NCBI RefSeq assembly: GCF_001941505.1
Contig: NZ_CP009248.1
Span: 868,001 to 932,000, forward strand
Direction: 5' to 3'
Source: Corynebacterium sphenisci DSM 44792
GTDB taxonomy: Bacteria; Actinomycetota; Actinomycetes; Mycobacteriales; Mycobacteriaceae
Length of the DNA stretch: 64,000 bases
Part shown: positions 1 to 64,000 of the stretch, piece after piece
How the letters are laid out: every line of letters begins with the position of its first letter
Numbering within the stretch: the first letter of the stretch is position 1
Program-made: the position numbers and the translations under genes
Notes under the pieces: model-generated
The model's input: the letters and a program-made list of their open reading frames with translations, nothing else
Told to the model about the DNA's origin: nothing
Databases searched by the model: none

Positions 1-535
1 GCTGCGCGATCCGCAGGTAGTCGTCGACGACCATGTCGGTGAGCGCCCAGAGCACCCCGGCGGGGCCGGGCCGGAGCAGCTCCGGGTCCGCGTCCACCCG
101 GTGCTGCAGCCGGCGCAGGTCCTCCCGGGAGGCCCCGCCGCGGATGGTGATCACGTAGTCCGCGCCGAGCACCACCAGCAGCTGGCCGGTGCGGATCTTC
201 TCGTTCTCGTCGCCGTCGAGGCCCTCGGGGGAGTACTGCACGGTGCGCAGCACGTACACCAGGTGATCCTCGTGGACCTCCACCCGGGGCCGCTGCCGGG
301 CGGTGAGCGCGTCCTCCACGGTGAGCTCGTCGAGGCCGTAGACCTCGGCGACGGCGTCCATCGCCGCGGCGGTGGGCCGGGACAGCGACAGCCAGGCGAA
401 GCCCTCCCCGGTCTCCCGGACGTGCGCCAGGGCGCGGCGGTGATCCCAGCGCCCGGGCAGGCGCAGCCCGTCGCGGTAGACCGCGCAATCGCGGGTGGCC
501 TCATCGGCCGGGATGGGGCGTCCGGTCCGGTCCAC
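1..535 (-). CDS. corA: CorA family Mg2+/Co2+ channel, N-terminal part (gene runs off the window)
   Basis: Minus-strand gene cut by the left edge; 178 residues are visible. They match the cytoplasmic N-terminal domain of CorA: an opening beta-rich part, then the family pattern around DELTVEDAL, RPRVEVHEDHLVYVL and a stretch ending in RLQHRVDADPELL. The C-terminal membrane helices with the GMN motif lie outside the window, so pore features cannot be checked. CorA proteins form pentameric inner-membrane Mg2+ channels. I chose the GTG at 535 because AGGAGG lies just upstream at a good distance and the similarity begins nearby. No ATG fits better. Confidence 0.85.
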   Translation of the reverse strand, partial: MDRTGRPIPADEATRDCAVYRDGLRLPGRWDHRRALAHVRETGEGFAWLSLSRPTAAAMDAVAEVYGLDELTVEDALTARQRPRVEVHEDHLVYVLRTVQYSPEGLDGDENEKIRTGQLLVVLGADYVITIRGGASREDLRRLQHRVDADPELLRPGPAGVLWALTDMVVDDYLRIAQ

Positions 536-637
536 CGGGTCCTCCTGCGGGTAGCCTGGGCGGGGAACGGGGCGGCGCGGACGCCGCCCGGAAGCCGGCA
601 GCCGCGCCCGTGCGGGGCGGGGAAGGGTGGTGCGCTG

Positions 638-1402
638 ATGCGGTGGCGGCGGATGCCGGCGACGTGGGGGATGCTACGCGACCGGCGGGGCGGGCCCGGG
701 CGGTTCCGGCGCCGGCGCACCCGGCCGGGGGCGGCGCGGGTGCCGGCGGCGCTCGCCGCGGCGGCGCTGGCCCTGGCCGGCTGCGCCGCGGAGCCGGGCC
801 CGGAGCGGCCGGCCGCGCAGGCGGGCGCGGCCCTGGTGGCCCAGGATCCCGCGGTGGTGGAGCAGCGGGTGCTCGGCGAGGTCTACGCCGGGGCCTTCGG
901 CCGGGTGGGCCGGGCGGCGCGCACCACCCCGGTGGCCCTGCCCGACCGGGTCGCCGCGGTGCGCGCCGGGGCGGCGACGGTGGGCTTCGGCTGCACCGGG
1001 GAGCTGCTCCGGCTGCTGGACCCGGCCACCGCCGCGGAGCTGCACGCCGAGTACGCCGCCGTCGACGACCCGGCCAAGGAGCGCGATCCCGGGTGGCGGG
1101 ACCGGACGTACGCGGCGATGTCCGCGGCGCTGCCCGGGGAGGTGATGGCCACCGATCCCTCCAACGCGATCGCCTGCACCTGGCTGGGCGAGGCCGAGGC
1201 CGGCTACCTGCCGCAGCATCTGGTGCCCTTCTACCGCAAACCGGCCCTGGATCGGCGCCAGCGGGTGGAGGTGCTCAACCGGGTCGCCGGGTCCATCTCC
1301 ACGGGGGAGGTCGCGGAGCTGGTCGCCGAGGTCGACGCGGGGGCGGAGCCGGCGGCGGTGGCCGGGCGCTGGCTGGGCGCCAGCCGCTTCGCCACCGGCT
1401 GA
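638..1402 (+). CDS. Predicted lipoprotein, possibly a short OpuAC/ProX-like solute-binding protein
   Basis: 254 residues. The arginine-rich N-terminus leads into an Ala/Leu stretch ending in LALAGC, a lipobox with Cys49, so the mature protein should be membrane-anchored on the outer face. The C-terminal half (ATDPSNAIACTW, then VLNRVAGSISTGEVAELVAEVD and GRWL) resembles the end of glycine-betaine/choline binding proteins of the OpuAC family, including the helix that closes those proteins. It is shorter than usual (about 300) and no permease or ATPase gene is adjacent, so a transport role is uncertain. ATGs at 653 and 671 are in frame; the latter would give a more usual signal-peptide length (Cys38). 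Confidence 0.6.
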   Translation: MRWRRMPATWGMLRDRRGGPGRFRRRRTRPGAARVPAALAAAALALAGCAAEPGPERPAAQAGAALVAQDPAVVEQRVLGEVYAGAFGRVGRAARTTPVALPDRVAAVRAGAATVGFGCTGELLRLLDPATAAELHAEYAAVDDPAKERDPGWRDRTYAAMSAALPGEVMATDPSNAIACTWLGEAEAGYLPQHLVPFYRKPALDRRQRVEVLNRVAGSISTGEVAELVAEVDAGAEPAAVAGRWLGASRFATG

Positions 1403-1445
1403 ACCGGCCCCGGGGACCGGAGTACGTGCGGGCGAATTAATGATT

Positions 1446-1457
1446 ACGTCCGGACGT
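1446..1457. promoter_or_regulatory. 12-bp perfect palindrome upstream of kmtR-like gene
   Basis: ACGTCCGGACGT is a perfect palindrome 65 bp upstream of the regulator start codon, in an otherwise featureless spacer. ArsR-family sensors often repress their own gene from such sites, so it could be an operator, but the position is upstream of where the core promoter should lie. Confidence 0.3.
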
Positions 1458-1510
1458 GCTTTCCCGCTCGGGTGCCCGGACCCGGGCCGGGAGGTGCGCT
1501 TTTGTCATGC

Positions 1511-1522
1511 TAGGCTTGGCTC
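1511..1522 (+). promoter_or_regulatory. Leaderless -10 hexamer for the kmtR-like gene
   Basis: TAGGCT (1511-1516) fits the actinobacterial -10 pattern TANNNT and ends 6 nt before the ATG. No Shine-Dalgarno sequence is present, so transcription probably starts at or next to the start codon. Confidence 0.6.
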
Positions 1523-1909
1523 ATGCAGGATTTCGCGCCAGTCTCCGATGATGAGCTCTGGGAACTCCATGAGGATTCCCTGAACCCCGACTCCCCGTAC
1601 ATCGAGATCGCCGTGGAGGTGTTCTCGATGCTCGCGGACATGACCCGGGTGCGCATCGTGCTGGCCCTGCGCGACGGGGAGCTGCCGGTCGGCGAACTCG
1701 CCTGCCGGGTGGGCAAGACGCCCACCTCGGTGTCCCAGCACCTGGCGAAGCTGCGCATGGCCCGGATGGTCACCGCCCGCCAGGAGGGCACCCGGGTGTT
1801 CTACTCGCTGCAGGACGAGCATGCCGCGAACCTGGTGATCCAGGCCATCTACCAGGCCGAGCACGCCATCGACGGGGACCACCCGCCGCATCAGCGCCCC
1901 CGGCGCTGA
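1523..1909 (+). CDS. kmtR: ArsR/SmtB family metal-responsive repressor, KmtR-like
   Basis: 128 residues with a winged-helix DNA-binding domain. The stretch EVFSMLADMTRVRIVLAL, then GELACRVGKTPTSVSQHLAKL and FYSLQDEHAANLVIQAIYQAEH, follows the mycobacterial Ni/Co sensor KmtR closely. The His/Asp/Glu-rich tail (EHAIDGDHPPH) supplies candidate metal ligands at the alpha5 and C-terminal sites. Such proteins leave DNA when metal binds and so switch on efflux. In mycobacteria the regulated partner is a cation-diffusion facilitator; no such gene is adjacent here, so the target must be elsewhere or the protein controls only itself. The start is fixed by the leaderless promoter; there is no competing start. 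Confidence 0.85.
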   Translation: MQDFAPVSDDELWELHEDSLNPDSPYIEIAVEVFSMLADMTRVRIVLALRDGELPVGELACRVGKTPTSVSQHLAKLRMARMVTARQEGTRVFYSLQDEHAANLVIQAIYQAEHAIDGDHPPHQRPRR

Positions 1910-1947
1910 ACCCCCGTCGCGCCGGCGGCGATCCGCGCCCCCGACCG

Positions 1948-1965
1948 GCCCCCGCCGGCGGGGGC
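1948..1965 (+). terminator. Hairpin downstream of kmtR
   Basis: GCCCCCGCC directly followed by GGCGGGGGC gives 9-bp self-complementary arms 39 nt after the kmtR stop. There is no T-run, as is common for actinobacterial terminators. Confidence 0.4.
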
Positions 1966-2785
1966 GCAGCCGATCCCGGGGGCGCCGCCGACCGGATCGC
2001 GCGGGATCCGCGCCTCCCCGTCGGCGGCCCCGCCGGGGCCGCCGGCGCGCCCGGCGCGGGGGATCGCCGAGCCGGACCCGGACGTGATCCTCTCGGCGAC
2101 GCTGCGCCGGGAGGAGCCCCGCCCGCGGCCGGCGGGGATCGCGCCGACCATCCTCGCCGGGGCCGCCGGGGCGACCCGGAAGGGGAACCCGCGCCCGGTC
2201 GGCGAGGTCGCCGGCCGGCCGGAGGCGGTCGAGGGGCGGGACGCCGGCCTCGAGGGGCGGGCCACGCGCATCGGCGAGCGGGTGCGGGGATGCCGGGCGC
2301 CCACCCGCCGCGGGCCACGCCCCCCGGCACCGTTCACGAGGGGGATGACGGGAGCCGGGCGTCCGCGGTCGGCGGCCACGGCGCCCACGGGGTCCTCGAC
2401 GACGTCGCCGAGACCCCCGGAGTTGACCCCGAATAGGGGGAGGCGAACCTCATTAGCGGATTGATTCGCTAGTCTAACCGTCGTCGCGTCAGTCATAGCG
2501 CGGCACGCTAGAAATCCTCCTGCTGGATCCCCGTCGGAGGGCGCCCCGGCGCCCCACCGGCGGGGTTCCTGCATGTCCACGGGGTCAGCCCGTCCGCGAT
2601 ACCCTGCCCCGCGTCCCCGGCGCGCACCGTGATCCGCGATATTGCGGCGAACGGCGTCCCCCGCGTTCGGCCGCCCGCTCGCACCGCCCCCGGGGGCGCG
2701 CCGAGGGACGCGCTCCCCCGGCGGCCCGCGCCTGCCGAACCCGGGGGCGTCCCCGGGTGCGGCGGGGCCCCGGTGGACGGCCGCC

Positions 2786-2813
2786 GGCCCCGACGCCGGA
2801 TGGCGTCGGGGCC
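2786..2813 (-). terminator. odhA terminator hairpin
   Basis: Perfect 12-bp stem (GGCCCCGACGCC with GGCGTCGGGGCC) closed by a GGAT tetraloop, 26 nt downstream of the odhA stop. No U-tract follows on the minus strand. Confidence 0.7.
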
Positions 2814-2838
2814 GGGGAGCGCGGGGCCGGGGGAGGGG

Positions 2839-5800
2839 CTACTCGAAGGCCTGCTCGAGCAGCGCCTTCTCCTCCATGGCGTGCACCTTGGCCACGCCGG
2901 TGGCGGTGGAGGACTGGGCGCGGCGGGACACCCGGGTCAGCGGGGGCAGGTCCGGCAGCAGCTCGGGCAGCTGCAGGGCCAGGAAGGGCCAGGGGCCCTG
3001 GTTGGCCGGCTCATCCTGCACCCAGCGCAGCTCGGCGTCCGGGTACTGCTCGAGCACCGTCCGCAGCCGGTTGTGCGGCACCGGGTGCAGCTGCTCCAGG
3101 CGGACGATGGCCACGTCCTCGCGGCCGTCGGCCTCCTTCTTCTTCGCCAGCTCCCAGTAGATCTTGCCGGAGCACAGCAGCACCGTGGTCACCTTCGACC
3201 GGTCCGCGCCCTCGGCGAAGGCCGGGTCGTCGATGACCGACTCGAACTTGGCGGTCTCGGTGAAGTCCGCCACCGCGGACACCGCCGCCTTGTTGCGCAG
3301 CATCGACTTCGGGGTGAACACCACCAGCGGGCGGTGCAGATCCGACAGGGCGTGCCGGCGCAGCAGGTGGAAGTAGTTCGCCGGCTCCGAGGGCTGGGCC
3401 ACGGTGAAGGAGCCCTCCGCGCACAGCTGCAGGAAACGCTCGATGCGCGCCGAGGAGTGGTCCGGGCCCTGGCCCTCGTAGCCGTGCGGCAGCAGCAGCA
3501 CCAGCTTGGAGGTCTGCCCCCACTTCGCCTCGCCGGAGGAGACGTACTGGTCGATGATGGTCTGCGCGCCGTTGGCGAAGTCGCCGAACTGCGCCTCCCA
3601 GAGCACCATCGCCTCCGGGTTGCCCAGGGTGTAGCCGTACTCGAAGCCCATGCCCGCGTACTCGGTGAGCGCCGAGTTGTAGGTCATGAACCGGCCGCCG
3701 CGGCCGGCGTCGCGGGCGTAGGCGTCCAGCGGGTTGTACTCCTCCGCGGTCTCCGGGTCCACCAGCACGGCGTGCCGCTGGGTGAAGGTGCCGCGGCGGA
3801 CGTCCTCGCCGGCCAGGCGCACGATTCGGCCGTCGGCGGCGATGGAGCCCAGGGCGAGCAGCTCCGCGGTGGCCCAGTCCACGTTGCCGGACTTGACCAT
3901 CTCCGCGCGCTGCGCGGCGACCTTGCGGATCCGCTTGTGGATGGTGAAGCCCTCCGGCGGGTTGCCGTAGTACTCGCCCATCTCCACGAGGGTGGCCCGG
4001 TCCACGTTGGTCTCCAGGCCATGCGGCAGCGGCTGCGAGGAGGCGATGCCGGTCTGGTCGCCGGGGTGCGCCCCCTCGGCGGCGCGCACCTCGTTGAACA
4101 CCGACTCCATCTGGTCGTGGAAGTCGCGGCGGGCGGCCTCGGCCTCCTCCTCTGAGAGATCCCCGCGGCCGATCAGGTCCTCGGTGTACTGGGCGCGCAC
4201 GCCCTCCTTGCCGTCGATGACGTCGTACATCAGCGGCTGGGTGATCGAGGGGTCGTCGGCCTCGTTGTGCCCGCGGCGGCGGTAGCAGACCAGGTCGATG
4301 AACACGTCCTTGCCGAAGCGGTTGCGGTACTCCACGGCCAGCTGGGCCACCCACACCAGCGCCTCCGGGTCATCGCCGTTGACGTGGAACACCGGGCAGC
4401 CGTAGGCCTTGGCGAGGTCCGTGCAGTAGTAGGAGGAGCGCCCGGAGTCGGGGGCGGTGGTGAAGCCGATCTGGTTGTTCACCACGATGTTGATGGTGCC
4501 GCCGACCTTGTAGCCGCGCAGGTCCATCAGGTTGAGGGTCTCCTGCACGATGCCGAGGCCGGCGAAGGCGGCGTCGCCGTGCAGCAGCACCGGCATCACC
4601 GAGTAGCCCTCCTCGCCCTTGTCCAGCAGATCCTGCTTGGCGCGGGCCAGGCCCTCCACCACCGGGTTGACCGCCTCCAGGTGGGAGGGGTTGGCGGTGA
4701 GGGTGACGTCGATCTCGCCCTCGCCGAACATCTGGATATGCCGGCCGGTGGTGCCCAGGTGGTACTTCACGTCCCCGGAGCCGCCCGGCTGGGCCGGGTC
4801 CATGTTGCCCTCGAACTCGGTGAAGATCTGGGACAGCGGCTTGCCCACGATATTGGCGAGCACGTTGAGCCGGCCGCGGTGCGGCATGCCGATGACCACC
4901 TCGTCGAGGCCGGCGCCGGCGGCGGTGTCGATCGCGGCGTCCATCATCGGGATCAGGCCCTCGGCGCCCTCCAGGGAGAAGCGCTTCTGGCCGACGTACT
5001 TGGTCTGCAGGAAGTTCTCGAAGGCCTCCGCGGCGTTGAGCTTCTGCAGGATGTACTTCTGCTCGGCGTTGGTGGGCTTGGGCTGGCCGCCCTCCAGGCG
5101 GTCCTGCAGCCACTCCCGCTCATCGGCGTCGAGGATGTGCATGTACTCGGTGCCGACCTTGAGGCAGTAGGCGTTGCGCAGCCGGGAGAGCACCTCGCGC
5201 AGGGTCATCGACTCCTTGCCGCCGAAGCCGCCCACGTTGAAGGTGCGGTCGTAGTCCCACAGGCTCAGCCCGTGGGTGGCGATGTCCAGGTCCCGGTGGT
5301 CCGGGATCTGGGAGCCGGGGGCGTGGAAGCGCAGCGGGTCGATGTCGGCGAGCAGGTGCCCGCGCATCCGGTAGGCCTCGATGAGGCGCATCACCCGGGT
5401 GTTCTTGTCGATCCCGGTGTTGGGGTAGTCCTGCGCCCAGCGCACCGGGGTGTAGGGCACGTTCATCGAGGTGAAGATGTGATCCCAGAACTTGTCGTCC
5501 ACCAGCAGGGTGCTCATGGTGCGCAGGAACTCGCCGGATTCGGCGCCCTGGATGATCCGGTGGTCGTAGGTGGAGGTGATGGTCACCAGCTTGCCCACGC
5601 CCAGTTCGGCGAGCCGGTCCGCGGAGGCGCCGGCGAACTCGGCGGGGTAGTCCATGGAGCCGACGCCGATGATCGCGCCCTGGCCCTTGGTCAGCCGCGG
5701 CACCGAGTGCCGGGTGCCGATGCCGCCGGGGTTGGTCAGCGAGATGGTCACCCCGGAGAAGTCCTTGCCGGTGAGCTTGCCCTGCCGGGCGCGGGTGACG

Positions 5801-6552
5801 ATGTCCTCGTAGGCGTCCACGAACTCGCGGAAGGACAGGGTCTCGCATTCCCGGATCGCGGCGACCACCAGGGCGCGGGAGCCGTCCTTGCCGGGCATGT
5901 CGATGGCCAGGCCCAGGTTGATGTGCTCCGGGGTGACGATGGTCGGCTTGCCGTCGACCACCGCGTAGGAGTTGTTCATGTCCGGGTGCAGCATCACCGC
6001 CTTGACCATCGCGTAGCCGATGATGTGCGTGAAGGAGATCTTGCCGCCGCGGGCGCGGGCCAGCTGGTCGTTGACCAGGGCCCGGTTCTCGAACATCAGC
6101 CGGGCGGGCATGTCCCGCACGCTGGTCGCGGTGGGGATCTCCAGGGAGATGTCCATGTTCTTCGCGATCGCCTTGGCCACGCCCTTCAGCTGGGCCTGGC
6201 CGGCCTCGGGGGCCTCGGCCTTGGCGGCCTTGGCCATCGGGGAGGCCTTGGCCTTCGGCTTCGCCGGGGCCTGCGGGCTGGTCTTGGGCTCCGGGCCCTT
6301 CGCCGGGCGGCGGCCGGTCCGCTCGGCCTCGGCGGCGGTGGCGGCGGCCCGCTTGGCCAGCGGCGCCGGGTCGGCGGCGGAGGTCGGGGCCTTCGCGCCG
6401 GTGGCGGAGCGTGCTGCGACATCGGCGGCCGAGGTGTTCCGGGTGAAGTAATCCCGCCACTCCTCGTCGACGGATTGGGGATCCTTCTTGAACCGCTGGA
6501 AGATCTCGTCGACCAGCCACTCGTTCTGTCCGAAGCTCATGTCGCTGCTCAC
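2839..6552 (-). CDS. odhA: 2-oxoglutarate dehydrogenase, fused E2-E1 (OdhA/Kgd type)
   Basis: About 1237 residues, the size of corynebacterial OdhA. It catalyses the decarboxylating step of the TCA cycle at 2-oxoglutarate with succinyl transfer, in a supercomplex with E2 (AceF) and Lpd. Order: an N-terminal helix ([13 protein letters not shown]), an Ala/Lys/Pro-rich linker, an E2-type acyltransferase core without a lipoyl domain ([20 protein letters not shown] through [17 protein letters not shown]), then the thiamine-diphosphate E1 part ([18 protein letters not shown] and [10 protein letters not shown]) and the C-terminal transketolase-like region ([21 protein letters not shown]). I chose GTG at 6552 because the protein then begins VSSDMSFGQ, as in relatives. 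ATG at 6540 or 6570 is possible; no start has a strong ribosome site. It lies 106 bp after the ABC exporter. Confidence 0.95.
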
Positions 6553-6658
6553 GGCAGGGTCTCGCCTCATTTCATCTCTAGGTTTCGTCGGTGAGGGGCG
6601 TGCGCGTGGGCGGCGCGCGGCGTCCCCGCGGCCGGGGGGTTTGCTATTCCACACAAGA

Positions 6659-9600
6659 CTAGTCGCTGGAACACCGTTCCTCCACGCCCGTTCCTCCGCC
6701 ATGGTACGTCTTCCACAGCGCGGCGTAGCGACCGCCCGCGGCGAGCAGCTCCCGGTGTGAACCCTGTTCGCGGATTCGGCCGCCGTCGATGACCAGGATC
6801 CGGTCCGCCGCGGCGGCGGTGGCCAGCCGGTGCGCCACGATCACGCTGGTCCGGCGGCCGGCGGCGCGGCCGGCGGCGTCGAGGATGGCGTGCTCGGTGG
6901 CCGGGTCCAGGGTGGCGGTGGCCTCGTCGAGCAGCAGCAGCTGCGGATCCGGCATCTCCGCCCGGGCCAGGGCGATGAGCTGGCGCTGCCCGGAGGAGAG
7001 GTTGCGGCCCCGTTCGCCCACCGGGGCGCGGAAGCCGCCGGGGATGGCGGCGATGGCGCCGAGCGCGCCGACCCGGCGGGCCGCCTCGGTCACCGCCGCC
7101 TCATCGGCGTCGGGCACCCCGTAGGCGATGTTGGAGGCGATGGTGCCGTGGAAGAGGTGCGCCTCCTGCGGCACGTAGCCCAGGGTGCGCCGCCAGTCGC
7201 GCAGCGGGAAGCCGCGGATGTCCGCGCCGTCGGCGCGCACCGCCCCGGCGGTGGGGTCGTGGAAGCGGGCGAGCAGTTTCACCACCGTGGATTTGCCGGC
7301 CCCGGTGGGCCCGACCAGGGCGACGGTCTCCCCGGGGGCGATGGCCAGGTCCAGTTCCGCGAGCACCGCGGCGGCCTCCCCGTAGCGGAAGCCCACCGCG
7401 TCGAGCCGGATCTCCCCGGCCGCGGCGGCCGCGGCCCCGGTGCGGGTGCCGTGGTCGGGCACCGTGGAGCCGGTGGCCAGCAGATCGGAGATCCGGGCCA
7501 GGCCCACGGTGGCCTGCTGGTAGCCGTCGAAGACCTGGGAGAGGGTCTGCACCGGGCCGAAGAGCATGCCCAGGTAGAGGGTGAAGCTCACCAGCACCCC
7601 GGCGGTGGCGGTGCCCTCGGCGATATGGGCCGCGCCCACCCCCAGCACCGCGGCGGTGGTGAGATCGGCGATCAGGTTGATCCCGGGGAAGAAGGTGGCC
7701 ACCGCGCCCTGGGCGCGCAGCCGCAGCCGGCGGTAGGCGTCGGAGCCGGCGGCGAAGGCGGCCTCCACCGCGGCGGTGCGGTGGTGCATCTGGGAGTTGC
7801 GCAGCCCGCCGACGGCCTCCTGGAAGTCGGCGTTGACGGTGGAGATCTGCTCCCGGGCCCGGGTGTAGAGCCGGCTGGAGATCCGGCGGAAGCCGATCGT
7901 GGCGGCGGTGACCGCGGGCAGCGCGAGCAGCGCCACCACGGACAGGCCCGGGTCCACGGCGACCAGCATCGCGGCGACCCCGAAGAGGGTGAACACCGCG
8001 GTGATGCCCTGGGCCACCCCGGTCTGCAGGAAGGTGGACAGCGCGTCGATGTCCGTGGTCATCCGGGTCATGATCCGCCCGGAGCGCTGGGTCTCGTAGT
8101 AGTCCAGTGCCAGGGACTGCAGATGCCGGAAGGAGCGCACCCGCAGCAGGTAGAGCAGCCGTTCCCCGGTGCGGGCGGTGAGGATCCCGGTGGCCCGGCC
8201 GGCGGCCCAGCCCACCGCGACGATGGCCAGCCCGGCAACCGAGGCCCAGGCGATTACCTCGGGCCGGCCGGCGACCACGCCCCGGTCCACCACCGCCCCG
8301 ACGAGCAGCGGGAAGGCCAGGTCCACCCCGGCGGCGACGAGCAGCAGGGCGACCACCCCGGCGATCAGCCCGGGCACCCGGCGCAGCAGCAGCGCCAGGG
8401 TGAAGGGCCGGTCCACCGGCAGCGTGGCGGGGACGATCCCGGGATCCTCGGCGGCCTCCGGCAGCGCCCGGATCCGGGCGGCCAGCTCGGGGGTGGCGGG
8501 GGTGGCCAGCATCGCCGCGCCGACCCCGCCCATGCCGCCGGGGCCGCCGCCCCGGTTGCCGGTGGGCCCGCCCCCGGTGGGCCGGATCTCCCCGGAGCCG
8601 CGGGGCCCGCGCGGCCCGCGGCGGGCGGCGGCCCGGGTCACCCGGTCGGCCTCGTCGAGGGCGGGGTCCTCCGCCGGGGGCCACAGCAGCGCCGGGTCCG
8701 GCTCCTCGGCGTCGGCCGGGTCGATGGTCAGCGGGGCGCCGCCGGCCTCGGCCCGCGCCGCCGCGGCGGCGCGGGCCCGGTCCCGCTCGGCGGGGGAGAG
8801 GTCCATCAGGGAGGCGAAGGCCGGCTTCCCGGCGAGCTCGGCGCGGGTGCCGTGGGCGGCGGGCCGGCCCCCGTCGAGGACCAGCACGTGATCGGCGCGG
8901 TCCAGGGTGGAGGAGCGGTGCGCGATGAGCACCACCGTGGTGTCCGCGTGCCGGGCGGCCAGGGCGTCGAAGATGGCGCGCTCGGTGCCGGAGTCGATGG
9001 CCGAGGTGGCGTCGTCCAGGACCAGCACCCGGGGCCGGGCGAGCAGCGCCCGGGCCAGGGCGATCCGCTGCCGCTGGCCCCCGGAGAGGGTCTGCCCGCG
9101 CTCCCCGATCGGGGTGTCCCAGCCCCGGGGCAGCTTGTCCAGGAAATCCACCCGGGCGTCCGCCGCGGCGGCGGCGACCTCCGCGTCGGCGGCGGTCCCG
9201 CCGGGGGCGCCCATGGCGATGTTCTCCCGGACGGTGCCGGAGACCAGCAGCGGCTCATCGGGCACCACGGTCACCGCCCGGCGCACCGCGTCCCCGGAGG
9301 CGGCGGCGAGGTCCACGGCCGCGCCGCCGGCGCCGACCAGCTCCACGGCGCCGGAGTCGGCGACGTGGAAGCGGGCGAGCAGCTCGGTGAGCACCGTCTT
9401 GCCCGAGCCCGGCGCCCCCACCACCGCCAGGGTGGAGCCGGCGGGCACCGTCACGGTCACCTCGTCGAGCAGCACGCGCCCGCCGCGGCGGTGCGTCACC
9501 CCGGTCAGCCGCAGGCCCAGCGGCCCCTCCGGGATCGGCGCCGGGTGCTCCGGGTCGGGGTGGTCCGGGCCGGTGTCGATGATCTCCTGCACCCGCTCCA

Positions 9601-10552
9601 CCGAGGCGGTGACCAGCTGCAGCGAGATCACCATGTTGGACACCAGCCGGGACAGCGCGGTGAGGGTGGTGAGGTAGGTGGCGAAGGCCACGAAGGTGCC
9701 CACCGTGATGTCCCCGCGCAGCGCCAGCGCCCCGCCGGCGGCGAGGTTGGCGACCAGGGACAGCTGCGGCAGGGACTGCAGGGCCGGCTGGAAGCGGGCG
9801 GCCATCCGGGCGGCGCGCAGCCGCAGCGCGTAGAGCCGGCGGCTGGCCGCGTCCAGGGCGGCGACCTCCCGGTCCTCCTGGGCGAAGGCCTTGACCACGC
9901 GCACCCCGGTGACGCACTCCTCCACGTGGGTGGCCACGTCGGCGGCCTGCTGCTGGGCGGTCCAGGTCGCCGCGTGCAGCGGCCCCCGGGAGCGGATGAT
10001 GATGGTCACCAGCACCGGCAGCACCGCGATCCCGACCAGGGTCAGCGGCACCGAGAGCATGAGCATCACCCCGAGGGTGAGCAGGATCTTCAGCATGGAG
10101 CCCAGGGTCAGCGGCAGGACCGCGAGGATCCCCTGGATGGCCTGCAGATCCGAGATGGAGCGGGAGACCACCTGGCCGGTGCGCATCCGGTCCAGGGCGG
10201 GCCCGTCCAGGCGCTGCAGGCTGCGCAGCAGGGCCACCCGCAGATCATGCTGCACGGCCAGGGAGAGCCGGCCGGAGTTGTAGCGGCGCACCCCCTGCAC
10301 CAGGGCCCGGGCGGTGGCGGTGGCGGCGAAGACCGCGATCACCGCGCCCACCGGGGGCAGCCCCGGCAGCCAGCCGGCGGCGGCGCCGCCGTCCCCGGCG
10401 CCGGTGGCCGCGTCGATGGCGTCGCGGGTGAGCAGCGGCAGCACCGTCTCCAGGCTGATCGCGGCGACCGTGGCGAGCACCACGAGGTAGAGGGCGCCGC
10501 GGTGGTCCAGGCAGCGCCGGCGCAGCACCAGCAGCGGGGTCGGGGGCTTCAC
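6659..10552 (-). CDS. ABC exporter with two TMD-NBD halves in one chain
   Basis: 1297 residues arranged TMD-NBD-TMD-NBD, so one polypeptide makes the whole exporter that is usually a dimer. NBD1 has Walker A GAPGSGKT near residue 380, signature LSGGQRQR and Walker [16 protein letters not shown]2 has Walker A GPTGAGKS near residue 1079, signature LSSGQRQL and Walker [16 protein letters not shown]1 has Asp where the catalytic Glu is expected and NBD2 has an altered signature; these two changes fall in the same composite ATP site, as in heterodimeric exporters with one degenerate site. A Gly/Pro-rich linker joins the halves around residue 670. The substrate is unknown (drug, lipid or peptide). 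The start is GTG at 10552, preceded by TAGGAT at 7 nt, which could be a -10 of a leaderless message or an AGGA ribosome site. Confidence 0.9.
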
Positions 10553-10645
10553 GCAGGTAATCCTAATCGCCCGGGCGGGCGGGGTGCACCGGCGTTTCCC
10601 GCCGGCCGGGCGCCGGGCCCGGGCGCGCCGGCGGCCCCGGCCGCG

Positions 10646-11527
10646 TCAGGCGCGGTCCTCGCCGAGCACCTCGGCGGCGTCGGCGGCCACCGCGCGGGCG
10701 TCCACCGGGACCTCCGGATCGGACCCGTCGTCGGGGCCGACGCCCAGGTCGGAGTCGAAGTCCGCGGGCAGCGGGCCCAGCGAGGCCCGGGCCCGGTCGA
10801 TGAGGGTGCGGCCCATCCTCCGGTTGGCGGTGGCGCCGACCACGGCGCCGATGCCCATCGGCATCAGCTTGCCGATGACCGCGAACTTCGCGGACTTGGA
10901 CAGCCGCTTGCGGGCCATCTTCAGCATCTGCTTGTTCAGCCCGCCCAGCTGCGGCAGGCCCATCCGGGTGAGCAGGGTGGCGGTGGAGTCCCGGGCGACC
11001 CGGTTGCGCAGCCCGTCCTCGCCGATGGTGGCGGCGACCAGGGCGGTGCCGGAGGAGCCGAGGATGGACACCAGGATCAGCGAGCGGCGCCGCTCCGCGG
11101 CGTCGATGTCGATGCCGCGCAGCCGGGCCGAGGCCAGGGTGTGCCAGGCGGCGGCCTCGAGGAAGGCCAGGGACTCCACCGCGATGGCGCCCAGGCCGGT
11201 GACGAAGCCGATCCCGGGCACCACGGCGGCGCCGCCGGCGGCCCCGCCGGAGCCGGTGACCAAGGTGAGGAACTGGGCGTCGATCCGGTCCTGGATCTGC
11301 GCCGGGGTCTCCTCCGGGTGGCGGGCGCGGAGCTTGCGCACGTAGCCGGCGATCATGTCGGTCTGCCAGCTCATCGCGGTGTCCAGGGACTTGATGAGCA
11401 GTTTGCCGCTCATCCCGGCGTGGCGCTCCAGGGCGGCCGGGTCGGAGCCGAGGGTGTCGGTGAGCTCCTCGCCGCGGCCGGCCTTCGCCGGGGCGCGGCG
11501 GTCGTCGTTCTTTCCGAAGCCGAGCAT
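10646..11527 (-). CDS. EcsC-like membrane-associated protein of unknown function
   Basis: 293 residues. The central part holds two Gly/Ala-rich hydrophobic stretches (around TGSGGAAGGAAVVPGIGFVTGLGA, residues 93-116, and the segment after RRRSLILVSILGSS), joined by amphipathic helices, with a basic segment MLKMARKRLSKSAKF and an acidic C-terminal tail. This pattern and the conserved glycines suggest the EcsC family; the family's function is not established. AGGAGAG precedes the ATG. It is first in a minus-strand series with the ABC exporter (93 bp away) and odhA, so the three may be partly cotranscribed. My family assignment rests on pattern memory only. Confidence 0.6.
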   Translation of the reverse strand: MLGFGKNDDRRAPAKAGRGEELTDTLGSDPAALERHAGMSGKLLIKSLDTAMSWQTDMIAGYVRKLRARHPEETPAQIQDRIDAQFLTLVTGSGGAAGGAAVVPGIGFVTGLGAIAVESLAFLEAAAWHTLASARLRGIDIDAAERRRSLILVSILGSSGTALVAATIGEDGLRNRVARDSTATLLTRMGLPQLGGLNKQMLKMARKRLSKSAKFAVIGKLMPMGIGAVVGATANRRMGRTLIDRARASLGPLPADFDSDLGVGPDDGSDPEVPVDARAVAADAAEVLGEDRA

Positions 11528-11672
11528 GGTCTCTCCTGTCTTCCGCCGGGTCGGGGTGCGGGGTCTCGCGCGGTGCGGCCGGGCCCGGCCGCGGCCCGGG
11601 GCGGCGGCGCCGGCGGGCGCCGGGGTGCCCCGGGTGACGCGGCAACCCTACCGGGTCGGGCCGGATCCCGCG

Positions 11673-11678
11673 TAGAAT
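11673..11678 (+). promoter_or_regulatory. -10 hexamer (TAGAAT) for the SDR gene
   Basis: TAGAAT fits TANNNT and lies 83 bp before the SDR start, which has its own strong ribosome site (GAAGGAGG). A divergent TAGGGT on the minus strand (11652-11647) could serve the EcsC-like gene. Confidence 0.4.
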
Positions 11679-11761
11679 TCCGTTCACCCCAATGGGGGTG
11701 GCCGCGGGCCGCCGGATGCGGCGCGGGGCCGTGCCACTTAATCGATGAAGGAGGCAGGATC

Positions 11762-12550
11762 ATGACGGATGCGGACAAGGCCGCCGCGACGGAGGAGACC
11801 GGCGGGACCGGGGCGGGCCGGGCGGTGACCATCACCGGCGCCGGGGCCGGGATCGGCCGGGCGATCGCGCTGCGGCTGGCCGACGAGGGATATGCGGTGG
11901 TGGTCTCCGACATCGACGGCGACGCCGCCGGGAAGATCGCCGCCGAGATCCGGGACCGCGGCGGCCGGGCCGTCAGCCTGGCCGTGGACGCGAACAGCCC
12001 CGAGGACAACCGGGCGCTGGTGCGGGCGGCCATCGACGAATACGGCCGGCTGGACGCGGCGGTGAACAACGCCGGCCTCGGCGCGCCGCCGATGAAGCTC
12101 GCCGAGGTCGACGACGCCGCCTTCGACCGGGCCGTCGACGTCACCCTGCGCGGCACCTTCTACGGGATGCGCGCCCAGCTCGAGGCGATGGCGGACGCCG
12201 GCGCCGGGGCGGTGGTGAACATCGCCTCCATCGGCGGGCTGCAGGCCTCCCGGCTGCTCGCCCCCTACATCGCCGCCAAGCACGGCGTGGTCGGCCTCAC
12301 CCAGGTCGCCGCCCTGGACTACGCCGAGCGGGGCATCCGGGTCAACGCGGTCGCCCCGGGGCCGATCCGCACCGCCAGCTTCGCCACCCTGCCGCAGGAG
12401 CGGCAGGACGAGGAGGAGTCGGCGGTGCCGGTCAAGCGCCTCGGCGAGCCGGCGGACATCGCCGCGGCGGTGGCCTGGCTGCTCTCCGAGGAGGCCTCCT
12501 TCATCACCGGGGTGGTGCTGCCCGTCGACGGCGGCTCCCTGCTCGCCTGA
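11762..12550 (+). CDS. Classical short-chain dehydrogenase/reductase
   Basis: 262 residues, the normal size for a classical SDR. The cofactor motif TGAGAGIG is at residues 25-32, NNAG at 102-105, and the catalytic set is Ser156, Tyr169 and Lys173 (YIAAK). The acidic residue at the end of the second strand (SDID) favours NAD(H) over NADP(H). The C-terminus has the usual VLPVDGG motif. It should oxidise or reduce an alcohol/ketone in the cytosol, but the substrate cannot be read from the sequence. The ATG follows GAAGGAGG at a good distance. It stands alone; the FhuF-like gene begins 173 bp later behind a small hairpin. Confidence 0.9.
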   Translation: MTDADKAAATEETGGTGAGRAVTITGAGAGIGRAIALRLADEGYAVVVSDIDGDAAGKIAAEIRDRGGRAVSLAVDANSPEDNRALVRAAIDEYGRLDAAVNNAGLGAPPMKLAEVDDAAFDRAVDVTLRGTFYGMRAQLEAMADAGAGAVVNIASIGGLQASRLLAPYIAAKHGVVGLTQVAALDYAERGIRVNAVAPGPIRTASFATLPQERQDEEESAVPVKRLGEPADIAAAVAWLLSEEASFITGVVLPVDGGSLLA

Positions 12551-12569
12551 GCCGCCCCGGCCCCGGGAT

Positions 12570-12584
12570 CGGGGAGGATCCCCG
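12570..12584 (+). terminator. Small hairpin after the SDR gene
   Basis: CGGGGA-GGA-TCCCCG, 6-bp arms, 20 nt after the stop; no T-run. Confidence 0.35.
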
Positions 12585-12723
12585 CCGCGGCGGCCGGATC
12601 CGGCCGGGGCCCCTATCCTCGGAGGCGGGACCCGGTGACGGACCGCCGCGTCAGGAGCGGTCCGCGCCGGGCGCCCCGCGGGGGCGGCGGATCGGGCGGG
12701 GACGCGGGAAGGAGGCGGCGCCG

Positions 12724-13593
12724 ATGGGCCGGGAGCAGGCGGTCGCGGCGGCGCCGGAGTACGCCCGGATCCTCGCCGAGGTGCCCTGGCTGGCCGGGGC
12801 CATCGCCGGGGACGCCGATGCGCCGGTGCTCACCGGGTCCGGGCTCGCCGCGGCGCTGGCGGACCCGGGCTGGGTGGCGGCGCGGACGGCCGCCGGGGAG
12901 GCCATCTTCCCGATGCCGGGGGAGCGGGGGCCGCGGGCGCACGCCCAGCTGTGGTGGTACTCGCTGCTGGGCTCGCTGTGGCGGCCCGCCGCCGCCGGGA
13001 TCCTGGTCGCCGGCGCCGCCCCGGCCGCCGACTGGGCGGGTTGGTCGATGGCGCTGCGCGAGGGCTTCTGGACCGCCTTCGCCGCCGCCGAGTTCACCCC
13101 GGTGCCGGCGGGGCCGGCCGGGCCGCCGCCGGAGGCGGACCCGGTGGCCGGGTACGGGGAGCGCATCGCCGGGATGCTCGCGCCGGCGATCGCGGCGCTG
13201 GGGGAGGCCGCCGGGGTGCGCCCGGCGCCGCTGTGGGCGCTGGTCGCCGACGAGGCCGCGGGCGCGGCCTGCGGGGCGGGCAATGAGCTGATGGAGCCCC
13301 GGCGCGGGGCCGCGGTGGGCGCGCGCCTGGCCGCGGGCGTGGCCCGGGCCACCCGCGCCGCCGGGGCGCCCGTCCCCGCGCCGGCCCGATTCGCCGAGGT
13401 CACCCCCGATTCGGTGGCGGAGCTGGATCCCCTCGCCGGGGTCGGGGAGGAGCCGGACTGGGATGCGCGGGCGGCGCTGGTGCGCGCCAGCTGCTGCATG
13501 ATCTACCGCTCCCCGGTGGGGGAGCTGTGCGCGTCCTGCCCGCGCCGGGCCCGGCCGGAGCGGGAGGCGCAGTGGATGGCCCGGGCCCTGTAG
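12724..13593 (+). CDS. FhuF-like (2Fe-2S) ferric-siderophore reductase
   Basis: 289 residues. The C-terminus carries the FhuF signature Cys-Cys-x10-Cys-x2-Cys (Cys257, 258, 269, 272), which binds a [2Fe-2S] cluster. The family reduces ferric siderophores in the cytosol to release iron. The N-terminal two thirds is Ala-rich, with a Trp-rich segment (AQLWWYSLLGSLWRPAAAGI) typical of actinobacterial members. AAGGAGG precedes the ATG. No iron-uptake gene is adjacent, but a siderophore ABC transporter lies 13 kb downstream in the same window and could supply the substrate. I see no clear DtxR box in the 173 bp upstream. Confidence 0.85.
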   Translation: MGREQAVAAAPEYARILAEVPWLAGAIAGDADAPVLTGSGLAAALADPGWVAARTAAGEAIFPMPGERGPRAHAQLWWYSLLGSLWRPAAAGILVAGAAPAADWAGWSMALREGFWTAFAAAEFTPVPAGPAGPPPEADPVAGYGERIAGMLAPAIAALGEAAGVRPAPLWALVADEAAGAACGAGNELMEPRRGAAVGARLAAGVARATRAAGAPVPAPARFAEVTPDSVAELDPLAGVGEEPDWDARAALVRASCCMIYRSPVGELCASCPRRARPEREAQWMARAL

Positions 13594-13605
13594 GGGGTTT
13601 CGGTC

Positions 13606-13611
13606 TACCAT
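13606..13611 (+). promoter_or_regulatory. -10 hexamer (TACCAT) for the acidic-protein gene
   Basis: TACCAT fits TANNNT, 13 bp after the fhuF-like stop and 79 bp before the next start, giving a leader of about 70 nt. Confidence 0.35.
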
Positions 13612-13690
13612 GGCGGCCGTACCGGTCGGCCGGCGCGCGACCCGCGCCGCCGGGGGTCCGGCCGGAGCAGATGAGGGAAGGAACCCGCCC

Positions 13691-14479
13691 ATGAGCTTTT
13701 TCGAGCAGATCGCCGCGGCGCTGGATGCGGAGGGCATCGAGAGCCGCGTGACCGAGGACGTGCTGCTGGTCCCGATCACCGAGGACCTGGAGGTGCAGTT
13801 CGTCACCCTGGACGAGGCCCTGCCCGCCGCGGAGGTCTACGTCGCCGCCGCGGACGTCGACGAGGAGGACGAGGACTTCGAGGCGGTGCTGGTGTCCGTG
13901 GTGTTCTCCGTCGAGGACGCCGTGGACGCGGTGGCGCACCATGTGGCCACCGACCGGGTGGTGGCGCTGCTGCGGGATCTGCTCGACGGCGCCGACGACC
14001 GCCTGGAGGCCCTCGAGTTCGAGCAGGACCCGGAGGAGGCCACCCTGGTCACCGCCGAGGTCGGCGAGTCCTCCCTGCTGCAGGTGATGGTCACCGCCAT
14101 CGACAACGTGCCCACCGCGCACGTGCGCTTCGTGGCCCAGGACGCGAACCTGGACGACATCGTGGATCAGGCGATCGAGGAGTTCTGGGACTCCGACACG
14201 GAGACCATCCTCACCGACGAGGACCGGCGGAAGATGTTCGCCGACCTCTACGCCGACGCGCAGTCGCTGCGCAACGAGGTGATGTCGCTGGGCTCCTTCA
14301 CCGACTTCGACAAGCTGGTGGACGCCCTGGCCCTGGTGGTGGATCGGGCCGAGGACTGGGAGGACATGCTCGCCCCGGTCGATGACGGCACCATCGACTT
14401 CATCTACGACGCGATCGAGGATGACGAGGACACCGACGCCGACGCCGACGCCGACGAGGACGAGGACCCGGAGGACTGA
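13691..14479 (+). CDS. Acidic protein of unknown function
   Basis: 262 residues, very rich in Asp and Glu, with no signal peptide or membrane segment. It opens MSFFEQIAAALDAEGIESRV and closes with a run of Asp/Ala/Glu (DADADADEDEDPED). The body alternates beta-like and helical parts (LLVPITEDLEVQFV, VLVSVVFSVEDAVDAVAHHV), with a repeated theme that suggests two related halves, perhaps of the YbjN/chaperone-like fold, though I cannot show this. The ATG at 13691 follows GGAAGGA; an upstream in-frame ATG at 13610 lacks a ribosome site. The gene converges on a small ORF and its stop codon lies in a shared hairpin stem. Confidence 0.75.
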   Translation: MSFFEQIAAALDAEGIESRVTEDVLLVPITEDLEVQFVTLDEALPAAEVYVAAADVDEEDEDFEAVLVSVVFSVEDAVDAVAHHVATDRVVALLRDLLDGADDRLEALEFEQDPEEATLVTAEVGESSLLQVMVTAIDNVPTAHVRFVAQDANLDDIVDQAIEEFWDSDTETILTDEDRRKMFADLYADAQSLRNEVMSLGSFTDFDKLVDALALVVDRAEDWEDMLAPVDDGTIDFIYDAIEDDEDTDADADADEDEDPED

Positions 14480-14501
14480 GCCGGGCGCGGTCCGCGCTCA
14501 G
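14476..14501. terminator. Bidirectional hairpin containing two convergent stop codons
   Basis: Outer arms CTGAGC (14476-14481) and GCTCAG (14496-14501) each contain the TGA of one of the two convergent genes; an inner GCGG-T-CCGC stem sits between. Confidence 0.5.
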
Positions 14502-14656
14502 GAGGCGGTGACCGCCGGCGGCGGGCCGTAGCCGGCCGCGGGGGCGGGGCGCAGTGGGCGGACGTTGCCGGGCCGGGTGCCCGCCGGCCGGCTCGCCCCG
14601 GGCCGATCCCCGCCGGGCCGGGCGATGTCGCCGCGCCGCGGGGCCAGGGCGCTCAT
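14498..14656 (-). CDS. Small Pro/Arg/Gly-rich protein, translationally coupled to the gene before it
   Basis: 52 residues, MSALAPRRGDIARPGG at the start, basic and proline-rich, without a recognisable domain. Its ATG overlaps the TGA of the upstream gene as ATGA, a classical coupling arrangement, and its stop codon sits in the hairpin shared with the convergent acidic-protein gene. These two facts are the only support; base composition gives none because every frame is open here. It is probably disordered. I would treat it as a likely but unproven gene. Confidence 0.45.
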   Translation of the reverse strand: MSALAPRRGDIARPGGDRPGASRPAGTRPGNVRPLRPAPAAGYGPPPAVTAS

Positions 14657-15186
14657 GCCGCCCGGCCCGGGGTCGCGAACAGCGCCGCCGGGCTGGGCAG
14701 CACGGTGCCCTCCCGGGTGGCCAGCCAGCTGAACACCCGGCCGCGCGCGTCGGCGCCGCGGTCGTGCACCAGCTCCGCCGCACCGGGCGGCAGCATCGCC
14801 GCGACCAGCGCCGCGGAGCGGATCCCGGCATGGACCGGGGCGGGGGAGGGGCCCAGCCGGCGGGGCCGGATGGTGACGCCCAGCTCATGGGCCAGCACCG
14901 GGGCCCCGTCGACCGCGGCCAGCGCCGGCTCATGCCGGGCGAGCCGGCCAAGCAGCGCCCGGGGCAGTGGGGCGGCCCGGGTGCGCAGCCGGGCGACCAG
15001 CTCCGGGGCATCGGGCAGCACCAGGTCATGGCGGCCGGCCAATCCGGCCCGGCGGCCCGCGGGGTGGCGCAGCAGGGTGTGCGCCAGCGCGAGATCGTGG
15101 CCCAGCTCCTCCCGGTAGCGGGAGGTGAGATCGGCGACATCGGGCGGGGTCCTGGGAATCCGGGGCAGGGGGCGTTCGTTGCTCAT
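14653..15186 (-). CDS. Hypothetical protein
   Basis: 177 residues. I do not recognise the family. It starts MSNERPLPRIPRTPP, is rich in Ala, Arg and Leu, has no membrane segment or signal peptide, and contains a region DLALAHTLLRHPAGRR followed by several short helices and a small Gly/Val strand region near the end (RGRVFSWLATREGTVLP). The start is supported by TAGCCT (minus strand 15199-15194), 7 nt before the ATG with no Shine-Dalgarno, the leaderless pattern seen elsewhere in this window. Its stop overlaps the start of the 52-residue ORF (ATGA). Confidence 0.65.
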   Translation of the reverse strand: MSNERPLPRIPRTPPDVADLTSRYREELGHDLALAHTLLRHPAGRRAGLAGRHDLVLPDAPELVARLRTRAAPLPRALLGRLARHEPALAAVDGAPVLAHELGVTIRPRRLGPSPAPVHAGIRSAALVAAMLPPGAAELVHDRGADARGRVFSWLATREGTVLPSPAALFATPGRAA

Positions 15187-15193
15187 GGCGCCG

Positions 15194-15199
15194 AGGCTA
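15194..15199 (-). promoter_or_regulatory. Leaderless -10 (TAGCCT) for the hypothetical gene
   Basis: TAGCCT on the minus strand, 7 nt before the ATG; no ribosome binding site. Confidence 0.5.
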
Positions 15200-15225
15200 T
15201 GGCCGGCCCGGACACGTCCACGACC

Positions 15226-15243
15226 GGATGTTCGAATACATCC
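15226..15243. promoter_or_regulatory. Inverted repeat in the divergent promoter region of the MFS gene
   Basis: GGATGT-TCGAAT-ACATCC, 6-bp arms around a 6-bp centre, between divergent genes. The size and place suit a repressor operator for the exporter. TATGGT at 15280-15285 may be the exporter's -10. Confidence 0.4.
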
Positions 15244-15325
15244 CCTATAAGTGCCGTGGTTTTCATCCGGGTTCTTCGCTATGGTCGGGAACGTTATTGT
15301 TGATATGACATCAGGAGGTCGGGGA

Positions 15326-16579
15326 GTGCGGTGGACGCGGCGCGGCCGGCGGGCGGCGGGGGAGCGGGCTGAATCGATCCCGGTCCCGCACGAGATCTGG
15401 GTGCTGGTCTCCGCCGCGTTCATCATCGCCCTCGGCTTCGGGCTCATCGCCCCGATCCTGCCGCAGTACGCCCGCAGCTTCGACGTCACCGTCTTCGCCG
15501 CCAGCTTCGTGGTCAGCTCCTTCTCCATCATGCGGCTGTTCTTCGCCCCGGCGTCCGGCACCCTGGTCAACCGGCTCGGCTACCGCAGCACCTACCTGAC
15601 CGGGCTGTCCATCGTCGCCGCCTCCACCCTGCTGGTCGCGGTCGCCCAGAACTACTGGCAGCTGCTGGCCTTCCGGGCCCTCGGCGGCATCGGCTCGACC
15701 ATGTTCACCGTCTCCGCGATGGGCCTCATCGTGCGCATCTCGCCCCCGGAGATCCGCGGCAAATGCTCCGCCACCTACGGCAGCGCCTTCCTGCTCGGCA
15801 ACGTCTTCGGGCCCATCGCCGGCGCCGCCATGGTGCAGTGGGGGATGCGGGTGCCCTTCCTCATCTACGGTCTCGCCCTCATCGCCGCCACCCTGGTGGT
15901 GGCCATCCGGCTCTCCCCGGAGGCGCTGCGCCAGCGGGTGCCCCGGCGCACCAGCCCGGTGATGACCTTCCGCCAGGCCATCGCCGACTCCGCCTACCGG
16001 GCCAACCTCGCCTCCGGCTTCGCCAACGGCTGGTCCAACTTCGGGGTGCGGGTGGCCATCATCCCGCTCTTCGCCGCAGCCACCTTCAGCCGCGGTGCCG
16101 CCGTCGCCGGGTTCGCGCTGACCCTGTTCGCCCTCGGCAACATCATCGCCCTGCAGTTCTCCGGCTCCCTCTCCGACCGGATCGGCCGGCGCCCGGTGCT
16201 GCTCACCGGCCTGCTCATCAACGGCCTGTTCACCGGGGTGATGGGCTTCATGCACGCCGACCTGGCCGTGCTCGCGGTCTCCGCCGCGGCCGGGTTCGGC
16301 GCCGGCATGATCAACCCCGTGCAGCAGGCCGTGGTCGCCGACGTGATCGGCGCCGAGCGCCAGGGCGGCGCCGTGCTCGCCAACTACCAGATGGCCCAGG
16401 ACCTGGGCTCCATCGCCGGCCCGCTCATCGTCGGCGCCATCGTGGACGCCGCCGGCTTCCGCGCCGGCTTCCTCGCCTGCGGGGCGATCACCTTCCTCGC
16501 CGCCGGCATCTGGCTCACCGGCCGGGAGACCAACCGCCCTCCAAGCAGGTCAGGTATCGTTAGAGGCAGCCTCTACTAG
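15326..16579 (+). CDS. MFS transporter (DHA1-like exporter) with a foreign C-terminal end
   Basis: 417 residues with about 12 membrane segments. The loop after helix 2 (GTLVNRLGYRS) and its second-half counterpart (GSLSDRIGRRPVLLTG) are the MFS motif-A sites; APASGTL and ALGGIGSTMFT also fit drug/metabolite exporters. I chose GTG at 15326 because AGGAGG (15313-15318) sits 7 nt upstream; ATGs at 15305 and 15251 are in frame. The last 13 codons (from CCT CCA AGC AGG TCA to the TAG) use codons almost absent before them (CCT, CCA, AGG, TCA, GGT, GTT, AGA), so the 3' end was replaced by the incoming island at about 16538. All membrane helices appear to lie before the break, so function may be kept. 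Confidence 0.88.
   Translation: MRWTRRGRRAAGERAESIPVPHEIWVLVSAAFIIALGFGLIAPILPQYARSFDVTVFAASFVVSSFSIMRLFFAPASGTLVNRLGYRSTYLTGLSIVAASTLLVAVAQNYWQLLAFRALGGIGSTMFTVSAMGLIVRISPPEIRGKCSATYGSAFLLGNVFGPIAGAAMVQWGMRVPFLIYGLALIAATLVVAIRLSPEALRQRVPRRTSPVMTFRQAIADSAYRANLASGFANGWSNFGVRVAIIPLFAAATFSRGAAVAGFALTLFALGNIIALQFSGSLSDRIGRRPVLLTGLLINGLFTGVMGFMHADLAVLAVSAAAGFGAGMINPVQQAVVADVIGAERQGGAVLANYQMAQDLGSIAGPLIVGAIVDAAGFRAGFLACGAITFLAAGIWLTGRETNRPPSRSGIVRGSLY
16561..16575. repeat. Perfect palindrome over the MFS stop region
   Basis: TAGAGGC-A-GCCTCTA, 7-bp arms around one base, directly inside the island edge. It could be a terminator stem for the truncated exporter or a relic of the junction. Confidence 0.5.
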
Positions 16580-16690
16580 CTGGCTATCCGCCTTAGATTT
16601 GCCTGGGGCTCCACGGCTCGCAGTGTCTGCTGGCCAGGCAAATCCCCGAGGTTCGGTCGGGCTATAGAGAGAACGGAACGCTGGCTATCC
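16579..16690. repeat. Direct and inverted repeats at the left island edge
   Basis: GCTGGCTATCC occurs at 16579-16589 and again at 16680-16690. Between the copies lie 11-bp inverted arms, GATTTGCCTGG (16596-16606) and CCAGGCAAATC (16634-16644), with a 27-nt loop. The second direct copy is extended into GCTGG-CTAT-CCAGC. The block lies just upstream of the endonuclease start and could be a control region or recombination remnant. Confidence 0.55.
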
Positions 16691-16717
16691 AGCGAAGAAT
16701 AGCGGAGGTGGTCTCGA

Positions 16718-17470
16718 ATGGCAGGATACTCTGAACAACAACCGTTTTGGAAACTGGACTACTATCCGGGAACGAGAAGAAAGCTCGGCAGTGTCCCAAA
16801 AATTGCGTCTTATTTGTATCACGAGGTTGAAGTTGGTGCCACATTTACGACAGATGAGCTAAGGCTCAAGTTGGGTAGAGCGGGTCAGCGGGTCAACCAC
16901 GAGCATTTCCAACGACGGATCCGAGAAATCAAAGACCTCGATTGGAACTTCCGCAATCATCAAGAGGATGCAGAACTAGATGTCCAGGAATACCGCCTAG
17001 TTAAAAAGGGTTGGACTCCCGAGAGTGGCAAGCCCCGGAAGCGAGACCCCATAACCGCCAGCGTGAGAAGGCAAGTGTTTGAGCGCGACAGACATTTCTG
17101 TCAGATTTGTGGTGCTCATGCCGGGGATGAATACCCAGGGGAGGATGGAACACGAGTAGTTCTGACTGTGGGTCATATCGTTCCTAGGTCGCACGGCGGT
17201 GAAGCCACGCTTCAAAATCTCCAGGCGGAATGTGCGCGTTGCAACGAACCAAAGCGCGACTCTGGTGATGCGATTAATACCTATGACAACGTCTGGCCTG
17301 ACGTCAAAAAATTGGGCCGGAAGGATAAGCAGGAGTTGTTGCGTTGGCTTACGGAGAAGCGGCGTGACCTCAGTCCTGTCGAGATCGTCTATGCGAAGAT
17401 CCATAAGATGAGGCCCGACGATCGTGACAGGCTAATGAACGACCTCCAAACTGCTACTGGGAAGTACTAG
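16718..17470 (+). CDS. HNH endonuclease, probable type II restriction enzyme
   Basis: 250 residues. The C-terminal half is an HNH nuclease: zinc-type cysteines Cys128/Cys131 (FCQIC) and Cys172/Cys175 (CARC), with His153 (GHIVPRSHGG), Asn167 and the ending CNEPKRD forming the beta-beta-alpha metal site. The N-terminal 110 residues have no domain I recognise and may read the DNA target. GGAGGTG lies 7 nt before the ATG. The convergent neighbour is a cytosine methyltransferase, so the two most simply form a type II restriction-modification system, with this protein cutting unmodified DNA. No controller gene is visible. Codon use is much less G+C-biased than in flanking genes. Confidence 0.85.
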   Translation: MAGYSEQQPFWKLDYYPGTRRKLGSVPKIASYLYHEVEVGATFTTDELRLKLGRAGQRVNHEHFQRRIREIKDLDWNFRNHQEDAELDVQEYRLVKKGWTPESGKPRKRDPITASVRRQVFERDRHFCQICGAHAGDEYPGEDGTRVVLTVGHIVPRSHGGEATLQNLQAECARCNEPKRDSGDAINTYDNVWPDVKKLGRKDKQELLRWLTEKRRDLSPVEIVYAKIHKMRPDDRDRLMNDLQTATGKY

Positions 17471-17706
17471 CGTGTATTTCCTATCCTGAGTAATGAGGAA
17501 CAGTTAATGGAGTACCATGTCTTGGTGGTTGATCGCGTGGAGCATCGAGCCTGAGGGGTCGGCGTATTGTCTTTAATCCAGCCAAAAGTGTTGATGCCTA
17601 TATCAGTAAGAGTTATTATCGATTCCGCTATTGTGGATAATGTTAGCTATAGCCCCTATCGGGGGGAATAGCAGTGGGGAAGGCGGAGGTTGGGAGTTCT
17701 AGCCGA

Positions 17707-17719
17707 GGGGGGGGGGGGG
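17707..17719 (+). repeat. Homopolymer of 13 G
   Basis: Uninterrupted G13 in the spacer between the two restriction-modification genes. Such tracts slip during replication; here it lies outside any gene. A sequencing or assembly artefact is possible. Confidence 0.8.
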
Positions 17720-17864
17720 AGTAGGTAGCCTGTTCTGAAAACGCCCCATTAAGCGGGCAGTACTATTAGTCTTCACTGATATAGTCGGAGTACATCAAGG
17801 GTGCTAGGGCAAAAGGGTGAGGTCGCATAACTCCTAAACGCCACCGTAATTTAGGGTCCCGCCG

Positions 17865-17931
17865 ACCTTAGCCTGTTAAGAACCCACATCTTGCCGCCAT
17901 AGGCCAAGCTCGTGGGTTGGCGGGCTTAGGT
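17865..17931. repeat. Nested inverted repeats between convergent restriction-modification genes
   Basis: Outer arms ACCTTAGCC (17865-17873) and GGCTTAGGT (17923-17931) pair with one mismatch; inner arms AACCCAC (17881-17887) and GTGGGTT (17912-17918) pair perfectly. Together they can form a long interrupted stem, which could end transcription from either side. Confidence 0.5.
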
Positions 17932-18039
17932 GCGATCGGAGGGGGGATTTATCAGTTGCCCGCCCTTTATATCTTAGGTTAACTCAAGCCTAATCGAGAT
18001 GGTCGGCCGGTCAGTGGATTATGTGAGCGATGGGTAGTC

Positions 18040-19002
18040 TCACTCTTGAAGTGCTGCCTTAATCGCTCTGCCGAATGATTTAGCGACGGGCGGAGGGAAT
18101 GCATTTCCAACCTGGCGCCAGGCCGCAGTCTTTCCACCCATAAACTCCCATTCCGGCGGGAACCCCTGAAGCAACTGGCCCATTTTGACGGTAAGGCGGG
18201 GAATGTGACCGAGTGGGTCTTGGCTAGTGGGCGGAAATTCGGCGATAGACGTTCCCCGCACACCTAGCTTCCTCCAGGCTTCCCGGGCTCTCGAGGGGCC
18301 AACATCAGGGCCGCCGTGCTTCTTTGAGCCGCCAACAAGTGTCGGTGCAATAGTGTTTGCGTAGTTGGCCCAACTTTCGGCACCAAGCCAGCCAAGGCTT
18401 GCCATTTCCTCATAAAGGGTTTCGCCAACTGTCGGTGGCGTCAGTTCTGGGTCTGGCCATGAGAAGTCTTGTGCATAGCTGGGCATTAAAGCTACTAAGA
18501 TAAATCGCGGACGCAGCTGCGGGACCCCATAATCGGAGGATTTGATAAGGTGCCACTCAGTGGCATAACCCATTTCGTGTAGTTCTTTAAGGATAGCGTT
18601 GCGGTAAGTAGTAAAGCGGGGTTGTGAAAGGCCCCGTACATTCTCTAGCATAACGGCCTTTGGGCGAGCCCCACGTACCAACTCCAGAGCCTTGGGGAAT
18701 AGGTCACGCTCGTCCTCCGCCCCCAACTGTTTCCCGGCCACCGAAAAAGGAGGGCAGGGAACTCCACCGGCAAAGAGGTCGATACCATAGTAATCGTCAC
18801 CCCTAAGGTCATGAACATCCAATTCCAATACCGGCCATCGCTCGTCTACCGGCATTTCGGGGTTATCTCGGTTCTGTCTGAGAGTCTCACAAGCCCAATG
18901 ATCATTCTCTACTGCTGCGATATGCTTAAAGCCCGCCTGTTCGAGCCCCAAGGCTTGGCCACCGGCTCCGGCGCATATCTCAAGCGAGGTCAGTTTTGGC
19001 AT
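18040..19002 (-). CDS. DNA C5-cytosine methyltransferase
   Basis: 320 residues with the C5-methyltransferase motifs in normal order: I (EICAGAGGQALGLEQAGF, residues 8-25, AdoMet binding), IV (GGVPCPPFS with catalytic Cys83), VI (ENV, 120-122), VIII (QLRPRF, 162-167) and X (QVGNAFPP, 297-304). The target-recognition region between VIII and IX is short, about 85 residues, and the recognised sequence cannot be predicted. It should protect host DNA from the HNH enzyme encoded convergently. I chose ATG at 19002 with CTAGGA upstream; an in-frame TTG at 19026 is possible. Codon use matches the island, not the chromosome. Confidence 0.93.
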   Translation of the reverse strand: MPKLTSLEICAGAGGQALGLEQAGFKHIAAVENDHWACETLRQNRDNPEMPVDERWPVLELDVHDLRGDDYYGIDLFAGGVPCPPFSVAGKQLGAEDERDLFPKALELVRGARPKAVMLENVRGLSQPRFTTYRNAILKELHEMGYATEWHLIKSSDYGVPQLRPRFILVALMPSYAQDFSWPDPELTPPTVGETLYEEMASLGWLGAESWANYANTIAPTLVGGSKKHGGPDVGPSRAREAWRKLGVRGTSIAEFPPTSQDPLGHIPRLTVKMGQLLQGFPPEWEFMGGKTAAWRQVGNAFPPPVAKSFGRAIKAALQE

Positions 19003-19026
19003 AGTTCGTTTTCCTAGATTTGGCAA

Positions 19027-20690
19027 CAGGTAATATTGCGTGGATTATGTATAACGTGTTTGGAAATCAGCTATCGCTGGTCTTGACTTGCTAACTGTGT
19101 ACTTTCCGCACCTCTGGGATGGTCAGTGCCCTGTCTGATTGCGCCCGTGTTTTACTCCGTCCTGAAAACGAATATACGGGCATGTTCGATTGGGGGCAAT
19201 AGTGTAACCGACGGTGGGTGAAGCTCTAAATATTGGCCGGTAGGCAATATCCGCCTCTAGTCTAGTTTTTCAATTGGCATGGTTGTCGCTCATCGCGGTT
19301 GTGCCGATCCACACTTAGTTTTTCATTTATCACCTATAGGGGCCTACGATTTATCTGGGGCTGTCTCATGACGGATGCAACTTATAAGGTACCCGTAGGG
19401 GGGACGGGTACGAGCATCGGCGTGTCTGTCGGGTTGTCTCCGTCGCGGGACCCGGGGCTATCCTCGCCGGTAGACTCTACTGGGCCTGCGGACGGAGGGT
19501 CGGTGGCTACCTTAACGGCCCTCGTTAGGCTCACGAACCGGTAGCGGGGGTTGGTGGCGGCCGGAGGTCCTCCGCTCGGCTGGGTGCTCGTCTCTAACGG
19601 AGGCTCGCGAGAGGCCCCTGAGGAGTGTCTCCGCTTGATGCGGTGACCTCGGCCGCTCTGGGGTCGGGACGGACGCGTTGTCGTCCTTGGTGACAGGCGG
19701 CGTCCGGCCTGTGCCGGGTTGCTTCGGGGATTATTAGGGTCGATTCAGTTTCCGAGCCCTGCAGCACTAGCCTAAGGGGTCCTTGCGGTTGAGGGCTAGG
19801 CGTTGGTTCGCTAACCTTCTAAGTTTGGGCTGCGGCAATTTAGCGCACCCGTCGGGCTCCTGCCGTGGTCGCCAATGTTTTGGCCCTGGCCCCGGTTGGA
19901 ATTAACCGATTATCTGTGCATGTATTTGCTGTATTCCCTTATGGGTGGCTGGTCTCGATTTGCTTGTGGGTTGGAATATTGGGGTGCAGTTCCTCAGGGT
20001 ATTTGCTCCAGCGTGTAGCAGTGTAAGTGTTCGTTCAGACGTTTCATGGTTTCCCATTGGCTGCGTGCCATATTTTCTGGTTAGCCCGTGATTTGCGTCG
20101 AGGTTTTAGACGGTAGCTATTATTTCATGAGGAGCTTTTGTAGACTCTAGGGCTTAAGATGTAGTTTTCAAAGATTAAGGGAGAGGTTTGGTTGACCAGT
20201 GATCTCGACGACGGTTCTGCCGGGACAAAGTGTGGTTATATCGGACTCTGTAAGGGCCGCTGTAGCTTTTTATCGGTTCAGGCTTCCCGGGCTTATCTGG
20301 TGTGGGTTGCCACGTTGTTCTGAAGGTTGCCGAACACTGATTTTGCGAACATGGTAACAGTGAATGGGATCCCCTTAAGGCGGCACTAGTTCCGATCGCC
20401 TAGCAGGGCGGGATAGTGTAGGGGTTGGCCCCTTTGTGGGAGGCGTGTCGACCAAGGCTCCTGGGACTATGTGACTTAACTAGGCGCATCGATAGTTGAC
20501 TTCTAGCTTCGCTTTGGCCCAATGTCATGTCAAGGGCTTCCAGTTGATTCTCGTCCTCCGGTGCTGCACTCTGACAGGCTGAGGCTGGGTTCGCGGGGGT
20601 GGGCTCGCCTCCTGAGCTAACCCCGGTCTGGGCATCGATCCGCGGCGGCGTGGTGAAGTCGCTTTCAGCAGCTCAAGGGCGTAACATGAC
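19027..20690. other. Long ORF-poor part of the island
   Basis: About 1.66 kb. From 19545 to about 20660 no frame on either strand stays open for 60 codons. The only candidate gene is a weak 58-codon frame from ATG 19368 to 19544 without a ribosome site. Hairpins cluster at 19562-19574 (CGGAGG-T-CCTCCG), 19671-19686 (GGACG-N6-CGTCC) and 19693-19712 (ACAGGC-N8-GCCTGT), and AGGGG-TTGG-CCCCT occurs near 20420. It may be decayed mobile DNA or a structured RNA locus; nothing in it is recognisable to me. Confidence 0.6.
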
Positions 20691-20899
20691 TACCCAATGA
20701 GTGATGGCGAGACCGGCAAGGGCGATTATCGACCGCCGCGGCTGGAGCATCGGACACCCACTCAGGACAGCCCGCGGGCCGGCACCCCACCGATGGTGGT
20801 CGACGTGCCGTTCGGCTGGCGGGATCGCGTCCCCGCGCACGAGGGGCCCCGCAGGGGCCCCCGATGCGGGGGCACGCACCCCATGGCCCAGGCAACCGG

Positions 20900-20916
20900 C
20901 GACGTAAAATGCGTCG
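20900..20916 (+). promoter_or_regulatory. Probable helicase promoter: -10 inside an inverted repeat
   Basis: TAAAAT (20905-20910) is framed by CGACG (20900-20904) and CGTCG (20912-20916). If it is the -10, the message has a leader of about 130 nt. The repeat could be an operator covering the -10. Confidence 0.4.
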
Positions 20917-20985
20917 GCCGGGTCGATGCCGTACGGGCTGCTGCACCAGGCGGCGCACAGGATGCCGCAGGTGCGAACGACAACA

Positions 20986-21031
20986 CGGAGCAGGGACGCT
21001 CCGGGAATGGCGCGGGGCAGGGACGCCCCGC
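20986..21031 (+). promoter_or_regulatory. Twin hairpins with the same loop in the helicase leader
   Basis: Hairpin 1 is CGGAGC-AGGGAC-GCTCCG (20986-21003); hairpin 2 is CGGGGC-AGGGAC-GCCCCG (21013-21030, extended by one pair). Both have 6-nt AGGGAC loops and are 9 nt apart, ending 16 nt before the helicase start. The different stems with an identical loop suggest selection on the loop, perhaps a protein or RNA contact that controls translation. Confidence 0.55.
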
Positions 21032-21046
21032 CGATGAGGGTATGAA

Positions 21047-23419
21047 GTGAACGAGAACGATGTGAACCAGCAGTCCGCGGCGGAGGCCCAGGACCGGGAC
21101 GAGCGCAACGAGCAGATCGCCGAGGCGGTCCAGGAGCAGGTCGCCGCCGAGCGCGCGGAGATCCACGAGGCCGTGGAGGAGCAGATCGACCAGGCCGTGG
21201 AGCGGGCCGAGGAGGCCGCGGAAGACACCGGGGCCCCGGCGGCGGAGGCCGCGGAGGAGAAGGAGGCCCCCGCCGAGGAGGCCGCGACCGGGGCCGAGGC
21301 CCCCGTGGCGGAGCCCGAGGAGGCCCCCGCCGAGAAGCCCAAGGACGAGGCCCCCGCCGGGGACACCGGATTCGCCGCCCTGGATCTCCCCGAGGAGGTC
21401 CTCGCCGCGGTGCGCAAGGTCGGCTACGAGTCGCCCTCGCCGATCCAGGCGGAGACCATCCCCACCCTGATGACCGGCCGCGACGTGGTGGGCCTGGCGC
21501 AGACCGGCACCGGCAAGACCGCCGCCTTCGCGCTGCCCGTGCTCGCCCGGATCGACCGGTCCGTGCGCCGCCCGCAGGCCCTGGTGCTCGCCCCCACCCG
21601 CGAGCTCGCGCTGCAGGTCGCCGACGCCTTCCAGCAGTTCGCCGATCATCTCGGCGGCATCTCCGTGCTGCCCATCTACGGCGGCCAGGCCTACGGCATC
21701 CAGCTGTCCGGGCTGCGCCGCGGCGCCCAGATCATCGTGGGCACCCCGGGCCGGGTCATCGATCATCTGAAGAAGGGCACCCTGGACATCTCCGAGCTGC
21801 GTTTCCTGGTCCTCGACGAGGCCGACGAGATGCTGCAGATGGGCTTCCAGGACGACGTGGAGCGGATCCTCTCCGACACCCCGGACGACAAGCAGGTCGC
21901 CCTGTTCTCCGCGACCATGCCCGCCGCCATCCGCCGGCTGTCCAAGAAGTACCTCGACGACCCCGCCGAGGTCACCGTCAAATCGGAGTCGCGCACCGCG
22001 GACAACATCCGCCAGCGCTTCCTCATGACCGCGCACCGCAACAAGCTCGACGCGCTCACCCGGATCTTCGAGGTCGAGGAATTCGAGGCGATGATCGTCT
22101 TCGTGCGCACCAAGCACGCCACCGAGGAGCTCGCGGAGAAGCTGCGCGCCCGCGGCTTCGCCGCCGCCGCGATCAACGGCGATATCGCGCAGAACCAGCG
22201 CGAGCGCACCATCGGCCAGCTCAAGGACGGCCGCCTGGACGTGCTGGTGGCCACCGACGTCGCCGCCCGTGGCCTGGACGTGGACCGGATCAGCCATGTG
22301 GTGAACTACGACATCCCGCACGACACCGAGTCCTACGTGCACCGGATCGGCCGCACCGGCCGGGCCGGCCGCTCCGGCGAGGCGCTGCTCTTCGTCACCC
22401 CCCGCGAAGGCCGGCTGCTGCGCTCCATCGAGCGGGCCACCAAGTCCCGCCTGGAGGAGATGCACCTGCCGACCGTGGACCAGGTCAACGACTCCCGCAA
22501 GGAGAAGTTCGCCGACTCCATCACCGAGGCCCTGGCCGATGACCAGGTGCCGGTGTTCCGGGAGCTCATCCAGGCCTACGCCGATGAGCACGACACCCCG
22601 CTGGTGGACATCGCCGCGGCGCTGGCCGCCTCCACCCAGAACGACGACTTCCTGATGAAGGAGCAGCCGCGCCGCTCCCGCGAGGACGACCCCCGGGGCC
22701 GCGGGGACGACCGCCGCGGCGGCCGGGACCGCGGGGACCGGGATCGGGGCCGCGGCGGCGACCGCGGCCGCAAGACCGAGCGGGTGGAGTTCGAGCGCGC
22801 CGAGAAGAAGCCCTTCCGGATCTCGGTGGGCCGCAACCAGGGCGTGCGCCCCGGGGCCATCGTGGGCGCCATCGCCAACGAGGGCGGGCTGCAGTCCGGC
22901 GACTTCGGGCACATCGACATCCGCGGCGACTACACCCTGGTGGAGCTGCCCGCGAACCTGCCCCGCGAGGTGCGCGACAACCTCTCCCGCACCCGCATCT
23001 GCGGCCGGCCGATCGACCTGTCCGAGGACACCTCGGCGCCGGCCGGGGCCCGCGAGGACGACGACCGCGGCTACCGCGGCCGGGACCGCGGCGACCGGGG
23101 CGGCTACCGGGGCGGCCGGGACCGCGAGGATCGCGGCGGCCGGGGCGGTTTCCGCGGCGGACGCGACCGGGATGACCGGGGCGGCTACCGCGGCGGCCGG
23201 GACCGCGACGATCGCGGCGGCTACCGCGGCGGGCGCGATCGGGACGACCGGGGCGGCTACCGCGGCGGCCGCGACCGGGATGACCGGGGCGGCTACCGGG
23301 GCGGCCGGGATCGCGACGATCGGGGCGGCCGGGGCGGCTACCGCGGCGGCCGGGACCGCGACGAGCGCGGCGGGCGCGGCGGTTTCCGCGGCGCCTCCCG
23401 CGGCGGCTGGGACAACTAG
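21047..23419 (+). CDS. deaD: DEAD-box ATP-dependent RNA helicase (CsdA/DeaD-like)
   Basis: 790 residues. An acidic Glu/Ala-rich N-terminal extension (about 1-105) precedes the helicase core: Q motif (GYESPSPIQAETIP), Walker A AQTGTGKT near residue 150, PTRELALQ, TPGRVID, DEAD near 258, SAT, and HRIGRTGRAGR. After the core comes a DbpA-like RNA-binding fold (FRISVGRNQGVRPGAIVGAI) and an Arg/Gly/Asp-rich tail of repeats. It should unwind RNA in ribosome assembly, RNA decay or cold adaptation. Start: GTG at 21047 after GAGGG; it overlaps the two-codon frame ATG AAG TGA (21042-21050). A perfect terminator follows. Confidence 0.93.
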   Translation: MNENDVNQQSAAEAQDRDERNEQIAEAVQEQVAAERAEIHEAVEEQIDQAVERAEEAAEDTGAPAAEAAEEKEAPAEEAATGAEAPVAEPEEAPAEKPKDEAPAGDTGFAALDLPEEVLAAVRKVGYESPSPIQAETIPTLMTGRDVVGLAQTGTGKTAAFALPVLARIDRSVRRPQALVLAPTRELALQVADAFQQFADHLGGISVLPIYGGQAYGIQLSGLRRGAQIIVGTPGRVIDHLKKGTLDISELRFLVLDEADEMLQMGFQDDVERILSDTPDDKQVALFSATMPAAIRRLSKKYLDDPAEVTVKSESRTADNIRQRFLMTAHRNKLDALTRIFEVEEFEAMIVFVRTKHATEELAEKLRARGFAAAAINGDIAQNQRERTIGQLKDGRLDVLVATDVAARGLDVDRISHVVNYDIPHDTESYVHRIGRTGRAGRSGEALLFVTPREGRLLRSIERATKSRLEEMHLPTVDQVNDSRKEKFADSITEALADDQVPVFRELIQAYADEHDTPLVDIAAALAASTQNDDFLMKEQPRRSREDDPRGRGDDRRGGRDRGDRDRGRGGDRGRKTERVEFERAEKKPFRISVGRNQGVRPGAIVGAIANEGGLQSGDFGHIDIRGDYTLVELPANLPREVRDNLSRTRICGRPIDLSEDTSAPAGAREDDDRGYRGRDRGDRGGYRGGRDREDRGGRGGFRGGRDRDDRGGYRGGRDRDDRGGYRGGRDRDDRGGYRGGRDRDDRGGYRGGRDRDDRGGRGGYRGGRDRDERGGRGGFRGASRGGWDN
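23094..23394 (+). repeat. Tandem RGG-type repeats in the helicase tail
   Basis: About 36-bp units encoding GGYRGGRDRDDR, present in at least five near-identical copies with interspersed GGRGGF variants. Such Arg/Gly tails bind RNA and can drive condensation; near-identical DNA units make copy-number change likely. Confidence 0.85.
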
Positions 23420-23432
23420 GCCCCGCAACGGA

Positions 23433-23472
23433 CGACACCGGCGGCGCCCCATGCGGGGCGCCGCCGGTGTCG
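23433..23472. terminator. Strong bidirectional terminator after the helicase gene
   Basis: Perfect 18-bp stem (arms 23433-23450 and 23455-23472) with an ATGC loop, between convergent genes. Confidence 0.85.
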
Positions 23473-23485
23473 GCGTATCCGGGTC

Positions 23486-23983
23486 TTAGATGAAGAACAT
23501 GGCCACGGCCATGATCACCCACAGCGCGGCGAAGATGCCGGAGAACATGGCCAGCTTCGACTTCGCCTTGGCCCAGTCCAGCTCGGCGGCCTTGGCGCGC
23601 AGCTTCGCCAGATCCGGGTCATCGGCCTCCTCGCCGTCCGGGGCGACGCCCAGCCCGGCGAGCATCACCCGCTGGCGGGGGATGATCGCGAAGAACAGGA
23701 TCGCCCAGGCGATGATGGAGCCGGCGATGGAGGCGTGCACCACGCCGCTGCGGAAGAAGTACGCGGCGTTGGTGAAGGCCACCCCGACGCCGAGCAGCGG
23801 CACCAGCAGCGAGATCATGCCGTAGGTGCGGCTCACCGCGTGCATGGTGCGGGCGGCGCCGACGGTGCCGGCCTCGCCGTCCCGGGCGGCCACCGCCAGC
23901 CGGGGGAACATCGAGGTCGCCACCGTGACGGGGCCGATGAGCAGGATCGCCGCGACGACGTGGGCGATGGTGATGGGGTTCAT
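23486..23983 (-). CDS. Small integral membrane protein, four helices
   Basis: 165 residues with four predicted membrane segments: HVVAAILLIGPVTVATSMFP near the start, MISLLVPLLGVGVAFTNAAYF, SIIAWAILFFAIIPR and IFAALWVIMAVAMFFI at the end; a charged loop (APDGEEADDPDLAKLRAKAAELDWAK region) lies between the last two. The pattern resembles the DUF2269 family, whose function is unknown. ATG at 23983 follows AAGGAG; the longer upstream frame is low-complexity. It converges on the helicase gene and lies 141 bp upstream of the secreted nuclease gene's stop codon, on the same strand. Confidence 0.75.
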   Translation of the reverse strand: MNPITIAHVVAAILLIGPVTVATSMFPRLAVAARDGEAGTVGAARTMHAVSRTYGMISLLVPLLGVGVAFTNAAYFFRSGVVHASIAGSIIAWAILFFAIIPRQRVMLAGLGVAPDGEEADDPDLAKLRAKAAELDWAKAKSKLAMFSGIFAALWVIMAVAMFFI

Positions 23984-24124
23984 GGGCGGGTACGGCTCCT
24001 TCGTCTCGGGTGCCCTGGTGAGGTGCGCCGGCCGGGGCGCGGGGGCCGCCGCGCCCGGGCCGGGATCGTCCACCCTAGCCAACCGGCGGCGCCGGCCCGG
24101 CACCGCCACCGGGGCGCGGGCGGC

Positions 24125-24811
24125 TCAGCCGGCGACCCGGATCCCGCAGGCCCCGGCCAGGGCGCGGAAATCCGCCGCGGACACCGGCAGCGCCCAGTTC
24201 CGGGCCACCCGCAGATAGCGCATCGCGTAGTCGCAGGCGCCCGCCGGGGCGGGCAGCCACTCGGCGGGGGTGAGATCGGATTTGGCGCGGTTCGCCGCCG
24301 CCGCGGTGGGCAGCAGGTTCAGCGGATCATTGGCGAAGGCGGCGCGGCGTCGGGCCGGCCAGGCGTGCGCCCCGAAATCCCAGGCGGCGGCGAGCGGGTA
24401 GACGTGGTCGACCTCCGCGTCGGCCGCCACCAGGGGCGCGCCGGTGTAGGGGTCGGCGATCACCCGATCCCCGGGCCGGCAGGGCGGGCCGCCGAAATCG
24501 CGCACCAGGATCGACTGCCGGGTGGTGCACGCCCCGTCCCGGGCCCAGTCGCCGAAGGCGGCCCGCCGGTAGCCGGTGACCGTGACGCGCTCCCCGGTGA
24601 CGGCGACGGCGCCGAGCAGCCTCGCCGCCTCCACCGGATCCGCCGGGCGCGCCACCGGGTGCGGCGGCGGCCCGGGCCCGGTCCCGGGCGCGATCAGCGG
24701 CGGCAGCAGGATCAGCGCCAGCGCCGGCGCCAGGATCGGCGAGGACAGCCGGAACCGGCCCGGCCGGCGCCGCGGCGGGCGCGCGGGGGCGCGGCGGCGG
24801 GGCATGCCCAT
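24125..24811 (-). CDS. Secreted HNH nuclease with DUF1524-like domain
   Basis: 228 residues. A basic N-terminus and hydrophobic stretch (ILAPALALILLPPLIAP, about residues 26-42) act as signal peptide or anchor. The C-terminal domain has EVDHVYPLAAAWDFGA, then FANDPLNLLPTAAAANRAKSDLTPAEWLP, the His-Asn-Asn/Lys layout of extracellular DUF1524/HNH nucleases common in actinobacteria, and two cysteine pairs that could form disulfides (CTTRQ..PPC; GACDYA..AGACG). It probably cuts DNA outside the membrane for nutrient use or competition. Two possible starts, ATG at 24811 and 24805, differ by two codons. Confidence 0.82.
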   Translation of the reverse strand: MGMPRRRAPARPPRRRPGRFRLSSPILAPALALILLPPLIAPGTGPGPPPHPVARPADPVEAARLLGAVAVTGERVTVTGYRRAAFGDWARDGACTTRQSILVRDFGGPPCRPGDRVIADPYTGAPLVAADAEVDHVYPLAAAWDFGAHAWPARRRAAFANDPLNLLPTAAAANRAKSDLTPAEWLPAPAGACDYAMRYLRVARNWALPVSAADFRALAGACGIRVAG

Positions 24812-24895
24812 TGGACGCCGGCGCGGTGCGCGCCGGTTCCCGCCGGGGGCGCCCCGCCGCGGGCGCGGCCCCGTCCGGGGGAGGGGGCGGCGGGC

Positions 24896-26419
24896 CTAGA
24901 GCTTCGCCGCGGCGGCGGCCCGGTCGAACTCGGCGAGGATGGCCTCGTCCGGTTTCGGGGTGAGCAGGGTGACCGCCACCATGGCGACGGTGGCCGCGGC
25001 CACGCCCGGGATGATCTCGTAGACCACGTCGGTCAGCGCCGAGCTGCCCCAGGCGAAGGAGACCACCGCCCCGGTGACCATCCCGGCCATCGCCCCGGGG
25101 GCGTTGAGCCGCCGCCAGTACAGCGCGGCGATGACCAGGGGGCCGAAGGCGGAGCCGAACCCGGCCCAGGCGAAGCCCACCAGGTCCAGGATGGAGTTCT
25201 CCGGGTCGGCGGCCAGGATCGCGGCGACCAGGGCGACCAGCAGCACCGCGGCCCGGGACAGCGGCATCGACCACCTCGCCCGCAGGTTCTTGTTCACCAG
25301 GCCCCGGTAGAGGTCCTCGACCAGGGCGGTGGAGGACACCAGCAGCTGGGAGGAGATGGTGGACATGATGGCGGCGAGCACCGCGGTGAGCACCAGCCCG
25401 GCCAGCAGCGGGTGCAGCAGGAACCGGGACATGTCCAGGAACACCGTCTCGTAGGAGGCCTGGTCGGCGATCCGGGCCCCGGTGACGTCGAAGAAGCCTG
25501 TGGCGATGAGGGCGACCAGCATCGCCCCGGCCAGGCAGATGAACTGCCAGGCGGCGCCGTAGACCAGGCCCTGGCGGGCCTCGGCGGGCCGGCGCAGCGC
25601 CATGAAGCGCACGATCACGTGCGGCTGGCCGAAGTAGCCCAGCCCCCAGCCGGCCAGGCCGATGATGGTCAGCGCCGGCAGCCCCTCGGTCATCGCGAAC
25701 CAGGTGCCGTCGACGCCGCCGTCCGCCGAGCCCGGGTAGGCGTGCCCGGCGGGGTAGGTGAGCACCTCGGTGAAGGACAGGCCCTGGCCCATCAGGTAGG
25801 CCAGCGCCACCGCGGGCACCGCCACCAGGGCGAGGAACATGATGATGCCCTGCACGGTGTCGGTGTTGGCCACCGCCACGAACCCGCCGACCAGGGTGTA
25901 GGCGACGGTGACCCCGGCGACGATGAGCATCCCGGTGAGGTAGGAGCCGTCGAAGGTGGACTCCCAGTAGCGGCCGCCGGCGACCATCCCGGAGGAGACG
26001 TAGAAGGTGAAGAACACCAGGATGATGATCCCGGCGGTGACCCGCAGCAGGTGGCTGGAGTCGCGCACCCGGGCCTCGAAGAAGGTCGGCACGGTCAGCG
26101 AGTCCCGGGCGATGTGCGTGTAGGCGCGCAGCCGGGGCGCGGTGAACACCCAGTTGGCGGTGGCGCCGATGAACAGGCCGATCGCGATCCACGCCTGGGA
26201 GAGCCCGGAGAGGTAGATCGCCCCGGGCAGGCCCATGAGCAGCCAGCCGGACATGTCCGAGGCGGAGGCGGACAGGGCGGCGACGAAGGGGTGCAGGCCC
26301 CGGCCGCCGAGGACGTAGTCGTCGTAGTCGACGGTGCGGCGGTAGCCGCGCCAGCCGATGTAGAGCATGGTCGCCAGGTAGGCGACGATGGCGACGATGA
26401 ACCACGAATGCTCGCTCAC
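24896..26419 (-). CDS. putP: Sodium/proline symporter
   Basis: 507 residues, about 13 membrane segments, SSS family. Marker segments are DYDDYVLGGRGLHPFVAALSASASDMSGWLLMGLPGA split around residues 27-65 (sodium and proline site in helix 1), GWGLGYFGQPHVIVRFMA and AAIMSTISSQLLVSSTALVEDLY, all close to PutP. It imports L-proline with Na+ for osmoprotection or catabolism. GTG at 26419 follows AAGGAGG; the longer frame upstream codes low-complexity sequence. No proline dehydrogenase is next to it. Confidence 0.93.
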   Translation of the reverse strand: MSEHSWFIVAIVAYLATMLYIGWRGYRRTVDYDDYVLGGRGLHPFVAALSASASDMSGWLLMGLPGAIYLSGLSQAWIAIGLFIGATANWVFTAPRLRAYTHIARDSLTVPTFFEARVRDSSHLLRVTAGIIILVFFTFYVSSGMVAGGRYWESTFDGSYLTGMLIVAGVTVAYTLVGGFVAVANTDTVQGIIMFLALVAVPAVALAYLMGQGLSFTEVLTYPAGHAYPGSADGGVDGTWFAMTEGLPALTIIGLAGWGLGYFGQPHVIVRFMALRRPAEARQGLVYGAAWQFICLAGAMLVALIATGFFDVTGARIADQASYETVFLDMSRFLLHPLLAGLVLTAVLAAIMSTISSQLLVSSTALVEDLYRGLVNKNLRARWSMPLSRAAVLLVALVAAILAADPENSILDLVGFAWAGFGSAFGPLVIAALYWRRLNAPGAMAGMVTGAVVSFAWGSSALTDVVYEIIPGVAAATVAMVAVTLLTPKPDEAILAEFDRAAAAAKL

Positions 26420-26788
26420 GCGGCCGTGGCCTCCTTCCGGATGGGCGGGCGCGGCGGCGGGGCGGCGCCGGTGCGGGGGCGCCCGCGGCCGCCGCCCGCG
26501 CGCACCCGGGGTGGGTCGTGCATCGGGGACCGGTTCACGGTGGCACCGCGGCACCCGGCCGGGCAAATCGCCCCCCACCTGCGGGGGCGGCGTTCACCCG
26601 GATACCGCCCGCCGCGGCGCCGCCGGCGGGGCGCGGGCCGGGCCAGGTGCGCCGGCGGCGGCGCTTCCCCGGGCGCGACTGCATAGGCCCAATTATTAAT
26701 AGTGGACGAAATTCGCAGGTAACGGTAGCCTAACCGCGGGTTAACCGGAACGGGTGACCCATCCACCTCAGTGAAGGGCAAGTACACA
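26420..26788. other. Divergent promoter region of putP and the siderophore ABC operon
   Basis: 369 bp without a gene. It contains an A+T-rich segment TATTAATAG near 26694 that may be the -10 for the iron operon, and the DtxR-like site at 26720-26738. I see no clear promoter for putP. Confidence 0.5.
26720..26738 (-). promoter_or_regulatory. Probable DtxR (iron repressor) box
   Basis: Read on the minus strand, GGTTAGGCTA matches positions 4-13 of the consensus TTAGGTTAGGCTAACCTAA exactly, and 13 of 19 positions match overall. It lies 51 bp before the siderophore-binding protein start and downstream of the likely -10, a place where a repressor would block transcription. DtxR with Fe2+ would shut the operon when iron is plentiful. 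Confidence 0.6.
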
Positions 26789-27982
26789 ATGCATATTCTC
26801 GGACACCGCGGCCGCCGCGCGGCCGCCGCGGTCGCCGCGGCCGGCCTGCTGCTCGCCGGCTGCGCCGGCGGCGACGACCCCGCCGACGACACCGCCGCCG
26901 CCGATGACGGCGCCGGCTTCACCGTCACCGACGTCGCCGGCCGCACCGTGACCCTGGACAAGGCCCCGGAGCGGGTCCTGTTCGGCGAGTCCCGGGCCGC
27001 CTTCGTCATCTCCTTCCTGCAGAAGGACGAGCCCACCGACAAGATCGTCGCCTGGGGCAATGACCTGCAGTCCGCCGCCAGCGACTTCTACGATCGCCTC
27101 GTGGAGGCCGACCCGGCCGCCGCGGACATCGCCGATATCGGGCACTTCAAGAAGGACGACGTCTCCGTGGAGACCCTGCTCGCGCAGGACCCGGACATCA
27201 TGGTGCTCACCCTGCAGCAGAAGGAGGTCGCCGAGGAGCAGGGCATGCTCCAGAAGTTCGACGACGCCGGGCTGAAGTACGTCTTCACCGACTTCCGGGA
27301 GGACCCGCTGAACAACACGGTGCCCTCCGTGGAGCTGGTCGGCAAGGTCCTCGACCGCGAGGAGGAGGCCGCCGACTTCGCGAAGATGTACAACGAGAAG
27401 CTGGCGATGGTCAAGGAGCGCGTGGCCAAGGCCGACGCGAAGCCGAAGGCCTTCCTGTGGCGCGCCGCCGGCCTGTCCGACTGCTGCGGCACCTTCGGCA
27501 CCGAGAACCTCGGCGGGGTGCTGAGCACCGCCGGCGCGGAGAACATCGCCGATGAGCTGCTCGAGGACAAGGCCGAGGGCGATCTCACCGTGGAGAAGGT
27601 CATCTCCGCCGAGCCGGACCACATCGTGCTCACCGGCGGCGACTGGACCGCCTACGTCAAGGACAAGCCGGAGATGGCCGCGGTGGACTACACCCACCTG
27701 GGCTACAACTACGACGCCGAGGAGGCCAGCGAGTCCTTCCAGGCGGTGCTCGACGCCACCCCCGGCATGGAGGAGGTCAAGGCCGTCAAGGACGGCCACG
27801 TCTACGGCCTCTACCACCAGTTCTACGACTCCCCCTTCAACATCTTCGCCCTCGAGGCAATGGCGAAGTGGCTGCTGCCCGAGGAGTTCTCGGACGTGGA
27901 CCCGGCGCAGGAGTTCGCCGACTTCCACGCCGAGCACATGCCCTTCGAGGCGGAGGGCACCTTCTTCGCGGAGCTGTCCTAG
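26789..27982 (+). CDS. Siderophore/iron ABC transporter substrate-binding lipoprotein
   Basis: 397 residues. The signal peptide ends in GLLLAGC (lipobox Cys near residue 24). The mature part has the helical-backbone binding-protein fold of the FhuD/FepB/BtuF class: FTVTDVAGRTVTLDKAPERVL near the start and SAEPDHIVLTGGDW in the second lobe. It captures a ferric siderophore (type unknown) outside the membrane and passes it to the permease encoded 4 nt downstream. I prefer ATG at 26789 after AAGGG over GTG at 26771. The overlap with a DtxR-like site upstream supports an iron role. Confidence 0.88.
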   Translation: MHILGHRGRRAAAAVAAAGLLLAGCAGGDDPADDTAAADDGAGFTVTDVAGRTVTLDKAPERVLFGESRAAFVISFLQKDEPTDKIVAWGNDLQSAASDFYDRLVEADPAAADIADIGHFKKDDVSVETLLAQDPDIMVLTLQQKEVAEEQGMLQKFDDAGLKYVFTDFREDPLNNTVPSVELVGKVLDREEEAADFAKMYNEKLAMVKERVAKADAKPKAFLWRAAGLSDCCGTFGTENLGGVLSTAGAENIADELLEDKAEGDLTVEKVISAEPDHIVLTGGDWTAYVKDKPEMAAVDYTHLGYNYDAEEASESFQAVLDATPGMEEVKAVKDGHVYGLYHQFYDSPFNIFALEAMAKWLLPEEFSDVDPAQEFADFHAEHMPFEAEGTFFAELS

Positions 27983-27986
27983 CTAG

Positions 27987-29117
27987 ATGACGAAGGGATC
28001 CGACGGCGGCGCCGGCCACGGCGCCGCCCTCCCCGCGGCGGGGCGACCCGCCGCCGATCCCGACCGGGCCGCGACCGGTGCGGCCGCCGTCGCCAACTAC
28101 CGGCGGCGCGCGGTGCGCAAGGTCGCGGCCGTCGTCGCGTTGATCGCCATCTGCCTCGTGGCGTTCCTCGCGTCCACCGCGGTCGGGGCCCTCGACTTCT
28201 CCTGGTCCACGGTGCTCAAGGGCATCTTCTCCCCGGATGCGGTGGATCAGCAGACCCGCACCGTGCTGTGGCGGCTGCGACTGCCCGCCGCGGTGATGGC
28301 CGTGCTGGTCGGCTCCTCGCTGGCCCTGGCCGGCGCGCAGATGCAGACCATCCTGGACAACCCCCTGGCCGAGCCCTTCACCCTGGGCATCTCCGCGGCG
28401 GCCGCCTTCGGCGGTGCGGCGGTGATCGTGCAGGGCTGGCGGCTGCTGGCCAACGCCCAGTTCAACCTGGCCCTGTTCGCCTGGGCCGCGGCGATGCTGG
28501 CGGTGTCCATCGTGATCGGCGCCTCGGTGTGGCGCGGCGCCGGCGCGGAGTCGATGATCCTGCTCGGCATCGCCCTGGTGTTCCTCTTCCAGGCGCTGCT
28601 GGCGCTGATGCAGTACCGCGCCGACCAGGACGCGCTGCAGCAGATCGTGTTCTGGACGATGGGCTCGATGGGCCGGTCGAACTGGACCGCGGTGGGCATC
28701 GTCTTCGGCGCCCTGGCGCTGGCGGTGCCCTACGTGGTGGCCAACTCCTGGAAGCTCACCGCGCTGCGCCTGGGCGACGCCCGGGCCGCGGCGATGGGCA
28801 TCGACGTCAAGCGGCTGCGGATCATCACCCTGGTGGTGGTCAGCCTGCTCGCGGCGACCTCGGTGGCCTTCGTCGGGATCATCGGCTTCATCGGCCTGGT
28901 CGGCCCGCATGTGGCCCGGATCCTGGTCGGCGAGGACCAGCGCTTCTTCGTGCCCGCCGCGATGGCCGCCGGGGCGATGCTGCTCACCTGCGCCCATGCG
29001 CTGAGCCTGATGCTCATCCCGGGCCGGGCGATCCCGATCGGGATCATCACCGCCCTGGTCGGCGTGCCCTTCTTCCTGGCGCTGCTGTTCACCCGCAAAC
29101 GACAGGTCTGGGGGTGA
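27987..29117 (+). CDS. FecCD-family iron-siderophore ABC permease
   Basis: 376 residues, with a 50-residue soluble N-terminal extension followed by about nine or ten helices. The FecCD marks are LRLPAAVMAVLVGSSLALAG, MQTILDNPLAEPFTLGIS, the coupling-loop region LGDARAAAMGIDVKRL, and GFIGLVGPHVARILVGEDQR. Only one permease gene is present, so it should act as a homodimer. It is 4 nt from the binding-protein gene and overlaps the ATPase gene region, forming one operon. Confidence 0.92.
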   Translation: MTKGSDGGAGHGAALPAAGRPAADPDRAATGAAAVANYRRRAVRKVAAVVALIAICLVAFLASTAVGALDFSWSTVLKGIFSPDAVDQQTRTVLWRLRLPAAVMAVLVGSSLALAGAQMQTILDNPLAEPFTLGISAAAAFGGAAVIVQGWRLLANAQFNLALFAWAAAMLAVSIVIGASVWRGAGAESMILLGIALVFLFQALLALMQYRADQDALQQIVFWTMGSMGRSNWTAVGIVFGALALAVPYVVANSWKLTALRLGDARAAAMGIDVKRLRIITLVVVSLLAATSVAFVGIIGFIGLVGPHVARILVGEDQRFFVPAAMAAGAMLLTCAHALSLMLIPGRAIPIGIITALVGVPFFLALLFTRKRQVWG

Positions 29118-29122
29118 GCGCC

Positions 29123-29974
29123 ATGAGGAGCGGACGACGGGCCGCCCGGGCCGCCGAGGCGGCGGCCACCGCGGACGCGGCCCTGGCCGCCGCGGCGGCG
29201 GAGCCGGTGAGCCTGACCATCGAGGATCTGCGCTTCGCCTACGGGACGAACCGGGTGCTGCGCGGGATGAGCATCTCCACCCTGCGCGGCGGCACGGTGG
29301 TGGGGCTGCTCGGCCCCAACGCCGCCGGGAAATCCACCCTGGTGAAGACCATCGCCGGGATCCACCGGGCCGACGGCGGCCGGGCGGTGGTGCGCCTGGG
29401 CGAGCGGGTGCCCCGCGGCGCGGAGCTGCGCCGCACCGTGGGCTACGTGCCCCAGGACCTGCCCACCTCCGCCTCGCTCACCGCCTTCGAGACCATCCTG
29501 GTCGCCGGCCGGCGCGCCGGCACCTGGCGGATGACCGACGAGGTGCTCGAGGCCGCGGGCGCGGTGCTGGAGCTGATGGGCATCGCGCACCTGGCCTCCC
29601 GCTACGTCGCGGAGCTCTCCGGCGGCCAGCGGCAGCTGGTCGCGGTCGCCCAGATGCTGGTGCGCGAACCCCGGGTGATGCTGCTCGACGAGCCCACCAG
29701 CGCGCTGGACCTGCGCCACCAGGTGGAGCTGCTGCAGATCGTGCGGCGCCAGGTGGCCCGCACCGATTCCCTCGGCGTGGTCGCCATCCACGACCTCAAC
29801 CTCGCGGCGCGCTACTGCGATGAGCTGGTGGTGCTCGCCGACGGGGTGGCCCACGCCCAGGGGGCGCCGGCGGAGGTGCTGGTGCCCGATGTGCTGGAGC
29901 GGGTGTACGGGCTGCGCGCCCGGGTGCTCGACGACGGCGGGGTGCCGGTGGTCTGCCCGGTCCACCAGGACTGA
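29123..29974 (+). CDS. Iron-siderophore ABC transporter ATPase (FecE/FhuC-like)
   Basis: 283 residues. Walker A GPNAAGKST, signature ELSGGQRQL, Walker B VMLLDEPTSALD and switch His (VVAIHDLNLAARYCDELVVL) are intact, and the C-terminus matches FecE-type importers. It powers uptake through the FecCD permease. ATG at 29123 follows GGGGGTGA; an in-frame GTG at 29114 overlaps the permease stop as GTGA and is an alternative. The N-terminal 30 residues are Ala-rich and unusual. Confidence 0.92.
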   Translation: MRSGRRAARAAEAAATADAALAAAAAEPVSLTIEDLRFAYGTNRVLRGMSISTLRGGTVVGLLGPNAAGKSTLVKTIAGIHRADGGRAVVRLGERVPRGAELRRTVGYVPQDLPTSASLTAFETILVAGRRAGTWRMTDEVLEAAGAVLELMGIAHLASRYVAELSGGQRQLVAVAQMLVREPRVMLLDEPTSALDLRHQVELLQIVRRQVARTDSLGVVAIHDLNLAARYCDELVVLADGVAHAQGAPAEVLVPDVLERVYGLRARVLDDGGVPVVCPVHQD

Positions 29975-29994
29975 GCCGGGGCCGGCCCGCCGCC

Positions 29995-30027
29995 GGCCCC
30001 CGCCCCGGAACCCCCGGGGCGGGGGCC
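29995..30027. terminator. Bidirectional terminator after the siderophore operon
   Basis: Perfect 14-bp stem (GGCCCCCGCCCCGG at 29995-30008, its complement at 30014-30027) with an AACCC loop, between convergent genes. Confidence 0.75.
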
Positions 30028-30058
30028 GCGGCGTCCCGGCGCGCCGGCGGGGGCGGCG

Positions 30059-31084
30059 TCAGCGGAGATCCACGATGGTGCGCCCGGTGCCGGCCCCGGC
30101 CATCAGATCCGCGAAGGCCCCCGGGACCGCCGCCAGGCCGGAGTGCACGGTGGCCACGGGGCGCACCCGGCCGGCGGCGAGCCACCCGCCGACGATCTCC
30201 TCGAAGACGGCGCGGCGGTCCTCGTGGGCGAGGACGGTGAACCCGGTCATGCTCAGCTCATGGTGGATCATCCGCTTGTAGTTGCGCGGCGGCCGCGGCG
30301 CGCCCCCGGATTCCCCGGCGGCGCCCATGAGCACCACCCGGCCCCCGTCGCGCAGCAGGTCGATCCCGGCCTCCAGCATCTCCCCGCCGACGGCGTCGAG
30401 GTAGACGTCGACGCCGTCCGGGGCGGCGGCGGCCAGGGAGCCGGCGAGATCCCCGGCCCGCCGGTCCACCCCGACCGCGCCGAGCTCCTCCAGCAGCGCC
30501 ACCCGCGCCGCGGAGCCGGCCACGCCCACCACCTCGGCGCCGAGCGCCCGGGCGAACTGCACCGCATGGGCGCCCACCCCGCCGGCCGCCGCGGAGACCA
30601 GCAGCCGCTCGCCGGGGCGCAGCCGGGCGATGTCGTGCACCGCGATGAAGGCGGTGAAGCCGACGTGGCCGAGCACCGTCAGGTTCTCCGCCGCCCGGCC
30701 CGGATCCCGCACGGGCGCCGGACGCAGGGCGCCGGCAGGGACGGCGAAGCGCTCCCGCCACGGCGCCCACTGCACCACCGCGGGATCGCCGGCCGCCCAG
30801 CCGGGCAGCCCGTTGGGATCGAGCACCTCCACCAGGGCATCGGATTCGGGCACCCCGCCGACATCGACTCCGCCGCGGCCGCCGGTGGCCGCGTGCACGC
30901 CCAGCCGGCCGGCCAGCCCGGCGTTGAGGCCCAGCATGCGCAGGCCCACCAGCGCCTCCCCGGGCCCCGGGGCGGCCGCCGGCGCCTCGGCGAGGCGGAA
31001 GTCCCCGGCGGTCACCGGGCCGGCGGGCACCCGGGCCAGGCGCACCTCCCGGCCGCCGGCGGCGGAGTTCGCGGTATCGGTCAT
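30059..31084 (-). CDS. MDR-family NADP-dependent oxidoreductase
   Basis: 341 residues of the zinc-free medium-chain dehydrogenase type. The nucleotide site is AAAGGVGAHAVQFARALGA with GAAG- and DVYLDAVGGEMLEAGIDLLR after it, and the opening strand (REVRLARVPAGPVTAGDFRL) and NYKRMIHHELSMTGFTV match the leukotriene-hydroxydehydrogenase/2-alkenal reductase (CurA-like) group. It likely reduces activated C=C bonds with NADPH in the cytosol, as detoxification. GGGAGG precedes the ATG, with TAGCCT (minus strand, about 31132) as a likely -10. It is divergent from the SNF2 gene. Confidence 0.85.
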   Translation of the reverse strand: MTDTANSAAGGREVRLARVPAGPVTAGDFRLAEAPAAAPGPGEALVGLRMLGLNAGLAGRLGVHAATGGRGGVDVGGVPESDALVEVLDPNGLPGWAAGDPAVVQWAPWRERFAVPAGALRPAPVRDPGRAAENLTVLGHVGFTAFIAVHDIARLRPGERLLVSAAAGGVGAHAVQFARALGAEVVGVAGSAARVALLEELGAVGVDRRAGDLAGSLAAAAPDGVDVYLDAVGGEMLEAGIDLLRDGGRVVLMGAAGESGGAPRPPRNYKRMIHHELSMTGFTVLAHEDRRAVFEEIVGGWLAAGRVRPVATVHSGLAAVPGAFADLMAGAGTGRTIVDLR

Positions 31085-31240
31085 CGGGGTCTCCCTCCCG
31101 TCGCTGGGGCAGTGGCGTTCACCCACCGAGGCTACGCCCGGGGCGCCGGGGCCCGCGGCGCCTGCGGTGGACGGTCCCGGCAATCCCGCCGGGAGGCGCA
31201 TGGGCGTTCGAGCCGGGGTGCCCCGCGTCCGCGGCTCTGC

Positions 31241-31253
31241 CACAATCGCGGAC
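31241..31253 (+). promoter_or_regulatory. Possible leaderless promoter of the SNF2 operon
   Basis: CACAAT (31241-31246) lies 7 nt before the ATG with no ribosome binding site; it differs from TANNNT at the first base. Confidence 0.4.
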
Positions 31254-34200
31254 ATGGACCCCACCCATCTGCTGCACGGCCTCTGGCTGCCCGGAAAGGG
31301 CCTGGGCCTGTGGCTGGAGCGGGTCGAGGGCCATCTCATCCTGGACTCCGCCGCCCAGGCCGGCGGGGCGCTGCCGGAGCCCCTGGCGGGGCTGCTCGGG
31401 CACCGGCCGCTGCGCCGGGGGCCGGTCACCGTGCTGGCCAGCCCCTCCGGGCGCCGGGTGCGCAAAACCCCGCCGATGCGGCTGCTCGCCCCGCCGGCGG
31501 CGGCCGCGGCCCTGGCCGTGGCCGCAGACTTCGACGGGCACCCGGCCATCGACCACGACCTGCGCTACCTCGCCCGGGTCGCCGCCGGGATCCGGGCGCA
31601 TGTGCGCGCCGGCCGGGTGATGCCCGCGGTGACCTGGGAGGCCGACTCCTGGTACCTGAAGTTCCGCCTGGCCGACGGCATCGCCGAGGCGCCCTGGCTG
31701 GCCGAGCTGCGCCGGCTGCTCCCGGAGGTGCTGCGCGCCAACGGCGGCCCGGCGATGCTCGATGATCTGCTGGCCCAGCTCGCCCACGAGATCACGCTGC
31801 GCGAGCTCTCCGGCTACGCCGCCGCGGCGGGCCGGCACCGGATGATCCGGACCATGCTCGACGGCGCCCCGCTGCGCAATCCGCCGCCCGGGTTCGTCGC
31901 CGGGCTCAACGAATGGCGGGCCAGCGTCAACGCCGCCCGGATGAACCTGGTGCTCACCCTGGAGGAGCCGGAGCCGGAGGACGAGCCCGCCGATGCGCCG
32001 GCGGCCGAGGCGGCGGTGCTGCCGCTGCGCGCGGACCGGTGCTCCGGCGCCGAGGCCGCCCCGGGCCGGGACGGGGCCGCCCAAGGGGCCCCGGCGCCGG
32101 TCACCGACCTCGACGGGGCCCGGGACGCCGCCGCGGCCGAGGATCCGCTGTCCGGGACCGACCCGGCGTGGCCGCTGCGGGTCGGGGTGCTCGACGAGCA
32201 CGGCGGGGAGCTGCCGGCCGACCCGGAGCTGCTCGGCGCCGGGGTGCGCCGGAGCCTGGATCGGCTGCTCGCCGCCGCGGCCGCCGCCTTCCCGCCGCTG
32301 GGCGCCGCCGCCCCCGCGGGCCGCGGCCTGGACCTGCTGCTCACCGGCCGGGAGGTGGAGCAGCTGCTGCTCACCGGCATCGGCGCCCTCGCCGAGGCCG
32401 GGATCCGGGTGCGGTTGCCCGCCGGCTGGGACCGCCGCGACCCGGCGGCGCGGATCACCCTGCGCGCCGCGGAGCCCACCGGGTCGGTGCGCGGGGCCAC
32501 CCCCGGGCGGGTCGGCCTGGACCAGCTCGTCGACTACTCCTGGCGGATCTCCGTCGACGGGCGGGAGATCGACGAGGCGGCGATGGCGCTGCTGTTGGAA
32601 TCCAAGACCGGGCTGATCCGGCTGCGCGACCGGTTCATCCTGGTCGACCCGGCGAAGGCCCGCCGGATGCTGGAGCACCTGCGCAACCGCGCCGGCGGCG
32701 CGGACCGCTTCGGCGGCACCGCGCCGATGGTGGAGCTCATCGGCCTCGACGACGAGGTCCGCCAGGCCACCGACGCCGAGGTGGATCTCACCGTGGCCGG
32801 CGAACTCGGCGACTTCTTCACCGGGGTGGTCGACCCCCGCCCCGAGGAGCTGCCCGCCCCGCCCGGGCTGCGGGCCGAACTGCGGCCCCACCAGCTGAGC
32901 GGGATGGCCTGGCTGGAGTGGATGTCCCGGCACGGCTTCGGCGCGGTGCTCGCCGATGACATGGGCCTGGGCAAGACCATCCAGGTGCTCGCCCTGCTGC
33001 TGCACGAGCGCGCGCACGGCGGCGCCGGGCCCACCCTGGTGGTCGCGCCGACCTCGGTGGCCGGCAACTGGGTGGACGAGGCCGCCCGCTTCGCCCCGGA
33101 CCTGCGCACCGTGCTGCACCACGGGCCGCGCCGGGCCCGCGGGGCGGAGTTCACCGCCGCCGCGGCCGGGGCCGACATCGTGATCACCACCTACCCGCTG
33201 CTCGCCCGGGACGAGGCGGATCTGGCCACCGTGGACTGGGCGCACCTCGTCCTCGACGAGGCGCAGGCGATCAAGAACCCGAACACGGCGGTGTCCCGGG
33301 TCGCCCGCCGGCTGCCCGGCCGGCACGCCATCGCGCTCACCGGCACCCCGATGGAGAACAACCTCGGCGAACTGCACACCATCATGGACTTCTGCGCCCC
33401 CGGGCTGCTCGGCAGCGCCCGGTCCTTCCGCGCGAAATGGGCCCGGCCCATCGAGACCGGGGCCGATCCCGGCGCCGCCGCCCGGCTGCGGCGGGTACTC
33501 GACCCGTTCATCCTGCGCCGGGTGAAGACCGATCCGGCGGTCCTCGGGGATCTGCCGGAGAAGCAGGAGAACACCGAGTTCGTGGAGCTCACCGTGGAGC
33601 AGGCGGCGCTCTACGCCGCCTATGTCCGGGAGCTCGAGGCGGCCCTGGCCGCACAGCGCGGCGGCGCCGCGGAGCCGGGCCGCACCGCGATGTCGCGCCG
33701 GGCGCTGGTGCTGACCTCGCTGACCCGGCTGAAGCAGATCTGCAACCACCCGGCGCACTACCTCGCCGACGGCTCGGCGATCACCGACGGCGGCGGGCAC
33801 CGCTCCGGGAAGGTGCGCCGGCTGGTGGAGCTGCTCGACCTGGCCGTGGGGCAGGGCGAATCCACCCTGGTGTTCACCCAGTACGCCGAATTCGGCCGGC
33901 TGCTGCGGCCCTATCTGGCGGAGCGCTACGGTCGGCCGATCCCCTTCCTGCACGGCGGGGTGCCGCGCGCCGAGCGGCTGGCCATGGTCGAGGCCTTCAA
34001 CGCCCCCGGCGGCCCGCCGGTGCTGCTGCTGTCGCTGAAGGCCGGGGGCACCGGGCTGAACCTCACCGGGGCCAACCACGTGGTGCACGTGGACCGCTGG
34101 TGGAACCCGGCGGTGGAGAACCAGGCCACCGACCGGGCCTACCGGATCGGCCAGCTGCGCGACGTCACCGTGCACAAGCTGGTCAGCCGGGGCACCCTGG

Positions 34201-34376
34201 AGGAGCGGATCGACCGGGTCATCGCCGACAAGATCGCCCTCGGCGGGGCGGTGATCGGCACCGGCGCCCGGGCGCTGACCGAATTGGACGACGAGGAGCT
34301 GCGCACCCTGGTGCACCTGGACGCCCGGCCGCGGCCGGGCGGCGGGGACGCCGACGCGGCGGGGAGGCGGCGGTGA
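31254..34376 (+). CDS. SNF2-family DNA helicase/translocase
   Basis: 1040 residues. The N-terminal half (about 1-540) is the bacterial SNF2-associated region. The motor follows: DDMGLGKT near residue 567, DEAQAIKNP near 667, LTGTPMENNLGEL, and in lobe 2 KAGGTGLNLTGAN and VENQATDRAYRIGQ near 945. It should move along double-stranded DNA using ATP and remodel protein-DNA complexes. The gene overlaps the SWIM-protein gene (ATG inside GTGATG at 34373-34378), and SNF2 plus SWIM pairs are common in bacteria, suggesting they act together. The start is set by similarity and the leaderless pattern; upstream in-frame starts lie in low-complexity sequence. Confidence 0.93.
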   Translation: MDPTHLLHGLWLPGKGLGLWLERVEGHLILDSAAQAGGALPEPLAGLLGHRPLRRGPVTVLASPSGRRVRKTPPMRLLAPPAAAAALAVAADFDGHPAIDHDLRYLARVAAGIRAHVRAGRVMPAVTWEADSWYLKFRLADGIAEAPWLAELRRLLPEVLRANGGPAMLDDLLAQLAHEITLRELSGYAAAAGRHRMIRTMLDGAPLRNPPPGFVAGLNEWRASVNAARMNLVLTLEEPEPEDEPADAPAAEAAVLPLRADRCSGAEAAPGRDGAAQGAPAPVTDLDGARDAAAAEDPLSGTDPAWPLRVGVLDEHGGELPADPELLGAGVRRSLDRLLAAAAAAFPPLGAAAPAGRGLDLLLTGREVEQLLLTGIGALAEAGIRVRLPAGWDRRDPAARITLRAAEPTGSVRGATPGRVGLDQLVDYSWRISVDGREIDEAAMALLLESKTGLIRLRDRFILVDPAKARRMLEHLRNRAGGADRFGGTAPMVELIGLDDEVRQATDAEVDLTVAGELGDFFTGVVDPRPEELPAPPGLRAELRPHQLSGMAWLEWMSRHGFGAVLADDMGLGKTIQVLALLLHERAHGGAGPTLVVAPTSVAGNWVDEAARFAPDLRTVLHHGPRRARGAEFTAAAAGADIVITTYPLLARDEADLATVDWAHLVLDEAQAIKNPNTAVSRVARRLPGRHAIALTGTPMENNLGELHTIMDFCAPGLLGSARSFRAKWARPIETGADPGAAARLRRVLDPFILRRVKTDPAVLGDLPEKQENTEFVELTVEQAALYAAYVRELEAALAAQRGGAAEPGRTAMSRRALVLTSLTRLKQICNHPAHYLADGSAITDGGGHRSGKVRRLVELLDLAVGQGESTLVFTQYAEFGRLLRPYLAERYGRPIPFLHGGVPRAERLAMVEAFNAPGGPPVLLLSLKAGGTGLNLTGANHVVHVDRWWNPAVENQATDRAYRIGQLRDVTVHKLVSRGTLEERIDRVIADKIALGGAVIGTGARALTELDDEELRTLVHLDARPRPGGGDADAAGRRR

Positions 34377-35329
34377 TGGCCGACCGGGGCGACAACGTGA
34401 TCTGGGCGGACTTCACCGGCCGCCGCGGGACGCCGGGCCGCGCCGGGGCGCGCCCGGCGGCGCGCCGCCGGGCGGCGCGGGAGGCGGCGCGCACCTGGGC
34501 GGCGCGCACCCTCGTCGACCGGGTGCTGCCGGGCGCCGACCGGGGCCGGGTGGACCGGGGCCGGGACTACCACGCCGAGGGCCGGGTCGCCGAGCTCACC
34601 CTCGCCGCCGGGGCGATCTCGGCGCTGGTGCGCGGCACCCAGCTCGACCCCTTCACCGTGATCCTGCAGCTGCCCTGGCGCGGGGAGGCCGAGCGGGACC
34701 GGGCCGTCGCCGCGATCGCCGCGGCCCCCGGCGGGGTGCTCGCCGCGCTCAACGGCGCCCTGCCGGCGGAGGAGGAGCACCGGCTGCTGCTCGGCCCCGG
34801 GGAATCGCTGCGCTGCAGCTGCGACTGCCCGGATCCGGCGGAGTACTGCAAGCACATCATCGCGGTCACCCTCGCCGCCGCCGCGGCCCTGGACGCCGAC
34901 CCGGCGCTGCTGCTGCGGCTGCGCGGGATCACCGACTCCGATCTGCGCCGGGCGCAGCGCCGGGCCGGCCCCGGCGGGGAGGGGGCGGAGGGGGCCCCGC
35001 GCGGGCCGGCGGCCCCGAGCTGGCGGGCGGTGGACCAGGCGATCCCGCCCGGCGGCGGGGATTTCTGGGGCCGGGAGCTGCCGCCGCCGGAGGTGCCGGA
35101 GGTCACCGCCGCGCCCGCCCTGGCCGCCGCCGACCGCGCCCTGCTGGAGGAGGCGCTGGCCACGGTCTGCTACGGCCGGGTCGACGAGACGCGCCTGATC
35201 TCCGATCTGGAGGTGCTCTACGAGGCGCTCACCCCGGTTCGCGGGCGCGGCGGGGCCGGTTCGGGCGATGATGGCGGGGACCATGATCCCGACGGGGCCG
35301 GGGACGCCGGCCCGGAGGAGGGGCGATGA
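34376..35329 (+). CDS. SWIM zinc-finger protein
   Basis: 317 residues. The SWIM motif CxCx..CxH appears as CSCDCPDPAEYCKH at about residues 146-160. The N-terminal 45 residues are strongly basic (RRRAAREAAR region) and the C-terminus is acidic and disordered. SWIM domains bind DNA or partner proteins; its fixed place after the SNF2 gene suggests a helper subunit. GGGAGG lies 9 nt before the ATG, which overlaps the SNF2 stop; its own stop overlaps the sbcD start (ATGA), so the genes are translationally coupled. Confidence 0.85.
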   Translation: MADRGDNVIWADFTGRRGTPGRAGARPAARRRAAREAARTWAARTLVDRVLPGADRGRVDRGRDYHAEGRVAELTLAAGAISALVRGTQLDPFTVILQLPWRGEAERDRAVAAIAAAPGGVLAALNGALPAEEEHRLLLGPGESLRCSCDCPDPAEYCKHIIAVTLAAAAALDADPALLLRLRGITDSDLRRAQRRAGPGGEGAEGAPRGPAAPSWRAVDQAIPPGGGDFWGRELPPPEVPEVTAAPALAAADRALLEEALATVCYGRVDETRLISDLEVLYEALTPVRGRGGAGSGDDGGDHDPDGAGDAGPEEGR

Positions 35330-36480
35330 ACGCGCCGGCAGTGCGCTTCCTGCACACCTCGGACTGGCAGCTGGGCATGCCCGCGGCCTTCCTGGCCCGC
35401 TACGACGACGCGGTCCCGGCGGAGTTCGCCCGGGCCCGCCTGGACGCGGTGGAGCGCCTCGGGGAGGTCGCCGCCGAGCGCGGCTGCGCCTTCATCGTGG
35501 TCGCCGGGGACGTCTTCGACTCCAACTCCCCGGACCCGCAGCAGCTCGGCCGGGCGGTGGAGCGGCTGCGCGGGCTGCCGGTGCCGGCGTACCTGCTGCC
35601 CGGCAACCACGACAGCCTGGACCCGTCCAGCGTGTACCGGCGCCCCGAGTTCGCCGGGCTCGCCGAGCACGGGGTGCACGTGATCCGGGATTCGGCGCCC
35701 ATCGAGGTCGCCGAGGGGGTGCAGCTGGTCGGCGCGCCCTTCCGCTCCCGCACCCCGGCCGCCGACCCGGTCGCCGCGGCGCTGTCCGGGCTGGACCGGC
35801 CCGCCGGCATCCGGATCCTGGTCGGCCACGGCCAGCTGGAGGGCTTCGGCGGGGAGGCGCTCATCGACGCCGGCGCCCTCGCCGCGGCGGTGGCGGAGGG
35901 GGTGGTCGACTACGTCGCCCTCGGCGACCGGCACGGCACCCTGGAGGCCGCGCCGCGCACCTGGTTCTCCGGCTCCCCGGAGGTCACCGACTTCGACGAC
36001 GTGGAGCACGACTCCGGGCGGGTGCTCGTGGTCGACGTCGCCGCCGACGCGGCGGGGGAGACGACGGTCGCCGTGGAGCCGGTGCGGGTGGGCCGCTGGG
36101 CCTTCCGGGCGATCGACGCCGACATCGCCTCCGACGCGGACCTGGACGCCTTCCTGGCCCGGCTCGCCGAACTGCCGGACAAGGACCGCACCGTGGTGAA
36201 GTACTCCCTGCGCGGGGAGGTCACCATCGGCCAGAAGCTGCGCCTGGACGCCGCCCTGGACCGGTTCCGGGACCTCTTCGCCTGCCTCTACCGCCGGGAG
36301 CGCACCTTCGACCTGGCGGTGGTGCCCGGGGACGGCGACCTGCCCGATCTGGGGCTCACCGGCGTGCCCGCCCGGGCCGCGGAGCGGCTCATCGCGCACG
36401 CCCAGTCCGGCTCGGACGGGGCGGAGACCGCCGCCCGGGCGCTGCGCACCCTCATCCGGCTGGCCGGGAAGGAGTCCTGA
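35326..36480 (+). CDS. sbcD: SbcD/Mre11-like metallophosphoesterase nuclease
   Basis: 384 residues. Metallophosphoesterase motifs: HTSDWQLG near residue 10, GDVFDSN, GNHDSLD, GHGQLEGF and LGDRHGT. The usual D-x-H of motif I reads D-W-Q, so one metal ligand is replaced by Gln; the other motifs are intact. It should be an exonuclease/endonuclease for DNA ends, working with the ATPase encoded 1 nt downstream. The architecture and partner resemble the YhaO-YhaN pair as much as SbcD-SbcC. Its ATG overlaps the SWIM-gene stop. Confidence 0.87.
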   Translation: MNAPAVRFLHTSDWQLGMPAAFLARYDDAVPAEFARARLDAVERLGEVAAERGCAFIVVAGDVFDSNSPDPQQLGRAVERLRGLPVPAYLLPGNHDSLDPSSVYRRPEFAGLAEHGVHVIRDSAPIEVAEGVQLVGAPFRSRTPAADPVAAALSGLDRPAGIRILVGHGQLEGFGGEALIDAGALAAAVAEGVVDYVALGDRHGTLEAAPRTWFSGSPEVTDFDDVEHDSGRVLVVDVAADAAGETTVAVEPVRVGRWAFRAIDADIASDADLDAFLARLAELPDKDRTVVKYSLRGEVTIGQKLRLDAALDRFRDLFACLYRRERTFDLAVVPGDGDLPDLGLTGVPARAAERLIAHAQSGSDGAETAARALRTLIRLAGKES

Positions 36481-36481
36481 G

Positions 36482-39196
36482 ATGCGCCTGCACCGACTGG
36501 AGATCCGCGATTTCCGCGGGGTGCGCCACCTGGTCCTCGACGATCTCGCGGACACCGGGGTGCACGTCATCCACGGCCCCAACGAGCGGGGCAAGTCCAC
36601 CATCGTCGCCGCCCTGCGCGCGGTGCTGTTCACCCCCGCCCGGAAGACCGGGAAGGTGCTGGAGGCGATGCGCAGCGTCGGCGTGGACCGGCCCCCGGCG
36701 GTGACGGCGGAGCTGAGCCTGGACGGCCGCCGGTTCACCGTGGACAAGCGCTACACCGGCCGCTCCGGGGCGAGCACCGAGATCCGGGTGCTCGAGGGGC
36801 CCGGGGCGCCGGCGCAGTACGCGGGCCGGGAGGCGGAGGACTGGCTCGCCGAGCGGGTGCAGGCCGCGGGGCTGCAGGACCTGTGGGGGGCCTTCACCGC
36901 CGAGCAGGGGACCATCCCCGGGACCCTGGAGCTGGCCAAGGTGCCGCAGATGTCCCGCGCCGCCGCCGGGGGACCGGCGGGCGCCGAGGCCGCCGCGGGC
37001 GCGGCCGGGGAGCCCGAGGCCGCCGCGGCGGCGGAGATCCTGGACCGGGCCCGCGCTGAGCACGCCGAGCTGCTCACCCCGACCGGGCGGTACAACAAGC
37101 GGGTCACCGAGGCGCTGCGGGCCCCGGAGGAGATCGAGGCGGAGCTGGCGGGGCTGCGCGAACGCCGCCGCGAATTCGACGACTGGGTGGCCGGGATCGA
37201 GCGCCTCGACGCGCAGATCCGGCGGCTGCGCGAGCGCGCCCCGCGGCAGCGCGAGCTGGTCGCCGAACTCGCCGAGGCCGCCGAGGCGGCCCGCGGGCTC
37301 ACCGGCCGCGCCGAGGCCGCCGAGGCCGCGGTGCGGCAGCGCCGGCTGGAGCACGAGGCCGCGGCCGGCGCCCGGGGGACCCGGGAGCGGCTGGTGGCGG
37401 AGCTGCGCGCCCGCGAGGAGGCCCGGGACCGGGCCGGCGCGGAGCTCGCCGCCGCGGAGGAGGCCGCCGAGGCCGCCCGCGCCGCGGTGGCCGCCGCCCG
37501 CGCCGACCGGGAGGCCGCGGCCGCGGCGATCGCCGACGCCCGGGCCCGCCGGGTGCTCGCCGAAACCGATGCCGCGCATCTGGCGGAGCTCGCCGCCGCG
37601 GAGGCCGCCCGCCGGCGCCGGGCCGCCGTCGCCGAGGCCACCGGCGCCCGCGACGCCGCCGCGGCGCGGCTCGAGGGGCTGGCGGTCACCGCCGGGCTGA
37701 TCGCCGACATCGACCGGGCGGACTCCCGGGCCCGGCTGGCCCGGGCGGTGCTGGAGCAGGCCGCGCCCACGGTGCGCCTGGCCGCCGACCCGGCCCGGGA
37801 GGTGCTCCTCGACGGCGCCGGCGTCGAGCTCGGGGAGGCGGAGCTGGTGCGCCCGGTGACCGCGCGCACCGTGATCGGCGTCGACGGGGTCACCGTCACC
37901 GTGGACCCGGCCGCCGACGCCGCCGACCGGGCCGCCGAGGCCGAGGCCGCCGACCGGGCCCTGGCCGGGCTGCTGGAGCGCGCCGGGGCCGCCGGGGTCG
38001 AGGACGCCCGGGCCGCGGCGGCGCGCCGGGCGGCCGCGGAGGAGGGGCTGGCGGAGGCGGAGCGGGCCCTGGCCGAGGCCCGCGCCGCGGGCGACGCCGA
38101 CGCGGACCGGGAGCTGCTGCGCCGGATCTACGGTTCCGCGGAGCCGGGCCCGGAGGCGGCCCCGATGGATCGGGCCGGGGCGCGCCGGGCCGCCTGGCGG
38201 GGCCCCGGCGAGCCCCCGGAGCCGCCGGCGGACGCCGGGGCCGCCCGCGCCGCCCGGGAGGCCGCGGAGACGGATCTGGCCGCCGCGGAGGCCGCCGAGG
38301 AGGGCGCCGCCGGGCGGCTGCGCGCCGCGGAGACCGGGGCGGCGCTGACCCGGGTGTCCACCGCGCGGGCCCGCCGCGAGGACGCCGTCCGGGAGGCCGA
38401 CCAGGCCGCCGCGGCCCTGGCGGAGGCCCGGGCGGACGCCGCCGACGAGGCCCTGGCGGAGGCCCTCGCCGCCGCCGGGGAGGCGCTTGCGGAGGCGGAG
38501 GGGGCGGCCGCGGCGGTGGCCGCCGAGGTCGCCGAACGCGACCCGCGGGACACCATCCTGCGGCACGAGGCCGAGCGCACCCGGCTCAACGCCGAGGCGA
38601 TGGACCTGGAGCGGGCGATCGCCCGGCGGGACGGGCTGCAGCGCACCGTGGACGAGGCCGGCGGCCTCGACGAGCGGATCGCCCGGGCGGAGGGGGAGCT
38701 GGCGCACGCCCGGCAGCGGGCGGAGTCCCTGGTGGAGCGCGCCGATGCGCTGCGCATGCTGGTGGAGGTGCTGGAGGAGGCCCGGGAGGAGATCCGGGTG
38801 GCCTACGCCGCCCCGCTGCGGGACACCCTCACCCGCCTGGCCAAACCGGTGTTCGGCGCGGACGTGGCCTTCGACCTGGACGAGGACCTGGGCATCGTCA
38901 GCCGCACCCGCGGCGGGCGCACCGTGGATTTCGCGGCGCTGTCCGGCGGCGCCCGGGAGCAGCTGGACATCCTGCTGCGGCTGGCCGCGGCGATGATCCT
39001 CGACGGCGGGGAGTCCGCGCCGATCATCCTCGACGACGCCCTCGGCGCCACCGACCCGGACCGGCTGGCGGACATGAACGTCGCCCTGGACATCGCCGGC
39101 CACGAGGCCCAGGTGATCGTGCTGACCTGCGACCCGGACCGGTACGGGATGCGGCCGGTGCGCTGGCTGCCGATCGACTCGCTGCTGGAGCCCTGA
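36482..39196 (+). CDS. SbcC/Rad50-like (YhaN-like) AAA ATPase without a zinc hook
   Basis: 904 residues. Walker A GPNERGKST is near residue 40, and the signature LSGGAREQLDILLRLA (from about 820) with PIILDDALGATDPDRL closes the ATPase head. Between them is Ala/Arg/Glu-rich coiled coil in two arms. I find no CxxC pair in the middle, so the zinc hook of Rad50/SbcC is absent, and the protein is shorter than SbcC. It should clamp DNA ends and gate the SbcD-like nuclease. The region from about 440 to 480 (PTVRLAADPAREVLLDGAGV) is a globular insert between the arms, perhaps replacing the hook as dimer contact. A large hairpin follows the stop. Confidence 0.85.
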   Translation: MRLHRLEIRDFRGVRHLVLDDLADTGVHVIHGPNERGKSTIVAALRAVLFTPARKTGKVLEAMRSVGVDRPPAVTAELSLDGRRFTVDKRYTGRSGASTEIRVLEGPGAPAQYAGREAEDWLAERVQAAGLQDLWGAFTAEQGTIPGTLELAKVPQMSRAAAGGPAGAEAAAGAAGEPEAAAAAEILDRARAEHAELLTPTGRYNKRVTEALRAPEEIEAELAGLRERRREFDDWVAGIERLDAQIRRLRERAPRQRELVAELAEAAEAARGLTGRAEAAEAAVRQRRLEHEAAAGARGTRERLVAELRAREEARDRAGAELAAAEEAAEAARAAVAAARADREAAAAAIADARARRVLAETDAAHLAELAAAEAARRRRAAVAEATGARDAAAARLEGLAVTAGLIADIDRADSRARLARAVLEQAAPTVRLAADPAREVLLDGAGVELGEAELVRPVTARTVIGVDGVTVTVDPAADAADRAAEAEAADRALAGLLERAGAAGVEDARAAAARRAAAEEGLAEAERALAEARAAGDADADRELLRRIYGSAEPGPEAAPMDRAGARRAAWRGPGEPPEPPADAGAARAAREAAETDLAAAEAAEEGAAGRLRAAETGAALTRVSTARARREDAVREADQAAAALAEARADAADEALAEALAAAGEALAEAEGAAAAVAAEVAERDPRDTILRHEAERTRLNAEAMDLERAIARRDGLQRTVDEAGGLDERIARAEGELAHARQRAESLVERADALRMLVEVLEEAREEIRVAYAAPLRDTLTRLAKPVFGADVAFDLDEDLGIVSRTRGGRTVDFAALSGGAREQLDILLRLAAAMILDGGESAPIILDDALGATDPDRLADMNVALDIAGHEAQVIVLTCDPDRYGMRPVRWLPIDSLLEP

Positions 39197-39197
39197 G

Positions 39198-39246
39198 CCG
39201 GCCCCGCCCCCGCGGCGGCGCCGGGGGCGCCCGGGGGCGGGGCCGG
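39198..39246 (+). terminator. Terminator of the SNF2-SbcC operon
   Basis: 15-bp perfect arms (39198-39212 and 39232-39246) around a 19-nt G+C-rich loop, starting 2 nt after the stop. Confidence 0.7.
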
Positions 39247-39293
39247 GGGTGGCCAAACGGGCCGCGGCCGGTTTCGCCCCGCCCGGAGCCGGA

Positions 39294-39309
39294 TAGTATC
39301 CTTCCCCCC
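39294..39309 (+). promoter_or_regulatory. -10 (TAGTAT) of the first MarR gene
   Basis: TAGTAT at 39294-39299, 10 nt before the ATG; no ribosome site, so leaderless or nearly so. Confidence 0.55.
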
Positions 39310-39897
39310 ATGCGGTTGGATCCCTGGCTCGACGAGGAGGAGCAGCGCTTCTGGCGCACCCTCGTCGCCGCGGTGCGCAGCGCCGAGCGCACCATGGATC
39401 ACCGCCTGCAGCAGACCGCCGGGATCTCCTCGGCGGATTTCGCGATCCTGGTCAGCCTCTGCGAGGCCCCCGGGGGCAGCTGCCGGATGCGGGAGCTCTG
39501 CGCCCTGCTGGCCTGGGACCGCAGCCGGGTCTCGCACCAGATCAGCCGGATGGGCAAACGGGGCCTGGTGGAGAAGAGCCGCTGCGACTGCGATCAGCGC
39601 GGCATCGACGTCCGGCTCACCGCCCTCGGCCGGGAGATCATCGAGCGCACCGCCCCGGACCACGTGGCCACGGTGCGGCACCTGATCTTCGATCAGCTGG
39701 GGGAGGCGGATCTCGCCGCCGGGGCGGAGGTGCTGGAGCGGATCGCGGCCAGCGCCGCCGGGATGCGCGGGGAGGAGCTGGCCCTGGGCAATGGCGCGAT
39801 GCCGGCCGGGGCGGTGGTGGAGGCGCACGCCAGGGCGGTGGCCGCCGCCGCGGACGCCGACGCCGCGGCGGAGGCCGCGCACGCCGCCGGCGACTAG
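39310..39897 (+). CDS. MarR-family transcriptional regulator (first of a tandem pair)
   Basis: 195 residues. The winged helix spans about 35-105 (SADFAILVSLCEAPGGSCRMRELCALLAWDRSRVSHQISRMGKRGLV), followed by the wing DQRGIDVRLTALGREI. Cys residues in KSRCDCDQ near the wing could sense oxidants, but this is inference. The C-terminal 40 residues are Ala-rich and probably disordered. MarR proteins repress efflux or stress genes as dimers. The next gene encodes a paralog; both have leaderless promoters. Confidence 0.85.
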   Translation: MRLDPWLDEEEQRFWRTLVAAVRSAERTMDHRLQQTAGISSADFAILVSLCEAPGGSCRMRELCALLAWDRSRVSHQISRMGKRGLVEKSRCDCDQRGIDVRLTALGREIIERTAPDHVATVRHLIFDQLGEADLAAGAEVLERIAASAAGMRGEELALGNGAMPAGAVVEAHARAVAAAADADAAAEAAHAAGD

Positions 39898-39918
39898 GGC
39901 GCGGCGCCGGCGACGGGT

Positions 39919-39931
39919 TACCCTGCACGCC
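39919..39931 (+). promoter_or_regulatory. Leaderless -10 (TACCCT) of the second MarR gene
   Basis: TACCCT (39919-39924) ends 7 nt before the ATG; this places a promoter between the two MarR genes, so they are separately transcribed. Confidence 0.6.
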
Positions 39932-40405
39932 ATGGACGACTACGAATGGCTCAGCGACGCCGAGCAGGAGTTCTGGCGGATGCTGGTGTCGGCCTTCCGG
40001 GTGGTCGAGCGCGATATCGAGGCCACCCTGCGCACCCGCACCGGGATGACCTTCGCCGATTTCACGGTGCTCATCGCCCTGCACGAGACCCCCGACGGGC
40101 GGATGCACGTGGACGGGCTCTGCGAGCGGCTGAAGTGGAATCACCCGCGCGCGGCGCTGCATGTCGGCCGGCTGGAGCGGGCCGGGGTGCTCACCGTCGA
40201 GGATCGCGGCGCGGACCCGGAGGCCGAGTACGCGGTGGCGCTGACCGGGATGGGCCGGCACGTCTTCGCCGAGGCCGCGCCCGCCTACGTCGCCGCGGTG
40301 CGCGCCGCGGTGCTCGAGCCGCTGGCCGGCCAGGACATCGCGGCGATGCGGGCCGGGCTGGCCGCGGTGCTGGCCCATGACCGGGCCGCCGGCGGCGCCG
40401 GCTGA
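39932..40405 (+). CDS. MarR-family transcriptional regulator (second of a tandem pair)
   Basis: 157 residues. It begins MDDYEWLSDAEQEFWRMLV, which aligns with the first MarR protein (DEEEQRFWRTLV), and the winged helix (FADFTVLIALHETPDGRMHVDGLCERLKWNHPRAALHVGRLERAGVL) aligns throughout. The pair arose by duplication and has diverged in the recognition helix (DRSRVSHQISRM versus NHPRAALHVGRL), so the two probably bind different sites or form mixed dimers. The start at 39932 rests on the leaderless promoter and on the alignment. Confidence 0.85.
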   Translation: MDDYEWLSDAEQEFWRMLVSAFRVVERDIEATLRTRTGMTFADFTVLIALHETPDGRMHVDGLCERLKWNHPRAALHVGRLERAGVLTVEDRGADPEAEYAVALTGMGRHVFAEAAPAYVAAVRAAVLEPLAGQDIAAMRAGLAAVLAHDRAAGGAG

Positions 40406-40463
40406 GCCGCGGGGCGGGCCCGGGGGAGGGGTTCGAAGGCCGGGGACCGTGGTGAACCGCATG

Positions 40464-40469
40464 TAAGAT
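40464..40469 (+). promoter_or_regulatory. -10 (TAAGAT) for the PspC-domain gene
   Basis: TAAGAT fits TANNNT, 90 bp before the start codon. Confidence 0.35.
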
Positions 40470-40559
40470 CGGGGGACGCGGACCCGGCCCTGCCGGGGCC
40501 GCCCCGCGCGCCGCAGCATCGGCGCGACCATCCAGCACACCAGCGAAGGGACATCCACC

Positions 40560-40805
40560 ATGGAACCGAAGAACGGGCTTTTCGACGCCGCGGCGCTGTC
40601 GCGGCGGATCGACTCCCTGGCCGGCCGGCCGGTGCGGCGCAGCCACGCCAACCGGTGGCTGACCGGCGTCGCCGGCGGGATCGGGGAGGCCGCCGGGGTG
40701 AACCCGAACATCATCCGGGCGCTGTTCGCGCTGCTGGCCGTGGCCGCCGCGCCGGCGGCGATCATCATCTACCTGCTCGGCGTGATCGTGCTGCCCGAGG
40801 CCTAG
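40560..40805 (+). CDS. PspC-domain membrane protein
   Basis: 81 residues. The core WLTGVAGGIGEAAGVNPNIIRALFALL followed by the hydrophobic IIIYLLGVIVLPEA is the PspC domain, a small membrane domain linked to envelope-stress responses. The N-terminal 35 residues are soluble. AAGGG precedes the ATG. It stands alone between the MarR pair and the tRNA; its function here cannot be inferred further. Confidence 0.85.
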   Translation: MEPKNGLFDAAALSRRIDSLAGRPVRRSHANRWLTGVAGGIGEAAGVNPNIIRALFALLAVAAAPAAIIIYLLGVIVLPEA

Positions 40806-40828
40806 CCGGCCCGGGCCCCGGAAGACCG

Positions 40829-40862
40829 AAGACCCCGCGTCCCGGAAGGGACGCGGGGTCTT
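40829..40862. terminator. Bidirectional terminator between the PspC gene and tRNA-Arg
   Basis: Perfect 15-bp stem (AAGACCCCGCGTCCC at 40829-40843 with its complement at 40848-40862) and a GGAA loop; TT follows on the plus strand. Confidence 0.85.
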
Positions 40863-40866
40863 GCAG

Positions 40867-40939
40867 TGCCCCCGACACGAGTCGAACGTGCGACCTTCGG
40901 TACCGGAAACCGGTGCTCTATCCACTGAGCTACGGAGGC
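40867..40939 (-). tRNA. tRNA-Arg (anticodon CCG)
   Basis: 73 nt on the minus strand. Acceptor GCCTCCG pairs with CGGGGGC (one T-G pair), D arm GCTC/GAGC, anticodon loop TTCCGGT giving CCG, T arm GCACG-TTCGACT-CGTGT, discriminator A. The 3' CCA is not encoded. The first anticodon-stem pair is a C-A mismatch. It reads CGG codons, frequent in this genome. Confidence 0.95.
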
Positions 40940-41020
40940 GGGGCGCCCCTCATCGGGGCACGCGGGATACTCTAGCATCACCCCCGGCGGCGGGGAAATC
41001 ACCCCAGCCACCTGGTCGGA

Positions 41021-43009
41021 TCAGCCGGCGGGGTGCACGCTGACCCGCCCCGGCGGCAGCTGGCAGCGCACCGGGGCGCCCACCCGCAGCCGGCGGGCGA
41101 TCGCCTCGGCGGTGGGCACCGCCACGGTGATCTCCGCCTCGCCGACGGCGACCACCGCGGCCACCGCCCCGTCCCCGGGCGCCCCGCGCAGCCGGGCCAC
41201 GGTGCCGGCGAGGCCCGGCCCCTCCTCCGGGTCCGCGCCGCCGCGGTCCCCGGCGGCGTCGTCGACGCGCTCCAGGGACCCCGCCGAGGGCGCCCAGGTG
41301 ACCATCGCCGGATCCCCGGGCGCCGGGGCGGGCCGGCCCCCGCTCAACCCGCCGCGCAGCACGGTGCCGGCGCAGTCCACCAGCACCTCCCCGGCGCCGT
41401 CGGCGCCGGGGCGGACCTCCACGATGGTGCCGGTGAGGCGGTTGAGCCCCATCAGCTCCGCGGCGAAGCGGGTCGGCGGGGCCGCGGAGAGCTCATCGGG
41501 GCTGAGCCGGGCCACGATCTCCCCGGCCTCCAGCACCACCGCCGCCGAGCACAGCCCGGCGACCTCCACCGGATCGTGGGTGACCAGCAGGGTGGTGCGA
41601 TCCGCGGCGGCGGCGGCGAGCAGCCGGTGCCACTGCCGGGTGGAGTCGGCGTCCACCGCGGCCAGCGGCTCATCGAGGATGAGCACCCCGGGCCGGGCGC
41701 CGAGGGCGCGCACCAGGGCCACCTGCGCGGCCTGGCCGCCGGAGAGCGCCGGCACCCGCACCTCGGCGAGCTCGGCCAGGCCCGCGGCGGCGAGCAGCTC
41801 CCGGGCCAGCGCCCGGTCCCCGGTGGCCATCGCCACCGCGGAGGCCACGGTGGCGGTGCGCGGCAGCCCGGCGGCCTGGGTGAGCAGCACCACCCCGCGG
41901 CGGCGGGCCGGCACGAAGACCCCGGGGGCGTCCACCACGGTGTCGCCGACCCGGATCCGGCCGCCGCGCAGCCGGCCGGCGATGAGCCCGGCGAGGGTGG
42001 ATTTGCCGGAGCCGTTCGGCCCCACCAGGGCGGTGGTCGCCCCCGCGGCGAAGACCGTGGCGGCCGCCCCCGCGCCGACGGTGACCGCCACCGGGGGCGC
42101 GGTCGGCCGGGTGAGCTCGCGCATCCGGGCCACGTCGATGGCCCCGGCGACCCGGGCCACCGGGGCCGGGGTGCGGCGCAGCAGCGCCGGTGCCGCGGCC
42201 GCGGCGATGGCCGCCACGGCCACCGCGATGAGCACCGCGGCCAGGGCGTAGGCCCGGTCCTGGTCGAGTTCGCGCTCCAGGTAGATGCCCAGCGGCATGG
42301 TGCGGGTGACCCCCGGCATGGAGCCGGCGAAGGTCAGGGTGGTGCCGAATTCGCCGAGGGAGCGGGCGAAGGCCAGCCCCGCCCCGGAGGCCACCGCCGG
42401 GGCCACCGCGGGCAGGGTCACCCGGGTGAGCACCGCCGCCCGGCTCATCCCGACCCCGGCGGCGGAGTCGGGGATCTCCGGGTCGAGCTGGCGCAGCGCC
42501 GAATCCACGGCGATCACCACGAAGGGCAGGGAGATGAACACGTGGGAGAGCACCACCCCGGGGAAGGCGAAGGCGAACTCGAGGCCGAGGGCGTCGAGCA
42601 CCGGGGCGGCCACCCCGCGGGTGCCCAGCGCCGCGGTGAGCGCCATCCCGGCCACCACCGGGGGCATCGCCAGCGGCAGCAGCACCAGGAAGCGGGCCAG
42701 CCGGGCCCCGCCGCGGGCCCCGGCCAGGGTCACCGCCAGGGGCACCCCGGCGGCGACGGCGAGCAGGGTGGACTGCACCGCCGCGGCCAGGGACAGCCGC
42801 AGCATGGCCACGGTGCCCGGTTCGGCGAGGATCCCCGGCAGCCCCGCCCAGGGCACCCGCAGGCCGAGGGCGGCCACCGGACCCAGGATGAGGGCCAGGG
42901 CCAGGGCGGCGACGGCGGCCAGCGGCCAGGGGGCGCGCCGCGGGGCGCGGTCCAGGCGCTCGGCGACCGGGGTGCGCCCGCCGGGTCCGGTCCCCGCGGC
43001 GGCGGCCAT
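41021..43009 (-). CDS. modBC: Molybdate ABC transporter, permease-ATPase fusion (ModB-ModC)
   Basis: 662 residues joining both parts of the importer. Residues 1-280 are a ModB-type permease (LRLSLAAAVQSTLLAVAAGVP; the coupling loop AAGVGMSRAAVLTRVTLP; SLGEFGTTLTFAG). From about 300 follows the ModC ATPase: Walker A GPNGSGKS near residue 327, signature ALSGGQAAQ, Walker B VLILDEPLAAVD, then a TOBE/MOP-like C-terminal domain (MGLNRLTGTIVEV). The ATG shares its A with the modA stop (TGA at 43011-43009), so translation is coupled. Two fused chains would form the full transporter. It feeds the cofactor genes next door. Confidence 0.92.
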   Translation of the reverse strand: MAAAAGTGPGGRTPVAERLDRAPRRAPWPLAAVAALALALILGPVAALGLRVPWAGLPGILAEPGTVAMLRLSLAAAVQSTLLAVAAGVPLAVTLAGARGGARLARFLVLLPLAMPPVVAGMALTAALGTRGVAAPVLDALGLEFAFAFPGVVLSHVFISLPFVVIAVDSALRQLDPEIPDSAAGVGMSRAAVLTRVTLPAVAPAVASGAGLAFARSLGEFGTTLTFAGSMPGVTRTMPLGIYLERELDQDRAYALAAVLIAVAVAAIAAAAAPALLRRTPAPVARVAGAIDVARMRELTRPTAPPVAVTVGAGAAATVFAAGATTALVGPNGSGKSTLAGLIAGRLRGGRIRVGDTVVDAPGVFVPARRRGVVLLTQAAGLPRTATVASAVAMATGDRALARELLAAAGLAELAEVRVPALSGGQAAQVALVRALGARPGVLILDEPLAAVDADSTRQWHRLLAAAAADRTTLLVTHDPVEVAGLCSAAVVLEAGEIVARLSPDELSAAPPTRFAAELMGLNRLTGTIVEVRPGADGAGEVLVDCAGTVLRGGLSGGRPAPAPGDPAMVTWAPSAGSLERVDDAAGDRGGADPEEGPGLAGTVARLRGAPGDGAVAAVVAVGEAEITVAVPTAEAIARRLRVGAPVRCQLPPGRVSVHPAG

Positions 43010-43824
43010 CAGGCGTCCGCGCCGTCGTCGCCGGCGACCGGGGTGAACCCGTGCCGGGCCCAGACCTCGGCGAACTCCCCGGAGGAGAGCAGATCCAGCA
43101 GCGCCTGCGCCGCGGCCCGGTCCGCCGGGTCGGCGGTCACCGCGGCGACCAGGGTGTTGATGTGCCGCTCGGCGCCGGGGATCTCGATGACCTCCACGTC
43201 ATCGCCGGCCGCGGCGGCGTCGGTGCGGTACACCCAGCCGGCGTCGGCGTTGCCGCCGGCGACCTTGCCGAGCACGTCGGAGACGGACTGCTCCAGGGAG
43301 GCGGCGTCGATGTCGCGGCCCAGGTCCTCCTGGATCGCCGCGGAGACCCGGCCGCAGGGCACCTGCACATCGCAGAGCACCACCTTGGCCCCGTCCAGGG
43401 AGTCGTCCACGCCGGTGATCCCGGCGGGGTTGCCCTTGGGCACCACCATCACCATGGAGTTGGTGGCCACGTCCACCGGTTCGCCGACCAGGCCCTCGGC
43501 CACGGCGTCGGCCATGTGCTTCTCGTCGGCGGAGATGAACACGTCGCCGGGGGAGCCCTCCCGCAGCTGGGAGACCAGGGCGGTGGAGCCGGCGTTGACG
43601 AAGGTGGGCCGCAGCGCCGGGTCCAGGTCCGCGGCGGCCGCGGCGAGATCGTCGTTGAGCACCCGGGTGGAGGCCGCGCCGAGGACCACCACCTCGGCGG
43701 CGGCGGCGTCGCCGGCGTCGGCGGCGTCGTCGCCGCCGCCGGGGGCGCAGGCGGCCAGGGCGAGGGCGGGCAGCAGGGGCAGGGCGAGGCGGCGCAGCAG
43801 GCGCCGCGGGCGGATACCGGTCAT
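43009..43824 (-). CDS. modA: Molybdate-binding lipoprotein
   Basis: 271 residues. Signal peptide ending in LALAAC (lipobox Cys near residue 26). The mature part follows ModA: VVLGAASTRVLNDDL at the first oxyanion loop, NAGSTALVSQLREGSPGDVFISAD, and a late GWVYRTDAAAAGD region. It binds molybdate (or tungstate) outside the membrane. AAGGAA precedes the ATG. It is the first gene of the modA-modBC pair and lies 95 bp after the moaD gene on the same strand. Confidence 0.92.
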   Translation of the reverse strand: MTGIRPRRLLRRLALPLLPALALAACAPGGGDDAADAGDAAAAEVVVLGAASTRVLNDDLAAAAADLDPALRPTFVNAGSTALVSQLREGSPGDVFISADEKHMADAVAEGLVGEPVDVATNSMVMVVPKGNPAGITGVDDSLDGAKVVLCDVQVPCGRVSAAIQEDLGRDIDAASLEQSVSDVLGKVAGGNADAGWVYRTDAAAAGDDVEVIEIPGAERHINTLVAAVTADPADRAAAQALLDLLSSGEFAEVWARHGFTPVAGDDGADA

Positions 43825-43919
43825 GGGGCTGGTTCCTTCTGGTCGAACTGCGGTCCGGTTTTGCCGTGGCCGCCCCGCGGCGTGCGCGTCGACCGGACCG
43901 GGCGACGCGGGCGGGCGGA

Positions 43920-44177
43920 TCAGCCGCCCGCGAAGGGGGGCAGCACGTCCAGCCGCGCCACCCCGGCCAGCGGCGCGCCGGGATCGACCCGGCGGCCGTC
44001 GGCGAGGAAGGAGCAGGCCGGCAGGATCTCGGCCAGGGTGGTGCCCGCGGGGGTCCGCCCGGGGTGCGCCGCGGCGAGTTCGGCGAGCAGTTCGCCGAGC
44101 GTCGCCGGGGGTGCGCCGACGGTGGCCGAGGCCCTGCCGGCGGCGGCGCGGGCGGCGGCGTAGAAGCGGATTTCCAC
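43920..44177 (-). CDS. moaD: Molybdopterin synthase small subunit (MoaD/ThiS-like)
   Basis: 85 residues with a ubiquitin-like fold: [16 protein letters not shown] at the start and the essential C-terminal Gly-Gly (LPPFAGG), which is activated by MoeB and carries the thiocarboxylate sulfur for molybdopterin. I chose GTG at 44177 because CAGGAGAC lies just upstream and the fold begins there; a longer frame to 44294 would add an unrelated extension. It is divergent from moeA. Confidence 0.9.
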   Translation of the reverse strand: MEIRFYAAARAAAGRASATVGAPPATLGELLAELAAAHPGRTPAGTTLAEILPACSFLADGRRVDPGAPLAGVARLDVLPPFAGG

Positions 44178-44251
44178 GGGCGTCTCCTGAATCGATCCTG
44201 GGCCCCATAATGGTACACTGACCTGCGATTCCGCAAGAAAGGCAGGACCGC
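44178..44251. promoter_or_regulatory. Divergent moaD/moeA promoter region
   Basis: 74 bp. CATAAT and TACACT (about 44206-44219) are plus-strand -10 candidates for moeA. Both gene sets must be driven from this short space. Confidence 0.4.
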
Positions 44252-45472
44252 ATGCGCACACCCGAGGAGCACCTCGACGCGGTGGCCGGGGCAATTCCCG
44301 GGCTGAGCTGCCAAACGGTGCTAGCCGAGGCGGCGGCGGACCGGATCCTGGCCGCCGACGTCACCGCCCCGGGGCCGTCCCCGCGCTTCGACAATTCGCA
44401 GATGGACGGCTGGGCGATCCCGGCCGCCCGGCTCGGCTCGCTGCCCGCGACGCTGTCGGTGGGGCCCACCATCGCCGCCGGGGCGGACCCGGCGCGGGTG
44501 CTGCCCGGGGGCCTCGGCGAGGCGGCGGCCGCGGTGATGACCGGGGCCCGGCTGCCGGCCGGCACCGGCGCGGTGGTGCCGGTGGAGGACTGCGACCCGG
44601 ACGACTTCGCCGCCGCCGAGGCCGCCGGCGCGGTGCGGGTGCCGGCCACCCCCGCCGGCCGGTTCATCCGCGCCGCCGGCTCCGATCTGCGGGCGGGGGA
44701 GACCGTGCTGCGCGCCGGGGACCGGCTCACCCCGGTGGCGGTGGCCGCGCTCATCGGGCTCGGCGTCACCGAGGTGCCGGTGCTGCGCCGGCCCCGGGTG
44801 ATCCTGTGCACCGGGGGCGCGGAGATCGGCCGCGGCGGCCCGGCCGGGATCCCGGACAGCAACGGGCCCATGCTGGAGCTGCTCTGCGCCGCCGCGGGCA
44901 TCGACGTGGCCCGCCGGATCCGGGTCGACGACGACCCGGCGGCGCTGCTTTCCGCCCTCGACGCCGCCCTGGCCGACCCCGGCGGCCCGGTGGACGCCAT
45001 CCTCACCTCCGGGGGGATCAGCCACGGCCGCTTCGAGGTGGTCCGGCTGGCCCTGGGCGGATCCCCCGGCGCCTGGTTCGGCCACGTCGCCCAGCAGCCC
45101 GGGGGCCCGCAGGGGCTCACCGCGCACCGCGGGGTGCCGGTGGTCTGCCTGCCCGGCAACCCCATGTCCACCCTGGTGTCCTTCCGGCTCTTCGCCCGGC
45201 CGGCGCTGCTGCGCGCCGAGGGCGCGGCGGCGGACGTCGGCGGGATCGCCGCCATCGCCGCGGAGCGGCTCACCGGGCTGCCCGACGCCCGGGTGAGCTT
45301 CCGCCGCGGCCGGCTGCGGGTGGACGGGGCCGGCCGGCTCACCGCCGCCCAGCTCGGCGGCGGCTCCTCCCACCTGCTCGCCCAGGCGGCGACCGCGGAC
45401 TGCCTGATCCGGGTGCCCGGCGGCGGCCGCGCCATCGCCGCCGGCGAACCGGTGACCGTATTGCGGCTGTGA
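44252..45472 (+). CDS. moeA: Molybdopterin molybdenumtransferase
   Basis: 406 residues. Domains follow MoeA: FDNSQMDGWAI (the conserved MDG/YA region), the beta-barrel insert (ADPARVLPGGLGEAAAAVMTGARLPAGTGAVVPVE), the GGAEIGRGG-type central motif, DSNGPMLELLCAAAG, TSGGISHGRFEVV (MPT site) and LPGNPMSTLVSFRLFARP. It inserts molybdate into adenylylated molybdopterin. AGGCAGGA precedes the ATG. It opens the moeA-moaB-moaE-moeB operon. Confidence 0.94.
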   Translation: MRTPEEHLDAVAGAIPGLSCQTVLAEAAADRILAADVTAPGPSPRFDNSQMDGWAIPAARLGSLPATLSVGPTIAAGADPARVLPGGLGEAAAAVMTGARLPAGTGAVVPVEDCDPDDFAAAEAAGAVRVPATPAGRFIRAAGSDLRAGETVLRAGDRLTPVAVAALIGLGVTEVPVLRRPRVILCTGGAEIGRGGPAGIPDSNGPMLELLCAAAGIDVARRIRVDDDPAALLSALDAALADPGGPVDAILTSGGISHGRFEVVRLALGGSPGAWFGHVAQQPGGPQGLTAHRGVPVVCLPGNPMSTLVSFRLFARPALLRAEGAAADVGGIAAIAAERLTGLPDARVSFRRGRLRVDGAGRLTAAQLGGGSSHLLAQAATADCLIRVPGGGRAIAAGEPVTVLRL

Positions 45473-45536
45473 GCCGCCGCCGGAGCCCCGGCACCCCGAG
45501 AACCCGATACCCCGACCCCGACCGAGGGAGCCCACC

Positions 45537-46085
45537 ATGAGCGACCGCACCGACCCCGCCGACCGCCCCGATCCCGGGCCCGGCCACGCCGCCGCCCCCG
45601 CCGCGGGTGCGGCGGACGGCCTGGTCATCGTCTCCTCCACCCGCGCCGCCGCCGGCGACTACGTCGACCGCACCGGCCCGGTGCTGGTGGACTGGCTGCG
45701 CTCCCGGGGGATCGCCACCCCGGACCCGGTGGTGGTCGCCGACGCCGATATCGCGGCGACCGTGGACCGGGTGCTCGGCGACCGCGGCCGGCTGCCCCGG
45801 GTGGTGCTCACCACCGGGGGCACCGGGATCACCGACGACGACCGCACCGTGGAGGCGGTGGAGCCCCACCTGGAGCGGCAGCTGCCCGGGGTGGTGCAGG
45901 CCTTCTTCGCCGCCGGGCTGGCGAATGTGCCCACCGCGGTGCTCTCCCGGGCGGTGGCCGGCACCGTGGGCCGCAGCTTCGTGATGACCCTGCCGGGCTC
46001 CCGCGGCGCCGTCGCCGACGGGATCGCGGTGCTGGACCCGGTGCTCGGCCACATCCTGACCATGCTGGAGCGAAATGAGCGTTGA
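45537..46085 (+). CDS. moaB: Molybdopterin adenylyltransferase (MoaB/MogA family)
   Basis: 182 residues. After a 28-residue low-complexity start comes the MogA fold: GLVIVSSTRAAAGDYVDRTG, then TTGGTGITDDDRTVEAVEP (the MPT-binding Gly/Thr/Asp motif) and LPGSRGAVADG. It activates molybdopterin with ATP before MoeA acts. GAGGGAG precedes the ATG. It overlaps moaE by 11 bp. Confidence 0.92.
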   Translation: MSDRTDPADRPDPGPGHAAAPAAGAADGLVIVSSTRAAAGDYVDRTGPVLVDWLRSRGIATPDPVVVADADIAATVDRVLGDRGRLPRVVLTTGGTGITDDDRTVEAVEPHLERQLPGVVQAFFAAGLANVPTAVLSRAVAGTVGRSFVMTLPGSRGAVADGIAVLDPVLGHILTMLERNER

Positions 46086-46539
46086 GGATCCCGCCCACGT
46101 GGCGGAGCAGACCGGGATGGTGCTCGGCGCCCGGGTGACCGCGGCGGCCCTGGAGCCGCTGGCCGCCGGGGCCCGGGCGGCGACGGCGACCGCGGCGATG
46201 GGCGCGGTGGTCGTCTTCGAGGGGACCGTCCGCGATCATGACGGCGGCCGCCGGGTGGCGGCGCTGTCCTACACCGCGCACCCGGAGGCCGAGGCGATGC
46301 TCGCCGCGGTGGCCGCCGAGGTGTGCCGCCGGCATCCGGAGACCCGGATCTGGGCGGCGCACCGGGTGGGCCCGCTGGCCATCGGGGAGCTGGCCTTCCT
46401 GGTGGTGGTCGCCGCCGCGCACCGGGCGGCGGCCTTCGCCGCCTGCGCCGACCTGGTCGACGCGGTGAAGGCGGGGGTGCCGATCTGGAAGGAGCAGCGC
46501 CTCGACGACGGCACCGTGCAGTGGGTGGGCGTCGAATGA
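46075..46539 (+). CDS. moaE: Molybdopterin synthase large subunit
   Basis: 154 residues. GAVVVFEGTVRDHDGGRRVAALSYTAHPEAEAML and the C-terminal VKAGVPIWKEQRLDDG are MoaE hallmarks, with the catalytic Lys in the PIWKEQ segment. It pairs with MoaD to convert cyclic pyranopterin to molybdopterin. It overlaps moaB at its start and moeB at its end (ATGA), showing close coupling. Confidence 0.93.
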   Translation: MSVEDPAHVAEQTGMVLGARVTAAALEPLAAGARAATATAAMGAVVVFEGTVRDHDGGRRVAALSYTAHPEAEAMLAAVAAEVCRRHPETRIWAAHRVGPLAIGELAFLVVVAAAHRAAAFAACADLVDAVKAGVPIWKEQRLDDGTVQWVGVE

Positions 46540-47672
46540 GCGCCGAACCCGGCGCGGCCCCCGGCGGGGCCGGCCCCGGCCTGGACCGGGATCAGGTCAG
46601 CCGGTACCGCCGGCAGCTGATGCTGGACCGCTTCGGCGCCGCCGGGCAGCGCGCCCTGCTGCGCGCCCGGGTGGCGGTGGTCGGCGCCGGCGGCCTGGGC
46701 TCCCCGGCGCTGCTCTACCTCGCCGGGGCCGGGGTGGGGCATCTGCACATCATCGACGATGACGTGGTGGGGGTGTCCAACCTGCACCGGCAGGTGATCC
46801 ACCCGCAGTCCGCGGTGGGCGTGAACAAGGCCGCCTCCGCCGCGGCCCGGGTGCGCGAGCTCAACCCCGGGGTGGTCGCCGTCGCCGACGGCCGCCGGCT
46901 GACCGCGGACGACGCCGCCGCGGTGCTCGCCGATGCGGAGGTGGTGCTGGACTGCACGGACAACTTCGCCGCCCGGCACATCATCTCCGCGGCCTGCGCG
47001 GAGCTGGGCATCCCCCATGTCTGGGGCGCGATCCTGGGCTACGGGGCGCGGCTGAGCGTCTTCCACGCCGGCCGCGGCCCGGTCTACGAGGACCTGGTGC
47101 CGGCGCCGCCGGACCCGGCGGCGGCGAGCTCCTGCGTCCGCGAGGGGGTGCTCGGACCGGTGCCCGGGATCGTCGGCGCGGCGATGGCCGGGGAGGCGAT
47201 CAAGCTCATCTGCGGGGTCGGCGAGCCGCTGCTGGGCACCGTCGGCTCCTTCGACATGCTCACCGGCCGCTGGGAGTACATCCCGGTGCTCGCCGGGGGC
47301 GCGGACCCGCGCGCCGGCGCCCCGGGGCCCGCCCCGGCCGCCGCGGGGCCCGCGGCGGGGCCGGCCGGCCCCACCCTGGTCGGCCCCGGGGAGCTCGCCG
47401 GGGCGGTGCTGCTGGACGTCCGGGAGCCCTGCGAGTTCTCCTCCTACGCGATCCCGGGCGCGGTGAACGCGCCGCTGAGCGCGCTGCGCGCCGGGGAGAT
47501 CCCCGGGGCCGCGCGGGCGGCCGCCGCCTCCGGTGCGGCGGTGGTGGTCTGCTCCGGCACCGATCGCCGGGCCCGGGCGGCGGCGGGGCTGCTCGCCGCG
47601 GCCGGGGTGGCCGCCGCGGTGCTCGACGGCGGGGTGGAGGCCTGGCTGGACGCCGGCGGCGACCCCGCCTGA
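46536..47672 (+). CDS. moeB: MoaD-activating adenylyltransferase with rhodanese domain (MoeB/MoeZ)
   Basis: 378 residues. The E1-like part has VVGAGGLGSPALLYLAGAGVG (ATP site), DDDVVGVSNLHRQ, DCTDNFAARHII and SCVREGVLGPVPG. The zinc-binding CxxC pairs of E. coli MoeB are absent, as in mycobacterial MoeZ. From about residue 285 a rhodanese domain follows with loop CSGTDRRAR as active site, which could donate sulfur. It adenylates and sulfurates MoaD. Its ATG overlaps the moaE stop, and its stop lies in a hairpin shared with the convergent moaC. Confidence 0.92.
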   Translation: MSAEPGAAPGGAGPGLDRDQVSRYRRQLMLDRFGAAGQRALLRARVAVVGAGGLGSPALLYLAGAGVGHLHIIDDDVVGVSNLHRQVIHPQSAVGVNKAASAAARVRELNPGVVAVADGRRLTADDAAAVLADAEVVLDCTDNFAARHIISAACAELGIPHVWGAILGYGARLSVFHAGRGPVYEDLVPAPPDPAAASSCVREGVLGPVPGIVGAAMAGEAIKLICGVGEPLLGTVGSFDMLTGRWEYIPVLAGGADPRAGAPGPAPAAAGPAAGPAGPTLVGPGELAGAVLLDVREPCEFSSYAIPGAVNAPLSALRAGEIPGAARAAAASGAAVVVCSGTDRRARAAAGLLAAAGVAAAVLDGGVEAWLDAGGDPA

Positions 47673-47686
47673 GCGCCCGCTCAGGC
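47667..47686. terminator. Bidirectional hairpin containing the moeB and moaC stop codons
   Basis: GCCTGAGCG-CC-CGCTCAGGC, 9-bp arms (47667-47675 and 47678-47686). Each arm contains the TGA of one convergent gene, leaving only 8 bp between the stop codons. Confidence 0.65.
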
Positions 47687-48184
47687 CGGGGGCAGCTGCC
47701 GGGACCAGTCCCCGGAGCGGCCCCCGGATTTCGCGATGATCCCGGTGCGCCGGATCATCGCCGAGCGGTCCACGCCCTTGACCATGTCGATCACCGCCAG
47801 GGCGGCCACGGTCACCGCGGTGAGCGCCTCCATCTCCACCCCGGTGCGGTCCGCGGTGCGCACCGTGGCCTCGATCGCGACATGGTCGGCGGCCAGCTCC
47901 AGGTCCACGCTCGCCCCGTGCACCCCGATGGCGTGGGCCAGGGGCAGCAGCTCCGGGGTGCGCTTCGCCGCGGCGATCCCGGCGATCCGGGCCACCGCGA
48001 GCACATCGCCCTTGGGCACGGCGCCCTCGCGCAGCGCGGCGAGCACCTCCGGGGAGCAGGCCACCTCCCCGCGGGCGGTGGCGCTGCGCACCGTGGGGGT
48101 CTTCGCGGTGACGTCGACCATCCGGGCCGCGCCGCGATCGTCGAGGTGGGTCAGCGTGATGGGCGCGTCGGGGCGCTCGGTCAT
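47681..48184 (-). CDS. moaC: Cyclic pyranopterin monophosphate synthase
   Basis: 167 residues. MVDVTAKTPTVRSATARGEV, LLPLAHAIGVHG and the C-terminal ALAVIDMVKGVDRSAMI with catalytic Lys follow MoaC. With MoaA it makes the first cofactor intermediate from GTP. AAGGAG precedes the ATG. It follows moaA by 71 bp on the same strand, so the two are likely cotranscribed. Confidence 0.93.
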   Translation of the reverse strand: MTERPDAPITLTHLDDRGAARMVDVTAKTPTVRSATARGEVACSPEVLAALREGAVPKGDVLAVARIAGIAAAKRTPELLPLAHAIGVHGASVDLELAADHVAIEATVRTADRTGVEMEALTAVTVAALAVIDMVKGVDRSAMIRRTGIIAKSGGRSGDWSRQLPPA

Positions 48185-48255
48185 GGGATGCTCCTTATCT
48201 CCCCGGGGCCGGCGGGGCCCGGGGACGTGGCCGGGGGACGGGGGTGTTGGGGGGC

Positions 48256-49305
48256 TCAGCCGCCGATGGCGCTCATCGGGCGCCCCGGCTGCCGGAAGCC
48301 GGGGGCGCCGATGCCGTGCCCGGCGGGCTTGGCCCGCATGGTAGCCGCCCAGGCCGCGGCGATCTCCGCGTCCCCGGCGCCGGCGCGCAGCAGCTCCCGC
48401 AGCGGGGTCTCCCCCCGGCTGAACAGGCAGGCGCGCACCGCCCCGTCCGCGGTGAGCCGGGTGCGGTCGCAGTCGCCGCAGAAGGGCGCGGTCACCGAGG
48501 CGATCACCCCGATCTCCCCGGCGGGCCCGCCGGCGCGCGGGACGGCCCGCCACAGCGCCGCGGGGGCGGCGCCGCGGGGCGCGGCGGCGGGGGTGAGCTC
48601 ATAGGCCTCGCCGAGCCTCGCCAGGATCTCCCCGGCGGTGACCATCGCCCCCCGGGACCAGGCCCGGGAGGGGCCCAGCGGCATCTGCTCGATGAAGCGC
48701 AGGCGCAGCCCCCGGGCCAGGGCGTGCCGGGCCAGGGGCAGGATGTCGGCCTCGTTGACCCCGGGCAGCACCACCGCGTTGAGCTTCACCGGGGTCAGCC
48801 CGGCGGCCCGGGCGGCGTCGATCCCGGCGAGCACGTCGGGCAGCCGCTTCCGGCGGGTGAGCATCGCGTGCCGGTCCGGGTCCAGGGTGTCCAGGGAGAC
48901 GTTCACCCGGTCCAGTCCGGCGGCGGCCAGGGCCGCGGCCCTGTGCGCCAGGCCCAGCCCGTTGGTGGTCAGCGCCACCTCCGGGGCCGCGCCGGCGTCG
49001 GTGGTGAGCGCCTTCGCCGCGGCGATGATCCCCGCCAGATCCCGGTGCAGCAGCGGCTCCCCGCCGGTGAGCCGCACCCGGCGGATGCCGAGATCGCGCA
49101 CCCCGATGGTGATCAGGCGGATGAACTCGGCGGTGGTGAGCGTCTCCTTCGGCGGCAGCCAGGGCAGGCCCTCGGCGGGCATGCAGTAGGTGCAGCGCAG
49201 ATTGCACCGGTCGGTGAGGCTGACCCGCAGATCGCGGGCCACCCGGCCGTGGTCATCGGCCAGGGTGCGCCGCCGGGGCGGGGCCAGGGGCACGGGGGCG
49301 GTCAT
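48256..49305 (-). CDS. moaA: GTP 3',8-cyclase (radical SAM)
   Basis: 349 residues. The radical-SAM cluster motif CNLRCTYCMP is near residue 35, RLTGGEPLLH follows, the second cluster motif is FCGDCDRTRLTADGAVRACLF, and the chain ends in the conserved Gly-Gly (SAIGG). It converts GTP to 3',8-cyclo-GTP for MoaC. It lies downstream of the cytochrome b-molybdoenzyme operon on the same strand (162 bp), linking cofactor supply with the putative enzyme. Confidence 0.94.
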   Translation of the reverse strand: MTAPVPLAPPRRRTLADDHGRVARDLRVSLTDRCNLRCTYCMPAEGLPWLPPKETLTTAEFIRLITIGVRDLGIRRVRLTGGEPLLHRDLAGIIAAAKALTTDAGAAPEVALTTNGLGLAHRAAALAAAGLDRVNVSLDTLDPDRHAMLTRRKRLPDVLAGIDAARAAGLTPVKLNAVVLPGVNEADILPLARHALARGLRLRFIEQMPLGPSRAWSRGAMVTAGEILARLGEAYELTPAAAPRGAAPAALWRAVPRAGGPAGEIGVIASVTAPFCGDCDRTRLTADGAVRACLFSRGETPLRELLRAGAGDAEIAAAWAATMRAKPAGHGIGAPGFRQPGRPMSAIGG

Positions 49306-49467
49306 CGGGGGATCCTTCCGCGGTGCTGGGGGAGGGGCGGGCCGGCCGGGCCGGGGACGGCCGCGCCCCGCCGCGCGGGGCGCCCCCGGGTGGGGTGCGC
49401 CGCGGTGGCGGGGCGGCGGGGCCCCGGCGGCGTGCGGGGCGCGTCGCGGCGGGGCCGGGCGTCGGGC

Positions 49468-49737
49468 TCAGGCCGCCTGCGGGGCGGTCCGGCGCTTCTT
49501 GACGGTGGCCCAGATCTTCCAGATCCCGTAGGCGCCGAAGATGGCCCAGATGAACTCCGTGATGAACAGGCCCGCGTTGAAGGGCTTGATCGCGGTGTAG
49601 GTGAAGCAGGCGGCGCCGATCAGGTTGGCCCACTGGTAGATGTAGGAGGTCGACTTCAGCAGCCCGGCGTTCAGGGCGGCGAAGGAGCCCAGGAAGCAGA
49701 TGGTGCCGAAGATGGAGACCGCGGCGGAAAGCGGCAT
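49468..49737 (-). CDS. CBU_0592-like small membrane protein (second of a pair)
   Basis: 89 residues with three hydrophobic segments: VSIFGTICFLGSFAALNAGL, YIYQWANLIGAACFTYTAI and FITEFIWAIFGAYGIWKIW. It shares the pattern YQW.N.IGAA...Y..I.PFN.G.FITE..W with the protein encoded just upstream, so the two are paralogs. This pattern is that of the CBU_0592 family, function unknown. AAAGGA precedes the ATG. Its place in an operon with a membrane molybdoenzyme suggests a subunit or assembly role, but that is inference. Confidence 0.75.
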   Translation of the reverse strand: MPLSAAVSIFGTICFLGSFAALNAGLLKSTSYIYQWANLIGAACFTYTAIKPFNAGLFITEFIWAIFGAYGIWKIWATVKKRRTAPQAA

Positions 49738-49766
49738 GATGATCAGTCCTTTCGTGGTGCTGCGGT

Positions 49767-50060
49767 TCAGGCGACGCGCGGCGCATCGGCCGCGGCGGCT
49801 CCGGGGGCGGGCTCGCCGCGTCGGCGGGCGAGGAAGATCTTGATGACGCCGTAGACGCCGATCAGCGTCCACACCGCCTCGGTGATGAACACGCCGACGT
49901 TGAACGGGTTGATGACCGAGTAGGTCAGCGCCGCCGCGCCGATGACGTTCAGCCACTGGTAGGTGTAGTGCTGCGGGGTGAGCTTGCCGAGGTTGAGCAA
50001 GCCGAAGGCCGCGAGCAGGGCGATCGGCGCGATGAGGCCGATTTCCTGGGCGAAGGGCAT
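49767..50060 (-). CDS. CBU_0592-like small membrane protein (first of a pair)
   Basis: 97 residues, three membrane segments (IGLIAPIALLAAFGLLNLG, TYQWLNVIGAAALTYSVI, FITEAVWTLIGVYGVIKIFL) and an Ala/Pro-rich soluble tail. It is the paralog of the following gene (29 bp apart). AAGGAGGAG precedes the ATG, one of the strongest ribosome sites in the operon, so it may be made in quantity. Function unknown. Confidence 0.75.
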   Translation of the reverse strand: MPFAQEIGLIAPIALLAAFGLLNLGKLTPQHYTYQWLNVIGAAALTYSVINPFNVGVFITEAVWTLIGVYGVIKIFLARRRGEPAPGAAAADAPRVA

Positions 50061-50162
50061 GTTCTTCTCCTCCTTGGGTCGGTGTTCGGGGTGGGTGGGT
50101 CCCCGGCGCCGCCGCCGCGGGGCGGCGGGGCGTCGTCGGGGTGCGGCCGGGGCGGCCGCGGG

Positions 50163-50873
50163 TCAGTTGTTGTGCTGGGCGTGCCGGCGCCGCTCGGGGA
50201 CGCGCAGCCGGCCCAGGGTGGGCAGGTCGAGCGCCTCCAGGGTCCCGGCCATGGCCTCGGCGGCGTCCTCGAAGGCGCGCAGCCGCTCCTCCTGGTCCGG
50301 GCGCAGCCGGCCGGCGGCCTGGTAGTGCTTCACCCGCGGGTAGCGCCCGGCGAGCAGGGAGCCGAAGTCCAGGGCCAGGTCGAACTGGCCCTCGTCGGCC
50401 TTGCCGCGCCCGGAGCGGGCGAAATCGGAGATGTCCGCCAGCACGTCGTGCAGCTGGGTGAGGTCCATGTCGATGCCCGGCACGGAGCCGTCGTCGGTGG
50501 CGTAGGAGTCCACCCCGGTGCGCGAGGGCCCGGTGGGGGTGTCCCGCCAGCGCTGCATGCGCAGGGTCTCGTTGGCCAGCACCGGCTCGTTGACCGGCAG
50601 CCGGGGCGCGTCCGCCGCGCCGAGCAGCTGGCCGCGGCTCATCCGGATGAAGGTGCGGTGATCCTCGAGGCCGGGGGCGGTGCAGCGCAGGCCGATGGCG
50701 TAGGACTCGAGGTCCTCGGACTGGAAGTTCCAGCCCACGTAGCGGGCCACGTCGGCGATCTCGAAGTCGCGGGCGGTGGCGCCGGGGAGGTGGAAGTCCA
50801 CCTCGACGAGGTAGTCGGCGACGATCCGCTTCTGCTCCTCGGTGAGGGTGATGTCCTGGTACAGGGGGTACAT
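50163..50873 (-). CDS. Hypothetical protein in the molybdoenzyme operon
   Basis: 236 residues, soluble, no signal peptide and no family I recognise. It opens MYPLYQDITLTEEQKRIVAD, has a region with DVARYVGWNFQSEDLESYAIGLRC and a long charged helical C-terminus rich in Arg and Glu (LRPDQEERLRAFEDAAEAM). It lies 13 bp after the cytochrome b-molybdopterin gene and 102 bp before the small membrane pair, so it is probably a cytosolic partner such as a chaperone or an electron-transfer adaptor; no cofactor motif supports either. Confidence 0.7.
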   Translation of the reverse strand: MYPLYQDITLTEEQKRIVADYLVEVDFHLPGATARDFEIADVARYVGWNFQSEDLESYAIGLRCTAPGLEDHRTFIRMSRGQLLGAADAPRLPVNEPVLANETLRMQRWRDTPTGPSRTGVDSYATDDGSVPGIDMDLTQLHDVLADISDFARSGRGKADEGQFDLALDFGSLLAGRYPRVKHYQAAGRLRPDQEERLRAFEDAAEAMAGTLEALDLPTLGRLRVPERRRHAQHNN

Positions 50874-50886
50874 GTGGCTCTCCTGG

Positions 50887-52371
50887 TCAGATCATCTGCA
50901 GGCGGTCGTAGCTGTCGAAGTCCTCGAACCAGCCACCCCGGCCCTTGCCGATGATGTCGTAGCGGTTGACCACCTCGATCCGCTCCACCCACTTGGCGGA
51001 GCGGAAGCCGGTGGAGATCTCCATGCGCACCCGCATCGGGGCGCCGTTCTTGATCGGGATGTCCTCGCCGTCGAGCTCGGTGGCGACCAGGGTCTGCTCC
51101 TGCATCGCCTCCATCATCGGGCAGGACTCGTAGTACCAGCCCTCCGGGTAGATGGCGTCGTCGCGGCCCATGTTCTGGAAGCAGTGGAAGACCACGTCGG
51201 TGGCCCCGTCCAGGGGGCGGGCCAGCTCCAGCAGGGTCTTCAGCGGGACCCCGCCCCAGGTGCCCACGGAGGAGAAGCCCTGCACGCAGTTGTGCATGGT
51301 GGTCTGCGAGTGGCCGGCGGCGAGTTCGCGCAGCTCGGCGAGGCTCAGCGTCATCGGCCGCTCCACCAGGCCGCCGATCTCCAGGTAGTAATCCTGGTAG
51401 TCGTTGGCCAGCAGGGCGAGGTACTCGTCGTTCTCCGGGGGGCAGCCCGAGGCCCGGAAGTGCTCGGTGGTCGCGGCCGGGTCATGATCCTGCCGGGACT
51501 CCAGCTTCATCAGCTGCCGGGTCAGCGGCCGGACGATCACGTTGTGGATCCGCTCGATGAACCGCGGGTGGTCCAGGGAGGTGCGGGTGGCCACGATGTG
51601 CAGCCACACCACGAGGGCCAGGCCGATGCTGAAGATCACCCCGCCGGCGACGGGGCTGTCCGCGTGGCCGAAGACCATCTTGGACACCTCGTGGCCGTAG
51701 CCGTGGGCGATGACCATCACCACGTGCACGACGATGAAGGCCAGGTAGGCCACCAGGCCCCACCAGTGCAGGGAGCGGATCATCTGCCGCCCGCCCATGG
51801 CCCGGGTGATCCGGGGCCAGTGCGAGTTCACCGCCGGGGACTGGAAGAAGCCGGTGATGATCATGAAGGCGGGGAAGATGAAGATCACCGCCGCGTAGGA
51901 CAGCTGCTGCACCGCGTTGAAGGGGTAGCCGGGCATGTGCTCGGGCACCTGGAAGGCCAGGTAGCTGACCATGTTGTCCAGGGCCTCGGGGAACACGGAC
52001 CAGGAGTGCGGGATGTAGCGGCGCCACTGGCCGGTGGCGAAGAGCAGCACGTAGTAGACGGCGAAGCAGATGATGAAGCCCATCACCGTCATGAAGTGCC
52101 AGTACCGGCCCTGGCCGAGCAGGCCCCGGCCGGGCAGCGAGATGATCGGCGAGTAATCCTCGTACTCGCTGCCGACCGCATAGTACTTGTGCTTCGGCTT
52201 TGATTTGATCGTGAACTCGGCCCACTGCTTTCCTGCGCGGGTGTGCACATTCGTGTGCAAACGCGGGAAGGTGCCCAGGATCTCGATGCCGGAGCGGATG
52301 AAGAAGGTGATGAAGATGATGTTGAGGAAGTGCTCCGCGCGGAGCCACCAGGGGAAGTCGAAGGTCGTCAT
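50887..52371 (-). CDS. Fused cytochrome b membrane domain and molybdopterin oxidoreductase domain
   Basis: 494 residues. Five membrane segments fill the N-terminal half (about 10-32, 91-115, 150-175, 195-220, 235-260), with His in helices 1, 2 and 4 (RAEHFLNII; GRYWHFMTV; RSLHWWGLVAYLAFIVVHVV) as candidate heme b ligands, as in Ni-Fe hydrogenase/formate dehydrogenase type cytochromes b. From about residue 330 follows a sulfite-oxidase-fold domain (PF00174 type): MHNCVQGFSSVGTWGGVPL with likely Mo ligand Cys362, and NGAPMRVRMEISTGFRSAKWVERI. There is no Tat signal. Positive charges favour a cytosolic molybdopterin domain. Substrate unknown; electrons should pass between the Mo centre and quinone or heme. 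Neighbouring cofactor genes fit. Confidence 0.85.
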   Translation of the reverse strand: MTTFDFPWWLRAEHFLNIIFITFFIRSGIEILGTFPRLHTNVHTRAGKQWAEFTIKSKPKHKYYAVGSEYEDYSPIISLPGRGLLGQGRYWHFMTVMGFIICFAVYYVLLFATGQWRRYIPHSWSVFPEALDNMVSYLAFQVPEHMPGYPFNAVQQLSYAAVIFIFPAFMIITGFFQSPAVNSHWPRITRAMGGRQMIRSLHWWGLVAYLAFIVVHVVMVIAHGYGHEVSKMVFGHADSPVAGGVIFSIGLALVVWLHIVATRTSLDHPRFIERIHNVIVRPLTRQLMKLESRQDHDPAATTEHFRASGCPPENDEYLALLANDYQDYYLEIGGLVERPMTLSLAELRELAAGHSQTTMHNCVQGFSSVGTWGGVPLKTLLELARPLDGATDVVFHCFQNMGRDDAIYPEGWYYESCPMMEAMQEQTLVATELDGEDIPIKNGAPMRVRMEISTGFRSAKWVERIEVVNRYDIIGKGRGGWFEDFDSYDRLQMI

Positions 52372-52386
52372 TGTCGGGCTCCTTGC

Positions 52387-52920
52387 CTAGTCCGTGAATC
52401 CCTGGGTGTCCGGCCAGGCGACGAGCATGCCGAAGTTGACCGCCCAATTGAGCGCCAGGTAGCCCAGGGAGGCGAAGGCCATGAGGTTCCAGGTCGCGGC
52501 GAGGCCCACCGGGGCGCCGTTCCAGACGAAGGGCGCGTCGCCGATGATGCCGCCGACGTAGATGATGAGCGCGCCGGCGGCGACCGCGGAACCGAAGTCC
52601 CAGATGCGCAGCCGGGTGGTCAGGCCGAAGGCCAGGAAGGCCACGGCCAGCGCGACGACCAGCCACAGCGCCGGTTCCGCATGGGGGAACGGCGGGTGGT
52701 CGGAGACGGCCACCGCCGCGGCGCAGCCGCCGATCAGGGCGACCACGGCCAGCAGCAGGGCCTTGGTCAGCCGGGGCAGGTTGAAGCGGAGGTAGCGCAG
52801 CACGTGGGCGCGTTTGGAACCGGGCCTGCGGTGCCGGTACACGTCCTCGGTGGCGTTGGGGGTGCCGACGACGTAGGGCGCGTCGCCCGGGCCGCCGCGG
52901 CCCTCTTCGATGATGTTCAT
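52387..52920 (-). CDS. Membrane protein at the head of the molybdoenzyme operon
   Basis: 177 residues. A soluble N-terminal 45 residues (GTPNATEDVYRHRRPGSKRAHVLRYLRFNLPRL) precedes four hydrophobic segments (LLLAVVALIGGCAAAVAV, LWLVVALAVAFLAFGL, SAVAAGALIIYVGGIIG, NLMAFASLGYLALNWAVNFG). I do not recognise the family. It is 15 bp upstream of the cytochrome b-molybdopterin gene and likely a membrane partner of that complex. Confidence 0.72.
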   Translation of the reverse strand: MNIIEEGRGGPGDAPYVVGTPNATEDVYRHRRPGSKRAHVLRYLRFNLPRLTKALLLAVVALIGGCAAAVAVSDHPPFPHAEPALWLVVALAVAFLAFGLTTRLRIWDFGSAVAAGALIIYVGGIIGDAPFVWNGAPVGLAATWNLMAFASLGYLALNWAVNFGMLVAWPDTQGFTD

Positions 52921-53010
52921 GGGGAGTCCTTCCCGCCGGTGATTTTTTCAGGGGGAGTGGAGGTTTCGGGAGGGTCCCGGATCTTGAATGGGTTTCCCGT
53001 AGTGGGGATG

Positions 53011-53040
53011 ACTTTAGCGGTTGGCCAAGTACGAAACCAA
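53011..53040 (-). promoter_or_regulatory. Core promoter of the molybdoenzyme operon
   Basis: Minus strand: -35-like TTGGTT (53040-53035), 18-bp spacer, -10 TAAAGT (53016-53011). Transcription would start near 53004, giving an 84-nt leader. Confidence 0.5.
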
Positions 53041-53062
53041 TTCGATCGCCCCTGTATGGCGG

Positions 53063-53078
53063 GGTGATATAAATCATG
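53063..53078. promoter_or_regulatory. CRP/FNR-family (GlxR- or FNR-like) binding site
   Basis: TGATATAAATCA (53065-53076) is a perfect FNR core half-site pair, and on the minus strand the 16-mer matches 9 of 12 fixed bases of the GlxR consensus TGTGANNTANNTCACA. Its centre lies about 67 bp upstream of the likely start point, a usual activator position. Confidence 0.5.
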
Positions 53079-53082
53079 GTTT

Positions 53083-53105
53083 TTCGCGGAACGCGAACAA
53101 TGTTC
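53083..53105. promoter_or_regulatory. Two overlapping palindromes upstream of the molybdoenzyme operon
   Basis: TTCGCG-GAA-CGCGAA (53083-53097) overlaps GAAC-AAT-GTTC (53095-53105). Both are perfect and could bind separate regulators. Confidence 0.45.
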
Positions 53106-53282
53106 AAAAGTCCGGGTCGCACCGCCGCACGGGGGGAGGGGGTGGATGATTGAACGGCGAACGAGTCGGTGACCTTCGTTACCTCGGCCGTCCGCGGGGG
53201 CACCCCCGGGAAAAGGGCCGCCGCCCGCGCCCGGGGCGGGCGCGGGCGGCGGGGCGCGGCGGCGGCCTCGCGGCGATCCGGC

Positions 53283-53990
53283 TCAGCCGGCCAGGATCAC
53301 CGCCAGGGTGCGCGGGCCGTGCACGCCCTCCACCCGGTTGAGCTCGATGTCCGAGGTCGCCGAGGGCCCGGAGATGAGCGTGGTGGGCCGGGTGGGCTCG
53401 AGTTCCGCCAGCGCCTCGGGCACCCCGTGCACGATGCGCGCCACCGGCACCACGCAGATGTGCGCGTCCGGCACCAGGGTCAGCGCCCGGCGGCCGCATT
53501 CGGGGGAGCCGTCGAGGAAGATGGTGCCGGTCTCCGCGGAGACCACCGCGCAGGAGGTGAGCACCGCGTCCGCGGCGTCGAGCGCGCGCGGGTCCACCCC
53601 CGGATCATCGGCCTCGACCTCGGCGGCGACGCCGGCGGTCCAGGCGCGGTCCACGCCCGGGGCCAGGCGCAGCCGGAACCGGTCGTCGGCGGTCCCGGAA
53701 CCGCCGCCGCGGCGGGGCACCAGCTCCAGGGCCCGGCCCACCGCGGCGGCGATCTCCGCCGGTTCCGCGCCGCAGCGCAGCACCGCGGCCCCGTAGTCGT
53801 CGAGCCGGTCCACCAGCAGCTCCACCAGCTCCGGGGTGCGCGGCCGGCCGGCGTCGTAGTCCCGCGGCACCGGGTAGGGCTCATCGGGCACGATGCGCGG
53901 CCCGTCGAGCACCGCCCCGGCCCAGTCCTGCCCGGCGGCCGCGGCCCGCGCGGAGCGGATCCGCGCCAGGATCTCCTGCTTCGCGTTCAT
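53283..53990 (-). CDS. lutC: Lactate utilization protein C (LUD domain)
   Basis: 235 residues. The LUD fold is shown by DAVLTSCAVVSAETGTIFLDGSPECGRRALTLVPDAHICVV (split over residues 140-180) and the C-terminal GPSATSDIELNRVEGVHGPRTLAVIL. LutC is part of the LutABC iron-sulfur complex that oxidises L-lactate to pyruvate. Its ATG overlaps the lutB stop (ATGA). Confidence 0.93.
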   Translation of the reverse strand: MNAKQEILARIRSARAAAAGQDWAGAVLDGPRIVPDEPYPVPRDYDAGRPRTPELVELLVDRLDDYGAAVLRCGAEPAEIAAAVGRALELVPRRGGGSGTADDRFRLRLAPGVDRAWTAGVAAEVEADDPGVDPRALDAADAVLTSCAVVSAETGTIFLDGSPECGRRALTLVPDAHICVVPVARIVHGVPEALAELEPTRPTTLISGPSATSDIELNRVEGVHGPRTLAVILAG

Positions 53991-55588
53991 CGCCGCGCCT
54001 CCTTCCCGTCCCCGCCTTCCCCCTCGCCGGCGGCATCGTCCCCCCGCGCGGCGGCCCCGCCGCGGATCCGCGAGGGCACCGGGTGCTCCCGCTCCCCGGC
54101 GAGCAGCGCGGCGGCCTCGTCCCCGCCCCACCACTGCCGGAAGGCCGCCTTCGGCGGCACCGGGGTGTCCCGGGCGTCGGTCCAGCCGGCCAGGAAGGAC
54201 GGCAGCGGCGGGATCCGCCCGGAGCGCCCGCCGAGCAGGCGGGCCAGGGAGGCCATCCGCACCGTGGCGTCCCACAGTGCCCGGTGGCCCATCACGGTGC
54301 CCAGGGCGGCGAAGATCCGCCGCTCCACCGGGGGCCGGGTCTCGGCCACCTTGCGCTGGCGCAGCTCCAGCAGGGCGGCCGGGATGTCGATCTTCACCGG
54401 GCACACCTCGAAGCAGGCCCCGCACAGCGAGGAGGCGTAGGGCAGCGAGGCGTTCGGGTCCCCGTGATCGGCCATCCCGGTGAGCTGCGGGGTGAGGATC
54501 GCCCCGATCGGGCCCGGGTAGGTGGAGCCGTAGGCGTGCCCGCCGGCGCGCTCGTAGACCGGGCAGATGTTCAGGCAGGCCGAGCAGCGGATGCACTTGA
54601 GCGCCTCGGCGCCGATCGCGTCGCCCAGGGCCGCGGTGCGGCCGTTGTCCAGCAGCACCACGTGGAACTCGGCCGGCCCGTCGCCGGGGGTGACCCCGGT
54701 CCACAGGGAGGTGTACGGGTTCATCCGCTCCCCGGTCGAGGAGCGCGGCAGCAGCTGCAGGAACACCTCCAGGTCCCGGTAGGCCGGCAGCAGCTTCTCG
54801 ATGCCCATCACCGTGATCAGGGTCTCCGGCAGGGTCAGGCACATCCGGCCGTTGCCCTCGGACTCCACCACGGCGACGGTGCCGGTCTCCGCGATCCCGA
54901 AGTTCGCCCCGGAAATGGCGACCTTCGCGGCCATGAAGCGCTCGCGCAGGAAGGTCCGGGAGGCCTCCGCCAGCTCCGCCGGGTCCTCGCCGAGGTCCTC
55001 GCGCACCCCGGGGATGCCCTCGAGGAAGATCTCCCGGATCTCCGAGCGGTTGCGGTGGATGGCGGGCACCAGGATATGGGAGGGGGTGTCGTCGGCGAGC
55101 TGCACGATGAGCTCGGCGAGATCGGTCTCCTGGGCGTGCACCCCGGCCTCGGCGAGCCGGTCGTTGAGCCCGATCTCCTCGGTGGCCATGGACTTGACCT
55201 TGACCACCTCGGTCTCCCCGGTGGCGCGCACCAGGTCGGTGACGATCCGGCCGGCCTCCACCGCGTCGCGGGCCCAGTGCACCCGTCCGCCGCGGGCGGT
55301 GACCGCGGCCTCGAACTGCTCCAGCAGCTCCGGCAGCCGGGCGTTGACGTCGCGCTTGATGGCGGAGCCGGCGTCGCGCAGGCGCTGCCAGTCGGGTTTC
55401 TCGGCGACGACCTCGCCGCGTTTGGCGCGGATGGTGCGGGTGGCGTTGCGCAGGTTGCCGCGCAGCTGCCGGTCGCGCAGCTCATGGTGCGCGGCGGCGG
55501 GGAAGCCCTCCGTCCCGCGCAGGTGGCCCACCCCGTCGGGGGCGTGCGGGCCGGGTCGGGCGGGCAGGCCCAGGTGCACCGGGCTCAT
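53987..55588 (-). CDS. lutB: Lactate utilization iron-sulfur protein B
   Basis: 533 residues. The LUD-type N-terminal part (VVKVKSMATEEIGLNDRLAEAGV; ISGANFGIAETGTVAVVESEGNGR) is followed by two [4Fe-4S] motifs, CIRCSACLNICP near residue 335 and CGACFEVCP near 390. The C-terminus ends in a Gly/Glu-rich disordered tail. It is the electron-transfer subunit of lactate oxidation. It overlaps lutA and lutC by 4 bp each. Confidence 0.94.
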   Translation of the reverse strand: MSPVHLGLPARPGPHAPDGVGHLRGTEGFPAAAHHELRDRQLRGNLRNATRTIRAKRGEVVAEKPDWQRLRDAGSAIKRDVNARLPELLEQFEAAVTARGGRVHWARDAVEAGRIVTDLVRATGETEVVKVKSMATEEIGLNDRLAEAGVHAQETDLAELIVQLADDTPSHILVPAIHRNRSEIREIFLEGIPGVREDLGEDPAELAEASRTFLRERFMAAKVAISGANFGIAETGTVAVVESEGNGRMCLTLPETLITVMGIEKLLPAYRDLEVFLQLLPRSSTGERMNPYTSLWTGVTPGDGPAEFHVVLLDNGRTAALGDAIGAEALKCIRCSACLNICPVYERAGGHAYGSTYPGPIGAILTPQLTGMADHGDPNASLPYASSLCGACFEVCPVKIDIPAALLELRQRKVAETRPPVERRIFAALGTVMGHRALWDATVRMASLARLLGGRSGRIPPLPSFLAGWTDARDTPVPPKAAFRQWWGGDEAAALLAGEREHPVPSRIRGGAAARGDDAAGEGEGGDGKEARR

Positions 55589-56409
55589 CGGGCACCCCCC
55601 GCGTTCGCGGCGACGTCCGCCGGGGCGGCGTGGCCGGCCGCGCCCGGGCCGGCGTAGGGCCGGCGGCGGGTGCTGGCCAGGATCTCGGCGAGGTGGATGG
55701 CGCGCACCGGCAGCGCCCCGCCGCGGGCCTGCCGGTTGAGCGCCCCGCCGATGTTCATCAGGCAGGAGGCGTCGCCGGCGGTGACGAACTCGGCGCCGGT
55801 GGCGCGGATGTTCGCGGTCTTGTCGGCGACCATCGCCTGGGAGGTCTCCGCGTTCTTGATCGCGAAGGTGCCGCCGAAGCCGCAGCATTCCTCGGCCCCG
55901 GGCAGGTCCACCAGGTCGATGCCCGCCACGGCGCGCAGCAGCCGCAGCGGGCGCTCGCCGATGCGCAGCACCCGCAGGGAATGGCAGGTGGAGTGGTAGG
56001 TCACCCGGTGCGGGAACCAGGCGCCCAGATCGGTGACCCCGGCGACGTCGACGATGAACTCGGCGAGATCCAGGGTCTTCGCCGCGGTGCGCTCGGCGGC
56101 GTCGACCTGGGCGGCGTCGCCGAAGCGGCGGGCGATGGCCGGGTGCTGGTGGCGCACCGCCCCGGTGCAGGAGCCCGAGGGCGCCACCACGTAGTCGATC
56201 GAGTCGTCGAGGAAGGCCTCGGTGAATCGATCCAGTTGGGGCAGGGTCTCCTTCTGGTACCCGGTGTTGACGTGCATCTGCCCGCAGCAGGACTGCTCGG
56301 GCGGGAAGACGACCTCGCAGCCGAGCCGGGTGAGCACGGCGGCCGTCGCCTTCACGGCATCGGGGAACATCATGTCCCCGATGCAGGTGGCGAATAACGC
56401 GACCTTCAT
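55585..56409 (-). CDS. lutA: Lactate utilization protein A (CCG-domain)
   Basis: 274 residues with two cysteine-rich CCG domains: EQSCCGQMH near residue 40 and [14 protein letters not shown] near 180, plus HSTCHSLR between. These bind a non-cubane Fe-S cluster of the heterodisulfide-reductase type and probably form the lactate-oxidising centre. AAGGAGCG lies just before the ATG. It is first in lutABC and divergent from argS; the 173-bp spacer shows no clear regulator site to me. Confidence 0.94.
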
Positions 56410-56568
56410 CGGACGCTCCTTGGGTGGGGTCGGGGATGGGCTGGTTCGCCGGTGCCGCGGCCGCCGTCGGCGGGCCGGTGGCTCGCGGCCGGGCCGGGCC
56501 GCGGCCCCGGCGGCGTGGGCCGGGGCGGTCGCGCATCGGGCACGTCCAAGTGTACGAGTCTCACCGGC

Positions 56569-56582
56569 TACTATGGCTCACC
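56569..56582 (+). promoter_or_regulatory. Leaderless -10 (TACTAT) of argS
   Basis: TACTAT (56569-56574) ends 8 nt before the ATG; no ribosome binding site. Confidence 0.6.
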
Positions 56583-58253
56583 ATGACTCCAGCCGAACTC
56601 GCCGCCCTGATCCGCGGCGTCGCCGTCGACGCATTCGCCGCCCACGACCTGCCCGCCGAGGTCATCCCGGAGCGGGTCACGGTGGAGCGGCCGCGCAACC
56701 CGGAGCACGGCGACTACGCCACCAACCTGGCCATGCAGTGCGCCGGCCGGGCCGGGGCGAACCCCCGCGAGGTCGCCGGCTGGATCGCCGGGGCGCTGGC
56801 CGGGGCCGCCGGGGTGGCCGAGGCCTCCGTCGCCGGGCCCGGGTTCATCAACATCCGGCTCGACGCCGGGGCACAGGGCCGGCTGGTCGACCAGATCCTC
56901 GCCGCCGGCGCGGCCTGGGGCCACGGGGCCGACTACGCCGGGGAGCGGATCAACCTCGAGTTCGTCTCCGCCAACCCCACCGGGCCGATCCACCTCGGCG
57001 GCACCCGCTGGGCCGCCGTCGGCGACGCCCTGGGCCGGGTGCTCGCCGCCCGCGGCGCCGAGGTCACCCGCGAGTACTACTTCAACGACCACGGCGAGCA
57101 GATCAACCGCTTCGCCCGCTCCCTGGTCGCCGCCGCCAAGGGCGAGCCGGCGCCGGAGGACGGCTACGGCGGGGCCTACATCGCCGACATCGCCGCCCGG
57201 GTGCTCGCCGACCACCCCGACGCCCTGGCCGATGCCGAGGCCGGGCGGATCGACGCCGCGGCGCTGCAGGAGATCTTCCGGGCCGAGGGCGTGGCGCTGA
57301 TGTTCGCGCACATCCGCGACTCGCTGCGCGAATTCGGCGTGGACTTCGACGTGTTCTTCCACGAGAACTCCCTCTTCGAGTCCGGGGCCGTCGACGCCGC
57401 CATCGGCCGGCTGAAGGCCGACGGCCGGCTCTACGAGGCCGAGGGCGCCTGGTGGCTGCGCTCCACCGACTACGGCGACGACAAGGACCGGGTGGTGATC
57501 AAGTCCGACGGCCACGCCGCCTACATCGCCGGCGACATCGCCTACGTCGCCGACAAGTTCGCCCGCGGCCACGACCGGTGCATCTACATGCTCGGCGCCG
57601 ACCACCACGGCTACGTCGCCCGGCTCAAGGCCGCCGCCGCCGCGCTCGGCCACGACCCGGACGCCGTGGAGGTGATGATCGGGCAGATGGTCAACCTGCT
57701 GCGCGACGGCACCCCGGTGCGCATGTCCAAGCGGGCCGGCACCGTGATCACCCTCGACGACCTGGTGGAGGCGATCGGCGTCGACGCCGCCCGCTACGCC
57801 CTGGTGCGCTCCTCGGTGGACTCCTCCCTGGACATCGACCTCGGCGTGTGGACCGCCCGCTCCAACGACAACCCCGTCTACTACGTGCAGTACGCCCACG
57901 CCCGGCTGTGCTCCCTGGCCCGCCGCGCCGAATCCGCCGGGGTGGCCGCCGCCGGGGCGGACACCGCGCTGCTCGACCACGACCGGGAGGGCACGCTCAT
58001 CCGCACCCTCGGCGAGTTCCCGGCGGTGGTCGCCGCCGCCGCGCAGCTGCGCGAGCCGCACCGGGTGGCCCGCTACGCCGAGCAGCTCGCCGGGGTGTTC
58101 CACCGCTTCTACGACGCCTGCCAGGTGCTGCCCCGCGCCGGCGCGGACCCCGAGCCCCGGCACCTGGCCCGCTTCGCCCTCGCCGAGGCCACCCGGGTGA
58201 CCCTGGCCAATGCCCTGGGCCTGCTCGGCGTCACCGCCCCGGAGAGGATGTAG
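56583..58253 (+). CDS. argS: Arginyl-tRNA synthetase
   Basis: 556 residues, usual length. N-terminal Add-1 domain, class I HIGH motif as HLGG ([21 protein letters not shown], near residue 136), the KMSKS counterpart MSKRAG near 380, and the C-terminal anticodon domain. It charges tRNA-Arg; one such tRNA is encoded at 40867-40939. It heads argS-lysA-hom-thrB, the corynebacterial order, and lysA begins 3 bp after its stop. Confidence 0.96.
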
Positions 58254-58256
58254 CCG

Positions 58257-59657
58257 ATGACCGTCGACGGAAGCGGATTCGACACCGAGCGGCCCCGGCC
58301 GCCCGCGGGGGACTTCAACGACCTGCCCGCCCACGTGTGGCCGGCGAGCGCGCACCGCCGCGCCGACGGCTCGGTGGCCATCGGCGGGGTGGGCCTGCCG
58401 GAGCTCGCCGCCGAGTACGGCACCCCGCTGCTCGTCCTCGACGAGGCGGACTTCCGCGCCCGCTGCCGGGCCATGGCCGCCGCCTTCGGCGGCGCGGCGA
58501 ACGTGCACTACGCCTCCAAGGCCTTCCTGTGCACCACCGTCGCCCGCTGGGTGCACGAGGAGGGCCTGCACCTCGACGTGGCCAGCGGCGGGGAGATGGG
58601 CGTGGCCCTGGCCGGCGGCTTCCCGGCGGCGGACATGACCTTCCACGGCAACAACAAGTCCCCCGCAGAGCTCGCCGGGGCGGTCGCCGCCGGGGTGGGC
58701 CGGGTGGTGGTGGACTCCTTCACCGAAATCGACCGGCTCGCCGCCATCGCCGGCGAGGCCGGGATCGTCCAGGACGTGCTGGTGCGGGTCACCCCCGGCG
58801 TGGAGGCGCACACCCACGAGTTCATCGCCACCGCCCACGAGGACCAGAAGTTCGGCTTCTCCCTGGCCAGCGGGGACGCCGAGGAGGCCTGCGCCCGGGT
58901 GCTCGCCGCCGGGACGCTGCGGCTGACCGGGCTGCACTGCCACATCGGCTCCCAGATCGTCGACCCGGACGGGTTCATCCTCGCCGCGGAGCGGATCCTG
59001 GCCACCGTGGAGCGCCTGGTCGCCCGGCACGGCGCGGGCGTGGCCGAGGACCTGGCCACCCTCGACCTCGGCGGCGGCTTCGGCATCGCCTACCTGCCCG
59101 GGGACACCCCCCTGGACGTCGAGGCCCTGGCCGCCGGGATCCTCGGCGCCGTCGCGGAGACCGCCGACCGGCTGGGCATCCCCGCGCCGACCGTGGCGGT
59201 GGAGCCCGGGCGCAGCCTGATCGGCCCGGCGATGGTCACCGTCTACGAGGTGGGCACCGCCAAGACGGTGCACGTCGGCGAGGGGCTCACCCGCCGCTAC
59301 CTCAGCGTGGACGGGGGCATGAGCGACAACATCCGGCCCGCCCTCTACGGCTCCGCCTATGATGGCCGGGTGGTCAACCGGGTGGTCGAGGGGGCGCCCA
59401 CGCCCACCCGGGTCGTCGGCAAGCACTGCGAATCCGGCGACATCCTCGTCGACGACGCCGCCTACCCGGACGGCGTCGCCGAGGGCGACCTGCTCGCCAT
59501 CGCCGCCACCGGCGCCTACTGCTACGCGATGGCCAGCCGCTACAACATGCTGACCCGGCCGCCGGTGGTGGCCGTGCGGGAGGGGGAGGCGCGCGCCCTC
59601 CTCCGCCGCGAGACCCTGTCCGACCTTCTGAGCCTGGAGAGTGAGAACCCCTCATGA
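58257..59657 (+). CDS. lysA: Diaminopimelate decarboxylase
   Basis: 466 residues. PLP-binding Lys88 lies in [28 protein letters not shown] and [10 protein letters not shown] build the phosphate and substrate sites; [11 protein letters not shown] supplies the dimer-partner Cys. It forms L-lysine from meso-diaminopimelate. The 4-bp overlap with hom (ATGA) indicates coupled translation of lysine and threonine branch enzymes. Confidence 0.96.
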
Positions 59658-60988
59658 CCGCGACCACCTACAACCCCGGCAAGGGGGAGGGCTCGCCGGT
59701 GGGCGTGGCCATCCTCGGCCTCGGCACCGTCGGCGCGGAGGTGCTGCGCCTGCTCGGCGAACGCGCCGGCGACTTCGAGCGCCGCGTCGGCGGCCCCGTC
59801 GAGGTGCGCGCCGTGGCCGTGCGCGACAAGTCCAAGCCCCGCCCCGGGGTGGACCCGGACCTGCTCACCGACGACGCCTTCTCCCTGGTGGAGCGCGAGG
59901 ACATCGACGTCATCGTGGAGGTCATCGGCGGCATCGACTACCCCCGCCGGGTGGTGCTCGCCGCGCTGAAGGCCGGCAAATCCGTGGTCACCGCGAACAA
60001 GGCCCTGGTCGCCGCCTGCGGGGCGGAGCTGTCCGACGCCGCGGAGTCCACCGGCGCGGACCTGTTCTTCGAGGCCGCCGTGGCCGCCGCGATCCCGGTG
60101 GTCGGCCCGCTGCGCCGCTCCCTGGCCGGGGACCAGGTGAACAAGGTCGTGGGCATCGTCAACGGCACCACCAACTTCATCCTGGACGCGATGGACGCCA
60201 CCGGCGCCGACTACGACGACATGCTCGCCGAGGCCACCCGGCTGGGCTACGCCGAGGCCGACCCCACCGCCGACGTGGAGGGCCACGACGCCGCCTCCAA
60301 GGCCGCGATCCTCTCCGGGCTGGCCTTCCACACCCGGGTCACCGCCGATGACGTGCACTGCGAGGGGATCACCGGGATCACCGCCGAGGACATCGCCGCG
60401 GCGAAGGCCGCGGACTGCACCATCAAGCTGCTCGCCACCTGCGAGCGGGTCAAGGGCGAGGACGGCACCGAGGGCATCTCCGCCCGGGTCTACCCGGCGC
60501 TGATCCCGCGCCGGCACCCCCTGGCCACGGTGCGCGAATCCTTCAATGCGGTGTTCGTGGAGGCCGACGCCGCCGGCCGGCTGATGTTCTACGGCCGCGG
60601 CGCCGGGGGCAACCCCACCGCCTCCGCGGTGCTCGGCGACCTCGTCGCCGCCGGCCGCAACAAGGTCTTCGGCGGCCGCGCCCCGGGCGACTCCACCTAC
60701 GCCAACCTGCCCATCCTCGACTTCGGGGAGGTCACCACGCGCTACCACATCGACCTGCACGTCGACGACCGGGTGGGCGTGCTCGCGGACATCGCGCGCA
60801 CCTTCGCCGACGAGGGCATCTCGCTGCGCACGGTGCGCCAGGAGGGCGCCAACCCCGGCGCCCGGCTGGTGATCATCACCCACTCCGCGAAGGAGGACAC
60901 CCTGCGCGGCTGCATCGACGCGCTCACCGACCTCGACGCGGTGCTCTCCATCAACTCCGTGATCCGGATCGAAGGGATGGACGTCTAG
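59654..60988 (+). CDS. hom: Homoserine dehydrogenase with ACT domain
   Basis: 444 residues. NAD(P) site [18 protein letters not shown], then [26 protein letters not shown] and the catalytic [20 protein letters not shown]. The C-terminal ACT domain ([28 protein letters not shown]) gives threonine feedback inhibition, known for the corynebacterial enzyme. It reduces aspartate semialdehyde to homoserine. thrB begins 2 bp downstream. Confidence 0.96.
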
Positions 60989-60990
60989 GC

Positions 60991-61917
60991 ATGACCCAGG
61001 AGATCCTCCCCGGCCAGCGGGTCCGGGTCACCGTCCCCGGCTCCTCGGCGAACCTCGGCCCCGGCTTCGACACCCTGGGTCTGGCCCTGTCCGTGCACGA
61101 CGTCGTCGACGTCGAGGTCATCGAGTCCGGGGTCGAGGTGGAGGTGCACGGCGAGGGCGCCGGCGAGCTGCCCGTCGACGAATCCCACCTGGTGGTCCGG
61201 GCGATCCGGGCCGGGCTGCACGCCGCCGGGGTCACCGCCCCGGGGCTCAGGGTGGTCTGCGACAACGCCATCCCGCAGTCCCGCGGCCTGGGCTCCTCGG
61301 CGGCCGCCGCGGTCGCCGGGGTCGCCGCCGCCAACGGCCTGGCCGGGTTCCCGCTGTCCACCGAGCAGCTCATCCAGGTGTCCTCGGTGTTCGAGGGCCA
61401 CCCCGACAACGCCGCGGCCAGCGTGCTCGGCGGGGCGGTGGTCAGCTGGACCGACCGGCCGGTCGACGGGCGCACCGCGCCCCAGTATCGGGCCGTCGGC
61501 CTGCCGGTGCACCCCGGGATCCGGGCCACCGCCCTGGTGCCGGCCTTCCACGCCTCCACCACCGCGGTGCGCCAGGTGCTGCCCAGCGACGTCAGCCACG
61601 TCGACGCCCGCTTCAACGTCTCCCGCACCGCGGTGATGGTCACCGCGCTGACCGCGCATCCGGAGCTGCTCTGGGAGGGCACCCGGGACCGGCTGCACCA
61701 GACCTACCGGGCCGAGGTGCTGCCGGTGACCGCGGAATGGGTCAACCGGCTGCGCAACCGCGGCTACGCGGCCTTCCTCTCCGGGGCCGGGCCGACCTGC
61801 CTGGTGCTCGGCGTGGAGCCGGTGGCCGGGGAGATCCTCGACGAGGCCCGCCGGGCCGGGATCGCGGTGCTCGACCTCGAGGTCGCCGGGCCGGTCGCGG
61901 TCGAGGTGCTCGGCTGA
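60991..61917 (+). CDS. thrB: Homoserine kinase
   Basis: 308 residues of the GHMP kinase family: [19 protein letters not shown] at the N-terminus, the ATP loop [18 protein letters not shown], and the C-terminal [15 protein letters not shown]. It phosphorylates homoserine for threonine synthesis. It forms an operon with hom, as in C. glutamicum. Confidence 0.96.
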
Positions 61918-61926
61918 CCCGCCCGC

Positions 61927-61941
61927 GCCCGGGCGCCGGGC
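61927..61941. terminator. Small hairpin between thrB and the acyl-CoA ligase gene
   Basis: GCCCGG-GCG-CCGGGC, 6-bp arms, between convergent genes. Confidence 0.35.
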
Positions 61942-61962
61942 CGCGGCGGGGGAGGGGCCGGC

Positions 61963-63681
61963 TCAGTCCTCGCCGGGGCCGCGCAGGCAGATCACGTCCA
62001 GATCGCCGTCGGCGAGATGGGCGCGCAGATCCTTCTTGTCGAACTTGTCCACCGAGGTCTTGTCGATGTGGTCGACGAAGGCCCAGTACTCCGGCAGCAT
62101 CCACTTCGGCAGCTTCGGGCGCAGGAAGTCCCGCAGCGACTCCGCGGTGGCCGCGGTGGGCTCGACCCCGTCGATGAGCACGGTCACCGCCAGCGGCCGC
62201 TCGCCCCATTTGCGGTCCGGCATCCCGATCACCGCGCATTCCACCACCTCCCGGGCGGCCATCACCAGGTTCTCCAGCTGCGCGGAGTAGATCCACTCGC
62301 CCCCGGAGCGGATCACGTCCCGGGCCCGGTCCTGCACGGTGAGGAAGCCGTCCCGGGTGATCGAGCCCACGTCGCCGGTGCGCAGCCAGCCGTCGGCGGT
62401 GAACTTCTCCGCGGCGTCCTCCACCGGTTTGCCGCGGAAGGTCGCCGCCCGGCCCCCGGCCTCCTCCTCCGGGGAGTGGTAGTAGCGGGCGGTGACCGTG
62501 TTGCCGCGCACCTGCAGCTCCCCCTGGTTGCGGTCGTGCAGGCCCAGCTGCCGGCCCGCCTCGTCGACGATCCGGAACTCCATGATGTCGCCGAAGCGGC
62601 CCTGGCTGACCCGGTAGCGGGTGCGCGCCTCCCCGGAGGCGCCCCGCGGGGGCCGGGCCACGGTGCCGATCGGGGAGGTCTCGGTCATCCCCCACAGGTG
62701 GGTGACGTCCACGCCGTAGCGCTCCTCCCACATCCGGATCAGCCGCGGCGGGGCCGGGGAGCCGCCCACGAAGATGTCCTGCAGGCTCATCCGCTCCGGG
62801 GGGTTGTTGAGGTAGTGCACCATCAGCGAGATCCACAGGGTGGGCACCCCCTGGGCGGCCCGGGGCAGCGAGGTCTCGATGATCTCGGCCAGCTTCGGCG
62901 CGGACACGTCCGCCCCGGGGAAGACCAGCGGCGCCCCGCAGGCGAAGGCCGCCAGCGGCACCCCCCAGCTGAGCACGTGGTAGATCGGCACGCAGCACAG
63001 CCAGGGGTCGCCGTGCGCGATCGCGAAGGCGTCCGGGGTGCGCAGGTTCAGGGTGTGCAGGTACAGCGCCCGGTGCGAGTACACCACCGCCTTCGGGGCG
63101 CCCTCGGTGCCGGTGGAGTAGCACATCGCCGCCCCCTCGGTCTCCGGGATCTCCGGCCAGTCGAAGCGGGCCGGCCGGCCGTCGATGAGCTCCTCGTAGG
63201 AGTGCCAGGCCACCCCCTCCGGCAGGTGCGCCGCCGCGGCGGCGAGATCGCCGACCCCGGTGAACACCACCGCGCGCACCCGGGGGCAGTCGCGCAGCAG
63301 CGGGCCGAGCTCCCCGGCCAGCGCCGGGTCGGCGATGATCACCTCGTCGCGGGCGTGGTTGATGATGTGCGTGATCTGATCCGGCATCAGCTGCTTGTTC
63401 AGCGGCTGGAACACCGCCCCCATGGCGGCCACCGCCAGGAAGGCCTCCAGGTGCTCGGCGCAGTTGTACATCAGGGTGCCCACCCGCTGGTCGCCGTCGA
63501 TGCCCAGCTCATCGCGCAGGGCGTGCGCCAGGGCCGCGGCCCGGGCCCCGATCATGGCGAAGGTGGTGGTCTCCGGGCCGTCGGGGCCCCAGGTGGTGAC
63601 CGGGGTGGCGGCGTGGATGGTGCGGCCGTATTCCAGGATCCGCGCCACCGACAGCGGGACCTCCTGCATGGTGCTGCGCAT
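61963..63681 (-). CDS. Long- or medium-chain acyl-CoA ligase
   Basis: 572 residues of the ANL (AMP-forming) superfamily. The P-loop motif YSTGTEGAPKAVVYSH, the LWGMTETSPIG adenine motif, DGWLRTGDVGSI with RARDVIRSGGEWI hinge, and the catalytic Lys region KTSVDKFDKK are all present. The sequence resembles actinobacterial medium/long-chain fatty-acid or dicarboxylate ligases. It activates an acid with ATP and CoA; the chain length cannot be read. Start: ATG at 63681 with TAGGGT 6 nt upstream, a leaderless promoter. In C. glutamicum, as I recall, such a gene lies next to rho. Confidence 0.92.
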   Translation of the reverse strand: MRSTMQEVPLSVARILEYGRTIHAATPVTTWGPDGPETTTFAMIGARAAALAHALRDELGIDGDQRVGTLMYNCAEHLEAFLAVAAMGAVFQPLNKQLMPDQITHIINHARDEVIIADPALAGELGPLLRDCPRVRAVVFTGVGDLAAAAAHLPEGVAWHSYEELIDGRPARFDWPEIPETEGAAMCYSTGTEGAPKAVVYSHRALYLHTLNLRTPDAFAIAHGDPWLCCVPIYHVLSWGVPLAAFACGAPLVFPGADVSAPKLAEIIETSLPRAAQGVPTLWISLMVHYLNNPPERMSLQDIFVGGSPAPPRLIRMWEERYGVDVTHLWGMTETSPIGTVARPPRGASGEARTRYRVSQGRFGDIMEFRIVDEAGRQLGLHDRNQGELQVRGNTVTARYYHSPEEEAGGRAATFRGKPVEDAAEKFTADGWLRTGDVGSITRDGFLTVQDRARDVIRSGGEWIYSAQLENLVMAAREVVECAVIGMPDRKWGERPLAVTVLIDGVEPTAATAESLRDFLRPKLPKWMLPEYWAFVDHIDKTSVDKFDKKDLRAHLADGDLDVICLRGPGED

Positions 63682-63687
63682 GGGCCC

Positions 63688-63693
63688 ACCCTA
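63688..63693 (-). promoter_or_regulatory. Leaderless -10 (TAGGGT) of the acyl-CoA ligase gene
   Basis: TAGGGT on the minus strand, 6 nt before the ATG; no ribosome binding site. Confidence 0.6.
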
Positions 63694-63805
63694 GCCGGAG
63701 GCCCCCGGCCCCGGGCGCGGCCGGGGCCGGGCGCCCGGCGGGCCCGGGCGCGGCGCGACACACCGGGCGGGCCCGCCCCGGTTGCCCGCGGGGCGGTGCC
63801 GGGGC

Positions 63806-63819
63806 TACCCTCTAGGGCG
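63806..63819 (+). promoter_or_regulatory. Leaderless -10 (TACCCT) of a short ORF
   Basis: TACCCT (63806-63811), 8 nt before an ATG; it overlaps the palindrome CCCT-CT-AGGG (63808-63817). Confidence 0.5.
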
Positions 63820-63933
63820 ATGGCCGACGCGGCCGACCCCGCACCCAGCCCGCCCCGTGACGGGCGCAGCGGCGAGTCCCAGCTCTTCCCCCGCATCGGC
63901 GCCATCCACCCCACATCTTTTCCCGCCGCGTGA
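63820..63933 (+). CDS. Possible leader peptide of a downstream gene
   Basis: 37 residues (MADAADPAPSPPRDGRSGES at the start), without a recognisable domain. It is supported by the leaderless promoter and by a perfect hairpin 10 nt after its stop: GCGTCCG-GCT-CGGACGC at 63943-63959. If the gene beyond the window is rho, as gene order in C. glutamicum suggests, this would be a leader peptide like E. coli rhoL. The sequence itself does not prove this, and no regulatory codon run is obvious. Confidence 0.45.
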   Translation: MADAADPAPSPPRDGRSGESQLFPRIGAIHPTSFPAA

Positions 63934-63942
63934 GCGGGGCCC

Positions 63943-63959
63943 GCGTCCGGCTCGGACGC
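63943..63959 (+). promoter_or_regulatory. Attenuator-like hairpin after the short ORF
   Basis: Perfect 7-bp stem GCGTCCG/CGGACGC with a GCT loop, directly downstream of the leader-like ORF and before the window end. Confidence 0.45.
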
Positions 63960-64000
63960 CCGGGTCCACCGCGGGCGGGCGCACGCCGCCCCATTGACGG

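Follow-up and report, generated by a model that had tools for sequence, protein, structure and literature searches.

In the MsrPQ (YedYZ) system, the heme and molybdenum parts are separate polypeptides, and MsrP is exported by the Tat pathway. Other cytochromes b, such as FdnI and HyaC, dock to Fe-S subunits, and NarGHI oxidizes quinol outside the membrane and reduces an oxide inside. To our knowledge, the characterized membrane-linked reductases of the sulfite oxidase family (MsrP and the Sco3746 type) act outside the membrane. Sco3746 and its homologs are described as having five transmembrane domains (TMDs), of which TMDs 2, 3 and 4 contain the heme histidines, and a C-terminal molybdenum cofactor domain; a twin arginine (RR) precedes TMD5, the molybdenum domain is exported by Tat, as shown with reporters, and insertion into the membrane is of the dual Sec/Tat kind (PMC5449189, eLife 2017). 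Among titles and abstracts in the open-access literature, the scope of our search, we recognized no study of the gene family described below.

We analyzed a window of 64,000 nucleotides (positions 868,001 to 932,000 of contig NZ_CP009248.1) from Corynebacterium sphenisci DSM 44792, whose genome is a single contig of 2,594,799 bases. Five genes, A to E, occupy window positions 49468-52920, all on the minus strand, with gaps of 15 (A-B), 13 (B-C), 102 (C-D) and 29 bp (D-E) and with a third-position GC of 95-99%. Gene A (52387..52920) encodes a 177-aa four-helix membrane protein, B (50887..52371) a 494-aa fusion of a cytochrome b with a molybdenum domain, and C (50163..50873) a 236-aa soluble protein; D (49767..50060, 97 aa) and E (49468..49737, starting at 49737, 89 aa) encode paralogous small membrane proteins of accessory character. 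Scoring 72.6 and 60.5 bits against a cut-off of 25, D and E are members of the NCBIfam CBU_0592 family of membrane proteins (NF047864), a family not named in the open-access literature searched. A sequence-only reading of this DNA had described five such genes on one strand, 13-102 bp apart, and the measured gaps agree with it, as do the gene types, judged by family matches and hydrophobic segments. A cytochrome b-molybdenum fusion is in itself not unprecedented, Sco3746 and its homologs having been described in 2017 (PMC5449189). Like B, the Sco3746 type, known from actinobacteria and beyond, combines five TM helices, b-heme histidines and a C-terminal sulfite-oxidase-family molybdenum domain in one polypeptide; unlike the Sco3746 type as described there, B lacks the RR, has its histidines in TM1, TM2 and TM4, contains a PF01292 cytochrome and is predicted to keep its molybdenum domain inside.

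The cytochrome b part of B (residues 1-267; 51571..52371, minus strand) matches Ni_hydr_CYTB (PF01292) over residues 6-235 (E 1.9e-14, above the Pfam cut-off), and the predicted model places five TM helices at residues 8-34, 85-113, 153-175, 195-222 and 240-267. Four histidines, namely H14 in TM1, H92 in TM2 and both H202 and H216 in TM4, are kept in 152, 152, 153 and 153 of 153 homolog rows, respectively. In FdnI, the hemes are ligated by H18/H169 and H57/H155, the two ligands on helix IV being 14 residues apart. The histidine pattern of B matches these ligands, which points to two heme pairs, H14/H216 and H92/H202. As modeled, the cytochrome b appears FdnI/HyaC-like and not MsrQ-like; its structural match to FdnI lies within the range that helical bundles reach by chance, with cytochrome bc1 chains reaching 7-8. 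Where FdnI and HyaC bind Fe-S subunits, the cytochrome part of B is fused to a molybdenum domain.

The molybdenum domain (model residues 315-487; 50911..51429, minus strand) matches Oxidored_molyb (PF00174) over residues 324-470 (E 7.5e-31; 107.4 bits against a cut-off of 24). C362, aligned with the Mo-ligating cysteine of MsrP, is present in 153/153 rows, and B, having both the domain and the cysteine, is a member of the sulfite oxidase superfamily. The predicted fold of the domain is MsrP-like; in the structure comparison, however, MsrP is level with both a sulfite dehydrogenase (2blf, 16.4) and a nitrate reductase (2bii, 16.3), and because of this tie structure does not separate a reductase from an oxidase. 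B might accordingly be read as a sulfite:quinone oxidoreductase running in reverse, which would oxidize cytoplasmic sulfite and pass the electrons into the quinone pool. Its sulfite oxidase fold, which aligns with sulfite dehydrogenases nearly as well as with MsrP, would suit such a function, and at one close locus (L071) genes beside C resemble, by eye only, sulfate-activation genes. We nevertheless consider this function unlikely. In sequence, the domain is nearer to MsrP (74.4 bits) than to SorA (52.1), SoxC (32.3) or SorT (21.7), and the motif at its cysteine ligand, C-V-Q-G-[WF]-[ST], resembles C-V-E-A-W-S of MsrP and not the corresponding region of sulfite oxidase. Moreover, group 1 (YedY-like) enzymes have been described as likely all being reductases (PMC7759655). 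NCBI labels the relatives of B merely as molybdopterin-dependent oxidoreductases.

The most distinctive point of the system, on which the sequence-only reading is silent, is the side of the membrane on which the molybdenum domain lies. Loop charges were added up for 153 of the 157 aligned homolog rows, a set that contains related sequences and a few repeats. In all of them (153/153), loop 1, loop 3 and the stretch following TM5 have a higher total charge (mean of +11.9) than the N-terminus, loop 2 and loop 4 together (mean of -3.3). Neither RR, KR nor RK occurs in the aligned stretch preceding TM5 (0/153 rows), and B has no N-terminal RR. Nine class-level members possess an extra N-terminal hydrophobic segment; if this segment starts inside, their C-terminus is still inside. 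Among ten control loci with other PF00174-type matches, two from related genomes (L129 and L130) are of the five-helix Sco3746 type, each with RR immediately in front of TM5; their charge sums were mixed (0 vs 2; 14 vs 7), and the rule gave the correct side for only one of the two. Sec would not be expected to translocate a folded molybdenum domain. With the Tat motif absent as well, the best reading is that the molybdenum domain of B faces the cytoplasm, the orientation predicted for B being opposite to that of FdnI and HyaC.

These data also bear on the idea that B is a one-chain MsrPQ-like repair enzyme which, with an external molybdenum domain like that of Sco3746, would reduce the methionine sulfoxide of envelope proteins. 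MsrP, with which B shares the fold of the molybdenum domain and the cysteine ligand, is the closest solved relative; five-TMD heme b-molybdenum fusions have been published in actinobacteria (PMC5449189); and an N-in orientation as in FdnI would put the C-terminus outside. Yet the twin arginine before TM5, present in the two Sco3746-type controls, is missing and the loop charges are opposite throughout the alignment. Furthermore, B falls short of the NCBIfam MsrP equivalog cut-off (74.4 bits vs 207), and the glutamate that follows the cysteine ligand in MsrP (Glu104) is replaced with glutamine in 153/153 rows. Owing to this uniform replacement, the substrate of B may well be other than methionine sulfoxide, and we regard an external repair enzyme as distinctly improbable.

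Taken together, it seems reasonably probable that A, B and C constitute a membrane-bound, quinol-linked molybdenum reductase with a cytoplasmic catalytic domain, whereas D and E represent a facultative membrane module that accompanies this enzyme in some cases. The link to the quinone pool, already proposed in the sequence-only reading, is likely and is predicted through the FdnI/HyaC-like two-heme cytochrome b. In such a reductase, H14/H216 would ligate the outer heme and H92/H202 the inner one, next to the molybdenum domain. Menaquinol would be oxidized near the outer heme, electrons would move inward to the molybdenum center, and an S-oxide, N-oxide or oxyanion would be reduced in the cytoplasm. 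If quinone binds, as in FdnI, at the heme more distant from the partner, then quinol would be oxidized outside and the oxide reduced inside, making the reaction electrogenic; charge would be moved across the membrane as in the NarGHI half-loop, but within one polypeptide. To regard the reaction as possibly electrogenic is a bold step, taken by analogy. The likeness to NarGHI concerns the proposed function only, as NarGHI has a molybdenum domain of the DMSO-reductase family with bis-MGD, related to that of B neither in sequence nor in fold. In its full form, the proposal is tentative and we would not yet favor it: B as a single-polypeptide electrogenic menaquinol:oxide reductase, in which an inverted FdnI-type cytochrome b serves a cytoplasmic molybdenum center of the sulfite oxidase fold. 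Such an enzyme would be the equivalent of the NarGHI half-loop within the sulfite oxidase family, occurring across actinobacteria and, as more distant forms, in proteobacteria and haloarchaea.

The distribution of the genes indicates which of them belong together. In a genus sample of 131 genomes, full-length matches to B are present in 18, ten at ≥63% identity (the window's own genome counted) and eight at 34-37%, and 54 further genomes have only partial matches. A and C each occur in 10/131 genomes, the very ten that possess the close form of B, and are always adjacent to it; hence, the three genes are inherited together. At all 15 distinct close loci, five MAG contigs included, A-B-C are arranged in this order on one strand. 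The D/E pair adjoins A-B-C at 15/15 of these loci as well, which would be expected if the five genes encoded one obligate five-protein complex. However, the pair is downstream on the same strand in only nine of them and divergent upstream, with an orientation of its own, in six. CBU_0592 proteins, always as two tandem copies, are found in 17/131 genomes, comprising the ten and seven others without A, C or a close B. In addition, with D and E as queries no match was found at nine distant fusion loci (L075-L079 and L121-L124). An obligate five-protein complex is therefore very improbable, and the distribution and orientation identify A-B-C as the unit and D/E as an add-on. Thus, of the five-gene membrane complex proposed initially, the A-B-C part holds, while the obligatory presence of D/E does not; likewise, A and C are not scattered apart from the fusion, and D/E partly are. 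The seven genomes with D/E alone have no neighbor gene common to all, two of them sharing a stretch, and one (G087) encodes a distant fusion elsewhere on the chromosome. A TetR-type gene lies by D/E in 8/10 genus genomes, one member being confirmed by Pfam.

Beyond the genus, a profile of C detected at least six positives among 296 phylum genomes, a count that may be too low since only nine candidates per genome were scored, and in all six (the window's own included) C is beside a fusion. An A-like protein is encoded upstream at 8/8 distant loci with a B of 42-50% identity (L075-L078 and L121-L124), and no A-like match was found at L079 (B at 40%). At L121-L123, a putative lipoprotein gene with no Pfam family above cut-off lies between A and B, and a related-looking gene is nearby at L075 and L078. 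Homologs of C at about 50% identity in Oceanimonas, Marinomonas and Denitrificimonas suggest horizontal spread.

Protein A has no family above the cut-off in Pfam or NCBIfam; it contains four hydrophobic segments and a conserved N-terminal RxxxYxRxNLPR stretch, with no invariant His or Cys, and probably serves as a subunit with a structural role or at the quinone site. C, which matches no Pfam or NCBIfam family, consists of an alpha/beta N-terminal part and a C-terminal helical bundle. In distant relatives, each half is a protein of its own encoded next to the fusion, the N-half after B and the C-half either after the N-half or convergent to it. Four cysteines with zinc-ribbon-like spacing, mostly missing from the close form, are present in the N-half at L122 and L123. 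C probably acts on the cytoplasmic side as a cap, a chaperone or a docking protein.

The presence of a molybdenum cofactor gene set next to the five genes was also read correctly from the sequence. E is followed, 162 bp further on, by moaA on the same strand (48256..49305), and moaA in turn by moaC (47681..48157, a MoaC domain in the ORF 47681-48553). On the plus strand, moeA, mog/moaB, moaE and moeB (44252..47672) would serve cofactor supply outside the complex, and a profile match identifies a MoaD/ThiS-type protein of the ThiS fold (43923..44171, minus strand). ORFs for an ABC permease/ATPase and a solute-binding protein occupy the place of modBC and modA near the locus. Several of the cofactor genes are below NCBIfam equivalog cut-offs, and the MoeA, MoaE, ThiF and MoCF_biosynth domains pass those of Pfam. 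Of the nine close loci with D/E downstream, seven have moaA and moaC next in line. A fusion-specific link to moa/mod genes did not emerge. MoaC is present in 18/18 fusion genomes of the genus sample, but so is a PF00384 molybdoenzyme, and because all 18 carry this other enzyme, the complete co-occurrence is uninformative. Fusions in genomes without cofactor genes were likewise not found, either in these 18 or at the class level, where 12/12 fusion genomes have moa genes against a background of 169/197, and this carries no information on the link. In C. sphenisci, a separate narG-like PF00384 enzyme is encoded at 1580417 of the genome.

Relatives of B are widespread: apart from the 18/131 genus genomes, full-length forms occur on haloarchaeal, rhizobial and Rhodococcus plasmids. 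The A-B-C unit is well delimited as a target for gene knock-out and protein purification. If true, a cytoplasm-facing, quinol-linked version of such an enzyme would give this cofactor family a role in energy-conserving respiration, with no need for Tat export.

Distant relatives of the cytochrome b–molybdopterin fusion, that is, those less similar to it than the close fusions (at least 63% identity), are also carried on plasmids, and seven such records were opened (L106-L112). Several of these have, near the distant fusion, genes that hint at nitrogen-oxide biology, among them a formate/nitrite transporter (L106), an oxidase subunit I together with a multicopper oxidase (L107), an Rrf2 regulator with a 397-aa globin (L108), NnrS at a distance of 6 kb (L110) and a gene named nitrate reductase (L112). 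The two haloarchaeal records opened each place a TehA-type transporter directly beside the fusion. Within the genus, all eight genomes having a distant fusion encode a small soluble protein 3′ of it (L080-L087), the homologous part of which spans about 80-90 aa.

In three of the ten close genomes the locus is preceded on its own strand by lactate-utilisation (Lut) genes (53283-56536 in the window; L067 and L068), a large FAD/Fe-S oxidase is encoded close to three distant fusion loci (L075, L079 and L123), and genes upstream of the distant fusion in L121 and L124 resemble, by eye, formate dehydrogenase subunits.

The genome holding the window has a single match to PF00384, a molybdoenzyme family, within G000:C1:1577000-1592000 (L105). 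Judged by eye, this match sits in an apparent narK-narGHJI cluster; genes resembling mobA and mog are next to it. Across the genus genomes, many PF00384 matches are frames of about 1,100 aa with one in-frame TGA read through, the pattern expected of selenocysteine formate dehydrogenases.

One contig labelled Chloroflexi (PDQY01000141.1; L005) carries the entire block of the five genes A-E, moaA and moaC, its fusion protein being 77% identical to that of the window; the label is probably a binning error.

Tandem CBU_0592 pairs also stand alone, without the four-helix membrane protein (A), the soluble 236-aa protein (C) or a close fusion, in seven genomes (L098-L104), and comparison of these seven loci revealed no neighbour gene common to all. 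The function of these pairs is independent of the fusion enzyme.
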